Below are positions 1 through 64,000 of a DNA stretch of 64,000 bases, in pieces. The stretch spans positions 1-64,000 of the forward strand of contig NZ_BAIN01000003.1 in assembly GCF_000613285.1 (NCBI RefSeq), written 5' to 3'. The notes beneath the pieces were generated by a model. That model worked only from the letters and a program-made list of their open reading frames with translations. It did no database searches and was not told the origin of the DNA. The position numbers and the translations under genes are program-made. The stretch comes from Acetobacter papayae JCM 25143 (lineage in GTDB: Bacteria > Pseudomonadota > Alphaproteobacteria > Acetobacterales > Acetobacteraceae). Position 1 is the stretch's first letter; each line of letters starts with the position of its first letter.

Positions 1-512
1 GGCGCTTTTGTGGGCGGGCTGTTGCCCGGCCTGTTCCAGACCGCTCTGCGCTCACGCGAGCGGGCGCGGCGTCTGGTTATGGGTGTGGCGGCAGCTGCGT
101 GGTGCCCATGCTGTTTGTTTACGACAGCCACACGGTTGTCGTCAGTCTGGGTATTTTTGCACTAACACTGATGGCCCATCAGGTTTTTTCTACCAATCTT
201 TTCGCGCTCATGACCGAGTGGGCACCAGCCCCGCTTGTCGGGCGGATTATGGGGATTGGCGCATTCTGCGGCAATCTGGGTGGAGCCGGGCTGTTATGGC
301 TGACAGGCTGGGTGCCCATGCCGGTGGTTCTGGGGCTGTGCAGCTTGTCCTATCTGGTAGCATGGGGGCTGTTATGGGTATGGGCCTCTCCCGACTGGTT
401 GGAGCGCGTCTTTGGCGCGCCCCGGCAGGGTGGGGCAGAGGCGGCAGGGCCATCTCTGCACAGCCGGAATGCTGTGCGTGCGCCGGTCGAGCGCATGGTT
501 CCGGCAGAGTAG
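1..512 (+). CDS. MFS transporter, C-terminal part (cut by window edge, frame break)
   Basis: Last ~170 residues of a major facilitator superfamily permease of the inner membrane; the substrate cannot be told. Hydrophobic helices alternate with short polar loops, and the glycine-rich stretch GIGAFCGNLGGAGLLWLTG around 253-309 is typical of the anion:cation symporter (sugar-acid) branch. The first ~95 bases read well in frame 1 (GAFVGGLLPGLFQTALRSRE), then the sensible reading moves to frame 3 from about position 97. One missing base there restores one protein. The gene starts before the window. The tail after the last helix is polar and of low complexity. Confidence 0.75.
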   Translation, partial: RFCGRAVARPVPDRSALTRAGAASGYGCGGSCVVPMLFVYDSHTVVVSLGIFALTLMAHQVFSTNLFALMTEWAPAPLVGRIMGIGAFCGNLGGAGLLWLTGWVPMPVVLGLCSLSYLVAWGLLWVWASPDWLERVFGAPRQGGAEAAGPSLHSRNAVRAPVERMVPAE

Positions 513-576
513 CCACAGGTAGTTGAAGCGGCTTTGGTTTCATTTCGCGTTTTTTGTTTTCTGACAGGATTGTTTT

Positions 577-1575
577 ATGGACTGGTTTCCTTCTCCCGCA
601 CGGTATGAGGCTGCATCTTTTCGGCGCTGTGGTCTGTCCGGTCTGGATTTGCCGCCTATTTCTCTCGGGCTTTGGCATAATTTTGGCGAGACAGATGTAT
701 TCGCAACCGCTCGTGCGGTAGTGCGGCGGGCATTTGACCGGGGCGTGACCCATTTTGACCTCGCCAATAATTACGGCACGCCTTACGGTTCAGCCGAGCG
801 CAATTTTGGTGAAATCCTCAGGCGTGATTTTCAGGCTCATCGTGATGAGCTGGTGATCACCACCAAGGCTGGGTGGGATATGTGGCCCGGCCCATATGGT
901 CAGGGTGGTTCGCGCAAATATCTGCTGGCATCGCTTGATCAGAGCCTTAAACGCATGGGGCTTGAGTATGTGGATATTTTCTATTCGCATCGCCCCACTC
1001 CCGATGTTCCGCTGGAAGAGACCGTTGGCGCGCTGGTGCATGCGTACCGGCAGGGCAAGGCGCTGTATGTTGGTATTTCCTCCTACGATGTAGCAGGCAC
1101 GCTGAAAGCGGCTGAAATCCTGCAGCGCGAAGGCGTGCCTTTGCTGGTGCATCAGCCGGTTTATTCGCTACTCAATCGTGATATCGAGCACGGCCTGCTG
1201 GATGCGCTTGAAAAAATTGGCGCGGGCTGTGTCGTGTTTTCGCCGCTGGCACAGGGGCTGCTGACCGACAAATACCTGAACGGCGTGCCCGAGGAATCCC
1301 GTGCGGCCAAAAGCCGTTATCTGGACAAAGGCGCACTTACGCCTGCTCTCTTAACAGTCGTGCGTGAACTCAATGACCTTGCCCGTGCACGTGGTCAGAG
1401 CCTTGCCCAGATGGCCATTGCCTGGACCCTGCGTGACAGGCGGGTAACATCCGCTATTGCGGGAGCGCGTACTGTGGCCCAGCTTGATGAAACCCTCGAT
1501 GCGCTCAAAAATGCTACATTTAGCGCAGAGGAACTGGCCCGGATCGACCGCAGTCTGTCCGCCCTTGAAGGTTAA
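577..1575 (+). CDS. Aldo/keto reductase (YghZ-like)
   Basis: NAD(P)H-dependent aldo/keto reductase of 332 residues, a TIM barrel in the cytoplasm. It resembles the YghZ / L-glyceraldehyde-3-phosphate reductase group in length and in its start (RCGLSGLDLPPISLGLWHNF). The catalytic tetrad is visible: Asp and Tyr in FDLANNYG, Lys in ITTKAGWDMW and His in DIFYSHRP. AGGA lies a few bases before the ATG at 577. The frame is intact. It follows the MFS gene by 64 bases on the same strand, so the two could share a transcript. The natural substrate is unknown. Confidence 0.9.
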   Translation: MDWFPSPARYEAASFRRCGLSGLDLPPISLGLWHNFGETDVFATARAVVRRAFDRGVTHFDLANNYGTPYGSAERNFGEILRRDFQAHRDELVITTKAGWDMWPGPYGQGGSRKYLLASLDQSLKRMGLEYVDIFYSHRPTPDVPLEETVGALVHAYRQGKALYVGISSYDVAGTLKAAEILQREGVPLLVHQPVYSLLNRDIEHGLLDALEKIGAGCVVFSPLAQGLLTDKYLNGVPEESRAAKSRYLDKGALTPALLTVVRELNDLARARGQSLAQMAIAWTLRDRRVTSAIAGARTVAQLDETLDALKNATFSAEELARIDRSLSALEG

Positions 1576-1583
1576 GCCACAAA

Positions 1584-1605
1584 GGCCCCGGCCTGTGCCG
1601 GGGCC
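1584..1605. terminator. GC-rich hairpin between convergent genes
   Basis: Perfect 9-bp stem GGCCCCGGC / GCCGGGGCC with a CTGT loop, just after the reductase stop and just before the end of the convergent copper receptor gene. There is no clear T run on either side, so it is a bidirectional terminator only by position. Confidence 0.6.
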
Positions 1606-1615
1606 TGTCTGGTGT

Positions 1616-3788
1616 TCAGAACGATGCGGCAAGGCTGACATTGAAGGAGCGCCCCATGCCGGGCACGCCGATATGCTGGCCTGTGCTTTTTTCGGTTTCC
1701 ACCAAAATACCACCCAGCGGCATGTAGTAACGCTGGTTGAAAATATTATCGATCCCAGCGCTAAGCGTCATCATATGCCATGTGTAGCTGCCCCCCAGAT
1801 TGAGCAGCGCGTAACCCGGTGTGCGGGGTTCAAGGCGGATCTGGTCTACTGTGGTTTTGGATTTGACCAGTTCCAGCTCTACCCGCCCTGTCCACCGACC
1901 TACGGTTTCGTTCAGGGCCAGCGTGCCATGGAGCGGCATCTGCTGGTACAGGCCTGAATGGCTGACCATATCCTGCCCGCGTACCCAGCTGAGCGTGCCT
2001 GTCAGTTCGCCCTTGCCGTAGGCGGGCGTATTCCACACCGTGTAATGGCCGGATGAGTTGATGCCGTACATCTGGGCATCATGGTTGACGAACTGCAGGA
2101 GCGAGCCGTTCAGTTTATTGCTGCTGCTGGCCAGCGAGCGCAGCACCTGTACGTTGATGTAGTTATGAACATAGGTGTAATAGGGCTGTACTTTCAGTTC
2201 CCAACGGTTTTCCGCCGAAGGGTCGTGCCAGCGGAATGTCATGCTGGCGGTGTGGCCGACCTCGGATTTCAGGTCGATATTGCGACATAGCCGTTACCAT
2301 CGCCAAACCAGCCGATCATGGTTGAGGCCATGGTGCCCCGGCCCCATGCGTAGCGCTCGTACAGGTTTGGTGCGCGGGATTTGCGGGCATAGCCTGCTTC
2401 AATATCCAGATCATCCCGCACACGGTAACGCGCCATGGCTGTGACATCGAAATTTACATCCGTGCGGGCGTGGTTGCGGGCATTGAAAGCCTGTGCCGCC
2501 TGCGCGTCTGTGGCGTTCATCATGCCGGTCCATGAATACGGGGCGACATTGCCGGTATCCATCATAACCAGATCATTGCGCAGGCCTAGCAGGGTGGACA
2601 GGCGCTCTGTCCAGTGGGCCTCCCATTCGGCAAAATGCCCCAGTCGGTTACGATGGCCGTTATTGATGGTGTGGAATGTATCCGGCCCCATCATCATGCT
2701 GCCTGCTATGGGCGGCCACCAGTCGTTCAGCCCCTCATGGTCGAAGGAGCTGCCAAGGCGCAGTGTGTGGGCCAGCCCGAGTGGGATCGTAGCCTTGAGC
2801 GCATATCCGGCGGTGCGGGAATCATCGTTCATTGGCATGTCGCCGGTTTTGTCGGGCAGCATGTTCATGGCATGGGTGACACGCCGCCAATAGCCGCGTG
2901 CTTCCAGAGTGCCCCAGTTGAATGTGCCTACGTATTTACCGTTCACGGCGGTGGAGCGGTTGTTGGTCATATCCATATACTGGTTGGGAAAACCCTCGCG
3001 CGGGGCATCCTGCTGGCTGAATGTGAGCACAAACAGGTGGTTGCGCTTGTGTATGCCCAGGGTAACATCATGCGTATAGCGCAGATATTCGGTAGACAGG
3101 ACACGGCCAAGCCCGCCGCCTGCATCATAATCTCCCGACTCATCATACGATGCGTTGTAACGCAGGCTGAGTATATCATTGGCTACGGTCAGGCTGCCTG
3201 CGGCCGAATAGGCACCGCCATTGCTGCGATAGGTGCCGCGCGCGCGCCCTGTCACCAGAATTTTGCCATGGCGGGCAAAGCGCGGGTCTGCCCGCTCTAC
3301 GTTGATGGTGCCGCCCAGACTGTCTCCCCCATTACTCACGGGGGTCAGGCCTGCCGTTGCGGTGGCGGTCTGCACGCTGTCGGGATCTATGTAGACAGGG
3401 CCGGGTTCATGTGGTTGGGGCAGGCGGGGGCGATGCGCACACCGTCTACCACGGTTGCCACACGATCATCCGCCATGCCGTTCAGCACTGGTAGGTTGGC
3501 CAGACGACCACCGCCGTAGGTGGAAACACCGGGCAGGTTCTGTAACAGCGAGGCAGAATCCGGGCTGGAAAGACGCGACATCCGCTGGCTTGCCTTATCG
3601 GGGCTGGAGGCGGAAAGCGGGGCATCGGCAAGAGAGGGTTCATCCTGCGTGCCATCGGCCTGCGTGGTGGAAATATCCACGCGGGGCAGGGTTACGATGG
3701 TTCCGGCAAATGCGGGCTGGATCATGCCAAAAAACGCAATGACCCATGGGCAGCCGTAAGCGATACGGCCGTTATTAAAGCGGGACAT
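1616..3788 (-). CDS. TonB-dependent copper receptor, OprC/NosA family (two frame breaks)
   Basis: Outer-membrane beta-barrel receptor of ~724 residues after repair. The plug holds the diagnostic stretch of the TonB-copper family: VVDGVRIAPACPNHMNP followed by a SYIDPDSV-type segment and GGDSLGGTINVE. The barrel is rich in Met and His, and the protein ends in Phe as outer-membrane proteins do. Frame breaks fall near 3383 (Leu-Ser-Tyr-Ile-Asp is broken) and near 2264 (Gly-Tyr-Val-Gly-Asn-Ile-Asp is broken); one added base mends each. It is downstream of the DUF2946-like gene on the same strand, a common pairing in copper loci. Known family members bind or import copper; the import role here is inferred. 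Confidence 0.88.
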
Positions 3789-4001
3789 ACTGAAACGGTC
3801 CTGAAACTGGAATCCTCGGGGGTCACGCGCCGGTTTTCTGCCTGACCGTGCCCGCGTGCATGACTTTTTCGCGCAGGCCAGTCAGGTGGCATGCTGCGGT
3901 AAAAGATGTGCGTTATGGCTGTCGAGCAGGGAGCCGGAATATCCCACCCATGCGGTGTTCCTGTTCAGGGAGCGCGCAGGGGCAGGTGCGTGACCGGGCT
4001 A

Positions 4002-4544
4002 TTAAAGCTGTGCGAGGAAAGTGGGCGGGCCACAGGCCGGGGGTAGGCCGAGGCTGATAGCCGGACAATGCCCTATGTGTGCTGTTGGCAGGGCAGAACG
4101 GTGCCAACCCAGCAGCAGAGTAGGCAGCGTGATAGCGAAAGAAGGAATCGCTACGGTAAGGGTAAGGAAAGAGCAGAGCGGACAGCCACCGTTATCGTGG
4201 CTGTGTTCCGGGCAGTCCGAGGGCGGGGCCTGACCCGGCGGAGCCATGCCCGCCCGGTGGTAAAGGGGGGCGTGTGTGTCTGCCGGTGCGGGGTGGTGGG
4301 TATCCTGCGCGGCAGTGCCCATGTCCATGCCGGGCATGCCCATCGGCATGGCCTGATGCGCAGTTGTGGCGCTCTGATTGGGGGCGATATCGATCCCGGT
4401 AACGCGGATCAGGGTTGCACGTGGGAGTTCGTTGGGTAGCGAGAGCGTCTGTATGGCCTGCAGGCCCGTAAAGCCACCAAGCGTCAGCAGCAGGAGCGGC
4501 CAAAGCAACAGCTTTCTGAGCATGGGGTGGCGGACAGACATCAC
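4002..4544 (-). CDS. DUF2946-like Met/His-rich exported protein
   Basis: Protein of 180 residues with an N-terminal hydrophobic segment (LLLWPLLLLTLGGFTGLQA), a methionine/histidine-rich middle (MPMGMPGMDMG, DTHHPAP) and a Cys pair in GGCPLCSFLTL followed by a second hydrophobic stretch. Cys-x-x-Cys next to a membrane segment fits the DUF2946 family, which often sits beside copper receptors. Met/His clusters suggest binding of copper in the periplasm. It is 213 bases upstream of the receptor gene and probably in the same operon. The function is inferred from composition and neighbours. Confidence 0.7.
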   Translation of the reverse strand: MMSVRHPMLRKLLLWPLLLLTLGGFTGLQAIQTLSLPNELPRATLIRVTGIDIAPNQSATTAHQAMPMGMPGMDMGTAAQDTHHPAPADTHAPLYHRAGMAPPGQAPPSDCPEHSHDNGGCPLCSFLTLTVAIPSFAITLPTLLLGWHRSALPTAHIGHCPAISLGLPPACGPPTFLAQL

Positions 4545-4675
4545 GAAATCCGGTTGCTACAACTGGGCCACATGCGCGGGGGCTAGGGCGCTCCGGTTGT
4601 GCGCCTGTTAGCGGGTCTCTGTCAAATATCCGTGTCCTATGGCATTCTTGGTGCCGGAAGGCAGGTTGAAACGGG

Positions 4676-5416
4676 ATGACTAACGCAAGAACAATGCCCG
4701 GTGTAGATATGTGGCAACGCCTGATCCCTCCTGATGACAGGGCAGAGAGCGGGTTAGCGTCCCGTCATGGTTACGGGCGACTGGCTGGTGTTGTTGCGGT
4801 GGCGCTGGCGGTGCATGGGCTTGTTGCGGGGGGGCTTCTGTTCTGGCCGCGTGAACAGCCCGTAGGGAGCACGCAGGCAACAATAGCCATGGTTTTTGAG
4901 CCTCCCGCTCCCCCTGCTCCGCGTCCGGTGCCTGTGCCGGAACAAAATACGCAGCAGACCGAGACACAGCCACCAATGGTGACACCGCCTGCCGCAATGC
5001 AGGAAGAAAGCGATCTGCCATCCGCCTCTTTGCCGCGTAAACTGTCAGCCTCGCATCAGCAGATAACAGTAGCCCCGACTACATCCCTGACGGCACGCAG
5101 TGTTCCGCCGCAGGCTGCCCCGGTGCTTTCACGCCCACCTGCGGCGGCTCAGCCTGAAGGAGCGGAAAAACTGTCGTGCTCACCCGTGCATGCCCGTTAT
5201 CCGGCCATGGCGCGCCAGTTGCAGGAAGAGGGCGAAGCCATGGTGCAGGTGGTGCTGGATGCCGGTGGTCAGGTGGTGGAGGCGCATCTGATCCGCAGCA
5301 CGGGTTATGATGATCTGGATGAACAGGCGGTGCTAACCGCGCGCTCCATGCAGTGCACGCCCCCGACCCATCCCCCCCTGACAGGACGGATACCTGTGGC
5401 GTTTCACATCCAATAA
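4676..5416 (+). CDS. TonB energy transducer
   Basis: 246 residues: a short cytoplasmic start, one membrane anchor (GVVAVALAVHGLVAGGLLFW, residues ~39-58), a proline-rich spacer (PPAPPAPRPVPVPE onwards) and a C-terminal TonB domain (ARYPAMARQLQEEGEAMVQV, then STGYDDLDEQAVLTARSMQC). It would pass proton-motive energy from ExbBD to outer-membrane receptors. No exbB/exbD is seen nearby. It is divergent from the copper pair, 131 bases away, so a role with the copper receptor is plausible. The frame is intact and it ends 51 bases before tRNA-Glu. Confidence 0.88.
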   Translation: MTNARTMPGVDMWQRLIPPDDRAESGLASRHGYGRLAGVVAVALAVHGLVAGGLLFWPREQPVGSTQATIAMVFEPPAPPAPRPVPVPEQNTQQTETQPPMVTPPAAMQEESDLPSASLPRKLSASHQQITVAPTTSLTARSVPPQAAPVLSRPPAAAQPEGAEKLSCSPVHARYPAMARQLQEEGEAMVQVVLDAGGQVVEAHLIRSTGYDDLDEQAVLTARSMQCTPPTHPPLTGRIPVAFHIQ

Positions 5417-5467
5417 AAAACTTGTGCATGGTGGGTTTTTCCCCTAGGAAGCGCCATGCCTCAGCTT

Positions 5468-5542
5468 GTCCTGTTCGTCTAGAGGCCTAGGACATCGCCT
5501 CTCACGGCGACAACACGGGTTCGAATCCCGTACGGGACACCA
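5468..5542 (+). tRNA. tRNA-Glu (CTC), one base short in the anticodon loop
   Basis: Acceptor stem GTCCTGT pairs with ACGGGAC, the T arm holds GGTTCGAATCC, and CCA is encoded. The D arm TCGTCTAGAGGCCTAGGAC is typical of tRNA-Glu. The anticodon stem TCGCC / GGCGA encloses TCTCAC, only six bases, where a normal loop would be CTCTCAC with anticodon CTC. One missing C (75 instead of 76 bases) gives the usual form and matches the single-base deletions seen throughout the window. Confidence 0.9.
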
Positions 5543-5856
5543 TTGGTTTTGCTGGGTTTTTCAATCCAAAATTTCATTCAATGTCATCAGGAACCCTGTG
5601 TGCAGGCAATTCCTTTCAGGTATTCCGGGTCAAATTGTCGGTAAACCTTTCTTGGCATTGCCGGGTCTGTAGCAAGCGCAATCGACGGCCTGATCTATTG
5701 GCACCCTGTCCATAGCAACGCATGATGCAATGCTGTGCTTGCCGAAGATTTGATCGGCGGATGTTTGTGGGTTTTGGGAAAAAAGAGCGTTTTCTAATCT
5801 ACTTACTCTCTGAAAAAGATGAGGCTGTTTCGTGATAAAGAACGGAATCTTTGACT
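5543..5856. other. Intergenic region after tRNA-Glu
   Basis: About 310 bases with no convincing gene. The first ~30 bases (ATTGGTTTTGCTGGG and on) are partly repeated, with changes, at 10711-10731 next to the tRNA-like remnant. No strong hairpin with a T run was seen. Confidence 0.4.
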
Positions 5857-6749
5857 TCAGGCGCGAGGTGAAGCTGCAAATTCAATAAAATCGCGCAGAT
5901 AGCGAATGTCTTCATCGGTCTCCCGATGGCCAAGAAATATCTGCTTTGCAATGCCCTTTTTCCCAAGTCTGATTGGGTAAAGTTCAAAACGGGCGGCATA
6001 TTCTTTTACAAGCCAGCGCGGAAGTGCTGCGACACCCCTTCCATGCGCCACCATGACCAGCATGATGTCGGTCGTTTCGATCTGCTTCTGCTGTCGTGGA
6101 GCAATCCCTGCTGGTTGCAGAAACTGCGTGTAAATATCAAGACGTTCAGACGGCACGGGATAGGTAATCAATGTTTCATCGGCAAGCTGTTCTGGCAAAA
6201 CAAACTTTTCATTACGGAGAGGATGTTCGGGGCCAACAGCCAGCACGAGTTCATAATCAAATACCGGGGTGAACTTCAGACCGGGTTTGTAAAGCGGGTC
6301 AGGCGTGACCAGAATATCAATTTCGTTACTGAAGAGTGCGCCGATCCCACCAAACTGGAATTTCTGCCTGACATCTACATCGACTTTTGGCCATCTCTCC
6401 AGATAGGGCGAGACCACCTTGAGGAGCCACTGATAGCAGGGATGACACTCCATGCCGATACGCAGTGTGCCCCGGCCACCATTTGCAAATTGTTCAAGGC
6501 GGCTTTCCGCCAGTTCAAACTGTGGAAGCAGGCGGTTCGCCAAGGCTAATAGCCATTCGCCTGCCTGCGTGAGCACAAGGGATCGTCCTTCTCGCCGCCA
6601 TATCTTGACGCCAAGCTGCTGTTCAATCTTGCGGATAGAATGGCTGAGCGCTGGTTGGGTCAGGTTCAGGCGTATCCCGCTGCCGTTAATGAACCTTCTC
6701 GCGCCACTTCCTGAATGATTGTCAGGTGACTGCGTTCCAAAACACCCAT
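5857..6749 (-). CDS. LysR-family regulator, MetR-like (frame break)
   Basis: LysR-type transcription factor of ~298 residues after repair. The correct start is the ATG at 6749, giving MGVLERSHLTIIQEVAREGS. A stop then appears in GYA-Leu, and the reading resumes as NLTQPALSHSIRKIEQQLGV, the recognition helix region. One missing base near 6668 explains this. The effector domain follows (TLRIGMECHPCYQWLLKVV; TDIMLVMVAHGRGVAALPRW), which resembles MetR. It is divergent from the MetF-like gene with 212 bases between, so control of that gene and the MesD/MesX pair by homocysteine is a reasonable guess. Confidence 0.82.
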
Positions 6750-6783
6750 GGTTCACCTCGCCAATGCACAGGATTCATATAGT

Positions 6784-6828
6784 CATAAAAACATATCATT
6801 TCAGTTCATTTTCATAAACTCATATCAT
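6784..6828. promoter_or_regulatory. Direct repeat between LysR and metF, possible operator
   Basis: Two 16-base copies, CATAAAAACATATCAT (6784-6799) and CATAAACTCATATCAT (6813-6828), match at 14 positions and are 29 bases apart in the divergent intergenic region. The position suits binding by the LysR regulator, though no MetR-type TGAA-N5-TTCA box was found. Tentative. Confidence 0.4.
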
Positions 6829-6961
6829 GACCTCCTACATGTTTCATTCGGATTTTTTTCATGGTCGCAACAGCCATTGCCGCAGGTTCCGATGCAGAGG
6901 TTAAAAGCAAACATCCTTTTTATAAGAGGGGCATGATAAACAGTTCCTTGTTAGGGCTGAC

Positions 6962-8020
6962 ATGAACCGCGCAGTCAAAAACTGGCTTTCCAGCCAGTCG
7001 ACCGATCATAGCTCGTTGTGTGCCACGGATAGGCCTGTGCCAGGGCTCTCTTTCGAATTTGTTCCGCCGAGAACAAACGCGATGGAGCAGCGGCTCTGGC
7101 AGTGCATCAGGCATCTGGCGCCGCTTGCACCTAGTTTTGTCTCGGTCACCTATGGGGCCGGCGGAACTACACAGGCTGGCACGCTCTCTACCGTGTTGCG
7201 TTTGAAGCAGGAGACGGATCTTGTTCCAGCCGCTCACCTGACCTGTGTCGGCGCGACCCGTGAGGACGTGGATGACCTCGCCCATCGTTATTGGGATGCA
7301 GGCGTCAAGCATATCGTTGCCCTGCGTGGTGATCCTCCTACTGGCGCGGCTGACTACATCCCGCGGTCGGGTGGCTATGGCCATGCCTGCGACCTCGTGG
7401 CTGGCCTGCGTCGTGTTGCGGATTTCGAAATTTCTGTTGCTGCCTACCCCGAAACCCATCCTACAGCGTCAAGCCCAGAAGCCGATCTGGATAACCTCAA
7501 ACGTAAGCTTGATGCCGGAGCGACACGGGCCATAACCCAGTATTTCTTTGATACTGAAACCTATCTGCGTTTTTTCGACCGGTGTCTGGCTGCCGGAATT
7601 ACCGCACCGATCATTCCCGGCATTATGCCAGTTTCGAACTACGAGCAGATCATACGTTTCTCAGCATTATGCGGGGTAACGGTGCCAGCATGGCTGACGC
7701 ATTTGTTCGAAGGAACCGTTGAGAACCCTGAACTCCGGCGTGTGGTCGCCAGCATCGTGGCGGTAGACCAGATCCGTCATTTACAATCTTACGGAATCAA
7801 CGAATTTCATGTTTCAACGTTGAATCGCTCTGACCTGACTTACGCGATTGCCCATATGCTCGGAGCACGACCAACGGAGCACTGCGCAACGGAGAAATTG
7901 AGAGAATGTTCCGTAAGGGCTGAGAGTATTGATGAGCGAGAAGGCCTGCCAGATTTTGACGCCTCCGAACGGACACAAGAAGGTGCTCCTCCATTCATGC
8001 TGCGCACCCTGTTCGGGTGA
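6962..8020 (+). CDS. metF: Methylenetetrahydrofolate reductase (MetF-like) with out-of-frame tail
   Basis: Flavoprotein that reduces 5,10-methylene-THF to 5-methyl-THF, cytoplasmic. Family motifs in order: [10 protein letters not shown] (~29-38), [44 protein letters not shown] and [15 protein letters not shown]. The folded domain ends near [12 protein letters not shown] (about 7875). The last ~45 residues read through the start of a queH-like fragment in another frame and look unrelated to MetF. The true end may be near 7923 if one base is missing late in the gene. AGGG precedes the ATG at 6962. It is convergent with mesD and supports methionine synthesis. Confidence 0.85.
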
Positions 8021-8036
8021 GGTCATGGAGGGCATG
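7932..8036 (+). pseudogene. queH N-terminal fragment (epoxyqueuosine reductase QueH)
   Basis: From the ATG at 7932 the reading [14 protein letters not shown] leads into [20 protein letters not shown], which carries the Cys-Cys and Cys-Ser signature at the start of QueH, the enzyme of the last step of queuosine synthesis in tRNA. After ~35 residues the similarity stops at the hairpin at 8023-8058, and the rest of the ~200-residue protein is absent. It overlaps the end of the metF reading frame in another frame. I read it as a remnant left by a rearrangement. Confidence 0.62.
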
Positions 8037-8058
8037 AACTGCGTCATGCCCTCCATGA
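8023..8058. terminator. Perfect 15-bp hairpin between metF and mesD
   Basis: TCATGGAGGGCATGA (8023-8037), six-base loop, then its exact complement TCATGCCCTCCATGA (8044-8058). It lies between convergent metF and mesD, so it can act as a bidirectional terminator, although no T run follows. The left arm is also the last recognisable part of the queH fragment. Confidence 0.6.
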
Positions 8059-8076
8059 CGCTCGACAGGCGGCCTG

Positions 8077-9105
8077 TCAGGCTGAGAGTTCTTTCCGAAC
8101 GATTTCAGCACCCGCGCCCAGAGCATTGAGTTTGCCTCGTGCCACGGCACGCGGCAAAGGCGCCATACCGCAGTTGGTGCAGGGATAGAGCTTGTCTGCA
8201 TCGACAAACTGCAATGCTTTTCGTAAAATATCCGCGACTTTCTCTGGTGTCTCAACGGTTTTGGTGGCCACATCAATGGCACCAACCATGACCTTTTTCC
8301 CACGAATAAGCTCGATCAGATCCATCGGAACGCGGGAGTTCTGACACTCAAGAGAAATCAGGTCGATATTGGATTTCTGCAGCTTGGGAAATATCTCTTC
8401 GTACTGCCGCCATTCGTTGCCAAGAGTATTTTTCCAGTCCACATTGGCTTTGATGCCATAGCCATAGCAGATATGAACTGCGGTTTCGCATTTCAGTCCC
8501 TCAATGGCTTTTTCTAGTGTAGCGATGCCCCAGTCATTCACCTCATCAAAGAAAACATTGAAGGCAGGCTCGTCGAACTGAATGATATCGACACCAGCCG
8601 CTTCCAGTTCTTTTGCTTCCTGATTGAGAATCTTGGCAAATTCCCATGCGAGCTTTTCGCGACTCTTGTAGTGTCCATCATGGAGTGTGTCGATCATGGT
8701 CATGGGGCCAGGTAGCGCCCATTTGATGCGTTTTTTTGTCAGTGTGCGTAGAAATTTTGCGTCTTTGACAAACACTGGCTTTTCGCGTGCCACGGCACCG
8801 ACAACGGACGGCACACTCGCATCGTAGCGATTGCGAATTTTAACCGTCTGACGGTTCTCAAAATCAACACCACTAAGATGCTCAATAAACGTCGTGACAA
8901 AATGCTGACGTGTCTGCTCACCATCGCTGACGATATCAATGCCAGCGCGATCCTGATCGTCCAGTGTCAGGCGCAGAGCGTCCTGCTTGCCTTCAATCAG
9001 TTCTTCTCCCTGCAGTTTCCAGGGAGACCAGAGTGTTTCGGGCTGCGCGAGCCATGAGGGTTTGGGCAGGCTACCTGCCGTTGAGGTGGGGAGAAGCGTT
9101 TTCAT
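8077..9105 (-). CDS. mesD: MesD, core methionine synthase (MetE C-terminal-like)
   Basis: 342-residue protein equivalent to the C-terminal catalytic half of MetE, without the folate-binding N-terminal half. It begins [20 protein letters not shown]. The expected zinc and substrate residues lie in [20 protein letters not shown] and [15 protein letters not shown], and [10 protein letters not shown] is conserved. It lies directly after a DUF1852 gene (11 bases from the open frame of that gene), the arrangement of the MesD-MesX type of short methionine synthases, which methylate homocysteine and were reported to need MesX and oxygen. The frame is intact. Confidence 0.85.
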
Positions 9106-9132
9106 GAAAGATGTCCTTATGTCTTGGATGGA

Positions 9133-10115
9133 TCAGGCGGCGTAACTGGCAGACCACTGTTCAAGAATCGTATGATACGGCTTGATGAAATGCTCTTCCG
9201 TATATTTCCCCTGTGCGGTCGCCAACTGGTACGTTCCTCACGGTCGTAGACAATTCGGGTGTTGGAATAATCCTGATACTTCAGACTGGGCTGAAAAAAA
9301 TCAGCCGCCGCCGCATTGGTGTTGTAAATTTCAGGACGGTAAATCTTCTGAAAAGACTCCATCACACTGATGGTGCTGATAAGCTCCAGAGTGGAGTAAT
9401 CAGACAAAAGATCACCAAAAAAATAGAACGCCAGAGGTGCGACACTGTTGGCAGGCATGAAATAACGGACCTTCATGCCCATTTTTTCAAAATATTGATC
9501 TGTCAGTGAGAATTCACGCTGCTGGTATTCAACGCCCAGAACAGGATGCTGATTTTCTGTCCGGTGATAGGTTCTGTTCGTGGAGACACTAAGGCATATG
9601 ACAGGAAGCTTCCTGAAGTTTTTCTTGTATGCACTGGAATTCATGACGCTCTTAAAGAGATTCCCGTGTAAATCACCATAGTTATCGGGCACGCTGAATT
9701 CTGATTTGTCTTTATTGTAATGAGGCAGCAATACGCTGAAGTCATAATCCCTCACATAAGAGGAAAAACTGTTCCCTGCCAGACCTTCTATGCGTTTGTT
9801 GTCTCTTTTATCGATGATTGTTGTGTAAAGAACTTCGATTAGAGGAAAACTTCCACGCGCTCCCGCAAAGGCGAGATCCATTTCTACGGTAACGATTTCA
9901 AGTTCAATGGAATAACGATCACCCTTAGGGTTATCCCATCGCGCCAAGTCATTAAAACGATTATCAATCATTTGCAGGACATTGCGCAGGTTTTCCTGCC
10001 GGCTCTCCCCTCGTGCCAGATTGGCGAAGTTGGTCGTGAGACGAGTCCTATCCGATGGATGGTAATTCTCATCAAAGCGGAGTCGGTGGATATTGAATGT
10101 TGAATCCTGAATCAT
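9133..10115 (-). CDS. mesX: MesX, DUF1852 partner of MesD (frame break near the end)
   Basis: About 327 residues after repair. Start taken at the ATG 10115 (MIQDSTFNIHRLRFDENYHP), because the upstream TTG-led extension looks non-coding. Recognisable family blocks are SIELEIVTVEMDLAFAGARG, FYFFGDLLSDYSTLELISTI and FQPSLKYQDYSNTRIVYDRE. A frame break near 9229 turns the tail into nonsense; with one added base it reads TLATAQGKYTEEHFIKPYHT and ends at 9133. DUF1852 proteins are required for MesD activity in other bacteria; the chemistry is not certain to me. Base composition is lower in GC than the genes on either side of the island. Confidence 0.83.
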
Positions 10116-10780
10116 TTTGGTTCTGCTTGCCTTTTCGCACGAAAAACCAGAATTTGGTTTGTGGTGGTTCAAGGGCCCCCAACATTTGTTTCTGATTTTC
10201 TTAAGCGGTAATGGTCATGTCTGCTGTTAAGTAGCGGTGCCTGTCTTATGCCCTAATGGAATAGTGAATGGAAATGATTTGAATTCATTTAACCATTAAT
10301 TTCATGCATAATATGGGTCGTAATATTGTATCCAAAGAGACGAAAAGGCAGAATCTTGATGTGCTCGAACTTGTGGGTTTACGGTTAGAATAAAGACCGT
10401 GAACGACTGTGCATGAGATGGTCCCTGAATATAAATAAATACTTTTCGATTTATTGATGAAAATACGAATATAAAATCTGCGCAAAGCACTGTTTTTTTG
10501 CATATTAAGTATTTCTGCTCGGTGAAGGGAGGCTACATTGGGAGCCTAATGCCGCAAAAAGAAATATTTTTTACTATCATGAATATGAAGTCGGGCAACA
10601 ATTAGTAGAATAATAAAAATTAATTTGGGTGTTCTCTGGTAGTATTTAAATATTTTTTCTTTACAATATCGCGGCGCAATACTGGTTCGAATTCCGCATG
10701 GGGTGCTATTGGCTTTGTAGTTTTTTATCATCTCTGATTGTCTGGACTCATATACTTAGCGGGTATGGCACAGTTTTGCG
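10116..10780. other. AT-rich intergenic region with tRNA-like remnant
   Basis: About 660 bases without a convincing gene. The sequence is AT-rich, several short open frames lack ribosome sites and family features, and I see no clear riboswitch. It holds the degenerate tRNA-Glu 3' end at 10667-10722. Confidence 0.5.
10667..10722 (+). repeat. Degenerate copy of the tRNA-Glu 3' end (possible attachment-site remnant)
   Basis: Aligned with 5513-5558, about 34 of 46 positions agree, including CGGCG, GGTTCGAAT, CCG, GGG and the ATTGG just beyond the CCA. Most differences are transitions. The acceptor side no longer pairs and there is no 5' half, so it is not a tRNA gene. The position closes the lower-GC MesD/MesX island that begins right after tRNA-Glu. 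Confidence 0.6.
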
Positions 10781-11506
10781 TCATGGCATCCCTTCATGAT
10801 CCCAACGGAGCAAGGGGCATTTCAATCCGGTAGCTGCCAGAGCAGCCAGAACATGAGCGCTTTCCGTGCGGTTCATCCAGTCAGGAGAAACGTCAGCAAA
10901 ATAAACGCGTCGACCGGGCCCTACGATCAATATGGTGGATTTTGGTAACTCCCAGACATTATCAAGACCGTTTATTGTGGCACTGCTGGTGCCTTGGGTA
11001 ACGGCCGCCTGACGTGATGCCTCGTCATAGGTGTAGGTTATTCCCAGCGTGCGTGACAGGGCTAGTCCCCTATCTGTCAGAACAGGAAAAGGCAGGCTGT
11101 GACGTTTGACGATTTCAGAAAGGGCTATTTCAGGTTGGGGTGAAATTGCCACCAGAGGTACTCCGGCGGCATGGAGTGTTGGCCAGAGCGTTTTCTGATA
11201 GTGCGACAAGGCCAGGTTGCAGGCAGGGCAGCCAGCAAAACGGAAAAATACCAGCACTGCCGGTCCATGCCTGACCAGATCGTCTAAAGATACGGTTCCA
11301 CCATCAACAGAAGGCAGAGTGAAGGCCGGGATTATATCCCCTTCATGCACGATGCGCGCGGCTGCTGCGGTGCCATGTTCATGCACAAGCAGAGCACGCT
11401 GATTGATGTTGATGGCTAGTGCTTCAGGCGCCCATGTAACTCTGCGCTCTTCTTCAAGAGCACGAAACTTTGCACGAAGAGAGTCGGCAGCTACGGGTGT
11501 CGTCAT
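10781..11506 (-). CDS. Peroxiredoxin-like protein (AhpC/TSA fold)
   Basis: 241 residues from the ATG at 11506, which has GAGG six bases upstream. A helical N-terminal part is followed by a thioredoxin fold (IIPAFTLPSVDGGTVSLDDL; AVLVFFRFAGCPACNLAL). CPAC gives a Cys-x-x-Cys in place of the usual single peroxidatic Cys of TxxC, as in the peroxiredoxin-like family. It may reduce peroxides or alkyl peroxides formed by the flavin monooxygenases encoded further on. It is divergent from the dehydrogenase operon. Confidence 0.8.
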   Translation of the reverse strand: MTTPVAADSLRAKFRALEEERRVTWAPEALAININQRALLVHEHGTAAAARIVHEGDIIPAFTLPSVDGGTVSLDDLVRHGPAVLVFFRFAGCPACNLALSHYQKTLWPTLHAAGVPLVAISPQPEIALSEIVKRHSLPFPVLTDRGLALSRTLGITYTYDEASRQAAVTQGTSSATINGLDNVWELPKSTILIVGPGRRVYFADVSPDWMNRTESAHVLAALAATGLKCPLLRWDHEGMP

Positions 11507-11809
11507 CAAAGGCCTCAATGGAAAAAGTGGGATCGTTCAATTCTCCCGTAAGACCATCTGCGTTTCATAAGGAGTTTTTGTCATCTTTTACTTGAGGCAA
11601 ATTCATTGATCGAAATGCCTAGGCTGAAGCGGCGCAGAAACCATGGATTGTACTATGTGAAGGCCGTTTAAGGACTTCGGTAATTTGTGGACTTTGCAAG
11701 GCGTATTAACAGAGATGAAGTGCAGGTTGAGTATTCCTCACTTGATGCACATTAACTCTGGTGATTTCTTTCATATCACTGGGAAATGCTGTCATTAAAG
11801 GAGCTGCAT
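11507..11809. other. Intergenic region before the 54-codon ORF
   Basis: About 300 bases between the divergent peroxiredoxin-like gene and the small ORF. No gene seen. It must hold both promoters, but I could not identify convincing -35/-10 pairs. Confidence 0.35.
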
Positions 11810-11974
11810 ATGTCACCTGAGCTGACTGGTTCTCTCAACATTCGCAGCTATCCAGATGGTTTGGTATTTGGAATATCAAGAAAAAGAGAAAAATATATAA
11901 AGATAAATTATAAAATGGTTTCTATCAGTCGTCGAATCTGCGCACATGGCGCAGACAGCATGCAGCAGCCATAA
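11810..11974 (+). CDS. Small 54-codon ORF, possible leader peptide
   Basis: AAAGGAG stands six bases before the ATG at 11810, a near-ideal ribosome site. The product is 54 residues, polar and basic, ending SRRICAHGADSMQQP with a single Cys near the end. Its TAA overlaps the ATG of the dehydrogenase by one base (TAATG), so translation could be coupled. I do not recognise a family. It could be a leader that senses cysteine supply for a sulfur-use operon, a small protein, or chance. Confidence 0.4.
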   Translation: MSPELTGSLNIRSYPDGLVFGISRKREKYIKINYKMVSISRRICAHGADSMQQP

Positions 11975-13014
11975 TGGCGCCTTCACGTCCCCTCCTGCTT
12001 AACCAGATCGGCGCTCCCGTAGCGGGGGTTCTGGCAGAATACGCGCAGCAGGTCAGGATTCTGCCAGTCGGGAATGCAAATACCCTGCCATGGCTTACGC
12101 ATGGGGCGGACATCCTCTTTACTGCGCCATCACCAGCATGGTTGCAAGCGCCCATCAACCCACCTGAAGAATGGCGGAGCGGGCCGCGCTGGGTACAGAT
12201 TGCATCTTCTGGCATAGATGGTTTTCCAAAATGGGTGACACAGGACAGGATTGTAACCTGTGGACGAGGAGACGCAGCGACACCTATTGCCGAATACGTC
12301 ATGGCGGCTCTTCTGCGGCATGAGCGACAGGTTGATGCGCTGCATCCCACCTCATCACGGGAATGGGAAAAAATCACGCTCTCGGCACGGAACGGCGTTC
12401 AGGCTGGGTCTCAAAACGCCATCCGTATGGGCACCTTACACGGGCGGGTTTTGGGGCTGGCAGGCTATGGTGCTCTTGGTCGCGCCATAGCTGCGCGGGC
12501 GCGCGTTTTCGGCATGCGTCTTTGCGTTTTGCGCCGCAAATCATGGTCAGCAGACAACGCGGACAGAAAGAGTCTTGAATATGAAAGCGATATTGAAAAT
12601 TTCAAGATAGTAAAAACATTAGCCGAATTGTTCCGCGAGTCTGATCATCTGGTTCTGGCTATGCCACTAACAGAGGAAACACACAGGATCGTAAATGCTG
12701 ATGTGCTCGCGCAAAGCCGCCCTGGGCTGCATCTTATCAATGTCGCGCGTGGTGGTCTGATCGATCAGGACGCGTTGCTGACGGCGCTGGATGCGGGCCG
12801 CCCTGCTTTCGCGACGCTGGATGTCACCACACCGGAGCCGCTGCCAGACGGACATGCGTTCTATATCCACCCACGCGTAAGCCTGACAGCGCATGTCAGT
12901 TGGGCCGGGCCGGAAGTGCGGGCCAATCTTGCCCAGCGTATCCGAACCAATCTCGCGCGCTATCTTTCGGGGGAGCCGCTTCTCGATACCATAGACCCCA
13001 CGCGCGGTTACTGA
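11974..13014 (+). CDS. D-2-hydroxyacid dehydrogenase, NAD-dependent
   Basis: 346 residues, cytoplasmic. The Rossmann fold carries GLAGYGALGRAIAARA (G-x-G-x-x-G, ~151-166). The substrate side has LINVARGGLIDQDAL with the catalytic Arg, then LDVTTPEPLP with Glu and HVSWAG with the catalytic His. This is the pattern of the formate/phosphoglycerate dehydrogenase superfamily. It would interconvert a 2-oxoacid and a D-2-hydroxyacid. The start at 11974 overlaps the stop of the small ORF. It probably shares an operon with the class II aldolase 67 bases on, which hints at a C3-C4 hydroxyacid intermediate. Confidence 0.85.
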   Translation: MAPSRPLLLNQIGAPVAGVLAEYAQQVRILPVGNANTLPWLTHGADILFTAPSPAWLQAPINPPEEWRSGPRWVQIASSGIDGFPKWVTQDRIVTCGRGDAATPIAEYVMAALLRHERQVDALHPTSSREWEKITLSARNGVQAGSQNAIRMGTLHGRVLGLAGYGALGRAIAARARVFGMRLCVLRRKSWSADNADRKSLEYESDIENFKIVKTLAELFRESDHLVLAMPLTEETHRIVNADVLAQSRPGLHLINVARGGLIDQDALLTALDAGRPAFATLDVTTPEPLPDGHAFYIHPRVSLTAHVSWAGPEVRANLAQRIRTNLARYLSGEPLLDTIDPTRGY

Positions 13015-13081
13015 CTTCAACCCTATCCCATGGCCACAGGTTGTTCCCCAACGATATGGCCAGCAAACCGAAGGACAGAAC

Positions 13082-13880
13082 ATGAACGCCATTGCCCCTG
13101 ACACAATCATTGCACCACAAGCTCGTGCATTCCAGCTTACCCCGCGTAAACCGGTAGCCTCTCACGAGGAAGAACGCCTGCACCGCAGGCAGCGTCTGGC
13201 CGCGACATTCCGCCTGTTCGGGCGGTATGGTTTCGATCAGGGACTGGCAGGACATGTTACCGCGCGAGATCCTGAATTTCCCGAACGGTACTGGATCAAC
13301 GCTGGGTGTACATTTCTCACAAATCAGGACTTCAGATCTTCAGCTTGTTGATCATGATGGCAATATTCTGATCGGTAACAGGCCTATCAATACGGCGGGT
13401 TTCACCATTCACTCCGCCCTGCACAAAGCCCGTCCGGATGTTATCGCCGCCGCCCACACCCACTCCACCTATGGTAAGGCTTTTTCAGCACTTGGCACGC
13501 CGCTTCTGCCTCTGACACAGGATTCCTGCGCATTTTACGATGACCATGCCCTTTTTAACCCGTTTTCAGGTGTCGTGCTGGAAGACAGCGAAGGGGAAAA
13601 ACTGTCCCAGACACTGGGTAATCGCAAAGCCATAATCCTACAGAATCATGGTCTGCTGACCGTTGGCACTTCGGTCGAAGCCGCCGCATGGTGGTTCATT
13701 ACCATGGATAATGCCGCGCATGCCCAGTTGCTGGCTCAGGCCGCAGGCACGGTCAGACCAATCGCCCCGGATGTTGCCCGTAAAACGGCCTCTCAGGTTG
13801 GCAGCGATCTGGGCGGGTATTTTTCCTTTCAGCCGCTGTGGGACTGGATCGTGGCGCAGGAGCCGGATCTTCTCGACTGA
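13082..13880 (+). CDS. Class II aldolase/adducin-family protein (frame break)
   Basis: ~266 residues after repair. The N-terminal part (HRRQRLAATFRLFGRYGFDQ; GLAGHVTARDPEFPERYWIN) leads into LGVHFSQIRTSDLQLVDHDG after a break near 13303, where the frame moves by +1 or -2, unlike most breaks here. Zinc ligands are visible in AAAHTHSTYG and ILQNHGLLTVG. Family members are metal-dependent aldolases or decarboxylases of hydroxy-acid phosphates or related compounds; the substrate is unknown. It lies between the dehydrogenase and a sulfonate-type binding protein. Confidence 0.8.
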
Positions 13881-13958
13881 CGCCTGAGAAGACCGCTTCT
13901 GGCGTGGCGCTGTTTCTGCATTGTGTTGAATTTATCCCTCAATGATGAAGGGTTTTTC

Positions 13959-14942
13959 ATGTCTGTACAGTTTTCTCGCCGTCGTCTGAACCTCGGGGCG
14001 CTGGCTCTTCTTGCGGGGAGCGTTACATCCGGCCCCCGCTCGGCCCATGCGGCGGACCTTTCCTCCGTTACGTTGCGCGTTGCCAGCTATCGGGGGTGGG
14101 ATTCATCTTTGTTACCTGCCACCAATCTGGCTGATTTTCCTTACAAGGTTGAGTTCAGTGAGTTTAACTCGGGAAATCTCATCGCGCAGGCTATTCATGC
14201 CAACGCGGTCGATCTGGGGGCGTGGAGCGAAGTTCCCCTTGTTTTCATTGCCGCCTCCCGTGCGAATGTGAAGGTGGTTGCAACACTTGAGGGGCCATCG
14301 ACCGATCAGGCCGTAGTGGTGCCAGCCAACTCTCCCGCCCGCTCCTTTGCTGATTTGCGCGGAAAGAAAATCGGCTATATCCGCTCCACCACCGCCCATT
14401 ATTTTCTGTTGAAAATGTTGCAGCAGGCTGGTCTTGGCCAGACTGACGTAACACTCGTCCCGCTTGGGATGAGCCAGGGAGTGACAGCCCTGAAGTCTGG
14501 CAGTCTCGATGCCTGGGCTACATACGGATATATCATTCCGCTGCTTGAAAACGACGGCTCCGCCCGTATCCTGCAAAGCGCGCAGGATATTCTTTCGGGC
14601 CATTATTTTCTCGGGGCCAATCCGGCACGGTTGCCTGACCCTGCCTTTTGTGCGGCGGTGGCCGACTACTTCAGTCGGCTTGGAAAAGCTTATGCACTTA
14701 TGGCGCATGATAAGAAACACTGGGCTAAAGTTGTGGCACCGATCGTTCAGTTGCCTCAGCAGGCTGTCCTGCGTGATCTGGAGGCGCAGAACCGTTCCTA
14801 CCGGATACGGCCATGGACGGAAAACGATATTCAGAGTGCACGCATCGTTGCGGATACCTTCATCGAGCAGCGCCTGATACCGGCGGATCTGGATCTGCGG
14901 CATGTTTTTTCCGATGCATTGTTTTCATCACTGCATGGATAA
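13959..14942 (+). CDS. ABC transporter substrate-binding protein, SsuA/TauA-like
   Basis: 327 residues from the ATG at 13959 (AAGGG upstream). The signal peptide has a twin-arginine-like start (SRRRLNLGALALLAGS) and an Ala-x-Ala cut site near SAHA. The mature part has the sulfonate/nitrate-binding pattern: VTLRVASYRGWDSSLLPA, AQAIHANAVDLGAWSEVPLV, SFADLRGKKIGYIRSTTAHY and GSLDAWATYGYIIPLL. Periplasmic capture of a sulfonate, sulfate ester or similar anion is likely. No permease or ATPase gene is adjacent, so it must borrow partners encoded elsewhere. Confidence 0.82.
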   Translation: MSVQFSRRRLNLGALALLAGSVTSGPRSAHAADLSSVTLRVASYRGWDSSLLPATNLADFPYKVEFSEFNSGNLIAQAIHANAVDLGAWSEVPLVFIAASRANVKVVATLEGPSTDQAVVVPANSPARSFADLRGKKIGYIRSTTAHYFLLKMLQQAGLGQTDVTLVPLGMSQGVTALKSGSLDAWATYGYIIPLLENDGSARILQSAQDILSGHYFLGANPARLPDPAFCAAVADYFSRLGKAYALMAHDKKHWAKVVAPIVQLPQQAVLRDLEAQNRSYRIRPWTENDIQSARIVADTFIEQRLIPADLDLRHVFSDALFSSLHG

Positions 14943-14964
14943 AAAGAGAAAAAGGATGAATTTT

Positions 14965-15063
14965 GAATAAATAATAATATTACTTTCAAATGGATTATGT
15001 GTTTTTCTGATTTGTTTTGCATGACACATTTAATGAATTAAGATTTCTTATTATTATTTATTC
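14965..15063. repeat. Wide inverted repeat in AT-rich gap
   Basis: GAATAAATAATAAT (14965-14978) and its exact complement (15050-15063), 71 bases apart, in the gap between the binding protein and the monooxygenase. In such AT-rich DNA part of this may be chance. It could fold as a long mRNA stem or mark an operator pair. Confidence 0.4.
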
Positions 15064-15153
15064 ATTTCTATCTCCACAATAAATTTCTGATTTGCCGCTG
15101 CCTCAACGATCGTGCGGCGGGTCTTTCAATCCATTGACGGAAAGCCAACCGAC

Positions 15154-16485
15154 ATGACACAAAAACGCAAAATCAGACTTGGTTTCATTCTGCATGGTGT
15201 GGGTCGTACCTGGGACGACTGGCGGCACCCAGACCGCGACGTGCGCGCCAGCACCAGTTTCGCGCTGTATCGCAAACAAGCGCAACTGGCTGAAAAAGGA
15301 AAGTTCGACTTTCTGTTTGTGGCAGACAGTCTTTCCATTAACGAAAAATCCAGTCCACATTATCTCAATCGTTTTGAACCTTTGACCATTCTTTCAGCAC
15401 TGGCCGCCGTAACCGAACATATCGGCTTGGTGGGAACGCTGAGTGTCAGCTACACCGAACCTTTCAATGTCGCACGTCAGTTTGCCTCCCTCGATCATAT
15501 TAGTCATGGCCGGGCCGGGTGGAATGTCGTTACGTCATGGCTGAGTGATACCGCCGCCAATTTCGGGGGAAAGGAGCATCCGGCCCATAGCGAACGCTAC
15601 CGTATTGCGGCTGAACATCTGGAAGTTGTCCAAGGCCTGTGGGACAGTTGGGAGGACGATGCGCTGGTAGGTGACAAGGCCAGTGGAGTGTTCGTAAACC
15701 CTGACAAGCTGCACCGTCTTGACCACACCGGGCGTTACTTTCAGGCGCGGGGGCCGCTCAATATCGGTCGTTCTGCTCAGGGGCAACCGGTGATCTTTCA
15801 GGCTGGTGCTTCCGATACGGGTCGCGGCTTTGCCGCACGCCATGCGGAAGCGGTGTTCTGCGGTCCTGCTGATCTGGAGGAAGCCCGTATTTATTATAAA
15901 GACCTGAAAGGACGCGCCAGAAAACTGGGACGCAAGGCGGATGAGCCGCTCATTCTTCCGGGTGTGGCCCCCATTATAGGCCTGACGGACGAAGATGCTG
16001 AAGCGCGGTATCAGGAGCTTGTCGCCCTGACCTCCATCGACACGGGGCTGGGCCTCCTTGCTCGCTCTTTCAATGATCTCGATTTCCGGCAATATGATCT
16101 GGATGGTCCGTTTCCCGATGTCGCGCATATTGGCAATGAGAGTAACCAGAGTGCCTCTCAGCGCATTCTCAAGCGGGTAAAAGACGCCAATCTCACGATC
16201 CGGCAGATTGCGCTCGAACTGGCTACGCCCCGTGGTGATTTTGTTGGTACGCCAGAAAAAGTGGCGGATGCGCTACAAAACTGGTTCGAAACTGGTGGAG
16301 CGGATGGGTTTGTTGTTTTTGAACCGCTTCCCGGTCAGCTTGAGCTTTTCGTGGAGCACGTCATCCCCATTCTGCAAAAGCGTGGCCTGTTCCGGAATGA
16401 ATATGAACATGCAACATTCCGCGAGAATCTTGGCCTGCCTTTTGCCGTCAACCGTTATGAGCTCAGGCAAACGCAGGTGGGATGA
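15154..16485 (+). CDS. FMN-dependent monooxygenase, NtaA/SnaA/DszA family
   Basis: 443 residues from the ATG at 15154 (GGAAAG upstream). The luciferase-like barrel is shown by KIRLGFILHGVGRTWDDWRH, FDFLFVADSLS, RFEPLTILSALAAVTEHIGL, GRAGWNVVTSWLSDTAANFG and QPVIFQAGASDTGRGFAARH. Members of this two-component family use FMNH2 and oxygen to cleave C-S or C-N bonds (dibenzothiophene sulfone, nitrilotriacetate, alkyl sulfones). With the SsuA-like binding protein and a DszC/SfnB-like flavoprotein nearby, sulfur release is my preferred role. No flavin reductase gene is seen next to it. Confidence 0.87.
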   Translation: MTQKRKIRLGFILHGVGRTWDDWRHPDRDVRASTSFALYRKQAQLAEKGKFDFLFVADSLSINEKSSPHYLNRFEPLTILSALAAVTEHIGLVGTLSVSYTEPFNVARQFASLDHISHGRAGWNVVTSWLSDTAANFGGKEHPAHSERYRIAAEHLEVVQGLWDSWEDDALVGDKASGVFVNPDKLHRLDHTGRYFQARGPLNIGRSAQGQPVIFQAGASDTGRGFAARHAEAVFCGPADLEEARIYYKDLKGRARKLGRKADEPLILPGVAPIIGLTDEDAEARYQELVALTSIDTGLGLLARSFNDLDFRQYDLDGPFPDVAHIGNESNQSASQRILKRVKDANLTIRQIALELATPRGDFVGTPEKVADALQNWFETGGADGFVVFEPLPGQLELFVEHVIPILQKRGLFRNEYEHATFRENLGLPFAVNRYELRQTQVG

Positions 16486-16844
16486 GGGTCACTAGAAACT
16501 GCATCTGGATCGGTCATGTCATCTGATTAGGCAATAGAGTTCAGGAAGAAATGATCTATAGCTGGCATATCAGGGCGCGTTACACAGAGTGGCACGCCTC
16601 GATATGCCTTTTTTGAATCCTGTATATGCGGGCAGCGGTTCTGTTTCTGGCTTTGTAGTATGCAGGGTTAAATAGTTCACAATTATAAAAATATACTTAA
16701 AATACTTCAGTTTTTTTTATAATTCTGTTTGATATAAATCACGGAAATTATTGGGGAATAGAATTGAAACTCCACGGAAATTTCCGATACAAATTTGTAA
16801 AGATGCAATTCAATGTGAATATTCCCTATATTTGAGGATATTTT
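16486..16844. other. Intergenic region upstream of TonB receptor
   Basis: About 360 bases, AT-rich towards the receptor. No gene seen. It contains the repeat and palindrome at 16740-16786 and a GAGG ribosome site just before the receptor ATG. Confidence 0.45.
16740..16786. promoter_or_regulatory. Direct repeat plus palindrome upstream of TonB receptor
   Basis: CACGGAAATT occurs at 16740-16749 and again at 16773-16782, 33 bases apart (about three helical turns). The second copy is part of the perfect 12-bp palindrome CGGAAATTTCCG (16775-16786). This is a good candidate operator; the binding protein is unknown. Confidence 0.5.
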
Positions 16845-19301
16845 ATGTCCATATCAAGCAAAGCTTATGTAGTGAATGACATGGCCGCAAGAAAAATGCG
16901 TTCACGAGCGCCTCATGTTTTAGGGGCGGCATGGTGCGCAGTTCTTCTGAATGTTGCCGGATACGAGGCCAAGGCAGCGGAACACACCTCGCGGCCTTCT
17001 AAACAGGCCACCAGACAGCCAGATACAACATCGACAGCCATTGCAGGTAAAGAGCCGTCCGGGACGCATGGCAGAACAAAAACGACCAAAACTGCTGGCC
17101 GTGCTCTGGTGGGAGGTAGTGAGACACTTTCGGTGCGCGGTCGCTCACGGAATGAAAGGCGATTGCAGGAACTACAGAAAACGCCGGTATCAGCCTCGCT
17201 TCTGACAGCGCAGACACTTGAGCGTCTGGGTGTCCAGAACACCCGACAACTGGCGCGGTTGACGCCTAACCTGTATATTCCCAACAGCATGCCTGGTTAT
17301 TCGGTCAATAATTATTTCATTCGTGGCATAGGAGAAATCGACCCGCAGGGTGAACCATCGGTAGGGACTTATATCGATGGTGTTTACCTGACCCGCAATA
17401 TGGGCACCATGCAGGAATTGCTGGATGTGGGGGATATCCAGATCGACCGCGGGCCGGTGGTTTTTTCAGGTCACCAATCTGAAGGTGGGGCGGTAAGGAT
17501 CAATACTCTCGTGCCGACCAATACGCGCCATGTCGCAATCCAGACCGGCTATGGCACGTATAATGAATATCAGGTGGGGGTCGCGGCCAGCGGTGCGCTT
17601 ATTCGTGACAAGGTCTATGGCAGCATAGCCTTTGGCCGTCATGCCCGTGATAGCATCGACCATAACTACACGGTTAATAAAGGCACAAACGACATCGACT
17701 ATACGCAGGCGCGTGGCAAACTGCGCTTCACGCCGAATGAGGATTGGGACATTACACTGGCATTTGACGGCACAGTGGATGGCAGCACAAACCGTGGTGT
17801 TGGTAACCTGCTCAATCCTTACATTTACGGCAACTATAACCGGATCTATCCTAAAAATAACTATAGCGAAGCAGGGTTTACCGCCAATATCCGCTATACG
17901 CTTTCTTCACATCTTTCCCTTCATGCGACGACCGGCATACGGGGTTACGACGATAAAGGCATGTATGACAATTTTGGCGATTACTATTCACGCGCCACAC
18001 AAAATCTGAATTACCGTAACCGTGCCTATTCAGAAGATATCCACCTGCATGGAGATTACGGCAAGGTCAGTTTCAACACGGGGGCTTACTTCCTGTATGA
18101 AGCATGGCTTACGCAGCGATGGGCGAATAACGCGCAGGGTACGCTTGCCACGAATACCGCGCCCGATGTGCTGACCATCCCGGTTTTTGGCAACATAAAT
18201 CAGCTTAACCGTAACTGGGCTGTCTATGGGGATGCCACATACCATATCACCCCGACCCTGACCTTTACGGCGGGCCTGCGTTTTAACTGGGAAAGTCATT
18301 CGAATAGTGAAACCCTGTCCTATCTGGGGCCTGCCTCTTCAAAATATGTTGCAACCCCGACAGAGGCACTTGCTGCCCTGAACTGGGGCGCGCCAACCGG
18401 CCTTGCCTGGCAGGCTGATGCATCTACAAGCTACGTTCAGTTGCTCCCCAAGGGTGTATTGAGCTGGCAGGCTCTGCCCAATCTCATGACCTATGTGTCG
18501 ATTTCACAAGGGGGTAAATCTGGCGGTTTCGATTTTCGTGCTCAGACCCCAAGCGCTACAGGCGCGTTACAGGCCACTACGCCTTATCGGCCGGAAACCG
18601 TCACTACATACGAAATCGGTGTCAAGGCAGACCCGGTTCCGGGTCGCGTACGTTTTAACGGTGCCATCTTCTGGAACCAGTTTGACGATATTCAGTTGAC
18701 CGTACCCAACGCGCTGACCGGCCTAACCCAGCGTTATAATGCAGGTAACGGACATTCGGCCGGTGCCGAGATTGAAACCTCCATCAAGATTACAAAAGAT
18801 CTAGACCTGCATTATACCGCCTCTTACCTCTATGCTGTTCTCGACAGCTATTCGGGAACGAGGCAGCAGGTTACGCTGGCCAGCGGTCAGGTTTACAATA
18901 CAACACCCTATGCCGGGGCTGCCCTACCTTATTCTCCTCGTTTCCAGACAATGGGTGCGCTGACCTACCATCTTCCGCTTAACCTGCCCGGACGGTTTGA
19001 AATTGGTGCGGATGTTTCCTTCCAGACTGCCGCCTATACCAGTTCGGCCATTAATCCGCAGACCCGGATCGCGCCACAGACTTATATCAACGCCATGGCC
19101 AGTTGGAGCAGTCCCGACAGGCACTGGAGTGTTCAGGCGACAGGCCGCAATCTGCTCGATCACAGATATATCCAGTCTGAAAGCCTTGGGTTGATGAAGG
19201 AAACAACAAAAACCGGTGCCACTGTGTATGCACCGTATTACGAGGGCGTGTATTTTGCTGATCCACGCACGATTTTTGTATCAGCCAAATATTCATTTTG
19301 A
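16845..19301 (+). CDS. TonB-dependent outer-membrane receptor
   Basis: 818 residues, intact. An N-terminal signal region (to about residue 46, EAKAAE) is followed by a charged linker and a plug domain (TPVSASLLTAQTLERLGVQN; NYFIRGIGEIDPQGEPSVGT; YIDGVYLTRN), then a 22-strand-type barrel ending in SAKYSF. The plug resembles the broad TonB receptor class without copper or siderophore signatures. Placed between an FMN monooxygenase and a DszC-like flavoprotein, it probably carries the same organic substrate across the outer membrane. GAGG precedes the ATG at 16845. Confidence 0.88.
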   Translation: MSISSKAYVVNDMAARKMRSRAPHVLGAAWCAVLLNVAGYEAKAAEHTSRPSKQATRQPDTTSTAIAGKEPSGTHGRTKTTKTAGRALVGGSETLSVRGRSRNERRLQELQKTPVSASLLTAQTLERLGVQNTRQLARLTPNLYIPNSMPGYSVNNYFIRGIGEIDPQGEPSVGTYIDGVYLTRNMGTMQELLDVGDIQIDRGPVVFSGHQSEGGAVRINTLVPTNTRHVAIQTGYGTYNEYQVGVAASGALIRDKVYGSIAFGRHARDSIDHNYTVNKGTNDIDYTQARGKLRFTPNEDWDITLAFDGTVDGSTNRGVGNLLNPYIYGNYNRIYPKNNYSEAGFTANIRYTLSSHLSLHATTGIRGYDDKGMYDNFGDYYSRATQNLNYRNRAYSEDIHLHGDYGKVSFNTGAYFLYEAWLTQRWANNAQGTLATNTAPDVLTIPVFGNINQLNRNWAVYGDATYHITPTLTFTAGLRFNWESHSNSETLSYLGPASSKYVATPTEALAALNWGAPTGLAWQADASTSYVQLLPKGVLSWQALPNLMTYVSISQGGKSGGFDFRAQTPSATGALQATTPYRPETVTTYEIGVKADPVPGRVRFNGAIFWNQFDDIQLTVPNALTGLTQRYNAGNGHSAGAEIETSIKITKDLDLHYTASYLYAVLDSYSGTRQQVTLASGQVYNTTPYAGAALPYSPRFQTMGALTYHLPLNLPGRFEIGADVSFQTAAYTSSAINPQTRIAPQTYINAMASWSSPDRHWSVQATGRNLLDHRYIQSESLGLMKETTKTGATVYAPYYEGVYFADPRTIFVSAKYSF

Positions 19302-19373
19302 ACGTCAGATGGAATTTCTGAACCTGTCTGGCATGCACAAAACCGGTTTGACAGCAAATGGATTAATGGCACT

Positions 19374-20540
19374 ATGAACGGATCATGGATCAATACAATG
19401 CCTGATATCGCAAGTGATGTGCCAGATGAACTGGTGCGGCGCTTCGCCTCGCGCGCAGCCGATTCCGACCGTAAAGGTGAGATCGGGTTCGAAAATATCG
19501 AAGACCTGCGCAAGGGGGGGTATCTCGCTTTGGCGGTGCCACGGCAGCAGGGCGGCGGCGGTGCCTCATTGCGCGAAATTGCGACTGTTGTGGGAAAGGT
19601 AGCGGAAGGTGACCCTTCTACGGCGCTTATTCTCGCCATGCAGTATCTTCAGACCGTTGCTATCGTGCGGTCTGAAAGGTGGCCGGGCACCGTGCGTGAC
19701 GAAGTTATTGAAACCATTGTCCGTTCCGGTGCGCTGCTCAACGCATTGCGGGTCGAGCCGGAGCTAGGAACCCCGGCACGCGGTGGTATTCCGGCTACGC
19801 GGATACGCAGGGATAAGAACCGTTATCTGCTTTCAGGCCGCAAGATTTTTTCCACCGGCTCCTCAGCGCTGCATTGGGGAGTCGTCTGGGCCGCCACAGC
19901 GGAAGAGACCCCACGCATTGGTCAGGTTCTGGTGCCGCTTGCCTCACCGGGCATAAGGATAGAGAAAAGCTGGCACCATCTTGGGATGCGCGCTACCGGC
20001 AGCGACACGATTATTTTCGAAGATGTAGAAGTGCCCGAGCGCTATCTCATCAATTTCGAAAGCAATCATGTCAATCCGGAAACCCCTGCGCTGGCTACTT
20101 GGCACATGGTTATTGTTCCTGTGCTGTATGATGCAATCGCACGTTCAGCCCGTAACTGGTTGATAGACTTTCTCGAAAGTCGCGTGCCGACTGCGCTTGG
20201 GCACCCGCTTTCGACACTGCCGCGTTTTCATGCTGTGTTGGGAGAAATCGACGGGTTGCTGCTTACCAACCGTGCCTTGCTGGAATTCGCATTGGTGCGG
20301 GCAGAAAATCTTATGATCAGTCCAAGCGAAGCCGCGCAAGTCAAGCGCCTGACAACTGAAAACGCCATTATGGCTGTTGCTCGGGCTGTTGAGGTGACAG
20401 GCAACCCCGGTCTTAGTCAGGACAATCCGCTCGAACGCCACTACCGTAATGTTTTGTGTGGGCGCATTCATACACCCCAAGCGGATGCCGTTCTTGAAGG
20501 AGCCGGGCGGGCTGTGTTTGAAAACCAGCGTGGCAACTGA
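19374..20540 (+). CDS. Acyl-CoA dehydrogenase-fold flavoprotein, DszC/SfnB-like
   Basis: 388 residues. The N-terminal helical domain (IEDLRKGGYLALAVPRQQGG; TVVGKVAEGDPSTALILAMQ) is followed by the flavin-contact segment SGRKIFSTGSSALHWGVVWA and KSWHHLGMRATGSDTIIFED. The catalytic Glu of true acyl-CoA dehydrogenases is not obvious near the C-terminus. This matches the flavin monooxygenase branch (DszC, SfnB) that oxidises sulfur compounds with FMNH2. A later Met at 19398 is an alternative start. It follows the TonB receptor by 72 bases and is likely co-transcribed with it. Confidence 0.82.
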   Translation: MNGSWINTMPDIASDVPDELVRRFASRAADSDRKGEIGFENIEDLRKGGYLALAVPRQQGGGGASLREIATVVGKVAEGDPSTALILAMQYLQTVAIVRSERWPGTVRDEVIETIVRSGALLNALRVEPELGTPARGGIPATRIRRDKNRYLLSGRKIFSTGSSALHWGVVWAATAEETPRIGQVLVPLASPGIRIEKSWHHLGMRATGSDTIIFEDVEVPERYLINFESNHVNPETPALATWHMVIVPVLYDAIARSARNWLIDFLESRVPTALGHPLSTLPRFHAVLGEIDGLLLTNRALLEFALVRAENLMISPSEAAQVKRLTTENAIMAVARAVEVTGNPGLSQDNPLERHYRNVLCGRIHTPQADAVLEGAGRAVFENQRGN

Positions 20541-20885
20541 ACAAGGGCAGGGGGTGGCCTGTCAGTCGGTGGATGTTACGGCGAAGAGAAATGGCTTGTG
20601 CCGTACAAAACGGCAGCTTTCGTGTTCATTTTTCTTGCGCGTCTGATCAGAAAAGAGGTGAGTGATTTATTTCTGAAAAATAGAAAATATACGTATAGAA
20701 TGAAATTTATAGTGTGATTTAATTTACATAATACTTATTGAGTTTTGGTGTTTTGTTCGGGTTATAATGAACGAAATTCTAAGGCTATATTAAAGACCTA
20801 GGAGTTTTTAGCTCTTTATATGCCTAGTCCCGACTTTGCGGTAACGCAAAGTCGGATTAGGTGTCGAACAAACGCCTCGAAATGC
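20541..20885. other. Intergenic region between convergent genes
   Basis: About 345 bases, AT-rich in the middle. No gene seen apart from the hairpin at 20823-20861. Confidence 0.4.
20823..20861. terminator. Strong hairpin between convergent genes
   Basis: Perfect 11-bp stem CCGACTTTGCG / CGCAAAGTCGG with a GTAA tetraloop, lengthened by CCTA / TAGG pairing outside. It lies 25 bases past the end of the convergent isomerase-like gene and about 280 bases after the flavoprotein gene. No T run on the plus strand, so probably a bidirectional terminator. Confidence 0.62.
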
Positions 20886-21539
20886 TCAAACAGTATTTTC
20901 TTTTTCCATAACCGCATGACTGAGCGTTTTCATGCTCTGCAATTTACGCTGTAAAAAGTCCAAACGGTCCTGACCCCAGAACAGTTCATTACCCAAGACG
21001 TAAGTGGGTGTGCCAAAAATGCCCAGATGTTCAGCATCTTCAAGGTTTTTGAGCCACGCTTCCATGACTTCTGGTGTGTCTGATGCTGCCAGAAGGGTTT
21101 TCCCGTCTGTACCTGTTGTTTCCTCCACCAATGCGCAGAGTGTCTCAGGGTCTGCTATGTCCCGGTCTTGCGCCCATAGTGCGGACTGGATACCCCATGA
21201 AAGTCCAGCTCCATCCAGCCCCTGTAGATCAGCCGCAATAACCAGACGTGCGGCGGGTTCGATGGTTCGGCATGGATAAAACTTTGGGTCCAGATTCAGG
21301 GGTAGATTCAGGAAGTCACGCCACCGACGTAATTCCACACGGTGATATTCCTGACGCGCGACAGGCCTTGTGCGCAGAGGAATGCCCCCATTAGCCTGAA
21401 TAATACGGATAGGCCGCAGAATCAGACTGGCCCCTTCCTGCGCAACGATCTGCCTGAGCTTGGGAAACCCCAAATATGCCCATGGGGAGGAGATGCCATA
21501 AAAAGCTTCTACCACAGGGCGTGTATCGGTTTTGTTCAT
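20886..21539 (-). CDS. 2-hydroxychromene-2-carboxylate isomerase-like (DsbA superfamily)
   Basis: 217 residues from the ATG at 21539, which has AAGGA eight bases upstream. The fold is thioredoxin-like: VEAFYGISSPWAYLGFPKLR near the start, with the Ser of the glutathione site, and the family end LGIFGTPTYVLGNELFWGQD. Characterised members isomerise an aromatic breakdown product using glutathione. Related proteins also take part in other thiol-dependent conversions. It is divergent from the second TonB receptor, and the substrate here is unknown. Confidence 0.83.
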   Translation of the reverse strand: MNKTDTRPVVEAFYGISSPWAYLGFPKLRQIVAQEGASLILRPIRIIQANGGIPLRTRPVARQEYHRVELRRWRDFLNLPLNLDPKFYPCRTIEPAARLVIAADLQGLDGAGLSWGIQSALWAQDRDIADPETLCALVEETTGTDGKTLLAASDTPEVMEAWLKNLEDAEHLGIFGTPTYVLGNELFWGQDRLDFLQRKLQSMKTLSHAVMEKENTV

Positions 21540-21989
21540 GATGGATGTCCTTATCATTACAGAAGACATTGTCTGAAGGGCGTGTATTCTTGCGTGGTTG
21601 AACGACTCCTTGCGTGAATTACCGCTGTTTGTCGCCCCCTCGCTTTTGCAGCCTCTGCCTCAAAGTGTTCGGTTCATAGTTTTGCCAGGCGTTTTGAACC
21701 TTCTTTTCATACAAAATAATCTTGGCATATAGATTCAGTGCAACACAATTACACTAATTAATAACGTATTAATATTTTGTAACTGTATGTTATAATTGTA
21801 TTTTTTATGAAAAAATGACCCATTTCGTTTTCGATCCTCAACAGGGATGTGCCACGTATGGGCTTCCAAGGCATGAGGTTATTGAATTTATGTTGTCATG
21901 TCATTCATAAACATCATATACGTATGACGAAGGTATATTGTTGATTTATATATTCACTAATAGTGAATGTGTTTTGTGGAGCCTGTGCC
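21540..21989. other. AT-rich divergent promoter region
   Basis: 450 bases between the isomerase-like gene and the next TonB receptor. No gene seen. It holds a LysR-type palindrome at 21757-21773. Confidence 0.45.
21757..21773. promoter_or_regulatory. Palindrome ATTAATA-ACG-TATTAAT, possible LysR site
   Basis: Perfect 7-3-7 inverted repeat in the gap between divergent genes, of the interrupted-dyad kind bound by LysR regulators. The LysR gene at 24388 lies immediately after the receptor gene controlled from this gap and is the natural candidate. Tentative. Confidence 0.45.
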
Positions 21990-24381
21990 ATGGTCTTTGT
22001 TACCGCGAAAGTGCATTTCATACCGGTAGCGTTCGCCCTTACTTGCGTAAGCTCGGTAGCGCTGGCGACCACGGCACCTACGAAAAAATCGGGAACAGAC
22101 AAGATCAGCCATCCGGCGCCTCGCACCGCGTCAGGTGTTGGGAACGCACATCCCAAGGCGGTTAACGGCCGCCAGGAAGATCTGTTTGTCGTGTCTAGCC
22201 GTGCGCCGAATGGTGTTAGCAATACCACGCCGGGTGGTGGGCTTTTGCCTATACAGACCGCGCCGCGGTTGCAAAGCGGTGTAACGCGGGATTTCATAGC
22301 CAAACAGGCGCAGACATCCAACGCGCTGAGTCTTCTCCAGATGTCACCCGGGGCCGTTGTCGGCAGTGCCGATCCTTTGGGCCTGTCAGATCATGCCGGT
22401 ATCAGCGTACGTGGGATGGATGTCAGTGAACTGGGGCTTGTTTTTGAAGGTATGCCGGCTGGCGATCCAATTTATGGCATTGCTGACACTGCGGAATGGC
22501 AGATACGGAAAATATCTCCCGTATTAATCTGACACAGGGCAGCAGTGATATCGCAACCCCGTCCTACAGTGCGGTTGGCGGGCAGATCTCGGCAGAACTT
22601 CGGAACCCTTCAAGAAGGCGCGGTGGCTTTCTGGAACTGAGCGGTGGCACCCATGCCACGAACAAGGATTTCCTGCGTTTTGACACGGGCGAACTAGGGC
22701 ATTCCGGTGTATATGCTTTTGTTTCAGGCTCTTATACTCGTAACAACAACTGGCGTGGCCCCGGCACAAACCGCCGTTATCATGTGGATGCCAAGCTGAC
22801 CAAGAGCTGGGGTGAGGGAAGCCATACTGCTGTAGTGTTTACGTGGAACACGGTAGATGAATCCCCCACACGTTACCTGTCGCTGTCTCAGTGGCAGCAA
22901 TATGGCCGGTCCTATAACTACGCAGGACAGTACACCCCCGGTTCCACGGATTATTACCGGCAATTCCAGTATGACCGTACATCGGTCATGATCAGCGCGC
23001 CAACGCATTTCATACTGACCAACAGCCTGAGCGCCGATGTTACGCCCTATTATCAGTGGATGAGCGGTTCTGTCCCCAGTGCGACAACGCTAAGCCCGGG
23101 CAAGATCTATTATGGCAACGAATCTGCCGGAACGATTGATTTTCCGACCGTTTACGACGGCAAGGCCGCCGTTGCGGCTATAGCGGGTTCCAACAGCTAT
23201 AATGCAGGGTTCACGGGTAATCTTGCCCTGCACACTGGTATCAATACGCTGCGTGCTGGCTACTGGTATGGCAATCTGAACAAGAATTCCCTGTACGATT
23301 ACGCTCCGATCAGCAGTAACGGCAGTATTATGGATGGCACTATCCGCACCCAGTCCGGAGCCGTGCTGGCGACAAAGAATTTCCATCTTATGCAGCAGGT
23401 CAACGGTTTTTATATCGAAGATACACTCTCCCTGCTCGACCACCGTCTGGATATTACGGCTGGTTTCAAGGAAGTTCTGATGTCCCGGTCCGGCACGAAC
23501 AATATTCCCGGGGCAACGTATAGCTGGTCCACCAACACGGCTACGCCGCTGCCGCGCATGTCTGTCAGTTACAAGATCACGCCGCAGGATACGGTGTTCT
23601 TCAATGCCTCCACCGGCTTTCATGCGCCTGCGTCCGACGTGCCCTATTATGACGCATTCAACATGTCTACCGGCAAGCTTGCACCCGCGGCCGCACCGAT
23701 CTGAAAAATGAATATGCAATCAGCGAGGAACTGGGCTTCAGGCATACGGGACTGGTCAATGTTTCTGTCGGTCTGTTTAACTATAACTTCACGAACCGTC
23801 AGGTATCCAGCTCGGTGTATGTCGATGGTGCCTTGACCACCAATTTCATCAACGCAGGCGGGCAGACAACCCGTGGTGCTCAGGCTGAACTCGCGCTGCG
23901 GCCATGGCACTATTTCAGCCCCTATGTGTCCGGGCAGTACCTGCATGCCACTCTCGACAACAACCTTGCCGTCGGGAACGATTATCTGCCGACAAAAGGC
24001 AAGACAGCGATCATGAGCCCCAAGTTTACGGCATCAATCGGCATCTCCTATGATGATGGACGCTTTTTCGGGAATGTCTATTTCAATTATGTCGACTCCC
24101 AGTATTCGACATTCATGAACGATGAGAGCATTCCGGCCTACAAGACTGCCAACGCCACACTGGGCTATCGCATGAAATCCTTTGGCTTCCTGCGTAGTCC
24201 GCAGATTATGGTTAATCTGATCAATATCGGAGACAGCAATTACCTGTCGGGGGTTTATTCGGCAAAGACCAATGCCAAGACAACCCGGGGTATCTATGGT
24301 ACATCCATCGCCGGGAGTGCACCCACCTATTACCTTGGTGGTGGTTTTGCGACTGTTGTTGGAATTAGCACAGGCTTTTGA
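21990..24381 (+). CDS. TonB-dependent receptor (two frame breaks)
   Basis: About 797 residues after repair. Start taken at ATG 21990, with GGAG eight bases upstream; a GTG at 21963 is possible. A signal peptide (VHFIPVAFALTCVSSVALAT) is followed by a plug domain (TSNALSLLQMSPGAVVGSAD; HAGISVRGMDVSELGLVFEG) and a barrel. Breaks lie near 22500 (after TAEW) and near 23695 (before TDLKNEYAISEELGFRHTG); each needs one added base. The C-terminus is GISTGF. It leads a catabolic gene set (regulator, monooxygenase, dipeptidase, ABC importer, esterase), so it probably imports that substrate. Confidence 0.83.
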
Positions 24382-24387
24382 TATTTC

Positions 24388-25365
24388 ATGATAACGATGC
24401 GGCAAATCGAGGCGTTCCATGCTGTCATATCCATTGGCAGTATGACAGGGGCTGCGAAATATCTGGGACGAACGCAGTCCGCTGTCAGCCGCCTCATACT
24501 GGAACTGGAACAGGCTACGGGGCTGACGCTGTTCCAGCGCTCAGGTACACGGCTTCGCGCGTCGGAAGATGCCATGCTGCTTTACGAGGAAGTTCGGCGT
24601 TCGTTTATCGGCCTGCGCTCTATCGAGGACAAGGTGCGCGAAATTGCCAGCGGTGTGGGCCGCAGGCGGATTAATGTCGGGGCAACGCCGGCCCTTGCAA
24701 GTGGGATCGTTCCACGGGCCATAGCCCGCATGAATGATGACAGCACAACCACCCTGACAGCCATGACATCGGAAAGTGTATGCCATGCCGTAGCTGATGG
24801 CGGGATCGACCTCGGACTGGTCACGCTGCCTCTGGAGCATGAAAACGTGCACCTGCACTGGATCGGAGAAGCACCCTGTGTGGCGGTTCTGTCAGAGCAG
24901 GATCCGTTGGCGCAAGAAGCCGTGATCTCGCTTAAACATCTTTCTAACCGGCAGATACTGACAGTCGCTAATCCTTTTCGGCTCAGGGGCGTGGTTGACG
25001 TTGCGCTGAAAGCCAACGGCATCAGCACACAGGCCAAGCTTGAAACCAACACCTCCCTGACAGCCGTCTTAGCGGCACGGGAAAACCTGGGTATTGCACT
25101 GGTTGAGCCGGTTACGGCTTACGGTATTCCCGTGCAGGGTACGGTGGTGCGACCACTGGCCGAAATCATACCTTGGGTCTGGAGTGTTCTGACACCTGTT
25201 TTCAGGCCCTTGAACACCGAGGTCGAACGTCTGATCGAAAGTATCGGCAGCCTTGCGGAAGACTTGATCCCGGGCTTTCACCGGCATCCGCCTGAAGATC
25301 TGGAAAAACTTCAAAAGCGACTGTTCAGAGCAGGCGCGGAGGACAAAGCTCGTGGCACACGATAA
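24388..25365 (+). CDS. LysR-family regulator
   Basis: 325 residues. The helix-turn-helix lies at the start: MRQIEAFHAVISIGSMTGAA, then GRTQSAVSRLILELEQATGL. The effector domain follows (RINVGATPALASGIVPRAIA; ILTVANPFRLRGVVDVALKA). Six bases separate it from the receptor stop, and its end overlaps the next gene, so it is transcribed with the genes it may control. It likely senses the substrate of the downstream oxidase and importer genes; the effector is unknown. A second Met at 24397 is an alternative start. Confidence 0.85.
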   Translation: MITMRQIEAFHAVISIGSMTGAAKYLGRTQSAVSRLILELEQATGLTLFQRSGTRLRASEDAMLLYEEVRRSFIGLRSIEDKVREIASGVGRRRINVGATPALASGIVPRAIARMNDDSTTTLTAMTSESVCHAVADGGIDLGLVTLPLEHENVHLHWIGEAPCVAVLSEQDPLAQEAVISLKHLSNRQILTVANPFRLRGVVDVALKANGISTQAKLETNTSLTAVLAARENLGIALVEPVTAYGIPVQGTVVRPLAEIIPWVWSVLTPVFRPLNTEVERLIESIGSLAEDLIPGFHRHPPEDLEKLQKRLFRAGAEDKARGTR

Positions 25366-26807
25366 TGGCCTGACCAGACTGGAAGAGCGGCTGAAACGTG
25401 AAATGGAAGAGCTGAATCTTCCTGCTCGTTCATGGGTTTCCCAGACAAGCCAAGCAAACAAGCCTGATTATGATGTCATTGTCATTGGTGGTGGCATGCT
25501 GGGGCTGTCTGCCACTGCGGGCTTGCTGTTTCAGGCATAACATCGGTGATCTGCCTCGACCGCGCGGAACAGGGGCGTGAAGGGCCGTGGTTGAATTACG
25601 CCCGCATGCCTACCCTACGAACCCCTAAAACTGCTGTGGGGCCAGCGCTCGGTGTTCCTGCCCTGACATTCCGTGCGTGGTTCAGTGCGCAATATGGTGC
25701 CGAGGCCTGGAACGCGCTGGATAAAATTCCAACCCCGATGTGGATGGCGTATCTTTGCTGGTACCGTAAGGTTCTGGATTTGCCAGTGCGCAACCAGACA
25801 AACGTGACGGATATCGCCTTTTGTGACAATGGCTGATAGCAGTCTCGGTCAGGGGGAGTGACGCACCGCTGACGGCCCGCCGTGTTGTGATCGCTACCGG
25901 AATTGACGGGCTGGGACAGCCAGCCCTGCCGCCGGTAGCCAGTAAAATGTCTACGAAATTTTACGCACATTCATCTGACATGGTGAATTTCGAAGCCCTG
26001 CAGGGTAAACGGGTTGGCGTGGTGGGAGCCGGAGCTTCTGCCATGGACAATGCGGCGACAGCGTTGGAAGCTGGTGCCAGCAGGGTGGATCTGTTTGTCA
26101 GGCGGGCGCACCTGCCCGATATCGACAAGTTCAGCGGTATCAGCAATGAAGGGCTGATTGTCGGGTACGTGAGCCTGCCGGATGAAATTAAATGGAAAAT
26201 CATGCGCTCAGGGTATGAGTTTCCGGTTCCGGCCCCGCGTGACAGCGTGCTGCGTGTTTTCCGGCATGCCAATGCCCATATGCGTCTGGGCAGCCCGATT
26301 GTGGATGCGCGAGAGTATGCCGATGGACTGATTGTGCGGACTCCCCATGGCGAGGTGGAACTGGATTACCTTATTTTTGCAACCGGTTTTGCCTGCGCGC
26401 TAGACAAAAGGCCCGAACTGCGCAGGCTTGCCCCTCTGGTACGCCTATGGGAGGACAGCTTTACCCCCGCAGCAGGGGAAGACTGCGCCGGGCTTGCCGC
26501 ACTACCCGATCTGGCAGACGATTTTTCATTTAAAGCCAAAAGCCCCGAACATGCTGCTGAGCTTTCGCGTGTTTACGCATTCAGTTTCGATGCAACACTC
26601 AGCCATGGCAAACTGACTAGTGGTGCGCCCGGGCTGACCGAGGCAGCCCAGCGTCTGGCGCGTGGTATTGTTTCCTCCCTGCTGCGGGAGGATGCAAAAA
26701 TCATCTTGAAACAGTTCGAGGATTACAGTCGTTCCGAACTGCAGGGCAACGAATGGTCGCCAGAACAGGTTGTAACAACCGCTCACACAAAAGAGACAAC
26801 GCCATGA
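25352..26807 (+). CDS. FAD/NAD(P)-dependent monooxygenase-like oxidoreductase (two frame breaks)
   Basis: About 485 residues after repair, GTG start at 25352 inside the end of the LysR gene. There are two dinucleotide folds: YDVIVIGGGMLGLSATAGLL for FAD and GKRVGVVGAGASAMDNAATA for NAD(P). VVIATGIDG and LIFATGFA are the usual ATG motifs of flavin-containing monooxygenases. Breaks near 25538 and 25842 each need one added base. It may oxygenate an N- or S-containing side chain before hydrolysis by the neighbouring dipeptidase-like and esterase proteins. The substrate is unknown. Confidence 0.82.
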
Positions 26808-27806
26808 CACGTGATGCGCAAACGCTTTACAGCAATAGCCTGGTAATAGACGGTCTGCAGACCTGTGCATGGAGCCGACCTGTTTTTGAGGAAATGCGTG
26901 CCGCTGGCCTGACTGTAGTCAATGCTGCTTCCCTCCTGTGGGAAAACTTTAGCGAAGGCATGGCATATATCCGCACATGGGAGCAGCTTTTCGCCGATAA
27001 TGCGGATCTGATTATGCCGATCCGCAATGTGGACGATATTGAAACGGCTAAACGCACCGGCCGGACGGGTATCACCATTGGCTGGCAGAATACGTCTCCT
27101 CTGGAAGACAGGCTGGATTATATCCGCCTGTTCAAACTGCTCGGCGTCAACATCATGCAGTTGACTTATAATACGCAGAATTATTCTGGGGCCGGATATC
27201 TGGAACTGCGCGACAGCGGGCTGACTGGTTTCGGGCGTGAGGTCATTGCTGAAATGAACGCCAAGGTGTGCTGTGCGACCTCAGCCACGTGGGTGACCTG
27301 ACGGCAGCCGAAGTCATTGAGCACTCGCGCAAGCCGGTTTGCATTTCGCATGTGCTGCCCCGAGCCCTGCACGATGTAAAACGTAACAAACCTGATGACC
27401 TGTTCCGGGCCTGCGCCGCCAAGGGCGGTGTGATCGGTCTTAGCCTGTTTGCACCCGGATTGAAGGCTGGCAACGATGCACGATAGAAGATTATCTGGAC
27501 GCGATGTCTTATGTTCTGGACGTTGTGGGTGAAAACCATGTCGCTATCGGCACGGATTTCAGTACGGGGCACCCCCGGCCTGGCCCGTGGCAGGTATGGG
27601 CCAACCGCGATAAGGGCTATGCCCGGCAACTGACCAATTTTGCCCAGACGGTTATCCGTAAACCGGCAGGCATTGCAACAATTACAGAAACACCCAACCT
27701 TGTTCCGGCCATGCTCCGTCGTGGCTGGTCGGAGACACGGATTACAAAAATTCTCGGGGAAAACTGGCTCCGTGTCTTCCGCGAAACATGGACAGCAGAA
27801 ACATGA
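26804..27806 (+). CDS. M19 renal-dipeptidase-like amidohydrolase (two frame breaks)
   Basis: About 334 residues after repair. It starts with ATGA overlapping the stop of the oxidoreductase. The TIM-barrel amidohydrolase pattern is clear: MNIMQLTYNTQNYSG-type strands (VNIMQLTYNTQNYSGAGYLE), LCDLSHVGDLTAAEVIEHS, PVCISH and VGENHVAIGTDFSTGHPRPG. The HxD zinc pair normally seen after VVDGHND is missing (DGLQTCAW), and GWQNTS stands where the bridging Glu is expected, so metal binding must differ. Breaks lie near 27262 and 27484. A substrate with an amide or dipeptide-like bond is likely. Confidence 0.8.
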
Positions 27807-28864
27807 CTACGCCTCTGCTCCTGAACCGGCGCGGTTTTCTGCTCGGGGGTACTGCGGCAGGTGCTACACTTGCTACAGGTGCCCGCGCGGAAAACATGAC
27901 CGTATTGACGGTCGCCGGTTTCGCAGGGCCGTTTCAGAGTATTTTTCGCTCGGTTGTCATGGATACGTTCGAGCGCAAACGGCCGGGTGTCAGGGTCGTT
28001 TATAGACCGGTCATGAATTCTGCTCAGATGCTGGCCATGCTGCGGCTGGAGCGTCAGGCCCCGCAGGTTGATGTGGCCATTACCGATATTTCAATCTCCT
28101 TTCTGGCAACGGCTGAAACGCTTCTGGCGCCACTGGCACCGGCAGCCGTGCCCAACCTTGCTGCACTGCCCCAATGGGCACAGCCTGACGGCATGATGGG
28201 CGTTGCATTTTCAACCGATAATCTGGCTCTTTTATACGATACGCGGGTTCTGAAATCGCCACCGCAAAGTTGGCTCGATCTGGCAAACCCGGATCTGTCC
28301 GATCAGATTTGTCTGCCTGTGGAAGACACAAGGGGGGTTGTGCTCCTGCCTTTGCTGACCCGTATGCAGGGAGGGGATTACCGGCAGAGCATAGAACCCG
28401 GCCTGGCGCTGATGCGCCGCTTCGCACCTCTGGTTGCGACATGGAACGCCCAGCCTGATCTGTATACTCTTTTGCTGGCTGGAACTGTGGCACTAGGCGT
28501 TGGCTGGAACGGGCGTGGACGCATGATCGCACAGGCCAATCCGGGGACATTGTCCGCAGTAATCCCGCGAGAAGGTAGTGTCGCGCAGATCAATACACTC
28601 AACCTGACCGCCCATGCGCCTGCGGGCGATCTGGCTCAGGCGTTTATCGATCACGCCCTTTCAGCGGATGTTCAGGCAGCGTTTGCGGCCCGGGCGTATT
28701 ATGGGCCGGTGAACACCCGTGTTGTACTGCCCGAAGCCCTGAAACTTGCCATATCAGGTCCGCCGGATGTCGCGGCAAAAGCCATGCAACTCGACTGGCA
28801 TTTTGTCAGCGCGCATTACAGTGAATGGGTACGCCGTATCCAGCGAGAGGTTATCAGTGGTTGA
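27803..28864 (+). CDS. ABC transporter substrate-binding protein, PotD-like
   Basis: 353 residues, start ATG at 27803 with ATGA overlap to the dipeptidase gene. The signal peptide has a twin-arginine motif (NRRGFLLGGTAAGATLATGA) and a cut site near ARAE. The mature protein has the spermidine/putrescine-type solute-binding fold: LTVAGFAGPFQSIFRSVVMD, DVAITDISISF and GVAFSTDNLALLYDTRVLKS. It captures the substrate in the periplasm for the permeases encoded downstream. It is likely for an amine or amide compound; polyamine itself is not shown. Confidence 0.83.
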   Translation: MTTPLLLNRRGFLLGGTAAGATLATGARAENMTVLTVAGFAGPFQSIFRSVVMDTFERKRPGVRVVYRPVMNSAQMLAMLRLERQAPQVDVAITDISISFLATAETLLAPLAPAAVPNLAALPQWAQPDGMMGVAFSTDNLALLYDTRVLKSPPQSWLDLANPDLSDQICLPVEDTRGVVLLPLLTRMQGGDYRQSIEPGLALMRRFAPLVATWNAQPDLYTLLLAGTVALGVGWNGRGRMIAQANPGTLSAVIPREGSVAQINTLNLTAHAPAGDLAQAFIDHALSADVQAAFAARAYYGPVNTRVVLPEALKLAISGPPDVAAKAMQLDWHFVSAHYSEWVRRIQREVISG

Positions 28865-29932
28865 TGCTGCATCCTACCTGACTATCAGGAACCTGCACAA
28901 AACCTATCCCGGTTCGGAAGTGCCTGCCGTAGCGGATGCCTCCCTTATGCTCGAACGCGGGCGCATGCTTACATTGCTGGGGCCATCGGGCTGTGGCAAG
29001 ACTACATTGCTGCGGATGCTGGCCGGGCTGACACTGCCTGAGTCAGGTCTGGTGCTGGTCGGTGGCCGCTCCATGGTCGGTGTGCCCCTGCACAAACGCA
29101 ATATGGGCATGGTGTTTCAGTCCTATGCCCTGTTTCCGCATCTGAATGTTACGCGCAATATCGCCTTCGGGCTGGAGGTGAGGGGGCTGAACGAGACTGC
29201 CCGCCGCAAACGCGTAGGCGACATGATAGACCTTATGCATCTGGGCGGGCTGGAACACAGGCGCGTTGCCGATCTTTCAGGCGGGCAAAGGCAGCGTGTC
29301 GCTCTGGCCCGTGCTCTTGCGATCGAGCCTGATATTCTCTTGCTGGACGAGCCTCTGGCCAATCTGGATGTCAAGCTGCGGGGCATCATGCGTGATGAAA
29401 TCCGCAGCCTGCAACGCCGTCTGGGCATTACCTCGGTATTCGTAACACATGATCAGGAGGAAGCTCTTTCGATTGCGGATGTTGTGGCCGTTATGTCTGG
29501 CGGGCATATTCGCCAGATCGGCACTCCTGTCGAGATTTACGACCGTCCTGCCAGCCGTTTTGTGGCATCCTTTGTTGGGCGCGGCAATTTTCTATCAGCC
29601 GCTTCGTACATACGGGCAGTGCTGATGTTGACGGTTTAGGCCGCATGCCCATTCCAGAGGACATCATACCATGGGATGGTGCGGGCACCCTGTTTGTACG
29701 CCCGCACCATATCCACCTTGGCGCACCACAGGCCGGCGCTTACACATGCACCGCCAGAGTGGAAGATATTGTCTACACGGGAGATCGCTACCTTATCACC
29801 GCACAGGCCGGTCAGTATCGCTTGTGCGTGGAACAACCGGCCCCCCTGCCTGCCGGAATAAGCCTCGGGCAGGATGTGCCTCTTTCATGGCTGCCAAGGG
29901 ACGTGCGCTTTGTCGCGGAGGACAGGACATGA
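28857..29932 (+). CDS. ABC transporter ATP-binding protein, PotA-like (frame break)
   Basis: About 358 residues after repair, GTG start at 28857 with GAGAGG just before it, overlapping the end of the binding-protein gene. Walker A is GPSGCGKTT, the Q loop is MGMVFQSYALFPHLNV, the signature is LSGGQRQRV, Walker B is ILLLDEPLA, and the switch His is FVTHDQEEAL. After a break near 29605 the C-terminal regulatory (TOBE-like) part reads LFVRPHHIHLG and VEDIVYTGDRYLITA. It powers the importer formed with the next two genes. Confidence 0.87.
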
Positions 29933-30795
29933 GCGGGAGCATGCAGGCGTATCCCCGCTGGTTGCGCGGGCTTCTGCTTGCTCCGGGTCTGCTGGCACTA
30001 GCTGTCACCTTTATACTGCCGCTCATATGGCTGGGCCGGATATCGGTTCTACCCAGAAGTGGGGATGGTGTGACCCTTCCCGGGTTTACGCTACAGGCTT
30101 ACCAGCATGTGCTTGGTGACGGGTTTTACTGGTGGGTGCTCTGGAAAACGGTCTGGCTTGGGGTGCTGACAGCAGCCCTTGCCGTACCTATGGCTTTTCC
30201 CATTGCACTCTTTCTTGCCCGCACGACAACGCGCTGGCGTGGGGTTCTGGCTGCTTTGGCGATAGCGCCGCTTCTGACATCAACAGTTATCCGTACCTAT
30301 GGCTGGATGGTTATTCTGGGGCGGCATGGCATGATTAACGACATGCTATTGTGGTCGGGGTTGCTGGCCACGCCTGTCCGGCTTGATAACGGCACACTGG
30401 CGACGGTTATCGCATTGACAGAAATTCTGATGCCTTATGCCATCATATCGATCCTGAGTAATCTGGGGCGTCTGAATATGGAAATCGAACAGGCCGCAGC
30501 CCTGTTGGGAGCAACCCCTGTACAGGTGTTCCGCCGCGTTGTTCTGCCTTTGGTTCTGCCCGGGTTGATGACGGCAGCATTGCTGGTTTTTGTTCTTGCT
30601 ATCAGTTCGCTTGTTACCCCCCAGCTCATGGGGGGCGGGCGGGTGTTTGTGCTTGCGACTGAAATTTTCAACGAAACAACAGTAACCCTGAACTGGCAGG
30701 TTGCCGGAGCACTCTCCATTCTGCTGTTGCTCCTGTTCGGTGGGGTCATTTCTGTCTACCAGCGCATTCTCAGTCGTATGGAGGAGCGGTTTTGA
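29929..30795 (+). CDS. ABC transporter permease, PotB-like
   Basis: 288 residues, six predicted membrane helices, intact. The ATGA start overlaps the ATPase stop. The cytoplasmic EAA loop that docks to the ATPase is EQAAALLGATPVQVFRRVVL. Early helices are LLLAPGLLALAVTFILPLIW and VLWKTVWLGVLTAALAVPMA. It pairs with the next permease to form the channel. Confidence 0.87.
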   Translation: MSGSMQAYPRWLRGLLLAPGLLALAVTFILPLIWLGRISVLPRSGDGVTLPGFTLQAYQHVLGDGFYWWVLWKTVWLGVLTAALAVPMAFPIALFLARTTTRWRGVLAALAIAPLLTSTVIRTYGWMVILGRHGMINDMLLWSGLLATPVRLDNGTLATVIALTEILMPYAIISILSNLGRLNMEIEQAAALLGATPVQVFRRVVLPLVLPGLMTAALLVFVLAISSLVTPQLMGGGRVFVLATEIFNETTVTLNWQVAGALSILLLLLFGGVISVYQRILSRMEERF

Positions 30796-31584
30796 AACGC
30801 TCTGTCGGTCTGTGGTGCTGGAGGGGGCTGATTGTCGCCCTTTACGCGTTTTTGCTGGCTCCGCTTGTAGTCGTGCTTGTGGTCTCGTTCGATACTAGGC
30901 CCTACCTGCGTTTTCCGCCCGAGCACCTGTCTTTAGGGTCTTACGTTGCGGTTTTGCACAATACCGCGTTTTTGCATGCGGGGCTGCTCAGCATTCTGGT
31001 TGGGGGGGCTGCGGCTTTGGTATCGCTCGCTGTCGGTACTGCGGCGGCCTTTGCGTTGGGTGGCAAGGCTTTTCCCGGTCGGGCTATTGTGCAGGCCATG
31101 CTTTTTTCCCCCATGGTGGTGCCCCATATCGTACTCGCGGTCGGCTGATGATGACATTGCAGCCGTTTGGGCTGCTGGATACGCTGAGCGGTCTGGTTAT
31201 CGCGCATGTTGGCATTACTCTGCCTATGTTGTGCGCATCGTATTATCAGGACTGAAAAGCCTCGACCCCGCATGCGAGGAAGCTGCATGCCTGCATGGAG
31301 CGACACCCTGGCAGGCATTCTGGCGTGTGACGCTGCCCGGATTACGTATGACACTGCTTGCCGCCGGGCTGATAGCCTTTCTGTTTTCGTTTGACGAGGC
31401 CGTTATCGTTCTGTTCATCGCAGGACACCGGGCCACGACTTTGCCGCTTGCAATCTATCATTATATCCAGTTCAGGACAGACCCACAGGTGGCCGCCCTG
31501 TCCGTTCTGGTTGTCCTCGCCAGTATGATCCCTGTGGTCATAATCGAGCGCGGTATCAACATTCGTCGCGCTCTGGCAGGATAG
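30792..31584 (+). CDS. ABC transporter permease, PotC-like (two frame breaks)
   Basis: About 264 residues after repair, with a TTG start at 30792 whose TG overlaps the TGA of the previous gene and with GAGGAG upstream. The first part reads to VVPHIVLAVG, then GLMMTLQPFGLLDTLSGLVI in a second frame and YVVRIVLSGLKSLDPACEEA in a third. Breaks near 31144 and 31220 each need one base. The EAA loop is CEEAACLHGATPWQAFWRVT. It forms the second half of the importer channel. Confidence 0.83.
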
Positions 31585-31605
31585 AACGGGAGAAATTCAG
31601 GACCT

Positions 31606-33095
31606 ATGGCTAACGTAACACATGTGCGCACGCAGTATGGTCTTCTGGAAGGCCGTGTGGTCGACGGGGTTCATACTTTCCTGGGCGTTCCCTATGCGGC
31701 CGCCCTGCGGCCCGGCAGACGCTTTGCCCGGCCGCAGGAGCCAGATACCTGGATCGGTACCCGCCCGGCCCTGACACATGGGCCTGTATGCCCGCAGGTT
31801 CCTACCTATGGGCCGGTGGGGCATGGCGCAACATCCGTGCTGAACGCAGGAGAAGACTGTCTGACACTGAATATCCGCACGCAGGATATCCATGGCAAGG
31901 CTCCTGTGCTGGTCTGGGTGCATGGGGGGGGATATGCCGTTGGTTCGGCAAACGAGCGGGTTCTCCAGAGTGGTGCTTTTGCGGCCAGCGGCATTGTGGA
32001 AGTTACGCTGAACTACCGATTGGGGGCTCTGGGTTTTCTGCATCTGGACGATGCACCGGACAATCGTGGGCTGCTCGATATCATCCGTGCGTTACAGTGG
32101 GTGCGTGACAATATTGCCGGTTTCGGGGGCGATCCTGCACGTGTGACCCTTGCTGGCCGGTCGGCAGGTGGCTTTGCCGTAGCAACCTTATGGCCATGCC
32201 AGAGGCGCAGGGGCTTTTTTCTCGCGCTTTGATACAATCCGGCGCGACACCCGCTGTCCTACCCATGCATTGCGCTCAACGCACAACAGAGCGGTTCCTG
32301 TCCCGTCTTGGCATCAAGGCCAGCGCATTGGAAACGGCAGACCTCACACAGATCCTGAATGCTCAAAAGCAGATATGCGATGAGTCCTATAACAACCATG
32401 ACTGGCAACGCGATGGTTCCGTCACGGTTGTTGGTATTCCCTTCCAGCCTGTTATCGACGCATACCCTGCCAGAGCACCCCGAGCAGGCGGCAGCACAGG
32501 GGCGTGCAGCGCCCGTGCCAGTCATGATCGGCACAACATCGGCGGAATATCTCACGCATTCACGTATGCACCCGCACCTGACCTATCATGATCTTGTCCC
32601 TTTGCTGGACCACGTGTGCGTCCTCTGGGTACAAGCGGAAAAACCATGGTCGAACGCTACCGCCATGCATTGCCCGAGCACAGCCCCATAGGACTGTGGC
32701 GCGCTATCGCAGGGGATCTGGTATTCCAAAACCCCACAACACGCTATGCATCTTTGCTCTGCCAGACCCAGCCGGTCTACAAATATCTGTATGGGGATAT
32801 CCTGCCCGATGAAACGGGCGCCGCGCATGGAGCTGAATTGGCAGAAGTTTGGTGGCGGGACGGTCTGCGCGTTCAAGATCTTCCCCAACGCTATCATGGG
32901 TTGAACGCAGTTTCTGCACGGCGGGTGCATGAGATATGGCGTAGCTTTATTGCCGATGCGGCACCAGTTCTACCACAAGGGTCTCATTGGCCCTCTTATA
33001 ACCTTTCAAGTCCGACACTCCTTGCTATTTCAGATAATGCAGTGCGTCATTTGGAAGACCCTTTTGTTGCAAGGGAGTCTCTATGGCATTCTTGA
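31606..33095 (+). CDS. Carboxylesterase type B (three frame breaks)
   Basis: About 497 residues after repair, the usual size. It has the oxyanion region VLVWVHGGGYAVGSA, the nucleophile elbow TLAGRSAGGFAVATL with Ser (Arg replaces the common Glu of GESAGG), and NYRLGALGFL. Breaks fall near 32192 (one added base), 32463 (+1 or -2 type) and 32620 (one added base). The N-terminus is VTHVRTQYGLLEGRVVDGVH, which suggests a cytoplasmic enzyme with no signal peptide. Twenty-one bases after the permease, it would hydrolyse an ester in the imported substrate. Confidence 0.82.
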
Positions 33096-33343
33096 TCGCC
33101 TAAGGGTGAGACGGATCAAGAACCTGATGCGCCAATGATGGGTTGGTATTGCGGAACAGAACTGCCCATTCAGAGCGACATCATCCCGATGCAGGTCGAA
33201 ATTGGCTATTATGTGCAGAGCACGGACTTGCCTGAACCAGATACCCCGGTAATGGTTAGACATTTTCTGGGGGGCACGTCGAATGAAAAAAGCCCATCTG
33301 TGTATTGGAAAAGTTTTTTTCAGAAAAGCCGTTTGGAAATCAG

Positions 33344-34789
33344 TCACTTCCCTGCATTACCAGTATCCTGTACTCTTATTACAGGTGGGGGAACGTCACG
33401 CGTGAGTTTCCGTCCGGCTTCCGGTAGCCGGATTTCGCATCGCACACCGGGTTCGTTATCCAACAATCTGACAGTTCCCTGATGCAGCCGGACAACGGCT
33501 CTGACCATACTCAGGCCAAGGCCGGTGCCGGGTATTGATCGACTGCGGTCAAGACGAACCATTTTTTCAAAAACACGTTCTCGTTCCTGCGGTGGAATGC
33601 CCGGGCCATCGTCTGCAACCGCGATCATGACAGCATTGCCAGCCATGCCTGAAGAAACAGTAATCGTGCTCCCGCGCGGGCAGTGATTGGTGGCATTTTC
33701 TATAAGATTTGCCAACATCTGCATGAGAAGGACCCGGTTGCCTGAAAGAGGCAAGGCTTTGCGATCAAGCCTGAGGATCAGCTTTTGTCCCCGCTCTTCG
33801 GTAATGGGCCGATAGAGCTCGGTAACGGAGTGGAGAATTTCATCAAGCACAATGTCCTGAGTGTCTGGAATGCCTTCCCCAGATTCTATCTGGGCGATTT
33901 TCAATAAGGTAGAGAAAATTTCGAGGGCTTCGTCCAGATTGACCTTAGCAAGGCTCAGAGTGTGTTGCTGAGAGTGCGATAGCCCTTCATGGGCGATCTC
34001 ATCAAGGTGCTGGCCAAGATGTGCGAGGGGGCGCCTCATGTCATGAGCGATATCATCTGTAACCTGACGGATACTTTCGATCAGCCGTTCGTTTTTATCG
34101 AGCATCGCATTCAGGCTGGCTGCCAGATGCTCGAACTCATCATTTGTCGTATTCAGCGTCAGCCTGCGCGATATGCTGCCTTTCATGATGTCGCGGGCTG
34201 TCTGGCTGATTGTCTCGATCTTGTTCAGGACAAGGCGGCTGACAATAAACCCGCCAGCAAAGCCGATTACGATAAAACTGGCAGCACTCCATGCGAGTGT
34301 GAACCAAAGGTCACGGCGTAAAGTCTGCACAGGTTCCGCGTCGATCCCGACAAATAGATACCCGCCGTCATCCAGAAGTACACCATATCCAATTACAGGA
34401 CGATGATCGCGGGGGAGTGAACGGTGGGTCCATGAAAGTGTGCGCCAGCCAGTCTGTGGCCTGAGAGGCAGCATGTTACCCACGACGATATGCTTTTGTG
34501 CGTCTTGCAGAAGGTAATAGAAACCGGGCTCATTCCTGACCAGTTCGGTCATAACTGGACGCAGATGCGGGATATCATGAATGACAGCATCGGAAAGCGC
34601 TTCATCCCGTTCGTTGGAAATGACCTTCTGTAACTGCTGCCTGAGAAGGTGCAGGCTATGGTACCCTGAAACAGCCATGACGGTAATGCCGCAGACCACA
34701 AAGCATCCAGCAAACATTGCCATGATACGGAATGAAGAACTGCGGAAAACTGAAAACGGGTAAGGGGATGTACCCTGCTTCTTGTGCAT
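33344..34789 (-). CDS. Two-component sensor histidine kinase
   Basis: 481 residues, start ATG at 34789 immediately after the regulator stop. Two membrane segments (IMAMFAGCFVVCGITVMAVS and LAWSAASFIVIGFAGGFIVS) flank a ~120-residue periplasmic sensor region. HAMP follows, then the H box TDDIAHDMRRPLAHLG, the N box NLIENATNHCPRGS and the G boxes VADDGPGIPPQERE and GTGLGLSMVRAVVRLHQG. It phosphorylates the regulator encoded upstream. The signal is unknown. The frame is intact. Confidence 0.9.
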   Translation of the reverse strand: MHKKQGTSPYPFSVFRSSSFRIMAMFAGCFVVCGITVMAVSGYHSLHLLRQQLQKVISNERDEALSDAVIHDIPHLRPVMTELVRNEPGFYYLLQDAQKHIVVGNMLPLRPQTGWRTLSWTHRSLPRDHRPVIGYGVLLDDGGYLFVGIDAEPVQTLRRDLWFTLAWSAASFIVIGFAGGFIVSRLVLNKIETISQTARDIMKGSISRRLTLNTTNDEFEHLAASLNAMLDKNERLIESIRQVTDDIAHDMRRPLAHLGQHLDEIAHEGLSHSQQHTLSLAKVNLDEALEIFSTLLKIAQIESGEGIPDTQDIVLDEILHSVTELYRPITEERGQKLILRLDRKALPLSGNRVLLMQMLANLIENATNHCPRGSTITVSSGMAGNAVMIAVADDGPGIPPQERERVFEKMVRLDRSRSIPGTGLGLSMVRAVVRLHQGTVRLLDNEPGVRCEIRLPEAGRKLTRDVPPPVIRVQDTGNAGK

Positions 34790-34790
34790 G

Positions 34791-35489
34791 TTATTGGGTC
34801 CGCAAAATATAGCCATGTCCTTTGACTGTATGAATCAAGGGTGTTGCGTCCCTACCCAGTCTTTCTCTCAGGCGGCTGATATGGCTTGCAAGCAGGTTGC
34901 TGTGGATTGGAAAATCAATGTCCCAGACGGTCTGTAACAACATTTTATGAGAAAGAATAACGTTTGGGTTCCTCATGAAATATTCGAGTAATTTCAATTC
35001 CTGTGCTTGAATGTAAAGTTTTTCTCCGGCTCGTCGTACTTCGCGGTTCAGTAGGTTGATTTCGACATCGGCGAATGTCAGGGTTACTTCATTCTGGGGC
35101 TCCCTGCCGCGCCGTAGCAGGCTCTCGATCCGTGCGGAGAGTTCCATCAAGGCAAACGGCTTGACCAGATAATCATCTCCTCCATGCCGGAGGCCGGTAA
35201 CACGGTCATGAATGCCATCCATCGTTGTGAGAAAAAGCACGGGGGTCTGAATATTGTGGCTGCGCAGGTGGGTCAGGATAGTCAGGCCATCAATGCCCGG
35301 AAGGCGGCGGTCGAGGATGATACAATCCCATGATCGGGTCATAGCCAGTTCCTGACCGCGGAGCCCATCAACAGTGGTTGTGATGTGGATATGTGAATCC
35401 TGAAAGAAACGCTCGATATATGTAACTGTCATGCTGTCATCTTCGATAAGAAGGACATCAGCGGCAGGGCTGAATACAAGCTCGCTCAT
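34791..35489 (-). CDS. Response regulator, OmpR/PhoB family
   Basis: 232 residues. Start chosen at ATG 35489 (MSELVFSPAADVLLIEDDSM) with GGGAG upstream; the longer open frame adds an unlikely 21 residues. The receiver domain has the acidic pair EDD, phospho-Asp in CIILDRRLPGIDG and Lys in YLVKPFALME. The winged-helix DNA-binding domain ends HTVKGHGYILRTQ. It is first in a two-gene operon with the kinase and divergent from a siderophore-type receptor, which it might control. Confidence 0.9.
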   Translation of the reverse strand: MSELVFSPAADVLLIEDDSMTVTYIERFFQDSHIHITTTVDGLRGQELAMTRSWDCIILDRRLPGIDGLTILTHLRSHNIQTPVLFLTTMDGIHDRVTGLRHGGDDYLVKPFALMELSARIESLLRRGREPQNEVTLTFADVEINLLNREVRRAGEKLYIQAQELKLLEYFMRNPNVILSHKMLLQTVWDIDFPIHSNLLASHISRLRERLGRDATPLIHTVKGHGYILRTQ

Positions 35490-35619
35490 GTGTTGCTCCC
35501 AAGAGACCTCTCTAAGCATGTGCAGTTGCACGAACCACAACGCCAGCAGCAAGGTGAGGGGAACATTACCAATCGATGGTGCAGGAACATGTGCGCGCCA
35601 TAAAAACGTCAGTGAGTGC

Positions 35620-35640
35620 CGCTTGCCATGACAGCAAGCG
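35620..35640. promoter_or_regulatory. Dyad CGCTTGC-N7-GCAAGCG
   Basis: Perfect 7-bp inverted repeat about 130 bases upstream of the response regulator start. It could be an operator or an mRNA hairpin in a leader. OmpR-type proteins usually bind direct repeats, so autoregulation is only a guess. Confidence 0.35.
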
Positions 35641-36043
35641 AATGATGAGCCGTATGTATGCGGTGTGGCAGTGGTAACGCATTAACGTCAGCGAAAGTTA
35701 TATGAAAGAGCATGATGCAAACCAGTCTGCCATTGCGTAAGTCGTTAAAAAAGTAATTGCTGTGGGAGTTTTCTCAATAAAATATGGTGTAAATTTTATT
35801 TCAATATTTTTTAGTTTTTGTGGGAATTTTTACTGCTTAATCTGGTGGGTATAATCAGGCTGTCCACACAAATAGTGTCGGTTTGTTATGTCCGAACATG
35901 CAGTGCTGAGAGAATTATGCCAGAGTGTGTTCTGGTCGTAAATCGAGTTTTGGCATCATACGTAAAGGGGGAGGGTTTCTATAATTAACAATTCCCAACA
36001 CTGCGAGAACTGGATTGTCGAGACAAAAAAATAAAAATAGAGA

Positions 36044-36060
36044 ATGAGATGCGTTCTCAT
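36044..36060. promoter_or_regulatory. Palindrome ATGAGA-N5-TCTCAT, possible iron-regulator site
   Basis: 17-base dyad just before the siderophore-type receptor. With one added A it would read ATGAGAATGCGTTCTCAT, a 7-4-7 dyad like iron-responsive Fur-type boxes. It covers the first possible ATG (36044), which favours the later start at 36077. Confidence 0.5.
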
Positions 36061-36076
36061 AAAATGGTTTGGCGAT

Positions 36077-38361
36077 ATGTCGGTTCTTCGTGGTTTTTCT
36101 CGTGTGTTTTATTGCTCTTTCATGACGGGATGTCTCGCCGGGACAGCGTTGCAGTCTCAGGCTTATGGTGCAGAGACCCTTGTGCAGAAAGCGAAAGCCA
36201 CACAGGAGTCAGGTTCCGTGCCGGCTCCAGGTGGAAGTGCTCAACCACACGATAAAAAGACTGCCGATAGCAAGAAAACGGAAGCGCAAGAACACCTGAT
36301 AGTTTGGGGTAAAGCCAGACCGAAACTGACCGGGAATTCTCCGAATAAAAAATATACCGCGTCATTGCTCGACACCCCGCGCTCTATCTCTGTGGTGACG
36401 CAGGAGCAGATGAAGCTGGTTAATGCGACCTCATTTGAAGAAGCTATGCGCACTGTGCCCGGTATCAGTTTCCGAGCAGGTGATGCCTATGCCGTTCCGG
36501 GGGGTAACTACCCAGTAATCCGGGGTTTTGGTTCTTATAGTAATATGTTCATTGATGGCCTGCGCGATAGTGGTGTTACCCAGCGTGAAGTTTTTGACGT
36601 TGAAGAAATGGAAGTTCTGAAAGGCCCCGGCTCAGTATATGGTGGCCGTGGTGGTCTGGGCGGGCAGATCAATATTACCACGAAGAAAGCCCAGCTTGGA
36701 AACCTGACTTCCGGGCAAATCGGTTTTGGCACGGCAGCCTACAAGCGTGGCACGATTGATATCAACCGCCAGATAGGTTCATCCATAGCATTTCGCTGAA
36801 CGCCATGGGAGATGACGGCTATACGGCTGGCCGTGCGCCGGTTGGCGGCCATAAATGGGGTGTTGCGCCTTCATTGTCTTTCGGGCTTGGTACACCAACA
36901 CGGCTGACCGTAGGGTATTATCATCTCTCGTCATATGACATGCCCGACTATTCTGCCCCTTACAGCAAAACCACACACGAACCGCTTGATATTCCCCGGC
37001 ATACTGTTCTCGGATTAAAAGATCGTGATTTCGAGCGCAGTACAACAGATATGGGCCAGATTATATTCGAACAGGATATCTGGCGTGACTTTGTTTTTCG
37101 TAACACGTTGCAATGGACGAGCACACAATACGATTATATTGCCACAAACCCGCAATGGCAGAGCACTTCGCCCGCGAGCCAGATTATCGAGCTGGAAGCA
37201 AAATCGGGTCTGTTTCATACGGATAATTTTCAGGAACAGGCTATGGTGTCCGGGACGTTCAATACAGGCCCGATCCATCATTCCATCAACACAGGTATAG
37301 AAGTATCGCGTGAGCGTTCCACCCGTAACGAATATTACATTAAGGATGCCGCGGGGAATAACCTGCGTAACGGCGGGCCGTGCTCCATAGCGTATAACTG
37401 CATTCTGGCATCGAATATAGGAGGGTGGAATCCGTCAAACCCCTGGACTGGTTCTTACACCATTGGAGAGCCGGGGATAGCGGCACTGAATACCAATGTG
37501 GATACGGGTTCTGTCTATGCGTTTGATACCATGAGCATGTTGAACGACCACCTGCTGATTAATGGAGGGGTGCGTTTTGATCGTTTCATGACTTCGGCCG
37601 TGCAGGGTAATGTCGGGCTCAGTAACAATCAGAGCTTTATCAACTATCAGGCGGGCGTGGTTTATAAACCGATCAAGCCGATCAGCCTGTATTTTTCTTA
37701 CGCGACAGCGTCCAATCCTGTCGGCGTTGATGCGGGTGCCGATGGCCAGATTGCCCTATCGACCGCGAACAACAAGCTGGCGCCTGAAAATGGCAGGAAT
37801 ATTGAAGTCGGTGCCAAGGCGGATCTGTTCGATGGTCGGTTTTCTATTACCGGCTCCCTGTTTGATGGAAAAATGACCAATGCACAGGTTTCGGATGGGT
37901 ATGGCAACCAGATAGACGCGGGAACGCAACGCGTTCGTGGTGCTGAGATCAATGTTGCCGGTAACATTACACCACGCTGGGAGGTATTCGGTGGATGGAC
38001 CTATCTCGACAGCACCGTGGTGAGTGGTGGGCCGACCAATGCCAATGTGGGCAAGAGATTCCCCTATACGCCGGGGAACTCCATAGCCTTGTGGAGCACA
38101 TATCGTCTGCTGTCACATCTCAAGGCGGGTGGGGGCATCACTTATATGAGCAAGCGCTATACGAACGTAAATGATTCAACATGGGTTCCGGGGTATGTGC
38201 GGATTGATCTGGTAGCGGATTATCAGATTACACATGCGCTGGACCTGCAGGTTAATCTGCAGAACCTTACAGATAAACTGTATTATGATAGAATTTATAC
38301 CAACTATTCACGCATTGCGGCAGGGCGTGCATTGACATTCCAGTTGAGTTTTAAAATGTAA
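36077..38361 (+). CDS. TonB-dependent siderophore receptor (frame break)
   Basis: About 761 residues from ATG 36077; the ATG at 36044 adds 11 residues but lies inside a palindrome. A signal peptide ends near SQAYGAE. The siderophore-receptor plug is clear: LLDTPRSISVVTQEQMKLVN, FRAGDAYAVPGGNYPVIRGF, MFIDGLRDSGVTQREVFDVE and VEEMEVLKGPGSVYGGRGGL. A break near 36797 needs one base, giving AFRLNAMGDDGY. The barrel ends in Phe-Lys-Met rather than a plain aromatic end. Iron-siderophore uptake is likely. Confidence 0.85.
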
Positions 38362-38885
38362 TACGGATTCTTTTCCGGTTTTTATTGATATGGCATGGCG
38401 CGTATGCGGGTTACTCTGTGTCATTCGCTGCGCGTCTGCCAGAGGCCTTGCGGGCCTCTTCAGTCTGAGTGGTGCGGGCTGTATGGAGGCACCGTCTAAC
38501 TGGCCACTCCACATATAGGAAAGGCCTGTGTAGTGGGTCTCTATATAGCGACCTCCCGTGGCTGGTGCCTGTATTTGATACAGCAGCGTGGCCCCGTGTT
38601 GCCTATCTGGAATGCCAGAGCCCTTTTTGCGTCCGGCGACGGGAATATGAAAATCATTCAATCTATTTGGTGATTCTTCTCCTGAAAATATCAAGGCTTT
38701 TTTGAATATTATTCTGCGGAATGTAAAAAATATTTCATTCCGTTGGTGAATAATGGAATGGTGTCACATATTTTTATCTTTTTATAAAATATAATAAAAA
38801 ATTGATATATTACTTTGAAAATACACATCATATAAATTCTGTTAGTGTTGATATTGTAACGAATACGCTCTCTGGCGCGCGGTAC
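38362..38885. other. Intergenic region with small hairpin, no clear gene
   Basis: About 520 bases. AGAGGCC-TTGCG-GGCCTCT at 38441-38459 is a small hairpin that may end the receptor transcript. An open frame on the minus strand covers 38308-38694 but uses rare AGG/AGA/ATA codons and overlaps the receptor end, so I do not call it. AT-rich after 38700. Confidence 0.4.
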
Positions 38886-40403
38886 ATGCAACATGGAGAA
38901 GAAAAATTGAGCTTCTTTAAAGAACCAGTGCAGAAATACCCGGCGCATAAGAGCGCGGAAGGGTATCATCTGGCGTTGGATAAACGACAGATCCAAATGA
39001 TTTCCATTGGCGGGGCGATTGGCACCGGGCTTTTTCTAGGGGCGGGGAGCCGGTTGCAGGCTGTCGGGCCTGCTCTGGCCGTGGTGTATCTGGTCTGCGG
39101 TATTTTTGCGTTTCTGATGCTGCGTGCCTTGGGGGAACTGGTGATGTACCGCCCCACCAGCGGTAGTTTTGTATCCTATGCACAGGAGTTTCTGGGGCCG
39201 CGTGCTTCTTATATGGCCGGAGCACTGTCATTTTTCAGTTGGGCCATGACTGGCATTGTCGATATTACCGCCGTAGCGCTGTACATGCATTACTGGGGTG
39301 TTTTTGCCGCCGTGCCGCAATGGGTCATGGCATTGATGGCGCTTGTGGTCATTACCACCATGAATCTTGTCGGGGTGAAATGGTTTGGCGAGATGGAGTT
39401 CTGGTTCTCGCTCATCAAGGTAGCGGCTTTGATCGCATTTTTTGCCGTAGGCTCCATCGTTCTGGGTATGCACACGCCTGTGGCGGGAGTTATGCCGGGC
39501 TTTTCATTGGTGACGGAGCATGGCGGGCTTTTTCCCCATGGGATCATGCCAGCGCTCACCCTTATGCAAGGGGTGGTGTTTGCTTATTTTGGCATAGAGA
39601 TGATCGGCACGGCGGCGGGTGAATGTCAGAACCCGCGTGAAGTTGTACCTGCGGCTATTAATAACGTTATCTGGCGTATCGCTATTTTCTATGTTGGTAC
39701 GGTTACGCTTCTGGTGTTGCTGCTGCCGTGGTCTTCCTATCAGGCAGGTGTGAGCCCGTTTGTGACATTTTTCTCCCGTCTGGGGGTGCCGGGCATGGGC
39801 GGGGTTATGAACCTTGTCGTGCTGACGGCAGCACTCTCCAGCCTTAACTCCGGTCTGTATTCTACGGGGCGTGTGTTGCGCACCATGGCTCTGGATGGTG
39901 CGGCACCGCGTTACCTTGCGCGCATGAACAGGCAGTCGGTGCCTTCTGCGGCCATTTTGACAACGGTTGCCATTTATCTGGTTGGGGTAGGGCTGAATTA
40001 CTTCCTGCCGGCCCAGATTTTTGAAATTGTGCTCAACATGGCCTCTTTGGGTGTTATCAGCACATGGTGCTTCATTCTGGTGTGCCAGATGAAGCTGCGG
40101 CAGGCTATTGTGGCAGGGCGTATTGCCCCAACCAGTTTTGCCATGCCCGGCGCACCCTATACCACATGGGCAACACTGGTTTTTTTTCTGGGTATTCTTG
40201 CCCTGATGGCGTTTGACTACCCCACGGGTACTTACTCTATTGCGGCGGTTCCCGTGCTGGCTCTGCTGCTTGTGGCCGGATGGAAACTGATGGGTGGTCG
40301 CCCGCTGCCTATAGAGCCCCAGACAGAGTTTTCCGCCATTCTGACGGATGCCGCTCCCCCCCGCCCAGACTCATCCGCGACGGATGGGGAGCACACGGTA
40401 TGA
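38886..40403 (+). CDS. Amino-acid permease (APC superfamily, AnsP/GabP-like)
   Basis: About 505 residues with 12 membrane helices. Start at ATG 38886, or at the TTG at 38907, which has GGAG at a better distance. The family signature QIQMISIGGAIGTGLFLGAG is at the first helix, followed by GELVMYRPTSGSFVSYAQEF and YFGIEMIGTAAGECQNPREV. It is a proton-coupled importer of an amino acid; asparagine or GABA-type transporters are closest in pattern, but the substrate is not certain. Intact. Its stop overlaps the next gene. Confidence 0.87.
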   Translation: MQHGEEKLSFFKEPVQKYPAHKSAEGYHLALDKRQIQMISIGGAIGTGLFLGAGSRLQAVGPALAVVYLVCGIFAFLMLRALGELVMYRPTSGSFVSYAQEFLGPRASYMAGALSFFSWAMTGIVDITAVALYMHYWGVFAAVPQWVMALMALVVITTMNLVGVKWFGEMEFWFSLIKVAALIAFFAVGSIVLGMHTPVAGVMPGFSLVTEHGGLFPHGIMPALTLMQGVVFAYFGIEMIGTAAGECQNPREVVPAAINNVIWRIAIFYVGTVTLLVLLLPWSSYQAGVSPFVTFFSRLGVPGMGGVMNLVVLTAALSSLNSGLYSTGRVLRTMALDGAAPRYLARMNRQSVPSAAILTTVAIYLVGVGLNYFLPAQIFEIVLNMASLGVISTWCFILVCQMKLRQAIVAGRIAPTSFAMPGAPYTTWATLVFFLGILALMAFDYPTGTYSIAAVPVLALLLVAGWKLMGGRPLPIEPQTEFSAILTDAAPPRPDSSATDGEHTV

Positions 40404-41391
40404 GCCCGAAAGTGAATATTCTGGCCTGCGCCAGAGCGCTGTGTCTGAGCGGTATGGCCGCAGTCATCGGTGGGTTTGTCGTGCAGGGCCATCCGGCCAA
40501 GGCGGAGCAGTGGTATACGGGGTCTCTGGTTTCTCCTTCAGGGCCTTTGTCCAAAAAAGGCATGTTTCTGCTCGAACCTTACATGTATTACGCGGTGCCG
40601 TCTGGCATGATCGGCCCGCATAATGATGCCGTGCCCATGAGTTCGCCTCGCCAGCAGTCTGTGACCAGCCTGACAATTTACCGATATGCGATTACGGACA
40701 CACTGAGTATCCAGAGTGAGCCAACCATCAGCTATCGCTGGAAGCATGGCGAAAACACCAGCAGTGGCCTGAAACTGGGTGACGTGCCGGTGGATCTGAT
40801 GTGGCGTTACCTGACGGCTGACCCTGCGCGCTATATCCCGACGTTGAACCTGATTACCGGTGTTTCCTTTCCCACGGGTGATTATTCCAGTCTGGGGCGG
40901 GCACAGGATGGCGTAGGCACCGGGTTTATACCTATCGCGTGGCGTTGACGGAGCAGTCCACCTACACCTTGCCTAATAACCATGAACTGCGCCTGCGTGT
41001 CTGGGCGACGTTTCGGCGCGCACTCACGACAGCTCATCTGCATGACATGAGCAGTTACGGGACAACGCAGGGGTTTCAGGGGCGGGCGCAGCCCGGCATG
41101 TATGGCGGGGCTGGGTTTTCGCTCGAATACGGGCTGAACCAGCGCTGGGTGCTGGCGCTGGATGTGGCGCGTGACTGGTCTAACGGCACAAAGCTGCGCG
41201 GCACTTATACTAATACGGGACAGGTGGTTTCTCAGACAGGCGCACCGTCTGGTGACTGGCAGATTGCCCCTGCGGTTGAATATAACTGGAGCCCCCGCTA
41301 CGGCATTATTGCTGGTGTATCGGTCTATTATGCGGGGCATAACACCGAGCGGGTCGTATCGCCCCAGTTTGCGTTTAATGCCCTTTATTGA
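40400..41391 (+). CDS. Outer-membrane beta-barrel protein, transporter-like (frame break)
   Basis: About 330 residues after repair. ATGA overlaps the permease stop. A signal peptide (LSGMAAVIGGFVVQGHPAKA) is followed by a protein rich in alternating beta strands and aromatic girdle residues (GMFLLEPYMYYAVPSGMIGP; SLEYGLNQRWVLALDVARDW), ending in Leu-Tyr. A break near 40930 needs one base to give TYRVALTEQSTY. It resembles the putative outer-membrane channel/transporter (MetA-pathway phenol-degradation-like) group. The tight coupling suggests it serves the same solute as the permease. Confidence 0.72.
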
Positions 41392-42501
41392 AGGGTGGGG
41401 CGGCGGCTTGGTGTTCCGGGAGCGTTTGTGTGCTCCCGGATGGTTCATGCTCAAGGCTCTGCGCGGCACTTTCCTCGCTCAGGGCAAAGCCTGTCAGCCC
41501 GCCCATAACGGCAGCCAGTCCGGCATAGTCCGCAAGCCCAAGGGACAGATGACCGGTCAGCAGGGTTTCGCCCAGCAGGGTAAAGGCGACTTCCCCCGCC
41601 TGTGTCGCATCAACTGCTGCGATCAGATAGGGGTTGGAGGATGTATTGCGCGCATGAATGAACAAAGGCGTGGCGAGGCAGCCTGCTACCAGTGCGATAA
41701 TACCGGTAGCGGTAATCTGCCCCAGATCGGGTGCGGGAGGACGAACGACGATAACCAGCCCGATAAGAAAGGGCAGGGCTCCCAGTGTCATCAGCAGCAC
41801 GGCGGCCAACGGGTCTTGCAAGGGGCGGTAGAGCGGTGCGGTATTGTGGCGCAGGCGGTTGAGCAACTGGTTGCCAATGGGGTAGCAGAAAGCGGCGATA
41901 CAAAGCGGCACCACACCCGCCATGACCTGCTCCAGCGGCACACCGTCCAATAACCGGTTGGCGTTCAGCCCGATGATACCTATGAAAATCAGCCCCAGAA
42001 ACACCAGCCGCGGAGTGGCACTTTCTCCCCAAAGGCGCGCAGCACGATAGGGGTGGCGATAAGGGTGCTCTGCCATGTAGCTGCAACAATCCAGCCCGGC
42101 GCATGGTTGGCAGCAAAACAGCAGCATGCGTAAAACATGCCATAGCCAACACTGCCAGCCCCCAGCCAGAAACCGGCCCGGTGCATGAACAGGCGCCCCA
42201 GCATGGCCAGATAGGCGGGGCCTTTGCTTGCCAGCAACCACAGCGTAAGCAGGGCTGCTGTTTCGATATAGCGCAGGGCCGCACTCCATACCCATGGCCC
42301 ACCTTGCAGGCTGATGACGCGGTTTAGAATAAAGGTGGTGGAAAACAGTGCGGAGGCGATTAGCCCCTGACAGATCAGGCGTGGGGCACGCGTCGTATTT
42401 TGCGTGGTGGTATGCACCGCGTTCCGGCCAGTTGGTCTTGTAACCGGCGGGCTTGTATGAGAGGGAGAAACCGGATGACCGGAGGCAGGAAAATCTGGCA
42501 T
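41375..42501 (-). CDS. DMT-superfamily efflux transporter, EmrE-like (frame break)
   Basis: About 375 residues after repair with ten hydrophobic segments. The start is ATG 42501 (MPDFPASGHPV), leading into RLICQGLIASALFSTTFILN. A break near 42010 joins LRAFGEKVPLR to LVFLGLIFIGIIGLNANRLL. It fits the putative multidrug-resistance efflux transporter branch of the drug/metabolite superfamily. It is divergent from an Lrp-type regulator 161 bases away, the usual layout for an amino-acid or metabolite exporter and its switch. Its end overlaps the previous gene by 17 bases. Confidence 0.8.
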
Positions 42502-42662
42502 ATCTGTGCTGGGGCTTCTGTAATGGCAAACAGGCAGAATATACCGGCAATCTATTGGAATGTGTTTTCGTTTTTTGCTGAAGTTTGAGCATATTAAACG
42601 AGAGTTTTTAAAAAGTTCGGAATAATCATGCAGATATATACGGAAATGCGGAAGATTTGATC

Positions 42663-43127
42663 ATGGCGGACGTGCTGGACAGAACCGACCGGAAGATTCT
42701 GCGTCTTTTGCAGGGTAATGGGCGTATTTCCAACGCGGACTTGGCTGAGGAGGTCAATATCAGCCCGGCCACATGCCACCGCCGCCTGCAACGCCTGTTT
42801 GATGAAGGATATGTCAAAGGCGTGCGCGGCATGGTCAATGCCGACAAGGTCGATCTGGGAACGCTCGTGCTGGTGGGGGTTGTGCTCGATCGTTCGACAC
42901 CAGACAGTTTTGCCGAGTTCGAGGCGGCCGTCAGCCAGATTTCCTCCATTCTGGACTGTTACCTGGTGGCGGGGGACTTTGATTACTTTCTCAAGATCCG
43001 GGTGCGTGACATGGCGGATTTCAACCGCCTGCACGCGACAAAACTTATTACCCTGCCATCTGTCCGGCAGACACGTACGTTTTTCACCCTGAAAACCGTA
43101 GCAGACACGCGGCCACTGGATTTCTAG
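42663..43127 (+). CDS. Lrp/AsnC-family regulator
   Basis: 154 residues, intact. It has the helix-turn-helix (LDRTDRKILRLLQGNGRISN; NISPATCHRRLQRLFDEGYV) and the RAM effector domain (LVLVGVVLDRSTPDSFAEFE; DFDYFLKIRVRDMADF). Members sense amino acids. Divergent orientation suggests control of the DMT transporter gene. Confidence 0.9.
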   Translation: MADVLDRTDRKILRLLQGNGRISNADLAEEVNISPATCHRRLQRLFDEGYVKGVRGMVNADKVDLGTLVLVGVVLDRSTPDSFAEFEAAVSQISSILDCYLVAGDFDYFLKIRVRDMADFNRLHATKLITLPSVRQTRTFFTLKTVADTRPLDF

Positions 43128-43311
43128 CCCCTTGCTTCCATCACGCCTGTGCAGGGTGGTGGTTGACGCTTGCGATCCCGTGCTCGTGGTAATGTCATGC
43201 GCTTTGGAATGCTGCTGTAGTATAAGGCCACACATAGAGCGACGGCTTCTGTCATGGTCTTGTGGTGTCTGAAAAGCCATGTGGTGCCGGGCAAAGGAGC
43301 GCGGGGCAGGT

Positions 43312-44693
43312 ATGGTGGATCAAGAAAACAGGCCGACTACTGTCGAAGCCGTATCCGCTTCCAGCGGGCAGGCTCACGGATCCGCTCCGGCAGAAGATAA
43401 CGACCCCGAATGGCCCAGCCCGGTTGTAGGGCCGAGTCGGCCTCGCCTGTTCAGCGTGTTGGGGCCGGGGCTTGTGACCGGCGCATCAGATGATGATCCG
43501 AGCGGCATTGCCACTTACTCCCAAGTGGGGGCGCAGTTCGGTTACGGGCTATCCTGGTCTTTGGTGGTGACCTACCCGCTCATGGTTGCCATGCAGATGA
43601 TCAGCGCACGGTTGGGGCGCACAACAGGGCACGGGCTGGCTGGCGTATTACGGCTTTATTGCCCATCCTGGCTGCTGAGTGCGATGGTTGTTCTGCTGCT
43701 GGTGGCTAATATCGTTAATCTGGGGGCAGACCTTGGCGCCATGGCGGATGCGCTAAACCTGCTTTTGCCAAGTGGCCGGGTTCTGTATGTGCTGCTGTTT
43801 GCCGCCGTGGCCATTTCCATGCAGTTGTTCTTGCAATACACGCGCTACGTGGCAGTGCTGAAATGGCTGACACTCGTGCTTTTTGCGTATTTCGCGGCGC
43901 TGGCCTGTGTGCGGGTGGACTGGTGGACGCTAGGCCGCCAACTTGTCTGGCCGGATTGGCGCAGTACGCATACCGCAGGGTACTGGACAGCCCTTGTTGC
44001 CATTCTGGGTACAACAATCAGCCGTATCTATTTTTCTGGCAGGCTTCCGAAGAAGTGGAGGACATGCATGTCTATCCCCGTCGGGTTAACCTGGTAGATG
44101 CACCCGCGCAGGGTAAAAACGCCCTGAAGCGGATCAGGATCGATACGCTGGTGGGCATGGCGTTTTCAAATCTTGTCGCGCTGGCCATTCTGGTTACGAC
44201 CGCCGCCACGCTCAATGTGCATGGCGTGACAGATATCCAGACCTCCGCACAGGCGGCCGAGGCCCTGAGGCCGATTGCCGGACGTTTTGCATCCCTGATC
44301 TTTACCTTGGGTATTGTGGGGACAGGGCTTCTGGCCGTGCCGGTTCTGGCAGGCTCTGCTGCTTATGCCGTGGGCGAGGCCCGTCAGTGGCCAACCGGGT
44401 TGGAGCGCCGCCCCAAGGAAGCGCAGGCGTTTTACGCAACATTGGTTCTGGCGACACTGGTGGGCATGATCCTGAACTTCGCCCCTATCGACCCTATCAA
44501 GGCACTGTTCTGGAGTGCGGTTCTGAATGGCGTGGTGGCGGTGCCCGTTATGGTTGTGATGATGATTGTGGCCAGCCGTGCTGACATTATGGGGCGGTTT
44601 GTCATTCGTGGTCTGCTGAAATGGCTGGGCTGGGCCGCAACACTCATGATGGCGGGTGTGGTTGCAGGCATGCTGTGGAGCTTTGGCGGCTAG
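43312..44693 (+). CDS. NRAMP-family metal transporter (frame break)
   Basis: About 460 residues after repair, start ATG 43312. Hydrophobic helices begin after ~45 residues. The first-helix signature is GASDDDPSGIATYSQVGAQF; the classic DPGN metal-binding motif is replaced by DDPSG, as in the NRAMP-related branch often linked to magnesium or broader divalent metals. A break near 44022 needs one base, giving TTISPYLFFWQASEEVEDM. Import of a divalent metal is likely, but the replacement of DPGN means manganese or iron should not be assumed. Confidence 0.83.
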
Positions 44694-44827
44694 GGCGTAT
44701 CGCTGTTTTTGGCGCATGAGAACGGTTATTTGGTTGCATCAGCGGTGTGCCACCCCTCGCTAATACAGGCAGTGTGGAGGGTATGTCACGGTGTGGAGGC
44801 AATGCACCAAATGATATTGACAATTAT

Positions 44828-44839
44828 TCTTAATTAAGA
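44828..44839. promoter_or_regulatory. Palindrome TCTTAATTAAGA downstream of a TTGACA box
   Basis: Perfect 12-bp palindrome five bases after TTGACA (44817-44822), within the promoter of the siderophore-type receptor. A plausible operator for an iron-responsive repressor; no clear -10 box was found at the standard distance. Confidence 0.4.
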
Positions 44840-44875
44840 GAAGGCTCACAAAATTTTCCAGTGTGAGTCTGTATC

Positions 44876-47148
44876 ATGAGCTTCCGTGCCCTTTGTCTGA
44901 ACACGCTTTGCGTATCTGCTTTGCTGTCCGGTGTGGGGCCAGTGCGGTTTTTTGCTCTTTCCGCAGCCCATGCGCAGGACGGTACAGCCCAGAACGCCGC
45001 CCCGGCAAAGAACGCGGCAAATCCGAAACACATGACCAGCCCTGTTGCCCAGTCTTCTGCTTCGTCACAGGTTGCTGCGCCGGTTGTGGCCGGCAAGGAA
45101 GAGGATCTGGTGGTTAAGGCCTCGCGCAACAACCGCATGTATGTTTCCAGTGGTGGCGATCTGGGGGCGCTCGGGCACAAGAAAGGGCTGGATGTGCCCT
45201 TCAATATCCGCAGCTACAACGCCAGCCTTATTCTTAATCAGCAGTCCCAGACATTGGGAGATGTGCTGCTTAATGATCCGACTGTCAGAACAACGACAGG
45301 TTACGGTAATTACGCTCAGCTTTTCCAGATTCGTGGCTTTACCCTGTATGGTGATGATATCGCCATTGACGGCCTGTATGGCGTAACACCTCGCCAGCTT
45401 GTGTCGCCCCAGCTTTACGAATCAGTGCAGGTGCTCAATGGCGCAAGCGCGTTCCTTAACGGTGCGGCTCCCGGTGGCTCCGCCATTGGTGGTAATGTCA
45501 ATCTTATCTCCAAACGGGCCGCAGCAACCGACATCACCCGGGTTACGGGTGATTATACCAGCAGCGCTCAGGGTGGCGGCGCGGTTGATATCAGCCGCAG
45601 GTTTGGTCAGGACCGGGCTTACGGTTTTCGTTTCAACGCCGCTGGTATGGATGGCGAAACCCCCATTGATGGCGAACGCCGTGCCGATATCGCGCTGGGT
45701 GGCGCGTTTGACTGGCACAATGACGATACCCGCATCAATATGAACATGAACTACCAAAAACAGCAGGTTTTTGGTGGGCGCAGTGCTATTATCGTTTCCA
45801 GCCTTGCTACGGGTATGCCTGCGCCCCTGCCGACTTCGCCTTCAAAAAACTGGGGCCAGCGCTGGGCTTATACGGACCTGTCCTACCTGTTTGGCACGAT
45901 GGGTATCGAGCATGACTTCGGGAAAAACGTGACTGTCTATGGAAAATTCGGTGCACAGAGTGGCAACGAAATGGGCAATTATGCCACTACCACTCTGACG
46001 AATTCTCGCACAGGCGCGGGTAATGTCGGGGCAATGGCTACGGCCTATAACGTCATGAACGAAGCAACGCAGGCCGGTGTGCGTGCCCATGTGGAAACAG
46101 GTTTCATCAAACACGAAATCAATGCCGGGGGATCGGCTATCTGGGAGGAGTCCGATTCTGCCTATGCTATGAGTCTGGTCGGGGTGTCGGGTAACATCTA
46201 TAATCCAACACAGTTTACCCCGAATGAAACCTATGCCCGTGGCAATATGAGCGATCCGGGGCGTGTTTCATGGAACAAGCTTTACAGCCTGTTCTTGTCG
46301 GATACGATGACCTTCTGGCATGACCGCATTTCTTTGACGGGTGGTTTCCGGTATCAGGATATTCTCTCCAACTCCTATGCGTATGGCAGTGGAGAGATGC
46401 AGACACATTATAATTCGTCCGCGTTTTCTCCGGTTATTGGTCTGGTCATTCATCCGGTCAAACATGTTGCCGTGTATTTCAATCGTATTCAGGGGTTGTC
46501 TGCGGGTTCAGTCGTTGGCTCCACCTATGTCAATGCCGGGCAGGTTTTCGCTCCGTATGAAAGCACGCAGTACGAAGTGGGGGCCAAATACGATATTGGC
46601 CGTTTTTCGGCAGGCGTTGCGTTCTACCAGACGTCCATGCCGTATGGGGTGGTGGAGCCTACGGCAATACAGGCCAGTTGCTCTATAGCCAGAACGGTCA
46701 GGAGAGAAACCGGGGTATGGAACTGACCTTTAATGGCGAAATCATACGTGGGCTGCGCTTTAACGGTGGTCTTACTTTGATTGATGCCAAACAGGTACGG
46801 GCGGCAAGTGAAGATAATAATGGTAAAACAGCTATTGGTGTTCCCAATTATACCATTAACGGCAACCTCGAATATGATGTGCCATTCGTTAAAGGTCTGA
46901 CTTTGGTTGGGCGTGTTATCAGCACGGGCAAGCAGCAGTTCAACAACGCTAATAGTGCACATCTGCCCGCATGGTCACGTTTCGATCTGGGAGCGCGTTA
47001 TACGTTCCTTGTGCGGGGTAAGGCGCTGACCACGCGCTTTGAGGTCGACAACGTCGGTAACCAGCGTTACTGGGCCTCTGTTTATCAGAGCAATCTGATC
47101 ATGGGTGACCCGGAAACCTTCAAGTTCTCGATAACGGCTGATCTTTAA
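44876..47148 (+). CDS. TonB-dependent siderophore receptor (frame break)
   Basis: About 757 residues after repair. The signal region is MSFRALCLNTLCVSALLSGV with a cut near AHAQD. The plug domain includes QQSQTLGDVLLNDPTVRTTT, LFQIRGFTLYGDDIAIDGLY and YESVQVLNGASAFLNGAAPG. A break near 46662 needs one base, giving GQLLYSQNGQERNRGMELTF. The end KFSITADL is slightly unusual for a barrel, but the final part matches receptors of the FhuE/ferrichrome type. Likely iron-siderophore uptake; the ligand is unknown. Confidence 0.85.
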
Positions 47149-47155
47149 GGTGTGT

Positions 47156-47183
47156 TGCCCGGCATTGTATTGATTGCCGGGCA
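47156..47183. terminator. Hairpin between convergent receptor and LysR genes
   Basis: Nine-base stem TGCCCGGCA / TGCCGGGCA with a ten-base loop, lying in the 41-base gap between the convergent genes. No T run; bidirectional terminator by position. Confidence 0.6.
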
Positions 47184-47189
47184 GCCTGA

Positions 47190-48101
47190 TCAGAACCCTC
47201 CCGAACTGTGCAGGAATTCTCGCAGGGCCTGCAAAAAGGTGCGGACATTGGCACTGGCGTTGTGGCGGGGGGGCATGACAGCGTAAAGATCTGTTTTTTC
47301 TCCATACAGGTCGGGGAATATACGGATCAGCTTGCCGCTTTCTATATCCTGCGATACATCGCAGAGTAGTTTGTAGGCAATGCCTTGCCCGGCCAGCGCC
47401 CAGTCATGGATAATTTCGCAACTGGTGGTGGACAGGCGGGAAGGCACGGTAATGACATCGCGCTTTTCGTCGTCACCAATGGCCCAGCGGTTCAGCACGG
47501 TCATGGTCTTGTGGCGGCGCAGGCATAGGCAGTCATGGTGGATCAGTTCCTGCGGTGTGCGCGGGAGTGTTGTGCGGGCAATATAGGCGGGTGATGCACA
47601 AAGCACGCGCCGGGTCGTGGCCAGCAGAGTTACGGTGGCCCCCTGTGTGTCAGGCATGCCCAGCCTTAGGATGACATCAAGGCAGTCACTGAAATCGTGC
47701 AGGCCTTCACCCGCTAGCGCCAGGCTGATCTTGAGCTTTGGGTAGCGTTCGCTGAAGCTGGCGATAAAGGGCGCAATCTGCCTGCGGCCTAGTTCAACGG
47801 GAGCACCAATGCTCAGCGTGCCCTGCGGTACGGTATTGGCGATGGACAGATCGTTCTGAAGCTGGTCAATATCGGCAATGATCTGCACGCCGCGTTCATA
47901 AAGCACCCGGCCTGTTTCGCTGGGGCGGAAGTGGCGTGTGGTGCGTACGATCAGGCTGGCGCCCAGACGATCCTCCAGCCGCGACAGGCGGCGCGAGACC
48001 ACGGCGGGCGATGTGCCCATGCTGCGGGCTGTGGCGGAAATGCTTCCAGCCTCGACCAGCACCGTAAAGAAGCGCAGGTCGCTGATCTCGTCGTAAGACA
48101 T
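47190..48101 (-). CDS. LysR-family regulator
   Basis: 303 residues from ATG 48101, chosen because GGAG stands six bases upstream; an in-frame ATG at 48113 is also possible. The helix-turn-helix is EAGSISATARSMGTSPAVVS followed by RRLSRLEDRLGASLIVRTTR, typical of the CrgA/DmlR-type branch. The effector domain has TLSIGAPVELGRRQIAPFIA and IIHDWALAGQGIAYKLLCDV. It is divergent from the lipocalin-like gene, the most likely target. The effector is unknown. Confidence 0.88.
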   Translation of the reverse strand: MSYDEISDLRFFTVLVEAGSISATARSMGTSPAVVSRRLSRLEDRLGASLIVRTTRHFRPSETGRVLYERGVQIIADIDQLQNDLSIANTVPQGTLSIGAPVELGRRQIAPFIASFSERYPKLKISLALAGEGLHDFSDCLDVILRLGMPDTQGATVTLLATTRRVLCASPAYIARTTLPRTPQELIHHDCLCLRRHKTMTVLNRWAIGDDEKRDVITVPSRLSTTSCEIIHDWALAGQGIAYKLLCDVSQDIESGKLIRIFPDLYGEKTDLYAVMPPRHNASANVRTFLQALREFLHSSGGF

Positions 48102-48343
48102 GAAATGCTCCATTGTTGCATCAGACGCAAAAGCGTTTTTCCGGTTTTGTGACTACCGGCGCCATGCCGCTTCAAGACATAGTGATCCAGCGTAAAGGCC
48201 ATTCTGTGGCGCACCCGCTTCTGACGTGCCGCCAACGATAGCGGCGGCACCCGGACAAGGGAACGCGGCGAATGACCGGACGCTAAACAGATAAGAACGA
48301 TGCCGCCACATGTATGGCGGCACGGCACGTCCGCGGAGAGATC

Positions 48344-48823
48344 ATGTCAGACCATAGCCAGACCATTACACCCTCGACCAGTGCCCCCTTGACCGGTGCC
48401 GCCCTGAAAGCCGCTCTGGTGGGAACATGGGAACTTGTTTCCTATCAGGTAGAGGAAGAGGAAAGCGGCGCGCTGATTGATGCCATGGGAGACCATCCGC
48501 GCGGGCGCGTCGTTTTTACGCAGGATGACTGGGTGGCCTTCAACCTTGAGGGTACAGGCCGCACGCCAGCCAAGAACGATGCTGACCGTGCCCAGCTCAT
48601 GCAGACACTCGTGGCCTATATCGGGCGCTATCATATTGAAGACAATCAGTGGATCACGCAGGTGGAAACCGCATGGGCACCCGAATGGGTAGGCACCCAG
48701 CAACGGCGCACCGTGACTGTAAACGGGAATACCGCGGACGTGATTACGCCTTGGCGGCTTATGCCTAACTGGGGTGGCGGGCAGATGTCGCGCAGCATCA
48801 TTCGCTTCCGCCGGGCCCGCTAA
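48344..48823 (+). CDS. Lipocalin-like domain protein
   Basis: 159 residues, start ATG 48344 with GGAGAG upstream. The pattern LVGTWELVSYQVEEEESGAL, GRVVFTQDDWVAFNLEG and YHIEDNQWITQVETAW matches the small lipocalin-like (DUF/lipocalin_5) family. These are beta-barrel proteins thought to bind a small ligand; many are found beside LysR regulators. No signal peptide is seen. Intact, and followed by a good terminator. Confidence 0.82.
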   Translation: MSDHSQTITPSTSAPLTGAALKAALVGTWELVSYQVEEEESGALIDAMGDHPRGRVVFTQDDWVAFNLEGTGRTPAKNDADRAQLMQTLVAYIGRYHIEDNQWITQVETAWAPEWVGTQQRRTVTVNGNTADVITPWRLMPNWGGGQMSRSIIRFRRAR

Positions 48824-48899
48824 TAAAGCAAGGCGCAGGCCGGGCGGCTATGCCCGGTTTGGGCTACATGGCGGTTCGCACCGTCCGTGTTGGTGAACA

Positions 48900-48933
48900 C
48901 CCCTTCCGATACTGGATTCGGAAGGGGTTTTTT
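48900..48933 (+). terminator. Intrinsic terminator
   Basis: Ten-base perfect stem CCCCTTCCGA / TCGGAAGGGG, eight-base loop, then six T's (48928-48933). It ends the lipocalin-like transcript and insulates the next operon. Confidence 0.88.
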
Positions 48934-49116
48934 ATATGGATGTGCTGATGGTGCGCTGCGTGCTTGCGCAAGGTCTTGGGTGTGCGGGCAACGCCATATC
49001 CTTGTTTTTCAATAAAATTGATGCGGGAAAGCGGGGAAGGGAAGGGCGCTAAGACGCAGCTTTATTCCCTATTCAGAACGATTTTTCTGGCAATCAGGAG
49101 GCGGTTTGCGCTAATG

Positions 49117-49146
49117 AGTAATACGATTTGTTGACACGGTATTACT
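49117..49146 (+). promoter_or_regulatory. NikR-spaced palindrome over the -35 box
   Basis: AGTAATAC (49117-49124) and GTATTACT (49139-49146) are perfect inverted half-sites, 22 bases centre to centre, the same spacing as the E. coli NikR operator. TTGACA (49131-49136) lies between them and CATATC (49154-49159) is a weak -10 at 17 bases. A repressor bound here would block the promoter. The NikR-like gene in the same operon is the natural binder. Confidence 0.65.
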
Positions 49147-49300
49147 AATTGAGCATATCCTTGGTGGCGCAGGGACGAAAAGCAGGGGGAAAGAACCTTC
49201 TGCAACAGGAGTTTCGTTCTCAGATTGGCGCCGGGGAATGACATTGCGCCGCTGGGCCTGCTGGCACAGACGGTAGCGGGACAGTACGGGAGAGCGGGCG

Positions 49301-50259
49301 ATGTCACGCATGTCCGGATGGGCACTATACGGAAAGGTCGGCCGGAAAAGCCGCGTGGTTCTGGGTGGGCTTTCCATCCTTCTGCCGCTGCTGCTCTGGA
49401 GCGCTGTCAGTTATGTACCATTCATCTGGCACCCTCAGATACTGGTGACCGACCCGGGTGGGGAAGATTATCTGGAAGAAGGCATGCGCATGAAGCGTGC
49501 CGATTTCGAGCGTGCCGTGCAGGAAATGCACGCGGCAGGGCAGAAAGCGCCAGAAGGTGTGCCGGTCAACCCGGTTTACCTGCCTTCGCCCGGCGGTGTG
49601 TTTTCCGCTTTTGTTCAGGCTTTCATCCAGCCTGATTCGCGTGGGCCGGAAAAATCCATCCTTCAGGCGTTCTGGCACAGTATCCAGATTATTTTCTGGG
49701 GCTTTGTCATTTCTTCCGTCATCGGGGTGCCGCTGGGCGTTCTGTGTGGGGCTCTGCCTGCGCTTTCACGGCTTGTTGAACCTTCGGTGGACTTTCTGCG
49801 CTATCTGCCTGCGCCGGCTTTCGGGGCGCTTATGGTGGCTATTCTGGGTATTTATGATGCCCCCAAGATTGCCATTATTGTTATCGGCACGCTGTTTCAG
49901 CAGATTCTTGTTATTGCCAACACTACGCGCAAGCTCGATTTCGGCCTGATGGAGGCCGCCCGCACGCTGGCGCGCGGGGCAAGAAGCTAATGTTCTGCGT
50001 GGTGGTGCCCGGTATTCTGCCCGATCTCTACCGCGACCAGCGCATTCTGCTGGGCTGGGCGTGGACGTATCTTATCGTGGCGGAACTGATCGGCACATCC
50101 TCGGGTATTACGTGGTTTATTACCCAGCAGGCCCGGTATCAGCACTTTGCCAATGTTTACGCAGCCATGGCGCTGATCGGGATCGTCGGTCTGGGCACAG
50201 ACATGCTGCTCGGCTTTGCCGCGCGCTTTCTGTTCCGCTGGAAGCAGGAGACTGAGTGA
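49301..50259 (+). CDS. ABC transporter permease of the guanidine/urea operon (frame break)
   Basis: About 319 residues after repair. Helices of the SsuC/NrtB type follow a long periplasmic insert (VTDPGGEDYLEEGMRMKRAD): LQAFWHSIQIIFWGFVISSV, VIGVPLGVLCGALPALSRLV, ILGIYDAPKIAIIVIGTLFQ and, after a break near 49982, KKLMFCVVVPGILPDLYRDQ with the EAA-type loop MEAARTLARGA before it. It forms the channel for the substrate captured by the binding protein at 58844. Its stop overlaps the ATPase start. Confidence 0.85.
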
Positions 50260-51170
50260 TGAGTGCAGACAACGGTAAAACAGTCGACTATCGCGTGCTG
50301 CCTGCTGATGTGGCGGAGCGCATGGAGCGTATCAAGGCGCGCGATGTGGTGCTGCGGGTGGAAAACCTCGGCAAAATCTTCGCCCAGCGTGGCCGTGAGA
50401 CGGTAGCGCTTGAAGATATCAACATGAATGTCCACCGCCGCGAATTCGTGTGCGTGGTCGGGCCTTCGGGTTGTGGCAAATCCACGCTGGTGCGGATTCT
50501 CGCCGGGTTGGAGCAGGCGTCTTCAGGGCGGATTCTGGTGGATGACAAGCCGGTTGAAGGCCCCGGGCCTGACCGTGGCATGGTGTTCCAGAAATACACG
50601 CTCTTTCCGTGGCGGACTGTGTGCCAGAACGTCATGTTCGGGCTTGAAATGGCTGGCATCAGCAAGGACGAAAGCCGGCGGCAGGCCATGCAGTGGCTAC
50701 AGGCCATCGGGCTGGAACGCTTTGCGGAATCGCTGCCGCACCAGCTTTCGGGTGGTATGCAGCAGCGCGTGGCCATTGCCCGTGCCCTAGCGGCCCAGCC
50801 CCGCGTATTGCTGATGGATGAACCCTTCAGCGCGCTGGACGCCCAGACCCGCGTGCGGATGCAGACCCACCTGATGGAGATCTGGCGCAAGATCGACATC
50901 ACCATCGTCTTTATTACCCATGATCTGGATGAGGCCATTTATCTGGCAGACCGGATTCTGGTGCTCAAGGCGCATCCGGGCCGGGTGGAAGAGGTGATAG
51001 AAGTGCCGCTGTCGCGCCCGCGCCGGGCAGAGCAGATGACCAGTGCAGAGTTTCAGGCGACCAAGGCTCATCTTGAATCGCTCATTCATGCACCGGCAGA
51101 GGAAACGCCCGATGAGTTCGAGGGTACGGAAGTGCCTCTCCTGACACTCGTCACGGATGTTGTGGAATAA
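50259..51170 (+). CDS. ABC transporter ATP-binding protein (SsuB/NrtD-like)
   Basis: 303 residues, intact, ATG at 50259 overlapping the permease TGA. Walker A is VGPSGCGKSTLVRILAG, the Q loop is GMVFQKYTLFPWRT, the signature is LSGGMQQRVAIARALA, Walker B is VLLMDEPFSALD, and the H loop is FITHDLDEAIYLAD. It has an N-terminal extension of about 30 residues before the ABC domain. It drives uptake of the operon substrate. Confidence 0.9.
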   Translation: MSADNGKTVDYRVLPADVAERMERIKARDVVLRVENLGKIFAQRGRETVALEDINMNVHRREFVCVVGPSGCGKSTLVRILAGLEQASSGRILVDDKPVEGPGPDRGMVFQKYTLFPWRTVCQNVMFGLEMAGISKDESRRQAMQWLQAIGLERFAESLPHQLSGGMQQRVAIARALAAQPRVLLMDEPFSALDAQTRVRMQTHLMEIWRKIDITIVFITHDLDEAIYLADRILVLKAHPGRVEEVIEVPLSRPRRAEQMTSAEFQATKAHLESLIHAPAEETPDEFEGTEVPLLTLVTDVVE

Positions 51171-51185
51171 AAGGGAGCACGGCAG

Positions 51186-51665
51186 ATGGCCCGCAAAAAA
51201 GCAGAAGAGCAGGTCAGCCGCATCAGTGTCTCTCTCCCGCCGCACATCCTGCGTGAACTGGATGGCATGGTGGCCGACAAGGGATATGTCAGCCGTTCGC
51301 AGGCCATCCAGCATATCCTGCATGAAGCCCTGACCGACTGCCGTCAGGAAGATGATAACGAAATCATGGCCGGTGTAATCGTGCTGTTTTATAACAACTC
51401 GACAACCGGCCTGCAGCAGAAACTGGCCGATATGCAGTATGAGAACGTGGCGGAAGTCATAAGCTCCCTGCATGTCAACCTGATCCGGCGGCAGACTCTT
51501 GAGGTTGTTCTGGTTCAGGGGCGGGTTGCCAAGCTGCATGAAATAGAAAACAGGTTTTCAACCCTGCCGGGCGTTATTTCCGGCCGTATGCACCTGATTG
51601 CTTCCCTTATTCCCCCGTTGCACGAGGTCGGACGCGAGGCCTTGGTGGATGTGGGGCCTGTATAA
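51186..51665 (+). CDS. NikR-like ribbon-helix-helix regulator lacking most nickel ligands
   Basis: 159 residues, intact, 15 bases after the ATPase. The N-terminal ribbon-helix-helix is SRISVSLPPHILRELDGMVA with VSRSQAIQHILHEAL, followed by an ACT-like domain as in NikR. In NikR nickel is held by one His in the QHHHH region, two in LHVH and a Cys just after. Here the equivalents read MQYEN, LHVN (His96 kept, Asn98) and QTLE (Thr104), so only one ligand remains. It probably controls this operon in answer to something other than nickel, such as guanidine. Confidence 0.82.
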   Translation: MARKKAEEQVSRISVSLPPHILRELDGMVADKGYVSRSQAIQHILHEALTDCRQEDDNEIMAGVIVLFYNNSTTGLQQKLADMQYENVAEVISSLHVNLIRRQTLEVVLVQGRVAKLHEIENRFSTLPGVISGRMHLIASLIPPLHEVGREALVDVGPV

Positions 51666-51736
51666 GTTCATGGTGATGCCGTGATGTGAAACCCGCTGTG
51701 GGCACGGCATTCTTTTCGGATAAAGAGGACAGAACC

Positions 51737-52540
51737 ATGCAGATCGATCAGCAAAGTCCGGAATGGTACCGGGCCCGTTACAACCAGCTGCGTGACCGCG
51801 CTCTGGGTGAAGAGCGTGCGGAGCGCTCCGGGCAGGGGTTTATTGCCATGGACGACACGGCTGTACTGCACCGTGAAACCGTGCCGGGCGGGTGGTACTG
51901 GAGCACGTTCGTGCCGCGCGGTCAGGCTCTGCGCCTGATCAATACTGCGGGCAACAAGGGTGTGTCCGTCATGCTGTGGAACGCGGATGACCTGAGTGAG
52001 CGCTTCAATGCCGGTGATACGCTCAAGCTGCAGTGGACAACCCAGCTTAGCACGGGCCGTGTGCTGTTTTCCGATATGGGGCGCGTTCTGGCCTCTATCA
52101 TTAACGATACCTGCGGCACGTCCGATACCATCATGGGAGGCAGCACGCCGTCTTCCAACGCGCGTAACTTTGGTAATCCCGCCCTGCGCAACACCCGTAA
52201 CAACATGCGCCTGATTGCGGGCAAGCATGGGCTGGATGTGCGTGACGTTCCCGCCTGCATCTCGTTCTTTTCCCATGTGAGTGTCGGGGCCGAGGGCGGC
52301 CTGTCATGGGTGGATGGTAGCGTGCAGCCCGGCGGTGTGGTGGACCTGCGCGCGGAAATGAACCTCCTTGTCGGGGTGTCCAACTGCCCGCATCCTTTCA
52401 GCCCGGACAGCACATTCGCACCCGGCCCCATTGATGTGGTGCGCTGGCAGGCTCCGGCCCCGGCTGCGGATGATTTGTGCCGCACGTTCTGTGAAGAAGC
52501 ACAGCGCGGCTTCGAGAACACTGACCCTCTTTTCGCCTGA
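51737..52540 (+). CDS. Urea-carboxylase-associated protein 2 / carboxyguanidine deiminase subunit
   Basis: 267 residues from ATG 51737. It belongs to the DUF1989 family: VPGGWYWSTFVPRGQALRLI, GVSVMLWNADDLSERFNAGD, FSDMGRVLASIINDTCGTSD and VGVSNCPHPFSP. Conserved Cys and His residues suit a metal-dependent deiminase. In characterised guanidine operons the two DUF1989 proteins (CgdA, CgdB) form the enzyme that turns carboxyguanidine into allophanate and ammonia. Twenty bases separate it from the second subunit. Which of the two is CgdA is not decided here. Confidence 0.85.
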   Translation: MQIDQQSPEWYRARYNQLRDRALGEERAERSGQGFIAMDDTAVLHRETVPGGWYWSTFVPRGQALRLINTAGNKGVSVMLWNADDLSERFNAGDTLKLQWTTQLSTGRVLFSDMGRVLASIINDTCGTSDTIMGGSTPSSNARNFGNPALRNTRNNMRLIAGKHGLDVRDVPACISFFSHVSVGAEGGLSWVDGSVQPGGVVDLRAEMNLLVGVSNCPHPFSPDSTFAPGPIDVVRWQAPAPAADDLCRTFCEEAQRGFENTDPLFA

Positions 52541-52560
52541 TAACCGAAAGGCACGAAATC

Positions 52561-53190
52561 ATGAGCAATGTTTCCTCTTCCGTCGTGCTCGATCAGGTTG
52601 TGCCCGCGCGCGCACCCTGGTCTGCGGTGGTGAAAAAAGGCCAGACCCTGCGGATCATCGATCTGGAAAGCCAGCAGGCGGTGGACGCCCTTTTTTATAA
52701 TGCCAACGCCTATTCCGAGCGCTACAGCGCACAGGAAACGGTGATCGCTCAGGGTTCTGCCTATATTGGCAAGGGCACCGGGCTCTATTCCAACGAAGGG
52801 CGTGTGCTGATGACGCTGGTGGAAGACACCTGCGGCCGTCATGACACGCTGGCCGGTGCCTGCAGTTGTGAATCCAACACCGTGCGCTTTGGGCATGAGA
52901 CAAAATACATGCATGCTTGCCGTGAAAATTTCCTGATCGAAGTAGGAAAATACGGCATGGGCAAGCGCGATATTGTCGGCAATGTCAATTTTTTCATGAA
53001 CGTGCCGGTTCTGGAAAATGGCGAGCTGGTGATTGACGATGGTCTGTCAGACCCCGGCGGGTATGTTGACCTTCTGGCAGAAATGGACACGCTGGTGGTG
53101 TTGTCCAACTGTCCGCAGGTCAACAACCCCTGCAACGGCTTTGTACCCACGCCTATCCGCGTGATTATCAGCGAAGCCGTTCCGGCCTGA
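52561..53190 (+). CDS. Urea-carboxylase-associated protein 1 / carboxyguanidine deiminase subunit
   Basis: 209 residues, intact. It is the second DUF1989 protein: QTLRIIDLESQQAVDALFYN, YSNEGRVLMTLVEDTCGRHD, GACSCESNTVRFGHETKYMH (Cys and His cluster) and VVLSNCPQVNNPCNGFVPTP. It is similar in plan to its upstream neighbour, as expected for paired subunits. It sits 45 bases before the carboxylase gene. The role in deaminating carboxyguanidine follows from the family and context. Confidence 0.87.
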   Translation: MSNVSSSVVLDQVVPARAPWSAVVKKGQTLRIIDLESQQAVDALFYNANAYSERYSAQETVIAQGSAYIGKGTGLYSNEGRVLMTLVEDTCGRHDTLAGACSCESNTVRFGHETKYMHACRENFLIEVGKYGMGKRDIVGNVNFFMNVPVLENGELVIDDGLSDPGGYVDLLAEMDTLVVLSNCPQVNNPCNGFVPTPIRVIISEAVPA

Positions 53191-53235
53191 AACTGCCGGG
53201 GATCCGGCGTGTAAAGTTTGTTGGAAAGACCTGAC

Positions 53236-56200
53236 ATGTTCTCGAAAGTTCTGATTGCGAACCGTGGTGAAACCGTCCGGCGTATCGGCCGCACCCTGCG
53301 CCGGATGGAAATCGGCTCGGTTGCTGTCTGCTCCGAAGCGGATCGCTTCGCGCCACCCGTTCTTGAGGCAGATGAAGCCGTGCTGATCGGGCCTGCAGCG
53401 GTTGCACAGAGCTATCTGAACATGGATGCCATTTTGCAGGCCTGCCGCGATACCGGCGCGCAGGCCGTGCATCCTGGCTATGGTTTTCTGAGCGAACGCG
53501 CGGAGTTTGCCGAGCGTCTGGCGGCAGAGGGAATCCGCTTCATTGGCCCGCGGCCCGAGCATATGCGCGCGTTTGGTCTCAAACATACGGCGCGTGCTCT
53601 GGCGCAGGAAAATGGGGTGCCGTTGCTGCCGGGTACGGATATTTTGTCCACGGCGGATGATGCGGCGCGTGAGGCTGAGCAGATCGGTTATCCGGTCATG
53701 CTCAAAAGCACTGCGGGCGGTGGCGGTATCGGCATGCAGGTCTGTCAGGACGAGGCGGCCCTGCGCACCTGCTTTGAGGCCGTGTCGCGTCTGGGTGGCA
53801 ACAACTTTGGCGATGCCCGCGTCTTTTTGGAAAAATTCATTGCCAGCGCACGGCATATCGAAGTGCAGATTTTTGGCGATGGCCGCGGCGGTATTCTGAC
53901 ACTGGGTGAACGTGACTGCTCCTTGCAGCGGCGCAACCAGAAGGTGATCGAGGAAACTCCCGGCCCCGGTCTGGATGAAGCTACGCGGCAGGCCCTGCGG
54001 CGCGCGGCCAAGGCGCTGTGTGGCGCGGTGCAGTATGAATCAGCCGGAACGGTCGAATTCATTTACGATACCCAGAGTGGCCGCTTCTACTTCCTTGAGG
54101 TCAACACCCGCCTGCAGGTGGAACACTGTGTGACCGAAGAAACCTTCGGGGTCGATCTGGTGGAGTGGATGATCCGTCAGGCGGATGGGTCCTTTACCCT
54201 GCCTGAGCAGGATAGTCTGGTGCCGGTTGGTGCTGCGGTAGAAGCGCGTATTTACGCCGAAAATCCGGCTGAAAACTTCCGTCCTTCTACCGGGCGGCTG
54301 ACACAGGTTTCCTTCCCCGCTGGCGTGCGGTGGATGGCTGGGTTGAAACCGGCACGGAAATTACCCCGCATTATGACCCCATGCTGGCCAAGGTGATTGC
54401 AACCGGGGCCGATCGGGCGGAGGCGCTGCGTAACCTGCATAACGCCCTGTGCGCGACCCGGCTGGACGGGCTGGAAAGCAATCTTGATTACCTGCGCGCC
54501 ATTACGGCGCACCCGCAGGTGATCGCAGGGGCCGTGACGACAGGTTTCCTCAACGTTTTCTCCTATATGCCCAACACTATGGAAGTGCTGGCTCCGGGCC
54601 TGCAATCCACCGTGCAGGACTGGCCCGGTCGCGTTGGTTACTGGGATGTAGGCGTGCCACCTAACGGGCCGATGGATGACCGTAACTTCCGTCTGGCAAA
54701 CCGGATTGTCGGGAACGCGCAGGGTGCGCCTGCTCTGGAACTGACAGTTTCCGGGCCGGTGCTGCGCTTCAATGCTCCCGTTACCATCGCGCTGACAGGC
54801 GCGCTCATGCCCGCCACACTGGATGGCGAGGTGGTGCCGTACTGGCTGCCGGTGACTGTAAAAGCCGGGCAGGTGCTGGCTCTGGGGCAGATCAAAGGGG
54901 CTGGGCACAGAACCTATCTGGCGGTTGCTGGCGGGCTGGATGCACCGCAGTATCTGGGTTCCAGCTCCACCTTCATGCTGGGGCAGTTCGGTGGACATGC
55001 CACGGGGCAGCTACGTACGGGCGATGTGCTGCGTTTCCATGCCAGCACCGCGCAGCCCGAGGGTGAAACGGTGCCTGAAGGCGAACGCCCGGTGCTGACC
55101 AGCGAGTGGGAAATTGGGGTGCTGTACGGCCCCCATGGCGCACCTGAGTTTTTCCAGCCTGACGATATTGCCGACCTGTTTTCCAGCACTTACGAGGTGC
55201 ATTTCAACAGTGCGCGCACAGGGGTGCGCCTGATCGGCCCCAAGCCGCGCTGGGCGCGAACCGATGGGGGCGAAGCCGGGCTGCATCCGTCCAATATTCA
55301 CGATAATGCCTATGCTATCGGGGCTATCGATTTTACCGGCGACATGCCCATTCTGCTGGGGCCTGACGGACCGAGCCTTGGTGGGTTTGTCTGCCCTGCC
55401 GTGGTGGTACGCGATGAGTTGTGGAAGCTCGGCCAGCTTCACCCCGGCGACAAGGTGCGCTTTCGCAGGGTGATGCCGCCTGCGCTGTCTCTGCCGTTCC
55501 TTTCCGCGCCGGTGGAGGGGGATAACCCCGTGCTGCATCGTTCGGAAGGGACGGTGCCGGTCGTGTATCGTCGGGCGGGTGAGCAGTATCTGCTGCTGGA
55601 ATTTGGCGAGCCGGTGCTCGATATTCCCCTGCGCCTGCGTGTGCAGCTTATGCTTGAGGCTCTGCGGGCGAAAAACGTGCAGGGTATTGTAGACCTGACA
55701 CCGGGCATCCGCTCTCTTCAGGTGCATTACAACCCCGACGTACTGCCCCTGCCGGAGCTGATGACGCTCCTGCATGAAATTGAGCAGGCACTGCCCGAGA
55801 ATGATGATGATATCGAGGTGCCCAGCCGTATCGTAACCCTGCCGCTGTCGTGGGATGACGAGCAGGCGCGTCTGGCCATGCAGCGTTATCAGGAACTGGT
55901 GCGGCCCAATGCGCCATGGTGCCCGTCAAACATCGAGTTCATTCGCCGGATCAACGGGCTTTCCTCGATTGAGGATGTGAAGGACATTATCTTCAACGCC
56001 TCCTATCTGGTTATGGGGCTGGGCGATGTTTATTTGGGCGCGCCGGTGGCGACACCGGTTGACCCCCGGCACCGTCTGGTCACCACCAAATACAACCCGG
56101 CGCGTACATGGACACCCGATAACGTGGTGGGCATTGGCGGCAGCTATATGTGCATTTACGGCATGGAAGGGCCGGGCGGGTACCAGCTCTTTGGCCGTAC

Positions 56201-56774
56201 CATTCAGGTGTGGAACACATGGCGTAGCACGGATGCGTTTGCGCCCGGTCGCCCATGGCTACTGCGCTTCTTTGACCAGATCCGCTTCTACCCTGTCTCG
56301 CATGATGAGTTGATGGAAGCACGCGCCGCCTTCCCGCATGGGCGTTTTCCCGTGCAGATCGAGGAAACGACGTTCAGCCTGAAGGCATATCGTGCGTTCC
56401 TGAGCGAGCATGAAGAGGAAATCCGTATCGCCAAGGATCGCCAGCAGGCGGCGTATGAAGTGGAGCGGCAGGACTGGATTACCAAGGGGCTGGATACGTT
56501 TGAAGAGGAAGTCACCACCCCTCAGGCGGAAGAAAGTGCCCTGCCCGAAGGCCATGCCGCTGTGGATAGCCCGGTGCCGGGCAGCGTGTGGCAGATTCCC
56601 GTGGCCGTGGGTGATCGCGTAGCCGTGGGAGATGCGGTGGTCATTATCGAATCCATGAAGACGGAAATGAAGGTGGTTTCGCCCGTCGCGGGTGAGGTGG
56701 TGGAAATCCTGTGCCGCAAGGGGCGCGAGGTGCGCGGTGGTGAGCGCGTTATGGTGATCCGCACAGAAAACTAG
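53236..56774 (+). CDS. Biotin-dependent guanidine (urea) carboxylase (frame break)
   Basis: About 1179 residues after repair. Biotin carboxylase domain at the start (MFSKVLIANRGETVRRIGRT; VMLKSTAGGGGIGMQVCQDE; FLEVNTRLQVEHCVTEETFG), then the carboxyltransferase parts akin to allophanate-hydrolase subunits (APGLQSTVQDWPGRVGYWDV; AIDFTGDMPILLGPDGPSLG), and a biotinyl domain with VIIESMKTEMKVV, the Lys being the biotin site. The break near 54342 needs one base, giving VDGWVETGTEITPHYDPMLA. With the deiminase genes adjacent, guanidine is a better substrate guess than urea. An Asp stands in AIDFTGD; whether this is the residue separating the two specificities I cannot confirm. Confidence 0.87.
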
Positions 56775-56835
56775 CACAAACCCATGGCGCGACCTGCTGT
56801 CGCGCATGGTGGACAGGGAATCAGGAGAGGGCATC

Positions 56836-58647
56836 ATGACTTTGCCAGCCATGCTACAGATTGATGAAATCCTTGCCGCGTACCGCTCTGGTGCGCTGCG
56901 TCCGACCGCGCTGGTAACAGAGGTGCTGGAGCGGGTTGACGCCTATGCCCTCAAGGACCCCGCAGTGTGGATCACCCGTGCGGGGCGCGAAAAGCTTCTC
57001 GCCCGTGCGGCGTTTCTTGAAACCCAGCCGGTAGACAGCCTGCCGCTTTATGGTATTCCCTTTGCGGTCAAGGACAATATCGACGTTGCAGGCTACCCCA
57101 CTACGGCGGCCTGTCCCGATTTTGCCTATGAGCCGCAGGCCAGTGCCGAGGTTGTGGCCCGGCTGGAAGCCGCGGGCGCTATCATGATTGGCAAGACCAA
57201 TCTTGATCAGTTCGCCACCGGGCTGGTGGGCACGCGCTCACCTTACGGCCAGCCGCATTGCGTGTTTGATGACCGGTACGTCTCCGGTGGTTCCAGCTCC
57301 GGTTCGGGTGTTGCTGTGGCAGCGGGTCTGGTTTCGTTCTCGCTGGGGACAGATACGGCGGGTTCTGGCCGGGTGCCTGCGGCTATTAATAATATTGTCG
57401 GGCTCAAACCCACACGCGGCGCGCTAAGCTCGACTGGCGTGGTCCCTGCCTGCCTGTCGCTGGATTGTGTGTCCATTTTCGCAACCAGCGTTGCTGATGC
57501 CCTGAAGGTGGAGGCGCAGGCCGCCGCGTGGGATGGCGCGGCACCCTATTCACGCCCGATGGCGCACCATGCCCTGCCACAGCAGACCTTCCGCTTTGGT
57601 GTGCTGGCAGAAAAAGACCGCTTTTTTGATGGTGATGCCCAGAACGCTGCCCTGTACGAGCAGGCGATCAGCCGGTGCGAGGCCCTTGGCGGCACCGCAG
57701 TAGAACTGGATTACACCCCCCTGCGCGAAACAGCGGAACTGCTTTACGGCGGGGCGTTTGTGGTAGAGCGTCTGGCGGCGATAGAGCCTTTCTTTACCGC
57801 GCATGAGGCGGCCATGGACCCGACCGTTGCGGGTATTATCGGCTCTGCCAGACGTTATAGTGGTGCGGATGTGTTCCGCGCGGCTTACCGCCAGCATGAA
57901 TTGCAGCAGGTAGCAGCCGATATGTGGCAGCAGTTCGATGTCATGCTGCTGCCCACCATGCCAAGGATTGTCAGCCGTGAGGAAGTGGCGGCACAGCCGG
58001 TAGCGGCCAACAGCCTGCACGGGGTGTATACCAATTTCGTCAATCTGCTGGATATGTCCGCCTGTGCGGTGCCAGCGGCTTTCCGCGATGACGGTCTGCC
58101 CTTTGGTGTAACCTTTGTGGCACCCGCTTTTGCCGATCATGATCTGGGCCTGCTGGCCGGGCGTTTCCATGCCGCCAGCCAGACCGGGGCAGGGTTGGCG
58201 CGTGTAGCCATTGGTGCAGGTGATGAGGCTCCCCGCCCTGCGGCGGAAGGCACGCTGCGCCTTGCTGTTGTGGGGGCGCATCTCAAGGGGTTGCCGCTGC
58301 ACTATCAGCTTGAGCAGGAAAACGCCGTTCTGGTGCGCACAACCCGTACCGCACAGGATTACAAGCTGTTTGCCCTGCCTGCCTCCGTACCGCCCAAGCC
58401 GGGCCTGTTCAGGCAGCCCGGTTTTGAAGGCCCCGGTCTGGAAGTGGAAATTTACGAACTGTCCGCTTCTGGCTTCGGGCGGTTTGTTGCCTCGGTTCCG
58501 CAACCAATGGCTATCGGGCGCATTACCCTTGCAGACGGGCAGGAAGTGGATAGCTTCCTGTGTGCCGAGGCGTTTGCCAGCAAGGGGCAGGATATTACGG
58601 AACTGGGTGGGTGGAAGGCCTACCTGAAGACCGTGCAGGCCGGATAA
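56836..58647 (+). CDS. atzF: Allophanate hydrolase (AtzF-type)
   Basis: 603 residues, intact, start ATG 56836. Amidase-signature domain with the Ser-cisSer-Lys triad: Lys in FAVKDNIDVAG, Ser in GGSSSGSGVAVAAG and Ser in DTAGSGRVPAA. The C-terminal ~150 residues form the allophanate-hydrolase C-domain (LRLAVVGAHLKGLPLHYQLE; LEVEIYELSASGFGRFVASV). It splits allophanate to ammonia and CO2, the last step of the pathway. It follows the carboxylase by 61 bases. Confidence 0.93.
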   Translation: MTLPAMLQIDEILAAYRSGALRPTALVTEVLERVDAYALKDPAVWITRAGREKLLARAAFLETQPVDSLPLYGIPFAVKDNIDVAGYPTTAACPDFAYEPQASAEVVARLEAAGAIMIGKTNLDQFATGLVGTRSPYGQPHCVFDDRYVSGGSSSGSGVAVAAGLVSFSLGTDTAGSGRVPAAINNIVGLKPTRGALSSTGVVPACLSLDCVSIFATSVADALKVEAQAAAWDGAAPYSRPMAHHALPQQTFRFGVLAEKDRFFDGDAQNAALYEQAISRCEALGGTAVELDYTPLRETAELLYGGAFVVERLAAIEPFFTAHEAAMDPTVAGIIGSARRYSGADVFRAAYRQHELQQVAADMWQQFDVMLLPTMPRIVSREEVAAQPVAANSLHGVYTNFVNLLDMSACAVPAAFRDDGLPFGVTFVAPAFADHDLGLLAGRFHAASQTGAGLARVAIGAGDEAPRPAAEGTLRLAVVGAHLKGLPLHYQLEQENAVLVRTTRTAQDYKLFALPASVPPKPGLFRQPGFEGPGLEVEIYELSASGFGRFVASVPQPMAIGRITLADGQEVDSFLCAEAFASKGQDITELGGWKAYLKTVQAG

Positions 58648-58673
58648 GGCCAGCGAGCTAATACCCCATGGCG

Positions 58674-58710
58674 GGGGAAGGAGCCACCTGCGCATAGGTG
58701 GCCCTTTCCC
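58674..58710 (+). other. Hairpin between hydrolase and binding-protein genes
   Basis: GCCACCT / AGGTGGC with a six-base loop, extended outside by GGGGAAGG pairing with CCTTTCCC around one bulged A. A second imperfect hairpin follows (58729-58756). No clear T run directly after the first. Possibly partial termination or protection of the downstream mRNA, which would let the binding protein be made at a different level. Confidence 0.5.
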
Positions 58711-58843
58711 TGCTGGGGCGAATTGCTCCATGATGGCGTCAGGCCGCCATGGAGGATGGTTTTTCCCGGCAGGTTTGTCGGCCTGTATGGGGGAATGGTT
58801 TGTCTATATTGTTCCTTTTACGGAATAACATTGAAGGAGAGTC

Positions 58844-59860
58844 ATGCAGATGAAGACCAAGACCATGGGATCCAGGTTTCGCAACTTTCTCATGACCTGC
58901 TGCCTTGTCGCGGTAGGTGGCGTGGCAGGCAGTCTGGCACAGGCCGAGGCCGCGCCGCTCCAGGTTGGTTACAGCGACTGGCCGGGCTGGGTGGCCTGGC
59001 AGGTTGCGCTGGACAAGGGCTGGTTCAAGGAAGCCGGCGTGGATGTTTCCTTCCAGTGGTTTGATTATTCTGCCTCGCTTGATGCCTTTGCCTCGGGCAA
59101 GCTCGATGCCGTAACCGCTACCAATGGCGATGTGCTGGTAACCGGTTCCGGTGGCCATAAGGGCGTGATCGTTCTGGTGGATGATTATTCCAACGGTAAC
59201 GACATGATTATCGGTGCGCCGGGTGTGACCAGCGTAAAGGACCTCAAGGGCAAGAAGGTTGGCGTTGAACGCGGTCTGGTGGACCACCTGCTGCTGCTTA
59301 ACGCCCTGCAGACCGCCGGGATGAAGGAAACCGACATCACGCTGGTTGATACCAAGACCAACGAAACCCCGCAGGTTCTGGCTTCGGGCGATGTGTCGGC
59401 CATTGGTGCGTGGCAGCCCAGTGCCGGGCAGGCGCTGCGGCAGGTGCCGGGCTCACGCCCGATCTATACCTCTCATGACGCACCGGGCCTGATTTACGAC
59501 GTGCTGGCAGTTGACCCGGCAAGCCTCAAGGCCCACCCGGATGACTGGAAAAAGATCGTAGGCGTGTGGAAGCGCGTTGTGGCGTTTATTGAAGACCCCA
59601 AGACCCAGCCGGAAGCACTGGAAATCATGTCCCGCCGCGTGGGGCTTGAAGCGTCCAGCTACAAGAAGCTGCTCAAGGGCACGCATCTGCTGACGCTCGA
59701 AGACGACGTGAAGGTTTACGAACGGAACGACACGCTGGCTTCCATTTATGGTTCGACCCAGAATGCCGACAACTTCAACGTGAAATACGAGGTCTACAAG
59801 ACCCCGCAGAACATCGACACCTATATCGACCCGGCTCTGATTCACGCACTGGTCAAATAA
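58844..59860 (+). CDS. ABC transporter substrate-binding protein of the guanidine/urea operon
   Basis: 338 residues, intact, start ATG 58844 with GGAG at five bases. A signal peptide (FLMTCCLVAVGGVAGSLAQA) is followed by a NrtA/SsuA-type binding protein: LQVGYSDWPGWVAWQVALDK, FDYSASLDAFASGKLDAVTA, VKDLKGKKVGVERGLVDHLL and IGAWQPSAGQALRQVPGSRP. It hands the substrate to the permease and ATPase at 49301-51170. Being last in the operon is unusual for the binding protein of an importer. The exact ligand (guanidine, urea or a related compound) is inferred. Confidence 0.85.
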   Translation: MQMKTKTMGSRFRNFLMTCCLVAVGGVAGSLAQAEAAPLQVGYSDWPGWVAWQVALDKGWFKEAGVDVSFQWFDYSASLDAFASGKLDAVTATNGDVLVTGSGGHKGVIVLVDDYSNGNDMIIGAPGVTSVKDLKGKKVGVERGLVDHLLLLNALQTAGMKETDITLVDTKTNETPQVLASGDVSAIGAWQPSAGQALRQVPGSRPIYTSHDAPGLIYDVLAVDPASLKAHPDDWKKIVGVWKRVVAFIEDPKTQPEALEIMSRRVGLEASSYKKLLKGTHLLTLEDDVKVYERNDTLASIYGSTQNADNFNVKYEVYKTPQNIDTYIDPALIHALVK

Positions 59861-59886
59861 GCCTTTTCCTTACAGGATAAGGTCTG

Positions 59887-59916
59887 GGGCGGGGTTTTAT
59901 AAACCCCGCCCTTTTT
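59887..59916 (+). terminator. Intrinsic terminator of the guanidine operon
   Basis: Eleven-base perfect stem GGGCGGGGTTT / AAACCCCGCCC with a three-base loop, followed by five T's. It ends the operon 26 bases after the binding-protein stop. Confidence 0.9.
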
Positions 59917-59930
59917 GTTTTGGCAGGGGC

Positions 59931-61279
59931 TCAGGGCGCTGCTTTGACCTGCCATACAACGCCCCCCACATCGTCTGCCACCAGCAGGGCACCCAATCCA
60001 TCAACCGTCAGGCCCACGGGGCGGCCATGTGCATGGCTGTCGTCAGGGCTGAGAAAATTCCCGAGCACTTCTGTTGGCGGGGCCATGGGCTGGCCGTCGG
60101 CAAAGGGGATGTAAATCACCTGATAACCGCTTTTTGGGCGACGGTTCCATGAGCCATGCTGGGAGATGAAAACCCCATGCCGCCATGTTTCGGGCAGGGC
60201 TATGGCATTGGCGGAAAACGCCAGCCCGAGTGAGGCCGTATGTGGCCCAAGCGCGTAATCGGGCACAACGGCGCTGGCCACGAGGTCGGGCCGCTGCGGT
60301 TGCACGCGCGTATCCACATGCTGGCCGTAATAGCTGTAGGGCCAGCCATAGAACGCACCGGGCCTGACGGAGGTAATGTAGTCAGGCACAAGGTCACTAC
60401 CGATTTCATCGCGTTCGTTCACCGCAACCCAGAGCGCGCCGGTCTGGGGTTCCCATCCCAGACCGTTGGGGTTGCGCAGGCCTGTGGCGTAAGGGGTTAG
60501 CGCACCTGTTGCCAGTTCGAGCCGGGCGATCTGGCGCGGCCTTCTTCGGCCTCTATGCCGTGTTCGGCCACATTGCTGTTGGAGCCGACCGTAACATACA
60601 GAAACCGTCCATCCGGGCTGGCTAGCAGGTTTTTGGTCCAGTGGTGGTTATAGCCTGCAGGCAGGTCGGCCACCTTGGTGCCGGGGTCATGCACGAAGAG
60701 TGTGCCCGGCGTGTAGGGAAACGCCACGATGGAATCGGCATTGGCGACATAGAGCGTCTGCCCCACCAGCGCCATGCCAAAAGGGGAGCGCAGATGGTCA
60801 AGAAACACCGTGCGTGTATCGGCGGTGCCATCGCCATTCGTGTCCCGTAGCAGAACGATCCGGTCGGGGCTTTTTTCTCCTGCTCCGGCCCAGCCCATGA
60901 CAAAACGGGCCGCTTTGTTTTTGAGCGTATCGATATCCGTGCCGGGCGAATTGGTTTCAGCCACCAGAATGTCGCCATTCGGCAGGGTATAAAGCCAGCG
61001 CGGGTGATCCAGCCCGGTTGCAAAGGCATGAACCGCCAGCCCGCGGGCCGGGTGTGGTGTCTGCTCCTTTTCCCAGCCAACGGGGGTTGCGACATTGATC
61101 GTGGGAACCAGCGTGGGGTTGGGGGACGGGAGCGTGGGAGTGGGGCCAAAGCCGCTGGCCAGAGGCAGGCGGGCCTGTTCGGGGCGGGCGATCACCTTCC
61201 AGCCTGCAATCGCACCGGCACCGAGCAGGGTGCCAGCGATCATCAGCGTGGCCAGTCGTGTGCGGGGTCTGATGACCAT
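59931..61279 (-). CDS. L-sorbosone-dehydrogenase-like beta-propeller protein (frame break)
   Basis: About 449 residues after repair. An N-terminal membrane anchor or signal ([20 protein letters not shown]) is followed by a quinoprotein-type six-bladed propeller: [60 protein letters not shown] and [21 protein letters not shown] break near 60535 needs one base. It resembles the PQQ sugar dehydrogenase / L-sorbosone dehydrogenase group common in acetic acid bacteria. Periplasmic oxidation of an aldose or sorbosone is a family expectation, not shown. Confidence 0.8.
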
Positions 61280-61413
61280 GGGTTTTTCCTGTGTTTCGGG
61301 AGTGACGAAAATTCGTTAATCAAACAATTAATAATTGACCTTTCCCCCCCACGAAGCTGAATATCGGGCGTAATCAGACAATACAGCACACAAAGCCGGG
61401 GGAACGGGAAAGA

Positions 61414-62430
61414 ATGCAAAGCGGATATTTTTCCTGTGGCGATGTCAGGCTTGCCAGCGGGCAGACCCTGCACGATACGCGACTGGCATGGCGGATGTGG
61501 GGCACCCTGTCAGACAGGGCGGATAACTGTATTCTGGTGCCCGCTTATTATGGCGGCAGTACCGGGTCTTATGCCCCGCTAATCGGGCCGGGCAACGTGT
61601 TCGACACGGATCGTTACTGCGTCATTACGCCCGGCCTGCTGGGTGCTGGCGAATCCACATCGCCCAGCACGTATGGCGGGGGTGTTTTCCCGCTGGTGGA
61701 TATGCGCGACAACGTGCGTTGCCAGCGCCGGATGCTGCGTGAGCAGTTCGGGGTAGAAAACCTGCCTCTGGTGGCCGGGTGGTCTTTGGGGGGCATGCAG
61801 GCCCTTTACTGGGCGGCCATGTACCCGCAGGCGGTTAGTCGGGTGCTGGCGACCTGTGCCACGGCAAATTGCTGGCCACAGAACAAGGTTTTTCTCGAAG
61901 GTATGGAAAGTATCCTGACGGCGGATGCAGGCTATGCCAAAGGCGGGTTTGCCGCCCCCCCTGTGGCGAGCGTGAAAGCATTTGCGCGCAGTTATTGCGG
62001 CTGGGCGTATTCCCCCGATTTTTTCCGCACACATGGTTATCGGGAACTGGGTTACCATACGCTGGAGAGCTTTCTGAACTATTGGGAGGAAGATCATCTG
62101 GAACAGAATGCGGCTGATCTTCTGGCGGTTCTGCGCACATGGAAATCTTCCTCTTTCCGGCATGGGCCGGGTGATGATGTGCTGGATCTGGCTGATATCA
62201 CCGCCCGCGTGCTGCTTTTGCCTTCGGTTAATGATGCCTATTTCATTGAATCGGAGGTGAGGATGGAGGCTGCGTGGATCGCGCAGGCGGATGTGTGGCC
62301 TCTGGTTACCCGTTACGGGCATTGCGCGGGTGCGCCGGGGCGGTTTGATGAGGCCACGGTGCCGCTAGCCCGTGCTGTAACCAGCCTGCTGGCAGGAGAA
62401 TCGAGCGAAACGGGCACCGTAAAAGGGTAA
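61414..62430 (+). CDS. Alpha/beta hydrolase, homoserine O-acetyltransferase-like
   Basis: 338 residues, intact. The nucleophile elbow is VAGWSLGGMQALYWAAMYPQ with Ser. Acid and base come from PSVNDAYFIESEV (Asp) and YGHCAGAPG (His). The opening VRLASGQTLHDTRLAWRMWG and PAYYGGSTGSYAPLIGPGN match the MetX family, but the elbow reads GWSLGG rather than the GGSMGG of true homoserine acetyltransferases. It may be a hydrolase of an amide or ester. It is 148 bases before a glutamine synthetase gene and might share its promoter. Confidence 0.8.
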   Translation: MQSGYFSCGDVRLASGQTLHDTRLAWRMWGTLSDRADNCILVPAYYGGSTGSYAPLIGPGNVFDTDRYCVITPGLLGAGESTSPSTYGGGVFPLVDMRDNVRCQRRMLREQFGVENLPLVAGWSLGGMQALYWAAMYPQAVSRVLATCATANCWPQNKVFLEGMESILTADAGYAKGGFAAPPVASVKAFARSYCGWAYSPDFFRTHGYRELGYHTLESFLNYWEEDHLEQNAADLLAVLRTWKSSSFRHGPGDDVLDLADITARVLLLPSVNDAYFIESEVRMEAAWIAQADVWPLVTRYGHCAGAPGRFDEATVPLARAVTSLLAGESSETGTVKG

Positions 62431-62578
62431 AAAACAGTTTTAAAACAAAGACTTGAAAAATTCTGCGTGTGAATCGTCGTTTCTTATTGATTAAACGTTC
62501 AATTAATTGATATGCAGGAAACAGAAACGGCGGTTCGTGCAGAAAGCAGCAGAGCGGCACAACAACGGAGAAAAGACA

Positions 62579-63960
62579 GTGTCAAAGCAATGGATGGTGG
62601 ATTCCAGCGGTCAGGACATCAAAAGCCTGATGGCCGATATGTCCGAACGCGGCATCAAATACTGCATCGGCGCATATGTTGATATTCACGGGGTGCAGAA
62701 GGGCAAGGTTGTGCCGGTGGATCATCTGGCGCACATGGCGGCAGGCTCCGAACGCTATACCGGCTACGCGCTCGATGGTCTGGGCCAGAAGCCCAATGAA
62801 GATGAACTGGTTTCCATTCCCGATCTTTCCCACATTGTGCAGTTGCCGTGGGAACCGCTCTGGCCTGGATTCCGTCGGATCTGTCCTTCAAGGGGCAGCC
62901 TTACCCGCTGAGCACCCGTGTGGCGCTGAAGAACCAGATCGAAATCGCACGCAGCATGGGTTTTGAGTTCAATCTCGGGATCGAATGCGAAGTTTTCCTG
63001 CTCAAGCCGCAGGCCGATGGCTCTCTGGTGCCGTCTGACCCGACGGATAACCTGGTCAAACCCTGTTATGATGTGCAGGGTTTTGTGAACAGCTTCGGCT
63101 GGCTGGACAAGGTGGCCTCCTGCATTAATTCGCTGGGCTGGGACCTGTATTCCTTCGATCATGAAGATGCGAACGGCCAGTTCGAGTTCGACTTCAACTA
63201 TGCCGATGCCCTGACCACCTGCGACCGTCTGACCTTCTTCCGCTTCATGGCCAAGCATTACGCCAAGGAAGAAGGGCTGATCGCAACCATGATGCCCAAG
63301 CCCTTTGCCGATAAAACCGGTAATGGCGCGCATTTCAACATGTCGCTGGCTGATCTCAAAACCGGGCAGAACCTCTTCCAGTGCAGCCCGGAGGAAGATC
63401 CGCGCGGTATCGGCCTGACCCAGCTTGGCTATTACTTCATCGGTGGTATTCTCAAGCATGGGCGTGCGCTGTGCGCGGCTTTTGCGCCTACGGTCAACAG
63501 CTACAAGCGTCTGGTTCGTCGTGGGGCCATGAGCTACTTCTCATGGGCGCCGGTGTTCAACTCTTATGGGTCCAACAACCGTACCAACTCGGTGCGCGTG
63601 CCGGCTGGTGGCGGACGTTGCGAATCCCGTAATGCCGATGGTGCGGTCAACCCGTATCTGGCAGCGGCTCTGGTGCTGGCGGCGGGTCTGGAAGGTATTC
63701 GCGAAAAGCTCGACCCCGGTGCCCCCAACGAAGACAACCTGTACGAAATTTCCGAACAGGAACGGGCCGAGCGTGGGATCGAGTTCCTGCCCCAGACCCT
63801 GCAGGAAGCCGTGGCCGCGTTCGAGGAAGACCCGTTTGTTGAAAGCGTTCTGGGTGCCAGCCTCAAGGCGGAATTCGTGCGCTACAAGCTCGAAGAGTGG
63901 AACAGCTACCACCTGAGCATTTCGCCGTGGGAAATCGAGCGCTACGCTTCGATGTTCTAA
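62579..63960 (+). CDS. glnT: Type III glutamine synthetase-like (frame break)
   Basis: About 460 residues after repair. GTG start at 62579 with GGAG ten bases upstream; an ATG at 62594 is an alternative. The N-terminal beta-grasp part ([20 protein letters not shown]) and the catalytic domain ([13 protein letters not shown] with metal-binding Glu; [55 protein letters not shown]) follow GlnT. The break near 62862 needs one base, giving LPWEP then [12 protein letters not shown]. It ligates ammonia to glutamate or, in this branch, possibly an amine. The operon before it releases ammonia. Confidence 0.86.
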
Positions 63961-63976
63961 GCCGGTTTTTCAGGCC

Positions 63977-63997
63977 GGGCGCTGCCAGTCAGCGCCC
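63977..63997 (+). terminator. Hairpin after glnT
   Basis: Eight-base stem GGGCGCTG / CAGCGCCC with a five-base loop, 17 bases after the stop. The window ends three bases later, so a T run cannot be judged. Confidence 0.5.
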
Positions 63998-64000
63998 AAA

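Follow-up and report, generated by a model that had tools for sequence, protein, structure and literature searches.

A gene at positions 51186..51665 (+ strand) of the window, by which we mean the whole stretch of 64,000 nucleotides of Acetobacter papayae JCM 25143 analysed here, was found to encode a 159-aa NikR-like regulator without the nickel ligand set, situated inside a guanidine operon. The protein is probably a repressor of the NikR fold that responds to guanidine or a close guanidino compound in place of nickel, with DNA binding and ligand binding both inferred. A preliminary description of this DNA had suggested a new sensing role tied to guanidine, and this suggestion gained support from the relatives of the gene: none of the 28 clade members carries all four nickel ligands, 25 of the 28 lie by guanidine carboxylase/deiminase genes, a shared operator was found at 27 of the 28 loci, and guanidine riboswitches are present in six.

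The identification of the regulator was based on the ORF list, Pfam and NCBIfam models, a structure-sequence match, homologue alignments and a tree. Its product matched the Pfam models RHH_1 (21.9 bits, cut-off 20.5) and NikR_C (66.6 bits, cut-off 22), the ribbon-helix-helix (RHH) domain standing first and NikR_C after it, which is the order that defines the NikR layout. It also aligned without gaps to P. horikoshii NikR (2bj1; residues 10-137 to 3-130, 128 residues, E 3.6e-20), and the earlier claim that the NikR layout is kept could be confirmed on these grounds. By curated score the protein does not qualify as a NikR: five NCBIfam nickel/NikR models match it, each below its cut-off (94.6 bits against 105, 88.1 against 111, 79.3 against 119, 68.5 against 83 and 62.8 against 175.45). 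According to the part of PMC7055735 that was available, the nickel ligands of E. coli NikR are His76, His87, His89 and Cys95. In the alignment with 2bj1 and in a 56-row homologue alignment, where ligand columns were equated with E. coli positions via the His-His-His-Cys (HHHC) columns of canonical rows, the equivalents in the regulator are Tyr85, His96, Asn98 and Thr104. His96 is the sole survivor of the four, as had been noticed from the sequence beforehand, and the proposed check by alignment with NikR structure and homologues did not restore the nickel ligands. As a NikR, the predicted product fails a defining test, the nickel site. The source genome encodes a second NikR, which is canonical with all four ligands (C177:89490-89891). 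An AlphaFold model of the regulator, with three near-identical alignment rows, was of low confidence (pLDDT 44.8).

Homologues were collected at family level (200 genomes) and phylum level (398 genomes), and then from members in a plasmid collection, giving 21 clade rows; weaker matches of the family and phylum searches that came without a locus were left out of the ligand reading. When 369 genomes from the class to which genome G555 belongs were searched later (E up to 1e-25), seven members were added. Over the 28 members, the equivalents of His76, His87, His89 and Cys95 are kept in 4, 24, 5 and 0, respectively, and over the first 21 in 0, 21, 3 and 0. These 21 form one side of a tree branch with support 100/97, and P. 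horikoshii NikR is the nearest row outside them after midpoint rooting; L033, L029, L032, L051, L057, L059, L062 and the seven later members are not in the tree. In the 56-row alignment, a shared pattern of ligand loss was seen in 13 rows; of the remaining 43, 41 had His-His-His-Cys and two had H-Q-Q-R. Among non-clade homologues HHHC was read in 42 of 44, a count that takes in L019, L028, L030 and L033 (first left out of the canonical column counts), and in all six that are absent from the 56-row and later column-count alignments (L029, L032, L051, L057, L059 and L062). The class search gave four ligands in 22 of 22 non-clade homologues, and the alignment-based search for NikR-like genes in seven of eight non-clade matches, one of which (L058) is also counted among the 44. 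Judged from these alignments, the loss of the ligands is a property of the clade and no oddity of a single sequence. Ligands have also been lost in L019 and L028 (both H-Q-Q-R), which are NikR homologues outside the guanidine clade, and in L130 (G580), which lies outside it on a long branch.

Nickel is required by urease and by the alternative guanidine hydrolase, and the regulator could still be a metal sensor that couples guanidine use to the supply of nickel, with nickel or another metal bound at a rearranged site. The retention of the His96 position in 24 members and the His-His-His set of L154 and L155, with Thr at the Cys position, are in line with this explanation. However, the Cys is kept in no member, the His89 equivalent is missing in 23 of 28 and that of His76 in 24 of 28 with no uniform replacement by His, Cys or Asp, and a canonical HHHC NikR is already at hand in the source genome; we regard a metal sensor as highly improbable.

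In the clade, R12, which we take to be the Arg that starts the DNA-reading strand, is present in 21 of 21 members. Q39 is found in 20 of 21 where canonical rows carry E, and in the same 21-member comparison R42 is lost and Q111 stands where canonical rows mostly have R or K. A C-terminal [AS]L-x-PP tail is typical of the 21 members, with P143 invariant, and V91, I92, S93, L99, V107, L109, Q111 and P143 are invariant in a 16-row alignment. The old nickel site was considered as a guanidinium pocket, with His96 and Glu106 near-invariant in the 21 members, and this was rejected when the seven further members broke the pattern; a pocket at that place is only a guess. No obvious set of guanidinium pocket residues was found, since His96, Gln84, Glu90 and Glu106 each vary in some members.

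The genes of the operon, all on the + strand, follow the order permease, ATPase, regulator, UAAP1, UAAP2, carboxylase, allophanate hydrolase and substrate-binding protein. The ABC transporter permease (BPD_transp_1), identified from ORFs, a domain match and comparison with loci L003 and L004, occupies 49301..50259 in two frames (49301-49990 and 49990-50259), and the ABC transporter ATPase, identified from ORFs and domain models, 50256..51170. Behind the regulator lie the carboxyguanidine deiminase subunits UAAP1 (DUF1989; 51686..52540; TIGR03425, 276.7 bits, cut-off 205.95) and UAAP2 (52561..53190; TIGR03424, 326.5 bits, cut-off 284.7), a guanidine carboxylase of the urea-carboxylase family in two frames (53218..56774, with 53218-54396 and 54330-56774; domain models, alignment with 5i8i, L003 and L004) and an allophanate hydrolase (56806..58647; TIGR02713, 752.7 bits, cut-off 511.05). 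The last gene (58844..59860) encodes an ABC transporter substrate-binding protein, for which the closest model was the 'putative urea' substrate-binding protein TIGR03427 at 150.5 bits, below the cut-off of 333.9. Neither frame break, in permease or carboxylase, occurs in the near-identical loci of Acetobacter suratthaniensis (L003) and A. peroxydans (L004), the two that a single-sequence scan of genome contigs gave, where each gene is a single frame. With a source assembly of 177 contigs and an estimated completeness of 87%, the breaks may reflect either sequence error or real decay. A TonB-dependent-receptor-like gene at 44876-47148 is apparently split too in the ORF list, and elsewhere in the window a tRNA at 5468-5542 was called by ARAGORN, with a four-base anticodon (ctca), and also by Rfam.

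In the alignment with K. lactis urea amidolyase (5i8i), on which positions were counted by hand, the carboxylase carries Asp ('gaiDftgd') at Asn1330 and Asp at 1584. These two residues are described as the signature of guanidine carboxylase in the available part of PMC11410670, and the operon had thus been rightly labelled as guanidine-type. Guanidine use was assigned where a guanidine-type carboxylase occurs together with both deiminase subunits over their cut-offs, as is the case here. No nickel transport or nickel enzyme genes were found in the window operon with the domain models; for the related loci the comparison was restricted to the window genes and a small number of others, which leaves room for nickel genes farther away there.

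Upstream of the operon, a predicted operator was located at 49113..49150 (no strand assigned) by pattern search, shuffles and comparison of related loci. It is an inverted repeat, AATGAGTAATAC-N14-GTATTACTAATT, with arms of 12 nt each that are 92% complementary. Its core, GTAATAC-N14-GTATTAC (49118-49145, 28 bp), holds TTGACA in the spacer, and a simple promoter scan found no full sigma-70 promoter at the operator. The pattern GTAATAC-N12..16-GTATTAC, written after the site was seen, matched once in the window and not at all in 100 shuffles. The occurrence at 27 clade loci refers to GTAWTAC-N14-GTAWTAC with at most two mismatches. In the first set this motif was present in 20 of 21 loci, with 40 sites in 393 kb against 0-3 in ten dinucleotide shuffles; gaps of 9-13 and 15-20 gave 0-4 sites and a gap of 8 gave ten, five of them from one stretch of L066. 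TTGAC was found on one strand in 18 of the 40 spacers. Motif and mismatch limit were chosen while viewing the first set, and the seven later loci served as the test: all seven had the operator, gap 14 giving 17 sites and each of the remaining gaps from 8 to 20 giving 0-4. No operator was found in L064 (G169), where the carboxylase gene is interrupted by about 1 kb and an ALIL pseudoknot lies nearby, which we take to indicate an IS3-type element.

The operator was absent from the eight canonical nikR loci (132 kb) and was found in two of 21 riboswitch-type loci (six sites in 396 kb, five of them close together in L134 as an apparent repeat); with only these two, it was rejected as a general feature of guanidine operons. 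For the annotated plasmid loci L082, L083, L084, L086 and L087, nine of 11 sites are found ahead of transporter or regulator genes. Of these nine, one falls within the last part of the gene before it, and two are placed closer to the midpoint between a TonB-receptor gene and a transporter gene. The other two (L083:17418-17527) are situated between YncE-family and sterol desaturase genes and adjoin the guanidine operon of Novosphingobium sp. EMRT-2. Genome-wide and among the matches listed, sites with at most two mismatches exceeded the reversed control in three of 11 genomes (G227, G353 and G548), and the genome of the window (G000) gave 12 sites against 29 in the reversed control, the window site being the only one with fewer than two mismatches. 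Among these listed matches only sites with 0-1 mismatch stand out and the two-mismatch pattern is not specific, so that reliance was placed on the loci and on the sites with 0-1 mismatch. In eight genomes with the operator (G227, G325, G353, G508, G544, G548, G555 and G563), no further NikR homologue turned up at E 0.001; the operator therefore need not be that of a canonical NikR, and such an assignment is unlikely. L067 contains GTATGAC-N14-GTCATAC, the E. coli half-site. The predicted operator is new here; the preliminary description mentions neither it nor the relation to riboswitches nor the distribution across the family. The binding of the clade protein to the operator is inferred, without binding data.

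UAAP and carboxylase genes were present in the stretch read for the window and 24 of the 27 other clade loci, and at none of the eight canonical nikR loci. The three loci without them nearby (L065, L067 and L187) all contain a type III glutamine synthetase gene; a gene of the creatininase family is present at two of them, and the same ABC transporter is also found at two. Of the genomes that these three loci come from, G563 and G1139 encode UAAP2 on another contig than the regulator, and G555 lacks it. Taken over the 28 loci, the type III glutamine synthetase gene occurs at seven, six of which also have the creatininase-family gene. The two genes stand together by the regulator at L065:7307-9486, L066:13669-15833, L067:10427-12576, L183:10019-12158, L184:7327-9457 and L185:7315-9477, and at L187:6245-7603 the glutamine synthetase gene alone lies beside the ligand-less NikR-like gene. 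It is possible that this pair represents a second route for guanidine or a guanidino compound. Creatininase as a riboswitch-linked guanidine gene was rejected: in 54 genomes close homologues (65-100%) were found in G555, G563 and G227, and the 39% matches in G882 and G852 lie on other contigs than the riboswitch.

At L082:12314-16487, on an Acinetobacter plasmid, the operator is followed by ABC transporter, 2OG oxygenase, 293-aa protein and SMR exporter genes. The oxygenase and 293-aa genes resemble the methylguanidine pair MgdH/MgdL as given in the available part of PMC12508155. This identity is not claimed, as the best PDB match of the oxygenase (P0005) is named ethylene/succinate-forming enzyme, and its neighbour (P0006) had no PDB match below E 0.2. 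For the SMR protein, Qac-type models were best, all below cut-off, with SugE lower.

These neighbourhoods can also indicate that repressor and operator act as proposed with an effector other than free guanidine. A substituted guanidine (e.g. methylguanidine or another compound taken up via the shared ABC transporter), carboxyguanidine, allophanate or a nitrogen-status signal would be candidates, and the glutamine synthetase and creatininase-family genes, the three loci that have such genes and no carboxylase genes nearby, and the oxygenase and SMR unit behind the L082 operator all point this way. The absence of UAAP2 from G555 makes an intermediate of the carboxylase pathway unlikely as common effector, however, and the guanidine riboswitches in the operons of six clade loci also count against another effector, which we consider unlikely but worth keeping in mind. 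Because G555 has the regulator and the transporter and no UAAP2, we expect the effector shared by the clade to be the compound that is imported or one closely related to it.

None of the Rfam guanidine families was detected in the window, and RF00442 gave no match in the source genome, 87% complete. A total of 60 genomes gave UAAP2 (TIGR03424): 42 of the 398 from the phylum (limit 1e-50) and 22 of the 385 from the class (limit 1e-80), 18 of the latter being new. The guanidine-I riboswitch is present in none of the seven genomes with an operon-linked NikR-like gene (G000, G227, G325, G353, G508, G544 and G548) as against 50 of the 52 UAAP2 genomes without a linked gene (33 of 34 and 17 of 18; Fisher 1e-7, kinship ignored). 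The two lacking it, G527 and G730, are alone in having UAAP2 below the TIGR03424 cut-off. The absence of the NikR-like gene from the 52 genomes was checked by a search with alignment A2. The search behind 0/7 and 33/34 used stricter filters, with which weak riboswitch matches can be lost, and one class I match behind 17/18 (G852) was below the gathering score; whole genomes were searched for class I only, and the other guanidine classes in the loci only. G563 was set aside from this contrast; it has a riboswitch on the UAAP2 contig, and its unlinked NikR-like gene lies beside the creatininase and glutamine synthetase genes.

This pattern looks like a regulator replacing the riboswitch, yet it is not the whole story. 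The exclusion is not absolute, as both Acinetobacter loci carry class I and G227 carries class II. In L081 the operator (1845-1872) is followed by a guanidine-I aptamer (1907-2002) and by UAAP1 from 2031; in L151, on the minus strand, the aptamer is at 6724-6613, UAAP1 starts from 6584 and the operator is at 6760-6787. The operator is thus 34-35 bp upstream of the riboswitch in both, with two mismatches in L151, where such a site is expected 0.26 times in the stretch. A guanidine-II aptamer precedes UAAP1 in L066 (G227), and guanidine-II aptamers 0.6-2.1 bits above cut-off (E 0.0085-0.02) precede the carboxylase gene in L183, L185 and L186. This gives the six clade loci with guanidine riboswitches in their operons, L151 being counted with L082; in the stretch read of the other 22 no guanidine riboswitch was found at the Rfam cut-off. 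If the operator, which stands ahead of a guanidine-I riboswitch in L081 and L151, is used there, protein and RNA may both control one guanidine transcript, and such joint control would connect the regulator with guanidine itself.

The same riboswitches would also fit a ligand-blind NikR relic that always binds the operator and merely damps constitutive expression by autoregulation, the guanidine response coming from riboswitches or other factors. The lack of an identified conserved pocket would fit such a relic as well. On the other hand, it would leave no known guanidine control at the 22 loci without a riboswitch at the Rfam cut-off, and the C-domain is conserved, with its eight invariant residues; a relic of this kind is regarded as improbable.

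For a repressor that has exchanged nickel for guanidine, the following mechanism can be proposed. Like NikR, the protein would form a C-domain tetramer, itself inferred, that carries two ribbon-helix-helix dimers, and with these it would occupy the two half-sites, which are 21 bp apart centre to centre. The operator would cover the probable promoter of the operon for guanidine uptake and breakdown, and in the absence of guanidine the repressor would block this promoter. Guanidine entering the altered C-domain would cause release, upon which the carboxylase-deiminase-allophanate hydrolase pathway would be made. DNA binding by NikR is promoted by its ligand. Here the switch would work the other way round, because the pathway is needed when its substrate is present. 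The sequences themselves show the fold family, the lost ligands, the operon and the operator with its distribution; repression is inferred like the binding itself, and whether the exact effector is guanidine, a substituted guanidine or another compound remains open, as guanidine binding has not been shown.

Taken together, the results slightly favour a broader reading, namely that transcription factors which descend from NikR and bind guanidine form a family widespread in Proteobacteria. This family would be the first protein regulator for guanidine, with the nickel site given up and the switch reversed, and sometimes acting in series with a guanidine riboswitch on one transcript; its regulon would also mark an undescribed second guanidine or guanidino route, made up of an amidohydrolase of the creatininase family together with a type III glutamine synthetase. 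The candidate family and its predicted operator make protein sensing of guanidine testable with one protein and one 38-bp DNA. If true, it would clearly exemplify the conversion of a metal sensor into one for a small organic cation, and the regulator might serve as a component of a guanidine biosensor.

No description of a NikR- or CopG-type guanidine regulator was found in those parts of the open-licence literature that were available, and work elsewhere could exist. In the available part of PMC2667541, NikR and urea carboxylase are both mentioned without connection, and no mention of NikR was found in those of PMC11647477 and PMC9800807, which deal with guanidine carboxylase and carboxyguanidine. 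Guanidine carboxylase, carboxyguanidine deiminase and the riboswitch are covered by PMC12186494, likewise available in part. As far as the accessible text of PMC11018352 goes, four riboswitch classes sense guanidine. The guanidine-I to -IV riboswitches share with the clade regulator the same kind of target genes, given as guanidine carboxylase, carboxyguanidine deiminase, allophanate hydrolase and transporters in the available parts of PMC11410670 and PMC12508155; they differ in being RNA on the transcript, whereas the clade regulator is a protein predicted to act on the promoter. The N-terminal RHH DNA-binding domain is shared with repressors of the CopG/Arc/MetJ type, and some clade members are annotated as 'CopG family ribbon-helix-helix protein'. 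Unlike a bare CopG protein, the clade protein carries the NikR_C regulatory domain.

The closest likeness is to NikR, and by its build and operator the regulator reads as one that works like a NikR, DNA and ligand binding being inferred. Both have the RHH and NikR_C layout, with a gap-free alignment to the P. horikoshii protein, and R12. Published boxes, as far as the sources were available, are GTATGA-N16-TCATAC for E. coli NikR (PMC7055735) and GTGTTAC-N13/14-GTAACAC for delta-proteobacterial NikR (PMC545781). The predicted clade operator is of the same build, an inverted repeat about 28 bp long whose 7-nt arms are separated by N13/14, its recognition by the protein being inferred. The clade differs from NikR in the nickel ligand set, broken in all 28 members, in the Q39, Q111, missing R42 and [AS]L-x-PP tail described above, in having guanidine genes nearby and not nickel genes, and presumably in being released from DNA by its ligand, where NikR binds with it.
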